Below are positions 1 through 11,960 of a stretch of DNA of 11,960 nucleotides, piece by piece. The stretch is from Chloroflexota bacterium (lineage in GTDB: Bacteria; Chloroflexota; Anaerolineae; Anaerolineales; Anaerolineaceae), in NCBI GenBank assembly GCA_012800995.1, contig JAAZIH010000225.1:1-11960 (forward strand), written 5' to 3'. The position numbers were made by a program, and so were the translations under genes. Under the pieces are notes generated by a model. That model was not told the origin of the DNA and did no database searches. It saw nothing but the letters and a program-made list of their open reading frames with translations. Each line of letters starts with the position of its first letter. Position 1 is the stretch's first letter.

Positions 1-105
1 ATGAAATTAAAAGGTAAATACTATTGTCACAAATGTTGTTTGCGTAGAAGAACACAATGAGATGGTAAATGACCAATGTCCATGATGTCCGTGTGAGTCT
101 TAATG

Positions 106-111
106 TATAAT
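106..111 (+). promoter_or_regulatory. Candidate -10 box of the recombinase gene
   Basis: A perfect TATAAT hexamer lies 36 bp before the recombinase start. No convincing -35 box is seen at the usual spacing (TGATGT at 83-88 is poor). The hexamer overlaps the left end of the palindrome at 109-143, so a protein bound to the palindrome would block this promoter. In AT-rich DNA one hexamer is weak evidence. Confidence 0.35.
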
Positions 112-143
112 ACCTTATGAGAATATTATTCTCTTAAGGTATT
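109..143. repeat. 35-bp near-perfect palindrome before the recombinase gene
   Basis: Two 17-nt arms (109-125 and 127-143) are reverse complements except for one position, around a single central T at 126. The left arm begins AATACCTTAT and the right arm ends TTAAGGTATT. The right arm contains the probable Shine-Dalgarno AAGG (136-139), 8 nt before the ATG at 148. The left arm overlaps a TATAAT box. It could be an operator for autoregulation, an RNA hairpin hiding the ribosome site, or a Xer-like core site with inverted recombinase half-sites. The sequence alone does not decide which. Confidence 0.7.
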
Positions 144-147
144 TACT

Positions 148-1122
148 ATGAGCAAAAAAGCGCAACTCATCACTCTTTCAGGCGAAGAGCTTATCCACAA
201 CCCAGAGCTCCCCTGCCCTACCACTGCCTATCTGGCGATGCTCAGTGCATCAGGTGCACGAACGCAACGCACCGCGCTCAACAATTTGGCTTATATGTTC
301 TCGGCTGGTGAAATTGATGATGCCACAAAATTTCCGTGGCAAAATTTGCGCTATGAACATAGCAACAGTTTGCCCCCACATATGTTAGAAATTGGCTACG
401 CCAAAGCCAGTGTCAACAAACATTTGGTCGCTTTGCGGCGGGTTCTTGCCGAAGCCTATCGCCTGGAGCTGTTTGTGGACCACAACGACTACTATCGCGC
501 TGTTTCTGTGCGCTCCCTGCGCCACGAAAGCATACCCCGCGGGCGAAAATTGGAGCAATCCGAATTAGAAGCGCTTGTGCGCGCATGTCTGGCACAAACC
601 AAGAATCCCGCTCTTGCCACGCGCGATGCCACCATCATTAGCGTGCTCTACGCCACGGGTATGCGTCGCCAGGAGTTGGTCACGCTCAATCTCGCTGATT
701 TTGACGCGCGCGAAGGCAAACTGCGTCTGATTGGCAAAGGCTCCAAACAACGTGAAGTTTTTATTTCGGAAGATGTGGTCAGCGCCATTGAAGCCTGGCT
801 GGTTCATCGTGGAAAGCAATTAGGTCCACTTTTTACACGTGTTTCTAAAAGTGGAAAGGCATCGCTTAAACGCCTGAGCGCGCAAGCTATTTATTTGGTT
901 CTTCAAAATCGCCAAAAGCAAGCAGGTATAGCGGCATTTAGTCCGCACGATATTCGTCGTACGACCATCACCGACATGCTCAGCGCGGACGTAGATGTAT
1001 TGACAGTATCAGCCATCGCCGGGCACGCCAGCACGGATACCACGCGTCGTTACGACAAACGTGGCGATGAGAGCAAACGCGAGGCGGCGCAAAAAATCCG
1101 CTCGCCGTTTAAAGGAAACTGA
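148..1122 (+). CDS. Tyrosine-type site-specific recombinase/integrase
   Basis: This 324-residue protein belongs to the XerC/XerD/phage-integrase family, which cuts and rejoins DNA through a 3'-phosphotyrosine intermediate. An N-terminal SAM-like DNA-binding domain (about residues 20-110) precedes the catalytic domain (about 130-320). The catalytic set is present: Arg173 in TGMRRQEL, Lys197 in GKGSK, His267 and Arg270 in SPHDIR, His293 in AGHAST and nucleophile Tyr302 in TRRYDKR. Length fits a simple XerC/D-like enzyme without extra arms. The ATG at 148 is preceded by AAGG at 8-nt spacing, inside a palindrome. The gene runs convergently into the orr tail with only 11 nt between stop codons. 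No phage or transposon genes flank it, so it may be an orphan or integron-like integrase. Target site and role are unknown. Confidence 0.93.
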   Translation: MSKKAQLITLSGEELIHNPELPCPTTAYLAMLSASGARTQRTALNNLAYMFSAGEIDDATKFPWQNLRYEHSNSLPPHMLEIGYAKASVNKHLVALRRVLAEAYRLELFVDHNDYYRAVSVRSLRHESIPRGRKLEQSELEALVRACLAQTKNPALATRDATIISVLYATGMRRQELVTLNLADFDAREGKLRLIGKGSKQREVFISEDVVSAIEAWLVHRGKQLGPLFTRVSKSGKASLKRLSAQAIYLVLQNRQKQAGIAAFSPHDIRRTTITDMLSADVDVLTVSAIAGHASTDTTRRYDKRGDESKREAAQKIRSPFKGN

Positions 1123-1133
1123 GGAAAAGCTAC

Positions 1134-1364
1134 TTACTCCTTGGGTTTACTGCTGAATAATTCCTCGATATCCTCACCCATTTTCTTGAAAGTGCTTTTC
1201 ATTTCCTCGCCGAACTTTTTAATCTTGGGGTCATTTTTGCCTTCGTTCCAGGCTTTTTCAAAAGAGTCTCCGACGTCTGAAAAGCTCTGTTTCAATTCGG
1301 CCATTAAATTTTTAGCCCAATTGGGGTCAAATTCTTTTTCGTCGTTTTCGGGTTTATGATCCAT
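1134..1364 (-). CDS. Small charged protein of unknown function, probably a separate gene fused in frame to orr
   Basis: The last 76 codons of the long orr frame start with an internal ATG (1364-1362) preceded by AAAGGAG at 5-nt spacing, as strong a ribosome site as any other here. This suggests independent translation. The product is very rich in Lys, Glu and Asp, has no Cys, signal peptide or membrane segment, and looks like amphipathic helix (for example MAELKQSFSDVGDSFEKAW and FGEEMKSTFKKMGEDIEELF). I recognise no family. If the 8-A run at 1400-1407 is really 7 A, orr stops at 1388 and this is a stand-alone gene 23 nt downstream, the last in the unit. If the run is right, it is a C-terminal tail of the racemase. 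The internal start is well supported; the function is unknown. Confidence 0.6.
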   Translation of the reverse strand: MDHKPENDEKEFDPNWAKNLMAELKQSFSDVGDSFEKAWNEGKNDPKIKKFGEEMKSTFKKMGEDIEELFSSKPKE

Positions 1365-2462
1365 TTGTTCTCCTTTCCAAGCTCTTATTAAAGAGTGACT
1401 TTTTTTTACGTATTCAGATGTCGCGGCTGCCAATGTGGCGCCATAGCCGGGATAAAAGGCGACTTCATCTCCTAATTTTAGTGGCGTGTGCGCGTCGCTA
1501 ACGTCCAAAATGGCATGGTCGCTTGAACCACCCAGGACGATAATGCCAGGATCAATGGGTTCCAAACCCTCGATGACTACATCCTGTCTGCCGAGGTTCA
1601 AAATGGCGCGCTTACGAATACCCCGGTCTTCAAATTTGGGTTCGTTGCCAAACGCGTCTTGACCGGTATCGCCAATTGGCACAGAAGGTTTCTCCAAAAG
1701 CTCGATAATTTCTGCCACAACCTGAATCGTATCCTGGCGAGTGCCTTGCCATGGGCTGCGGTCAAGCACGTTGCGCCCCAGCACAATGGCCTCCCCCACC
1801 CTAAAGTGGTTGATTTCTTTGGGCATCTTGCCACTCGCCAAAAGGGGCAAACCGGAGCTGTTGCCACCGGAGAGTAAACCAAGCTCTAAACCTGTAACGC
1901 GCCGGGCTTCATCACGCGCGTCAATCAGGATTTGCATATTCTCCACACTGGGAATAACCCCACCGTAACATGCCAGGTTCGCGCCCAAACCAACCAAGTC
2001 AAGCCCAGGCAGCATAGCAGCTTCTTTGATAAGGGGGACTAAATTATCCGGCCAAACACCTTCGCGCAAGTCGCCAACATCCACCATAATGATGGGCTTG
2101 TGGATCTTGCCCAGTTTTACCGCAGCATCGGATAGCGCTTTTAGGGTCATCAGAGATGAATTAAGCGAATATTCGGTGTGCATTACAACGTCTTCAGCTT
2201 GCTTTTGCGCGGGCATACGCAACAAAAGGCGCGGAATGCCTGGCAGATGCTCGCCAACAAGACGCAAGTTGGGTACGCGCGAGTCGGCAATCATATCAGC
2301 GCCGGCTTCAATGAAAACCCGCGCGACTTCCGGGTTACCGCGCAAAACCTTGGCTACCATAGCGATTTGAATGCCATTTTCATGGCAAAGTTTGGCAACA
2401 CTCTGAGCGTTTTGTTTTATACGTTCAAGATAGATTTCAAGTCTGGGGCTTGTTTCAAACAT
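1134..2462 (-). CDS. orr: Ornithine racemase (PLP), read through into a C-terminal tail
   Basis: Fold-type III PLP racemase of the alanine-racemase-like family, converting L-ornithine to D-ornithine for the aminomutase. Visible signatures are the PLP lysine Lys38 in MVAKVLRGN, GLGANLACYG (about 158-167), the phosphate-binding SGGNSSGLP (198-206) and RVGEAIVLGR (221-230). The ATG at 2462 has AAGGAG 5 nt upstream. The open frame gives 442 residues, whereas ornithine racemases are about 350. The family-like part ends at ATSEYVKK (residue 354), followed by extra sequence not typical of the family. An 8-A run lies exactly there. With 7 A the protein would end EYVKKVTL (357 residues), the usual kind of C-terminus for this family. 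The gene is in the same orientation as the ornithine operon but is separated from it by a DUF559/repeat spacer, so it may need its own promoter. The racemase call is strong; the fused length is doubtful. Confidence 0.9.
   Translation of the reverse strand: MFETSPRLEIYLERIKQNAQSVAKLCHENGIQIAMVAKVLRGNPEVARVFIEAGADMIADSRVPNLRLVGEHLPGIPRLLLRMPAQKQAEDVVMHTEYSLNSSLMTLKALSDAAVKLGKIHKPIIMVDVGDLREGVWPDNLVPLIKEAAMLPGLDLVGLGANLACYGGVIPSVENMQILIDARDEARRVTGLELGLLSGGNSSGLPLLASGKMPKEINHFRVGEAIVLGRNVLDRSPWQGTRQDTIQVVAEIIELLEKPSVPIGDTGQDAFGNEPKFEDRGIRKRAILNLGRQDVVIEGLEPIDPGIIVLGGSSDHAILDVSDAHTPLKLGDEVAFYPGYGATLAAATSEYVKKSHSLIRAWKGEQMDHKPENDEKEFDPNWAKNLMAELKQSFSDVGDSFEKAWNEGKNDPKIKKFGEEMKSTFKKMGEDIEELFSSKPKE
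1388..1407 (-). other. Poly-A slippage or frameshift junction at the end of orr
   Basis: On the coding strand eight A occupy 1407-1400 at codons Val352-Lys-Lys-Ser355. Removing one A changes the reading to V-K-K-V-T-L and a TAA at 1390-1388. The run could be a homopolymer sequencing error, a real indel, or a slippery site giving both a short racemase and a fused form. The sequence cannot separate these. Confidence 0.6.
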
Positions 2463-2530
2463 CTTTACTCCTTTTATTTATTAATGGCATGACATGTTCA
2501 TGTTTTTGTATATATGTTGTGTATGAATTA

Positions 2531-2570
2531 CCCACCCCCTTTAATTCCCCCTCCATGGAGGGGGCGAAGG
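2531..2570 (-). repeat. G/C-run palindromic repeat, copy 1 (inverted relative to the others)
   Basis: Contains a perfect 18-bp palindrome at 2547-2564 (CCCCCTCCATGGAGGGGG) next to CCCACCCCCTTTAATT. Its reverse complement matches the pattern CCCCCTCC-loop-GGAGGGGG-ATTAAAGGGGG-TGGG seen at 2741-2778 and 3495-3533, so this copy lies in the opposite orientation. This looks like a dispersed intergenic repeat or MITE-like element. Confidence 0.8.
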
Positions 2571-2618
2571 CACGTTGTTCCGCGGAAAAAATTTCTTTCC
2601 AAGAGGTAGTTAATGAGA

Positions 2619-2660
2619 GTTTACTCTGTGAAATAGCATTCCTTCTATAGAGGAGTAAAC
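2619..2660. repeat. 42-nt inverted repeat (hairpin)
   Basis: GTTTACTC at 2619-2626 pairs perfectly with GAGTAAAC at 2653-2660. Inside, ATAG and CTAT can form a second short stem around an 8-nt loop. No T-run follows on either strand, so it is not a standard terminator. Possible RNA element or part of a small mobile repeat; function unknown. Confidence 0.55.
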
Positions 2661-2740
2661 ACGATTTGCACGAATATTCCTCTAAACTTAAAAATGAATA
2701 ACGCAGGTAATATCTGTAAGGATAATGCTTGTCTAAACAA

Positions 2741-2778
2741 TTCCCCCCCTCCTCTGGAGGGGGATTAAAGGGGGGGGC
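2741..2778 (+). repeat. G/C-run palindromic repeat, copy 2
   Basis: An 8-bp perfect stem CCCCCTCC (2745-2752) / GGAGGGGG (2756-2763) with loop TCT, followed by ATTAAAG and a run of G. Same arrangement and orientation as the copy at 3495-3533. These two copies bracket the DUF559 gene as direct repeats. Confidence 0.8.
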
Positions 2779-2834
2779 AAACTCAATGACAAAAAAACCA
2801 GATTGAACAAGATGAGTGAGTGCGCAAATTGTCA

Positions 2835-3206
2835 TCATTCTCCCCAATCCAATTCATGACCAATAATCTCTTCAATTGCCTGATTTATTGTTTCACAGAC
2901 AGCATCAAAATGTCTGTACACCTCATGATTTGTAAACCGGAGTACTCGAATACTCTGTGAATTCAAATACTGTGTTCGCAACTCATCTTTAACTATATTT
3001 TCATCCAGATAATGTTGGGAACCATCCAGTTCAATCACTAATTTTGCTTCATGGCAGTAGAAATCAGCGATGTATGGACCAATGACTTTTTGACGATGAA
3101 AACGTAACGGGTAAGTACTTAGCAACTGGTTCCACAATCTTCTTTCTTCAAGTGTAGCGTTGTTGCGCTGGTTTCTTGCCAGTTGAGTCATCTTCTTTAC
3201 TGGCAT
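2835..3206 (-). CDS. DUF559 family protein (PD-(D/E)XK/Vsr-like nuclease fold)
   Basis: Small protein of the DUF559 family, related in fold to the Vsr/PD-(D/E)XK nucleases; its cellular role is not established. Family marks are the N-terminal ARNQRNNATLEERRLWNQL (helix with E-x2-LW-x-L), IGPYIADFYC and LVIELDGSQHY, then IRVLRFTNHEV. Candidate metal-binding residues are the Asp in YIADF and the Glu and Asp of the ELD motif. I chose the ATG at 3206 (123 residues): AAGGAA at 3220-3215 is 8 nt from it but only 2 nt from the in-frame GTG at 3212. Family members are commonly 110-130 residues, so the gene looks intact. It is flanked by G/C-run repeats and sits in AT-rich DNA inside the ornithine gene set, suggesting later insertion. 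Whether it is an active nuclease is unknown. Confidence 0.88.
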   Translation of the reverse strand: MPVKKMTQLARNQRNNATLEERRLWNQLLSTYPLRFHRQKVIGPYIADFYCHEAKLVIELDGSQHYLDENIVKDELRTQYLNSQSIRVLRFTNHEVYRHFDAVCETINQAIEEIIGHELDWGE

Positions 3207-3250
3207 AGACACAGTTCCTTATATCCCGTTGCTATTCTGGAATAGTGTCG

Positions 3251-3336
3251 TGTCCGAACAATCCATCCCCTTGTATTCCTCTCCCAGGTGCCTTTTGTCC
3301 GATCAACCCACCCCCTTACATCCCCCAGCCGAGAAA
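3251..3336. repeat. Tandem imperfect repeat with an internal hairpin
   Basis: Two related units begin TGTCCGAACAATCCATCCCC (3251) and TGTCCGATCAACCCACCCCC (3296), each continuing with TT(G/A)(T/C)A, then C-rich sequence and CAG. The second unit runs into the hairpin GCCGAG (3328-3333) / CTCGGC (3341-3346). It belongs to the same C/G-run repeat region that surrounds the DUF559 gene. Confidence 0.55.
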
Positions 3337-3494
3337 AGCACTCGGCACGCAAGCAGTCCCAGGAGGAGGTGAATGGGTTTCTCCTTAAAAAGTGCTTTGT
3401 AATTAATATTGATATTCTCCTTGAACTTAATGATAAACAATGTGAATGATTTCTATCTACCTTTAAATTTATGAATAAAACGAGAGAATAGTTG

Positions 3495-3533
3495 TTCCCC
3501 CCCTCCTTTGAAGGGGGATTAAAGGGGGTGGGG
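3495..3533 (+). repeat. G/C-run palindromic repeat, copy 3
   Basis: Reads TTCCCCCCCTCC, a short loop, AAGGGGG, then ATTAAAGGGGGTGGGG. Nearly identical to the copy at 2741-2778 and the reverse complement of that at 2531-2570. It ends 3 bp from the stop codon of the glmL-like gene, marking the edge of the ornithine operon. Confidence 0.8.
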
Positions 3534-3536
3534 CTT

Positions 3537-4868
3537 TTAATTAACATCAGAATGCCTTACCCAATGCACAAAAGAGTCCTTGACTTCCTCGGGATAATGA
3601 TGCGCTAAGGTGCCAAGCGCAGAAAAACGATATGATCCGTCAATAATAACTTTAGTCTCGGGCGTGGGTAATAAATGTTGACCCGCGCCCATGCAAATCC
3701 CCCGTAAGATTTCCTCGCCACCACTGAGGTGCGTTAACGCGCCACCTGTACCCACCAGCCATTGTACGGCGGTCAGGTCTTTACCGCGTACAATCTTGAT
3801 CTTTCCGGAAGGCGTATACAGGTCGCTCACCTGCCCGGCATGGCGGCGTATGGCGGTCTCGACTGCGCGCTTGGTGAGCCAACGGGTCAGGTTCATCTCC
3901 TGCTCGGTCTGAGGCATCGCCATAAGATGCTCCATTTCGGCTTCCCATTCTGGGTCGTTTGCCAGAGCAAGGATGTTGGCGGCATTCACAAACACGCCCA
4001 AATCGCCCTCAACAGTACGCTTGGCGACAGGTTCAGGGTCCGTTAACCGCGAAGTCCACTCCAGGCTTCCCTCGGTCACGCTATGCACATCGGTTGTTGC
4101 ACCACCCACATCAATCACAAGCACGTCGCCCAGGGCTTCCGTGAACAATTTTGCTGCCAGCAACACCGCGCCTGGTGTGGGCAATACAGGCGCCTGGGTC
4201 AACTCAGCTAAACGCGACATTCCTGGCGCGTGCACGATATGCTTATTAAAAAGTTCATGAATAATGACACGTACCGGTTCGATATTGAGCTGATCAACCG
4301 CCGGAAAAACGTTCTCAGCGAGCATCAGTTCAACACCTGTGCGTTCGAAAATATCCTTAATTTGAGCGCGAATGGCGATATTTCCAGCATAAATAACCGG
4401 TGCGATGGGACCCAGCGAAGCAATCGCCTTGGCATTTTGCACAACGATGCGTTTTTCGCCGTAGTCCACCCCACCTGCCAGGAGAATGATATTGGGCTGA
4501 ATTTCTTGTATCTCCGCCAAATCGTATTCATCCAAGGCACCAGCGGTGATTTGCTTGATAATCGCGCCAGCACCCAGAGCGGCTTCACGCGCCGCACGAG
4601 CGGTCATATTAAAGGTCAAGCCGTGGACGGTCATTCGCAGACCGCCCGCGGCTGAACTGTTTACAAAATACTGAGGGTCTTCCAACGCCCGAGGCAAGGC
4701 TTCATTCAAAACAGCCAACGCTGATTCAACACCAATACCAACATCGCCACTACTTATAGATGTCGCGGCAATACCCTGCGCCAAATGCTCAAAACGACCT
4801 TCTGGCAAGAGCGCGAAAGCGTTTGCCTTAGTTATCGTTGAGCCGACCTCAAGCGTTAGAATATCCAT
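3537..4868 (-). CDS. GlmL/MutL-family ASKHA ATPase, candidate ornithine aminomutase chaperone or reactivase
   Basis: 443-residue protein of the GlmL/MutL family (actin/Hsp70-like ATPase fold) found beside B12-dependent carbon-skeleton mutases and aminomutases. Nucleotide-binding signatures are LEVGSTITKANAF (6-18, with Glu7 where many relatives have Asp), VIDVGGATTDVHS (251-263, phosphate-2 loop) and LVGTGGALTH (371-380, adenosine loop), followed by DGSYRFSALGTLA near the C-terminus. It starts 6 nt after the oraE stop. The ribosome site is weak, so translational coupling to oraE is likely. Position right after oraE suggests it keeps the AdoCbl/PLP mutase active, for example by exchanging damaged cobalamin. 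That role is inferred from family and location and is not shown for ornithine aminomutase in this organism. It is the last gene of the compact operon before the repeat-rich spacer. Confidence 0.87.
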   Translation of the reverse strand: MDILTLEVGSTITKANAFALLPEGRFEHLAQGIAATSISSGDVGIGVESALAVLNEALPRALEDPQYFVNSSAAGGLRMTVHGLTFNMTARAAREAALGAGAIIKQITAGALDEYDLAEIQEIQPNIILLAGGVDYGEKRIVVQNAKAIASLGPIAPVIYAGNIAIRAQIKDIFERTGVELMLAENVFPAVDQLNIEPVRVIIHELFNKHIVHAPGMSRLAELTQAPVLPTPGAVLLAAKLFTEALGDVLVIDVGGATTDVHSVTEGSLEWTSRLTDPEPVAKRTVEGDLGVFVNAANILALANDPEWEAEMEHLMAMPQTEQEMNLTRWLTKRAVETAIRRHAGQVSDLYTPSGKIKIVRGKDLTAVQWLVGTGGALTHLSGGEEILRGICMGAGQHLLPTPETKVIIDGSYRFSALGTLAHHYPEEVKDSFVHWVRHSDVN

Positions 4869-4874
4869 TTATGA

Positions 4875-7088
4875 CTAAACGACACCACGTTCTTTGAGAA
4901 CTTTTACAATGGCGTCAACCACGTTGATACCCTTGCATCCGCGCCCAAATGTGGCGTCCATACCTGTTTCGGCTGCCATATCGGCACTGACTTGCGTGCC
5001 GCCAGCAATTAAAACGACCTTATCGCGAATACCTTTCTCGCGACAAAGCTCGTCAAGCTTGCGCATGTTTATGCGGTGCACGTCGCCGTGGCTGATAATC
5101 GTGGAAATTAAAATAGCTTGCGAGCCAGTTTCAATGGCAGCATCCACCATCTTCTCGATGGGTACAGACGTTCCCAAATAGTGATATTTCACACCATAGG
5201 TCTCGATTCCACCATGTTTGATGTCCAAAATCTCTCGCAATCCAACGCTATGTTCGTCCTCGCCAACCGTACCAGCGACAACGGTGAGATTGGTCTTCTT
5301 CACTGCAGCACGAATTTCTTCTTCGGATAGTAAAACGACTTTTTCTGGGATTTTCAGGTCGCGGCGATCAATGTCAAAGGTCACTTGTCCCTTAACTTCC
5401 AGGAAACAGCCTTCCGCTGGGTGCAAGACCATCAAATTAATCACTTGAGGATCTTCCAAGCCCATGCGTCGCGCGATTTCCAAACCAGCTTCGCGGGCGT
5501 AATCCTCGTTTTCGGGGATCATCATCTCTACCAGAACTGTTCCATCGCCAGCCCATTCCACTTCGGGTCTAATCAGGTTGCCTTTGCGGTAGTCCCAGGT
5601 TTTCTCAAGGCGTTTGTGCACGTTGTCTTCGGGGTCAAACTCGTCGATATAGGTAATCAGGTCAGGATTACAGAGCGTGCAACCACCGATGGCGTCACAA
5701 GCATGTGTGATGCCATCAGGCAGGTGGTTATCCCCAAAGTGAGCGCATACGGGTGCCAAATAGTCAGGGTCGCGTTCGATAATGCTTCCCGCAGCCACGC
5801 CACCATCACCCTGGCGAGCGATACCGTCGCCGGATCGTTCAGGATACTGCGCAGAATCGACAAAGAAACCTTTTTCAACCGCGGCAAAGTAACCGCCAAC
5901 TTCAAGGATTTCCTCAAGGAAAGCCACGGCGCGTTCTTTGATATCGCGTACCATATCACCAAGAGGACCATCGCGTTTGATTTGAATCATTTCATTCAGC
6001 CCGTCCATCGCCGCCCAGGTTTGTTTCACGGTTTGAACACCACGGATGTTGTTGTAGTGCCAGGGCACGTTGCGGCCTTCATCAGGCGTAATCGTGCTTT
6101 GGATGTCAGCACTGGTGAGCATAGAAATGATGGTATCGATGGTATGCGTGCGAATAGCTTCTTCGATGGAGCTTTCAATATAGCGCGTGTTTTGTTGCGC
6201 GCGCATTTTGAAATCCGAGAAAATTTCGCGCAGTGCCACAGCGTAGGGCAGGTCATACCAGAACTTTGGCGCGGGTGGTGAGTTAGGCGGTACGGTGCTG
6301 AGACCGATGAGGTCTTTGGGCATTCCCGAGCGCACACTATAAGCACAGTTGATGCCATGTTGCACAAGCAATTCGGGCATCACCAGCCAACCAGCTTTCG
6401 CGGTCGCGTTGGCGTTGTGCGCGCCGTCAATCTGGAAGATACCAGCTGAAGACATCACCTTTTTCGCTTCAGCAGCGTCCACAAAAGAGCGGTACATATT
6501 GATATTGCGGTACAGAACGTTGTATTGCGGGTCCTGATGCGCGCCGTTGATACCTTCTTCCGCGAAGAGAACAGCAACTTCGGGTCCAGCTACACCAGAA
6601 ACATAGCTGTGGAAGTTGATTGGACGGCCGACTTCTTCTTCAATCAGGTCAATCGCCTTGCGTGAGGCGCGAATTTGCTTGCGCGTGATGGGTACACCTC
6701 CCACACCTTCGGGGGTGCCTTCCATCAAACCATCAATATGGCTTTGTCCTGTGTGGCGAATGACCATCAAGTGGTCAGCACCATGCCAGGCACCCATGCG
6801 CATGCGACGGATATCATCTTCAAATCGACCAGAAGCGATTTCCGTTGTCACGACGGGTTTGGGTTGGGGATCGATGTTATCGAAATACTTCGAGGCGGGC
6901 AAGCCGATACTGCGTTTTAGGGGTTCCGCCATATCGCGATAGTGGAAAGGTCCCATATCAACGCCTTCTTCGGGCACAACACGCCAGGTCCAGCCTTTGC
7001 GGGGTGGGCGATAGTCTTCAAGATTCTCGAGAATCGCTTCAATGTCTAATTTCTTGTTAGGGTCTAAAGGTTGCATTTTCTTAGTCAT
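4875..7088 (-). CDS. oraE: D-ornithine 4,5-aminomutase, large (catalytic) subunit
   Basis: Adenosylcobalamin- and PLP-dependent subunit that, with OraS, converts D-ornithine to (2R,4S)-2,4-diaminopentanoate by radical 1,2-amino migration. At 737 residues it matches the family. An N-terminal TIM-barrel part (to about 400) and linker precede a C-terminal Rossmann B12 domain (about 595-737). The base-off B12 motif DEHSVG gives Asp611 and axial ligand His613; IST (661-663) and the GGTQVS loop (696-701) complete the site. Lys624, eleven residues after the ligand His in LDIK, is the expected PLP Schiff-base lysine: in the Clostridium sticklandii enzyme the pair is His618/Lys629, the same spacing. 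The ATG at 7088 lies 2 nt after the oraS stop, with GAGGAGG inside the end of oraS. Cys470 and Cys473 in a CTLC pair precede the linker. No residue I checked is lost, so it should be functional. Confidence 0.96.
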   Translation of the reverse strand: MTKKMQPLDPNKKLDIEAILENLEDYRPPRKGWTWRVVPEEGVDMGPFHYRDMAEPLKRSIGLPASKYFDNIDPQPKPVVTTEIASGRFEDDIRRMRMGAWHGADHLMVIRHTGQSHIDGLMEGTPEGVGGVPITRKQIRASRKAIDLIEEEVGRPINFHSYVSGVAGPEVAVLFAEEGINGAHQDPQYNVLYRNINMYRSFVDAAEAKKVMSSAGIFQIDGAHNANATAKAGWLVMPELLVQHGINCAYSVRSGMPKDLIGLSTVPPNSPPAPKFWYDLPYAVALREIFSDFKMRAQQNTRYIESSIEEAIRTHTIDTIISMLTSADIQSTITPDEGRNVPWHYNNIRGVQTVKQTWAAMDGLNEMIQIKRDGPLGDMVRDIKERAVAFLEEILEVGGYFAAVEKGFFVDSAQYPERSGDGIARQGDGGVAAGSIIERDPDYLAPVCAHFGDNHLPDGITHACDAIGGCTLCNPDLITYIDEFDPEDNVHKRLEKTWDYRKGNLIRPEVEWAGDGTVLVEMMIPENEDYAREAGLEIARRMGLEDPQVINLMVLHPAEGCFLEVKGQVTFDIDRRDLKIPEKVVLLSEEEIRAAVKKTNLTVVAGTVGEDEHSVGLREILDIKHGGIETYGVKYHYLGTSVPIEKMVDAAIETGSQAILISTIISHGDVHRINMRKLDELCREKGIRDKVVLIAGGTQVSADMAAETGMDATFGRGCKGINVVDAIVKVLKERGVV

Positions 7089-7090
7089 GA

Positions 7091-7450
7091 TTATGCCTCC
7101 TCAAACAGCCCATTAAGGACTTCTTTGTTTTCTAAAATAGCATCGCCAGCGGCTTTTACGTCGATGTCAAGTTTTTGGCTAAGCTTTAACAAAACATGTC
7201 CCGCGCCTTTGCCAAGCAAGCCAGCCTGATGGATCGCATCCACAATACCATGCGATTTGGCACTATTAATGCCCATTCTCAGTAAAATAGAACGCTCGAT
7301 GGATGGCGATGTGTGTGTGCGTGCCAGGTCGATGATGGGATCAACGACTTGATAGCACAAATCCCAAAAATGAGCTTTGAGCTCGTCGTCGCTAAGCGTT
7401 TTCAAACGTTCGTGACGAACTTCAAATTGTTTGATACGTTCATCTGTCAT
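7091..7450 (-). CDS. oraS: D-ornithine 4,5-aminomutase, small subunit
   Basis: 119-residue partner of OraE. OraS is needed for aminomutase activity and contributes to the heterodimer around the TIM barrel. The family core is clear: LSDDELKAHFWDLCYQVVDPIIDLA, then TSPSIERSILLRMG and GLLGKGAGHVLLKLS. Length is normal. It starts with ATG 12 nt after the ortB stop, with AAGGAG 7 nt upstream. Its final codons (Glu-Glu-Ala-stop) are also the GAGGAGG ribosome site for oraE, coupling translation of the two subunits. Confidence 0.95.
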   Translation of the reverse strand: MTDERIKQFEVRHERLKTLSDDELKAHFWDLCYQVVDPIIDLARTHTSPSIERSILLRMGINSAKSHGIVDAIHQAGLLGKGAGHVLLKLSQKLDIDVKAAGDAILENKEVLNGLFEEA

Positions 7451-7462
7451 TTGTGTCTCCTT

Positions 7463-8875
7463 TTATTCTTCTTGTGGTAAATTGGCACGCACCCAATCGG
7501 GTGTGCTCTTGATATCAGCTGCCAAAAAGGCGATATCTTCGTCAGTCCAGGCTTCCACGGGAAGGCGTTTGGCAGCGTTGCGCAGGTAGGAATGTCTGAG
7601 ACTTTCCATATCCTGTGCTTTGCCCCGCACCTGGTCAAGCCGTTCGGGTAAAACGATGGTTTTGCCGGGTACGTTTTCAGCGGGGTCGCCAACGTAAACC
7701 TTGATACCATTTTCGCGCGCGAAACTGAGTTGGCTGTTGTGATGTTTGCCAGCGCCGGTATATTCGGTTTCCTGCACCACGACAATTTGATCGCGGTCCA
7801 TTTGGCGCGCCATGGCAACGGCAGCGGTCAGACTGGTGTTTCCTGCAGGACCACGCTCGATACCTTCCAGTTTGGTCAGCAACTCGGTCACGTAAAAGAC
7901 CTCGCCCTGGGTCACGAGCTGGTATTCGTCCATGTAACGCAAACTGCGCGCCGCGTTGCGGGGCACGTCAGCGCGATCCGGCCAGGTGGCAAAGGGTACG
8001 CCGAAACCGGTGTGCCCGGTGGTGAACGATTTTTTGTTGAAGTCTGTATCAGACGCCATGTGCAAGCCGCTCAAATCAACTGAGCAAGCCACAATGCGGG
8101 TGTCGGTCGCGCCAGCGGCTAAGATACCACGCGCTGTACCGGTCAGGTTGCCCCCACCCGCTTGGGTGATGATAACAGCGTCAGGGTCCTGGCCATATCG
8201 CGCGCGTACTTGCTCAACAATTTCGCTGCCGAGTGTTTCCACGCCACGAATGCCGAAAGGTGTATACAAACTGGCGTTGAAGAAGCCGGTTTGTTCAAGC
8301 GTGAGCAAATGGATGTAGAAAAGCTCCGGTCCGACGGTCAGTTTAATCACTTCCGCGCCATAGGCTTCGCATTTACGTCCTTTTTCGATGATTTCAGGTT
8401 GACCAACACCACGTGAGTCATAAACTTCCTGAATGACGATACACTTCAGGCCGCGTTGGTTGGCTTGTGAAGCAACTGCGGCGCCATAATTGCCACTGGT
8501 GGCAGCCACAACGCCTTTGAAACCTTTTTTAGCGGCTTCAAAAACCGAAAGTGCTGCCCGGCGGGCTTTGAAACTACCTGAGGCGTTCGCGGCTTCATCT
8601 TTCAAAAGAATTCGCGCGCCTTTGCCTGGTTCGGAGATTTTCCGCACCGCATCGGTCAGGCGTTTGAGTTCAAAAAGGGGTGTGTTGCCGACCTTGGTTT
8701 CAGCCTGAATTTTAACAATCTCTTCATGGCTATAACCGGTATCACGCATCATGCGTTCGTAGTCAAAAGCAATTGGGCTGGAAATATAATCGTCATAATC
8801 CATTCCCACAGAGGCTTTCATGATTTCGTTACTGCGTGCCATAACGGCACTGTAGCTGTTATCGCGCGCGCTCAT
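7463..8875 (-). CDS. ortB: 2-amino-4-oxopentanoate thiolase, beta (PLP) subunit
   Basis: 470-residue fold-type II PLP enzyme (threonine synthase/tryptophan synthase beta relatives). With OrtA it cleaves 2-amino-4-oxopentanoate with CoA to alanine and acetyl-CoA, the last step of ornithine oxidation. Visible: the PLP lysine Lys103 in NASGSFKARRA, the substrate-side loop TSGNYGAAVA (126-135), the glycine-rich phosphate loop QAGGGNLTG (238-246), and QETEYTGAGKHHNS near residue 385. Length equals the clostridial enzyme (about 470). The start codon overlaps the ortA stop by 1 nt (TAATG), with GAGGAGG just upstream, so the two subunits are translationally coupled. A generic threonine-synthase-like lyase is unlikely given the ortA neighbour and the full pathway around it. 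Confidence 0.95.
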   Translation of the reverse strand: MSARDNSYSAVMARSNEIMKASVGMDYDDYISSPIAFDYERMMRDTGYSHEEIVKIQAETKVGNTPLFELKRLTDAVRKISEPGKGARILLKDEAANASGSFKARRAALSVFEAAKKGFKGVVAATSGNYGAAVASQANQRGLKCIVIQEVYDSRGVGQPEIIEKGRKCEAYGAEVIKLTVGPELFYIHLLTLEQTGFFNASLYTPFGIRGVETLGSEIVEQVRARYGQDPDAVIITQAGGGNLTGTARGILAAGATDTRIVACSVDLSGLHMASDTDFNKKSFTTGHTGFGVPFATWPDRADVPRNAARSLRYMDEYQLVTQGEVFYVTELLTKLEGIERGPAGNTSLTAAVAMARQMDRDQIVVVQETEYTGAGKHHNSQLSFARENGIKVYVGDPAENVPGKTIVLPERLDQVRGKAQDMESLRHSYLRNAAKRLPVEAWTDEDIAFLAADIKSTPDWVRANLPQEE

Positions 8876-9162
8876 TATGCCTCCTCTTCGTCGATACCGA
8901 TATCTAAGAGTTCAGCCATGGTTGGTCCAAAACTGTGGTTATAGCTGGGATTGACCACCTTTAACATGCCCTGATGCTTTCGCCCAATGAGCGATTTGAC
9001 AGTTACTTCATCACCTATCTCAGCGTCCGCAGTCAAAAAACCGCTTAAGCGCATGAGGTATGGGGTTTTCTTGGTATCTTCGGGTAAGTTCTGAGCACGT
9101 TCCGCGGGTTGCAAAACAACGCGCTCAATTTCAACCCAGGTTCCTTTTTCGATTTTTGCCAT
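8875..9162 (-). CDS. ortA: 2-amino-4-oxopentanoate thiolase, alpha subunit
   Basis: 95-residue subunit that pairs with OrtB. It has the typical OrtA pattern: WVEIERVVLQPAERA, then PEDTKKTPY, GFLTADAEIGDEVTVKSLIGR and VVNPSYNHSFG. It is a small beta-rich protein with no transmembrane segment or Cys. The ATG lies 3 nt after the ord stop, with GAAGGG 8 nt upstream inside ord. Its end codons Glu-Glu-Ala-stop provide the GAGGAGG ribosome site for ortB. The ortA-ortB order and overlap match the clostridial ornithine operon, which makes the call firm despite the small size. Confidence 0.94.
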   Translation of the reverse strand: MAKIEKGTWVEIERVVLQPAERAQNLPEDTKKTPYLMRLSGFLTADAEIGDEVTVKSLIGRKHQGMLKVVNPSYNHSFGPTMAELLDIGIDEEEA

Positions 9163-9165
9163 AGC

Positions 9166-10203
9166 TTAAACCCTTCGGGTATAAGCTGTTTCGCCCATCA
9201 GTGCTGCTGGTGTAGGCATGTCAATCATGCGTTTGAGTCCAGGTGTAGCAGCGAAAACGTGGGGGATCATGTTGACGGCGATGCCCTGGGTGGCGATGCC
9301 ACCAGCATATTCAGGGGTAATCGCCATATGGACTTCGGGCGTACCGTAGATGTTGATGTAATCACCAGTGTCCTGCCCCTCAAGCTGAGGATGGACCTGT
9401 TGTGGGTGGATGAGGCGGATAACTTCTTTATCGCCACGGTAGCCGATGCCAATGTGCGCGCAACCAGCCACCATGCCGGGTTCAATGACCACATGCGGGG
9501 TTTCGCGGCGCACGGAGCTGACGATAGGCTCGCGGATTTCTTCGATGCGGTCAACGCCCAATCCAATGGCATCGCTAATCATGCGAATGGATTCCGGAAA
9601 ACCGACGTGCCCAACAATGGTGCCGGCTTCAACGCCAGCGCGGAAAGCTTCGGGGCTGGTGCCCACACCCTGGGTTTCCATGACGGTGGGCCCGTAAGGG
9701 CTAAGGTCATTGACGCGTGAAGCTTCAATGCGTTCCACCTCATGGCAACCGCCGGTCAGCATGACGACCATCAGATCAAGCACGTAGCCGGGGTTCACGC
9801 CAGTACCCAGGATGCTCACCCCGTTGGCTTTGGCGAGTTCATCCAGCTCTTTGGCGAGTTCGGGGTTTTGCGCTTCCGGCGTTGACATTTCCTCGGCGAT
9901 AGAAATACAGTTGATGCCCGCTTTGAGAATTTTGCGCAAATCCGGCATTTGTTTTCCAGTCCACGAAGTGGTGGCGATGACTACAACGTCGACTTTTTCT
10001 TTATCTAAGACGGTTTCGGGCTTGTTGGTGACGATTACGCCGGTGTTTTCCACACCGATAACCTCACCCAGGTCTTTGCCGTTATAACCTTCGTAGCCAT
10101 CCACAGCGGCAACGATTTTGAGACCTGATTTTTTGAGCGCGAGCTTGGCCATGCCACTGCCCATTGCACCCAACCCCCATTGAAGCACACGAATTTGTTT
10201 CAT
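9166..10203 (-). CDS. ord: 2,4-diaminopentanoate dehydrogenase
   Basis: 345-residue NAD(P)-dependent amine dehydrogenase, in sequence a relative of the DapB-like Rossmann dehydrogenases. It oxidatively deaminates (2R,4S)-2,4-diaminopentanoate to 2-amino-4-oxopentanoate plus ammonia. The N-terminus carries the dinucleotide motif WGLGAMGSG (residues 9-17); VDVVVIATTSW (73-83) and ISIAEEMSTPEA follow. Signatures shared with clostridial Ord include GVSILGTGVNPGYVLDLMV, RVNDLSPYGPTVMETQGVG, GHVGFPESIRMI, HPQQVHPQLEGQDTGDYI and a C-terminal MIDMPTPAALMG. The ATG at 10203 has AAGGAG 8 nt upstream. It is the first gene of the six-gene minus-strand operon, so its upstream region should hold the main promoter. 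Confidence 0.96.
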   Translation of the reverse strand: MKQIRVLQWGLGAMGSGMAKLALKKSGLKIVAAVDGYEGYNGKDLGEVIGVENTGVIVTNKPETVLDKEKVDVVVIATTSWTGKQMPDLRKILKAGINCISIAEEMSTPEAQNPELAKELDELAKANGVSILGTGVNPGYVLDLMVVMLTGGCHEVERIEASRVNDLSPYGPTVMETQGVGTSPEAFRAGVEAGTIVGHVGFPESIRMISDAIGLGVDRIEEIREPIVSSVRRETPHVVIEPGMVAGCAHIGIGYRGDKEVIRLIHPQQVHPQLEGQDTGDYINIYGTPEVHMAITPEYAGGIATQGIAVNMIPHVFAATPGLKRMIDMPTPAALMGETAYTRRV

Positions 10204-10225
10204 TGATTAATCTCCTTAATTTTTT

Positions 10226-10231
10226 TTTATA
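10226..10231 (-). promoter_or_regulatory. Possible -10 box of the ord operon
   Basis: TATAAA on the minus strand, about 23 bp before the ord start and followed by an A-run, would place a start of transcription just before the ribosome site. No good -35 box is present at 16-18 bp, so this is tentative. GATTAATC palindromes flank it and could be operator half-sites. Confidence 0.25.
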
Positions 10232-10306
10232 TCGCGGTGATTAACGCGTTTGTTTTTAAAGATTAATCCGACAGAATAACATTCTCTCGCTGCCATGCAT
10301 TTTGAA

Positions 10307-10374
10307 GGCTCACATCTGATTTATGATCTCCAATTTGAGCCCGAAAGGCAGTAACACAGGGCGAAAGACTGCCT
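10307..10374. repeat. Two adjacent stem-loops in the ord-selD intergenic region
   Basis: GGCTCA (10307-10312) pairs with TGAGCC (10336-10341). Then, after a 4-nt linker, AGGCAGT (10346-10352) pairs perfectly with ACTGCCT (10368-10374) around a 15-nt loop. Both stems can form on either strand. No T-run follows either. They may be a structured leader RNA for one of the divergent transcripts or a small dispersed repeat. Confidence 0.45.
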
Positions 10375-10504
10375 GATTCATTTAGACACGCATGAAAACC
10401 ATCGGACGCTTTTCTCGCCCGAGACATCAAACGTATCAACTCGTTTCGGCTATTAATACCTGCTGCCGAAGCGCTTCCATTATACCTGTAGTCGCTTTAT
10501 TAAG

Positions 10505-10528
10505 GTAGCGAAGCGAAGTAATCGCTAC
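10505..10528. repeat. 7-bp stem-loop, possible dispersed repeat
   Basis: GTAGCGA (10505-10511) pairs perfectly with TCGCTAC (10522-10528) around a 10-nt loop containing AGCGAAGTAA. The unit resembles short GCGAAGC-type palindromes that recur between genes in many bacteria. That it is a repeat in this genome is unverified, since only one copy lies in the window. Confidence 0.4.
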
Positions 10529-10625
10529 TCGCCCATCTACAGTCACCCTTTTTAGGCTTTCTTGCGTTATAGGTTTTGTATTATTTTGCAAGGGATGGAT
10601 TGTTCCCAACATGAAATAAATCGGA

Positions 10626-10631
10626 TACAAT
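10626..10631 (+). promoter_or_regulatory. Candidate -10 box of selD (leaderless transcript)
   Basis: TACAAT ends 7 nt before the selD ATG, so transcription would start at or next to the start codon. No Shine-Dalgarno is seen before the ATG, which fits a leaderless mRNA. A weak -35 (TTCCCA, 10603-10608) is at 17-bp spacing. In-frame TGA at 10612-10614 rules out a start much further upstream. Confidence 0.45.
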
Positions 10632-10638
10632 AATTCCC

Positions 10639-11706
10639 ATGGATAAAAATGCCCAAGACATCCGCTTGACCGCGCTGTCAAGCACTGCTGGTTGAGCCTC
10701 AAAACTAAGTGCTGAAGCACTGGCGCAGGTTCTGCAGCCAATCAAAGCGAAATTTATTGCTGAAGACTACCCAGACTTGCTGGTTGGTCTCAGTATGCCT
10801 GATGACGCCGCTGTGTGGAAACTGAACGAGCATAGCGCGGTGGTCTTAACGACCGACTTCTTTACACCGGTCGTGGATGACCCCTATGCCTATGGCGCCA
10901 TCGCGGCTGCCAACAGCATTTCCGATATCTATGCGATGGGTGCTAAACCTGTTTTGGCGCTTAATATCGCCGCCTTGCCCGCGAACTTACCGGTGGAAGT
11001 TTTGCGCGAGATTATGCGTGGTGCGGCAGATAAGTGTGATGAGGCGGGCGTGGTCATTGCTGGCGGACATACCGTAACCGATCCCGAACCTAAATTTGGT
11101 TTAGCTGTTTTAGGTTTGGTGGATCCTGTGGATATCCTTACCAAAAAGGGCTTGCAGGCAGGCGACGCGCTGTTTTTGAGCAAACCTTTGGGCATTGGGG
11201 TAAGTACGACCGCCCTAAAACGTGGCAAGTTAGGTCCAGATGCTCTGCAAGCAATTACCGATTGGATGATGCGCCTGAACAAAGACGCGGCAGAGCTGGC
11301 AGAAGCCTGTGACTTGCAGGCGGTGACCGATATTACCGGCTTTGGACTTATGGGGCATGCATCAGAAATGGCAAAGGTTTCTGGCGTCGGGCTGGAGTTT
11401 TGGTATGACCATTTGCCGGTCCACGATTGTGCGCGGGCTTGCATTGAGGCTTTTACCTATCCCGGTGGCGCGTTTAACAACCACAAGTATTTTGGCAAGG
11501 ACGTTTTTCTTGACTCCGAACTGACTGAAAACCAACACATGGCCATTTTTGACCCACAGACCAGCGGTGGCTTGTTGATGGGTGTGCCTGCTGAAAAAGT
11601 TTCGAGGTTCAAGGCTTTGGCAGATGAACGCGGTGTTGATGTTTGGGAAATTGGCAGGGTTTTAGCTGAGAACGAATATCGTCTGCTGGCTCAAAAGCCA
11701 AATTAA
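10639..11706 (+). CDS. selD: Selenide, water dikinase (selenophosphate synthetase), a selenoprotein with in-frame TGA (Sec19)
   Basis: Makes selenophosphate from selenide, ATP and water, the selenium donor for Sec-tRNA. Translated from ATG 10639 through one in-frame TGA (10693-10695) it gives 355 residues (E. coli SelD has 347). The N-terminus reads IRLTALSSTAG-Sec-ASK, aligning with E. coli IRLTQYSHGAG-Cys17-GCK: the TGA stands exactly at catalytic Cys17, Lys22 matches essential Lys20, and Ser21 replaces the dispensable second Cys. Family motifs follow: MPDDAAVW (53-60), TTDFFTPVVDDP (71-82), SISDIYAMGAKP, AGGHTVTDPEPKFGLAVLG (141-159), TDITGFGLMGH (230-240) and DPQTSGG (305-311). A conventional caller would start at TTG 10777 and lose the active site. 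A SECIS-like hairpin follows the TGA. The gene is divergent from the ornithine operon and ends in a terminator. Confidence 0.93.
10693..10732 (+). promoter_or_regulatory. Bacterial-type SECIS element in selD
   Basis: The UGA is the foot of a hairpin. GAGCCU (10694-10699) pairs with AGGUUC (10727-10732, one G-U), an internal loop follows, then AGUGC (10708-10712) pairs perfectly with GCACU (10717-10721) around the 4-nt loop UGAA. The loop G at 10714 is about 19 nt after the UGA. Position within the coding region, spacing and a G near the start of the loop fit bacterial SECIS rules for SelB binding. The fold was done by eye. Confidence 0.75.
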
Positions 11707-11708
11707 TT

Positions 11709-11723
11709 GCGTCGGCGAGACGC
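11709..11723. repeat. Short hairpin just after selD
   Basis: GCGTC and GACGC form a 5-bp stem around GGCGA, 2 nt after the selD stop codon. It has no T-run. It may help protect the mRNA 3' end or be part of a dispersed repeat. Confidence 0.35.
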
Positions 11724-11750
11724 CTCCGCGAGCAAATAAATTAAGTGCTC

Positions 11751-11780
11751 AACCGTGGTTAGAAGTCCACGGTTTTTTGT
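11751..11780 (+). terminator. Rho-independent terminator of selD
   Basis: A perfect 8-bp stem AACCGTGG (11751-11758) / CCACGGTT (11767-11774) with an 8-nt loop is followed by a T-rich tail (six T to 11778, then GTTTT). It lies 45 nt after the selD stop and is in the right orientation to end that transcript. Confidence 0.88.
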
Positions 11781-11830
11781 TTTACTCTACGGTGAAAAGG
11801 CTTTGGATGTGATGGTTTGTTTACCTACTG

Positions 11831-11854
11831 GTGCGTGGCATCCTTGCCGCGCAC
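11831..11854. repeat. Strong 10-bp stem-loop, REP-like
   Basis: GTGCGTGGCA (11831-11840) pairs with TGCCGCGCAC (11845-11854) with one G-U and loop TCCT. It is not followed by T on either strand, so a terminator role is unlikely. GC-rich palindromes of this form are often dispersed intergenic repeats; only this copy is in the window. Confidence 0.5.
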
Positions 11855-11888
11855 AAAGAATATCAATTACTCACCTGAGAAAGGCAAA

Positions 11889-11960
11889 TCACCCTAAAAA
11901 ACCAGCAAGATTGCCATCAATCTCATCCCTGGTCGCGCGCAGGATGTCCCGCATAAACGC
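11889..11960 (-). CDS. Possible 3' end of a convergent gene (partial)
   Basis: From the window edge, the minus strand is open for 23 codons and ends with TGA at 11891-11889: AFMRDILRATRDEIDGNLAG followed by FLG. Codon use (GCG, CGC, CTG, ACC, GAC) resembles the neighbouring genes and the peptide looks like a protein C-terminus. The stretch is short and could be open by chance. No family can be named. Confidence 0.35.
   Translation of the reverse strand, partial: AFMRDILRATRDEIDGNLAGFLG

Follow-up and report, generated by a model that had tools for sequence, protein, structure and literature searches.

A selD gene of the Anaerolineales with a conserved in-frame UGA at its catalytic codon and a predicted SECIS element

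The stretch of DNA analyzed here (the window) comprises 11,960 nucleotides and is part of a genome that consists of 296 contigs and is 81% complete (contig G000:C95). The plus strand carries selD, the gene of selenide water dikinase (selenophosphate synthetase), at 10639–11706. Its reading frame starts with an ATG at 10639, ends with a TAA at 11706 and encodes 355 residues when a TGA at 10693–10695 is read through. This TGA, residue 19 of the protein, is the only stop within the frame. Downstream of selD, at 11751–11774 of the same strand, an 8-pair stem followed by TTTTGTTTTA matches the consensus of an intrinsic terminator. The minus strand at 1134–10203 is occupied by a divergently oriented ornithine fermentation cluster with ord, ortA, ortB, oraE and, judged by position, a probable oraS; it also includes a GlmL relative resembling Or-4 and a protein resembling ornithine racemase, both scoring under their cut-offs. 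Between the genes of the latter two lies a small DUF559-type gene (2835–3212, minus strand; 80.7 bits, under the cut-off of 218), possibly a mobile insertion. Within the flanks that were fetched (about 1.5–3 kb) ord was present at three of 35 selD loci, namely in the window and in two genomes, G141 and G120, whose SelD resembles that of the window most.

The read-through protein was recognized by the selD family TIGR00476 with 363.8 bits (cut-off 125) and by NF002098 with 354.5 bits (cut-off 299), and its best solved relatives are the chains 3u0o, 2yye/2zod and 2zau, all of them SelD. A reading of the bare sequence (the sequence-only reading) had described the frame as open and SelD-like on both sides of the TGA, which these scores and the single in-frame stop bear out. 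It had also placed the TGA at the position of the catalytic cysteine. In the alignment with 3u0o, which we take to be E. coli SelD, the TGA residue is indeed paired with Cys17 of the chain; the stretch U19-A-S-K22 is aligned with C-G-C-K, so that the lysine three residues on is common to both proteins. The two sequences match with 258 bits; whereas the E. coli protein has a cysteine at the catalytic site and a second one at +2, the protein of the window would have selenocysteine (Sec) and serine. By their SelD, the nearest named relatives in our contig collection, which may omit entries for the genome of the window itself and for very near ones, are assemblies of Anaerolineae, Anaerolineaceae and Chloroflexi.

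A search with the protein covered 301 genomes of the order, a selection from a larger group, and gave matches at E ≤0.001 in 270 of them, some of these being weak only. An in-frame TGA was present in 148 of the best 150 matches (147 genomes), the two exceptions being SelD sequences without internal stop in G159 and G188. In many Anaerolineales the protein that supplies activated selenium thus appears to be a selenoprotein itself. Three genomes (G152, G277 and G216) gave two TGA-containing SelD matches each, possibly duplicate Sec-SelD genes or a mixture of strains. When the 30 closest loci were checked codon by codon, all 30 had TGA at the aligned site. A second collection of 80 loci from many phyla had TGA in 22, TGT in 35 and TGC in 23 cases, so that besides TGA only cysteine codons (58 of 58) are found at the catalytic site. 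Since the codon is conserved, a chance origin of the TGA can be excluded, and the close relatives share the predicted Sec-SelD state. Also the surrounding N-terminus, RLT..S..AG-U-xxK, is kept among the relatives. The Sec type is not universal among the SelD of Anaerolineae; Cys-type genes occur there too, in an Anaerolineaceae genome (bin52, locus L095) and in Anaerolineae W167 (L100).

The residues around the catalytic site deserve a comment, as the sequence-only reading had pointed to the replacement of the second cysteine by serine. The serine itself stands, but it is typical of the relatives: at +2 the 30 closest loci have serine in 28 cases and alanine and glycine in one each, and none of them has cysteine. 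Among 52 Sec-SelD genes from the loci L014–L043 and L054–L133 a cysteine is found at −3 in 39, at +2 in eight, at both positions in none and at neither in five. Serine at +2 is therefore normal, and the missing cysteine at −3 is the rarer trait. The five genes lacking a cysteine at both positions are those of the window, of G141 and of three Pelotomaculum.

Bacterial SECIS elements are, according to the passages of PMC13188914 that set out the rule, hairpins with a loop of 3–9 nt, a stem of 4–16 pairs, a G among the first two nucleotides of the loop, a spacing of 16–37 nt and an energy of at most −7.5 kcal/mol. A hairpin of this kind is predicted at 10722–10739 on the plus strand. It consists of the arms GGCGCAG and CUGC(A)GCC, which form seven pairs with one bulged A, and of the loop GUU, which has its G in first position and begins 33 nt past the UGA. 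The predicted energy of −7.5 kcal/mol (z −2.08) lies exactly at the limit and was reached by nine of 200 shuffled sequences. Thus the hairpin agrees with the published rule in loop, G, stem, spacing and energy, and differs from the model in the bulged A of its 3′ arm.

In an alignment of 30 genes the ratios of observed to expected synonymous variation at codons +8 to +14 past the TGA were 0.18, 0.09, 0.11, 0.15, 0.71, 0.18 and 0.55, compared with 0.93 from codon +16 onward, near expectation for most of the gene. The fifteen-codon window beginning at +8 has the lowest value of all 332 such windows of selD, and the codons with reduced variation are those of the hairpin GGCGCAG-GUN-CUGCGCC. Covariation was analyzed with 52 Sec-type genes, the 30 closest ones and the 22 from the second collection. 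The helix is formed in 89.6% of the cells of this alignment; changes on both sides are seen in five of the seven pairs, which was equaled in two of 500 shuffles, and neither the 19 cells with such changes nor the covariation score were reached in any of 500 shuffles. The score was 0.239 for the hairpin and 0.037–0.082 for slid versions of it.

Sec and Cys genes can be compared at the same site, and a bacterial SECIS can in this way be tested by comparison. Among the 80 loci the complete plain 7-pair stem is present in 17 of the 22 Sec genes and in none of the 58 Cys genes, the best of which reach five pairs. Cys genes of Paenibacillus and Cohnella encode a similar peptide at the site, yet lack the full stem. 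Part of this contrast may be due to ancestry, since the two sets come largely from different clades, with the Cys genes mostly from Bacteroidales and Paenibacillus-type bacteria.

Not all analyses of the hairpin speak for it. Strong covariation is a property of the 52-sequence set and not of the 30 closest genes, within which the hairpin is unremarkable: the helix is paired in 86.7% of the cells, a value at least as high being obtained in 59 of 500 shuffles, the plain stem is complete in 14 of the 30, and RNAalifold returned five weak pairs for these sequences. When the region from the UGA onward was folded over 47 or 63 nt, shuffled sequences did equally well (z −0.26 and −0.36). These results, together with the need for a bulged A and an energy just at the limit, count against reading the gene as a Sec-SelD. 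A scan of the window with Rfam gave no match at the gathering scores. We also built a model of the TGA and the hairpin (R1) from 34 selD sequences, members of the genus among them. It matched selD of the window with E 3.0e-5, this gene being part of the training set, and gave one strong match in each of 21 genomes out of the 29 of the genus, in every case selD with the stop at residue 19. A second, smaller hairpin with the predicted fold AGUGC-UGAA-GCACU lies immediately upstream (10708–10721, plus strand) and is lost in about half of the relatives. We set it aside as a SECIS candidate on account of two among its five pairs, which are broken in 13 and 15 of the 30 sequences, respectively; it is probably dispensable.

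The sequence-only reading had suggested looking for selA, selB and tRNA-Sec in the same genome, and this search was successful for two of the three. A tRNA-Sec is located at G000:C163:1236-1326 (73.6 bits, cut-off 47), for which ARAGORN gives the anticodon TCA (UCA in the RNA). SelB is split between two contigs, its N-terminal part lying at the end of C149 and the remainder opening C168; the two parts share the residues at the junction, from LDLLDIQKGFVVLT onward, and score 186.2 and 176.9 bits, each alone under the cut-off of 242.25. SelA gave no match in this 81%-complete genome, which may count against a Sec-SelD. Among the 29 genomes of the genus, selA and tRNA-Sec were over their cut-offs in 23 each and selB in 26. 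Absence of selA/selB/selC from a complete genome had been named beforehand as an observation that would refute the sequence-only reading; this is not the situation found, because the genome is incomplete and selA is present in 23 of the 29 genomes of the genus.

Five other genomes of the genus (G097, G203, G222, G281 and G305) have selA and selB over the cut-offs, G097 and G203 also tRNA-Sec. SelD matches were weak or absent in the first four, the SelD search not having included G305, and the selD SECIS model had no match below E 0.39 in any of the five. G097 is the odd case, as this genome, listed as 99% complete, has Sec machinery but no evident SelD.

Taking these observations together, we conclude that selD of the window is very probably a genuine Sec-SelD, with its catalytic UGA read as selenocysteine and equipped with a SECIS element, SelB and tRNA-Sec. 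This conclusion, which is drawn from sequence comparison, is based on the conserved codon, the covarying hairpin, the presence of tRNA-Sec and SelB and the fact that UGA is still used as a stop. All these indirect tests agree with the proposal of the sequence-only reading that the organism decodes UGA as Sec.

Could the TGA stand in place of a TGT or TGC through an error of sequencing or assembly? The assembly is fragmented into 296 contigs and Cys-type SelD do exist, but the same codon recurs in 30 of 30 loci of this and other genomes and is followed on its 3′ side by a selected hairpin missing from the Cys genes that were fetched. We therefore regard an error as extremely improbable. It is also very improbable that selD is a pseudogene or that its true start lies past the TGA at 10777, giving a shortened protein. 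Many public predictions do start past the TGA; the N-terminus RLT..S..AG-U-xxK is however conserved, the shortened form would be devoid of the catalytic residue, and the frame contains no second internal stop. Finally an in-frame UGA alone does not reveal which residue is inserted, and it might be decoded by a suppressor tRNA or a reassigned one, as happens in alternative codes. Against this stand the presence of tRNA-Sec and SelB, the exclusive use of cysteine (58 of 58) in the loci without TGA, and the termination by TGA of 60 of 476 long open reading frames in a sample of G141 and of two genes of the window. As TGA still ends genes elsewhere, UGA would be recoded in its context only, and a reassigned code is very improbable.

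With Sec insertion as the preferred reading, the following sequence of events can be proposed. The ribosome would start at the AUG at 10639 and reach the UGA 18 codons on, where SelB, bound to the hairpin at 10722–10739 and carrying Sec-tRNA-Sec(UCA), would place selenocysteine at the catalytic position; the conserved codon, the RNA element and the machinery all point to this step. Enzymes of the SelD family convert selenide and ATP into selenophosphate. SelA would in turn take the selenophosphate made by SelD to produce Sec-tRNA-Sec, and SelD would therefore depend on its own product, which would be the feedback loop proposed by the sequence-only reading. When selenium is scarce the UGA might act more often as a stop, leaving a peptide of 18 residues.

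The in-frame stop has consequences for annotation. With the ordinary genetic code an open reading frame starting at a TTG at 10777 is obtained, and the two nearest of the near-identical public proteins, 303 and 310 residues long, start downstream of the TGA. Both observations agree with the prediction of the sequence-only reading that automated annotation shortens the gene to a start at 10777. Of the 120 homologues listed 91 are shorter than 340 residues, so that the N-terminus with the active site of such proteins is often missing from public predictions. The protein listed for Longilinea arvoryzae (P0074), a cultured relative within the Anaerolineales, is also a short one. Another 25 of those listed are full length with a cysteine at the site, and four, of 350–359 residues, lie outside the site motif used.

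The region in front of the start codon, considered in the window (10626–10639) and in L014–L043 and L172–L211, suggests that the selD mRNA is probably leaderless. A −10-like box (TACAAT, 10626–10631, plus strand) ends 7 nt upstream of the ATG. In the 30 loci examined the pattern TANNNT occurs 4–9 nt upstream of a candidate start in 18, six loci having more than one candidate start, compared with 4.8% of single random positions. A Shine–Dalgarno-like motif was seen in five of 30 selD loci. In the sample of G141 the distance from the box to the first ATG downstream peaks at 6–7 nt (43 and 16 of 460 long open reading frames; 5–18 at most other positions), and because this peak is sharp, a general class of leaderless genes seems to exist in that genome.

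Having assigned SelD to the selenoproteins, we considered whether it might be the sole selenoprotein of the species, in which case the whole Sec machinery would mainly serve the enzyme feeding it. We searched for formate dehydrogenase alpha without obtaining a match in the window's genome, G141 or G120. FdhA was over its cut-off in seven of the 29 genomes of the genus, none of the seven with an internal stop, and is therefore, judging from the match, not of the Sec type there; weak, partial FdhA matches were obtained in further genomes of the genus. Selenouridine synthase was not found in the 81%-complete genome of the window. The model of TGA and hairpin returned nothing beyond selD below E 0.15 in the 29 genomes, with 150 candidates scored per genome, fewer than the first pass gave in each. 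In a search with PF07355 (glycine/proline reductase subunit) no control matched.

In addition 40 stretches of G141 with 798,620 bases (about 40% of the genome) were screened for genes bridged by a TGA, and selD was the only one accepted. The screen was crude and its thresholds were altered after results had been seen. The first round passed three of 743 TGA sites in the first 400,000 bases with selD in second place; under changed rules 11 of 1463 sites passed in the same bases (selD fourth) and 11 of 3645 in the 798,620 bases (selD first). Relaxed rules gave lists of 10 and four rows, with selD in the first of these only, where it ranked second by total score. The other candidates were set aside by eye on account of weak coding scores, low complexity, an antisense-like character or a gene start close downstream.

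A sole selenoprotein seems unlikely to us on balance: the window's genome is 81% complete, the screen covered about 40% of G141 and was crude, with candidates dismissed by eye, and the SECIS model was trained on selD only. Even less likely is the fuller picture, in which such a sole SelD would support no Sec-type formate dehydrogenase and no tRNA selenouridine, the machinery would chiefly build its own supplier, the mRNA would be leaderless and the Sec would have no neighboring thiol. The analysis draws attention to species for which one may ask what the Sec machinery serves. Passages of PMC1794560 report species with SelD as single selenoprotein and explain them by the selenouridine enzyme YbbB; they also contain the proposal that SelD can sustain Sec decoding where FdhA is absent, the majority of these species having the selenouridine trait. 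Deep-sea Chloroflexi possess Sec-type formate dehydrogenases according to a passage of PMC5736913.

Sec-SelD is a known selenoprotein family, in print since at least 2006, and the gene of the window is very probably an ordinary member of it. Among the open-licence papers listed in our searches we found no report of Sec-SelD in Anaerolineae, which is no proof of absence. Among bacteria Sec-SelD is not rare. FdhA and SelD are described in a passage of PMC1794560 as the most widespread selenoproteins, and PMC4561486 gives a share of 19% with Sec among the SelD genes that were detected, the Sec lying at this position throughout and the Sec-type selD having a SECIS. Passages of PMC5029168 and PMC12013277 are consistent with this general picture. 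Compared with the Sec-SelD/SPS proteins as presented in these passages of PMC1794560 and PMC4561486, the gene of the window would belong to the same family, with the same single Sec position and a predicted SECIS within the coding region. Measured against those descriptions nothing is fundamentally different; what sets the proteins of the window and of G141 apart, as it does those of three Pelotomaculum genes, is that they have no cysteine at −3 and +2.
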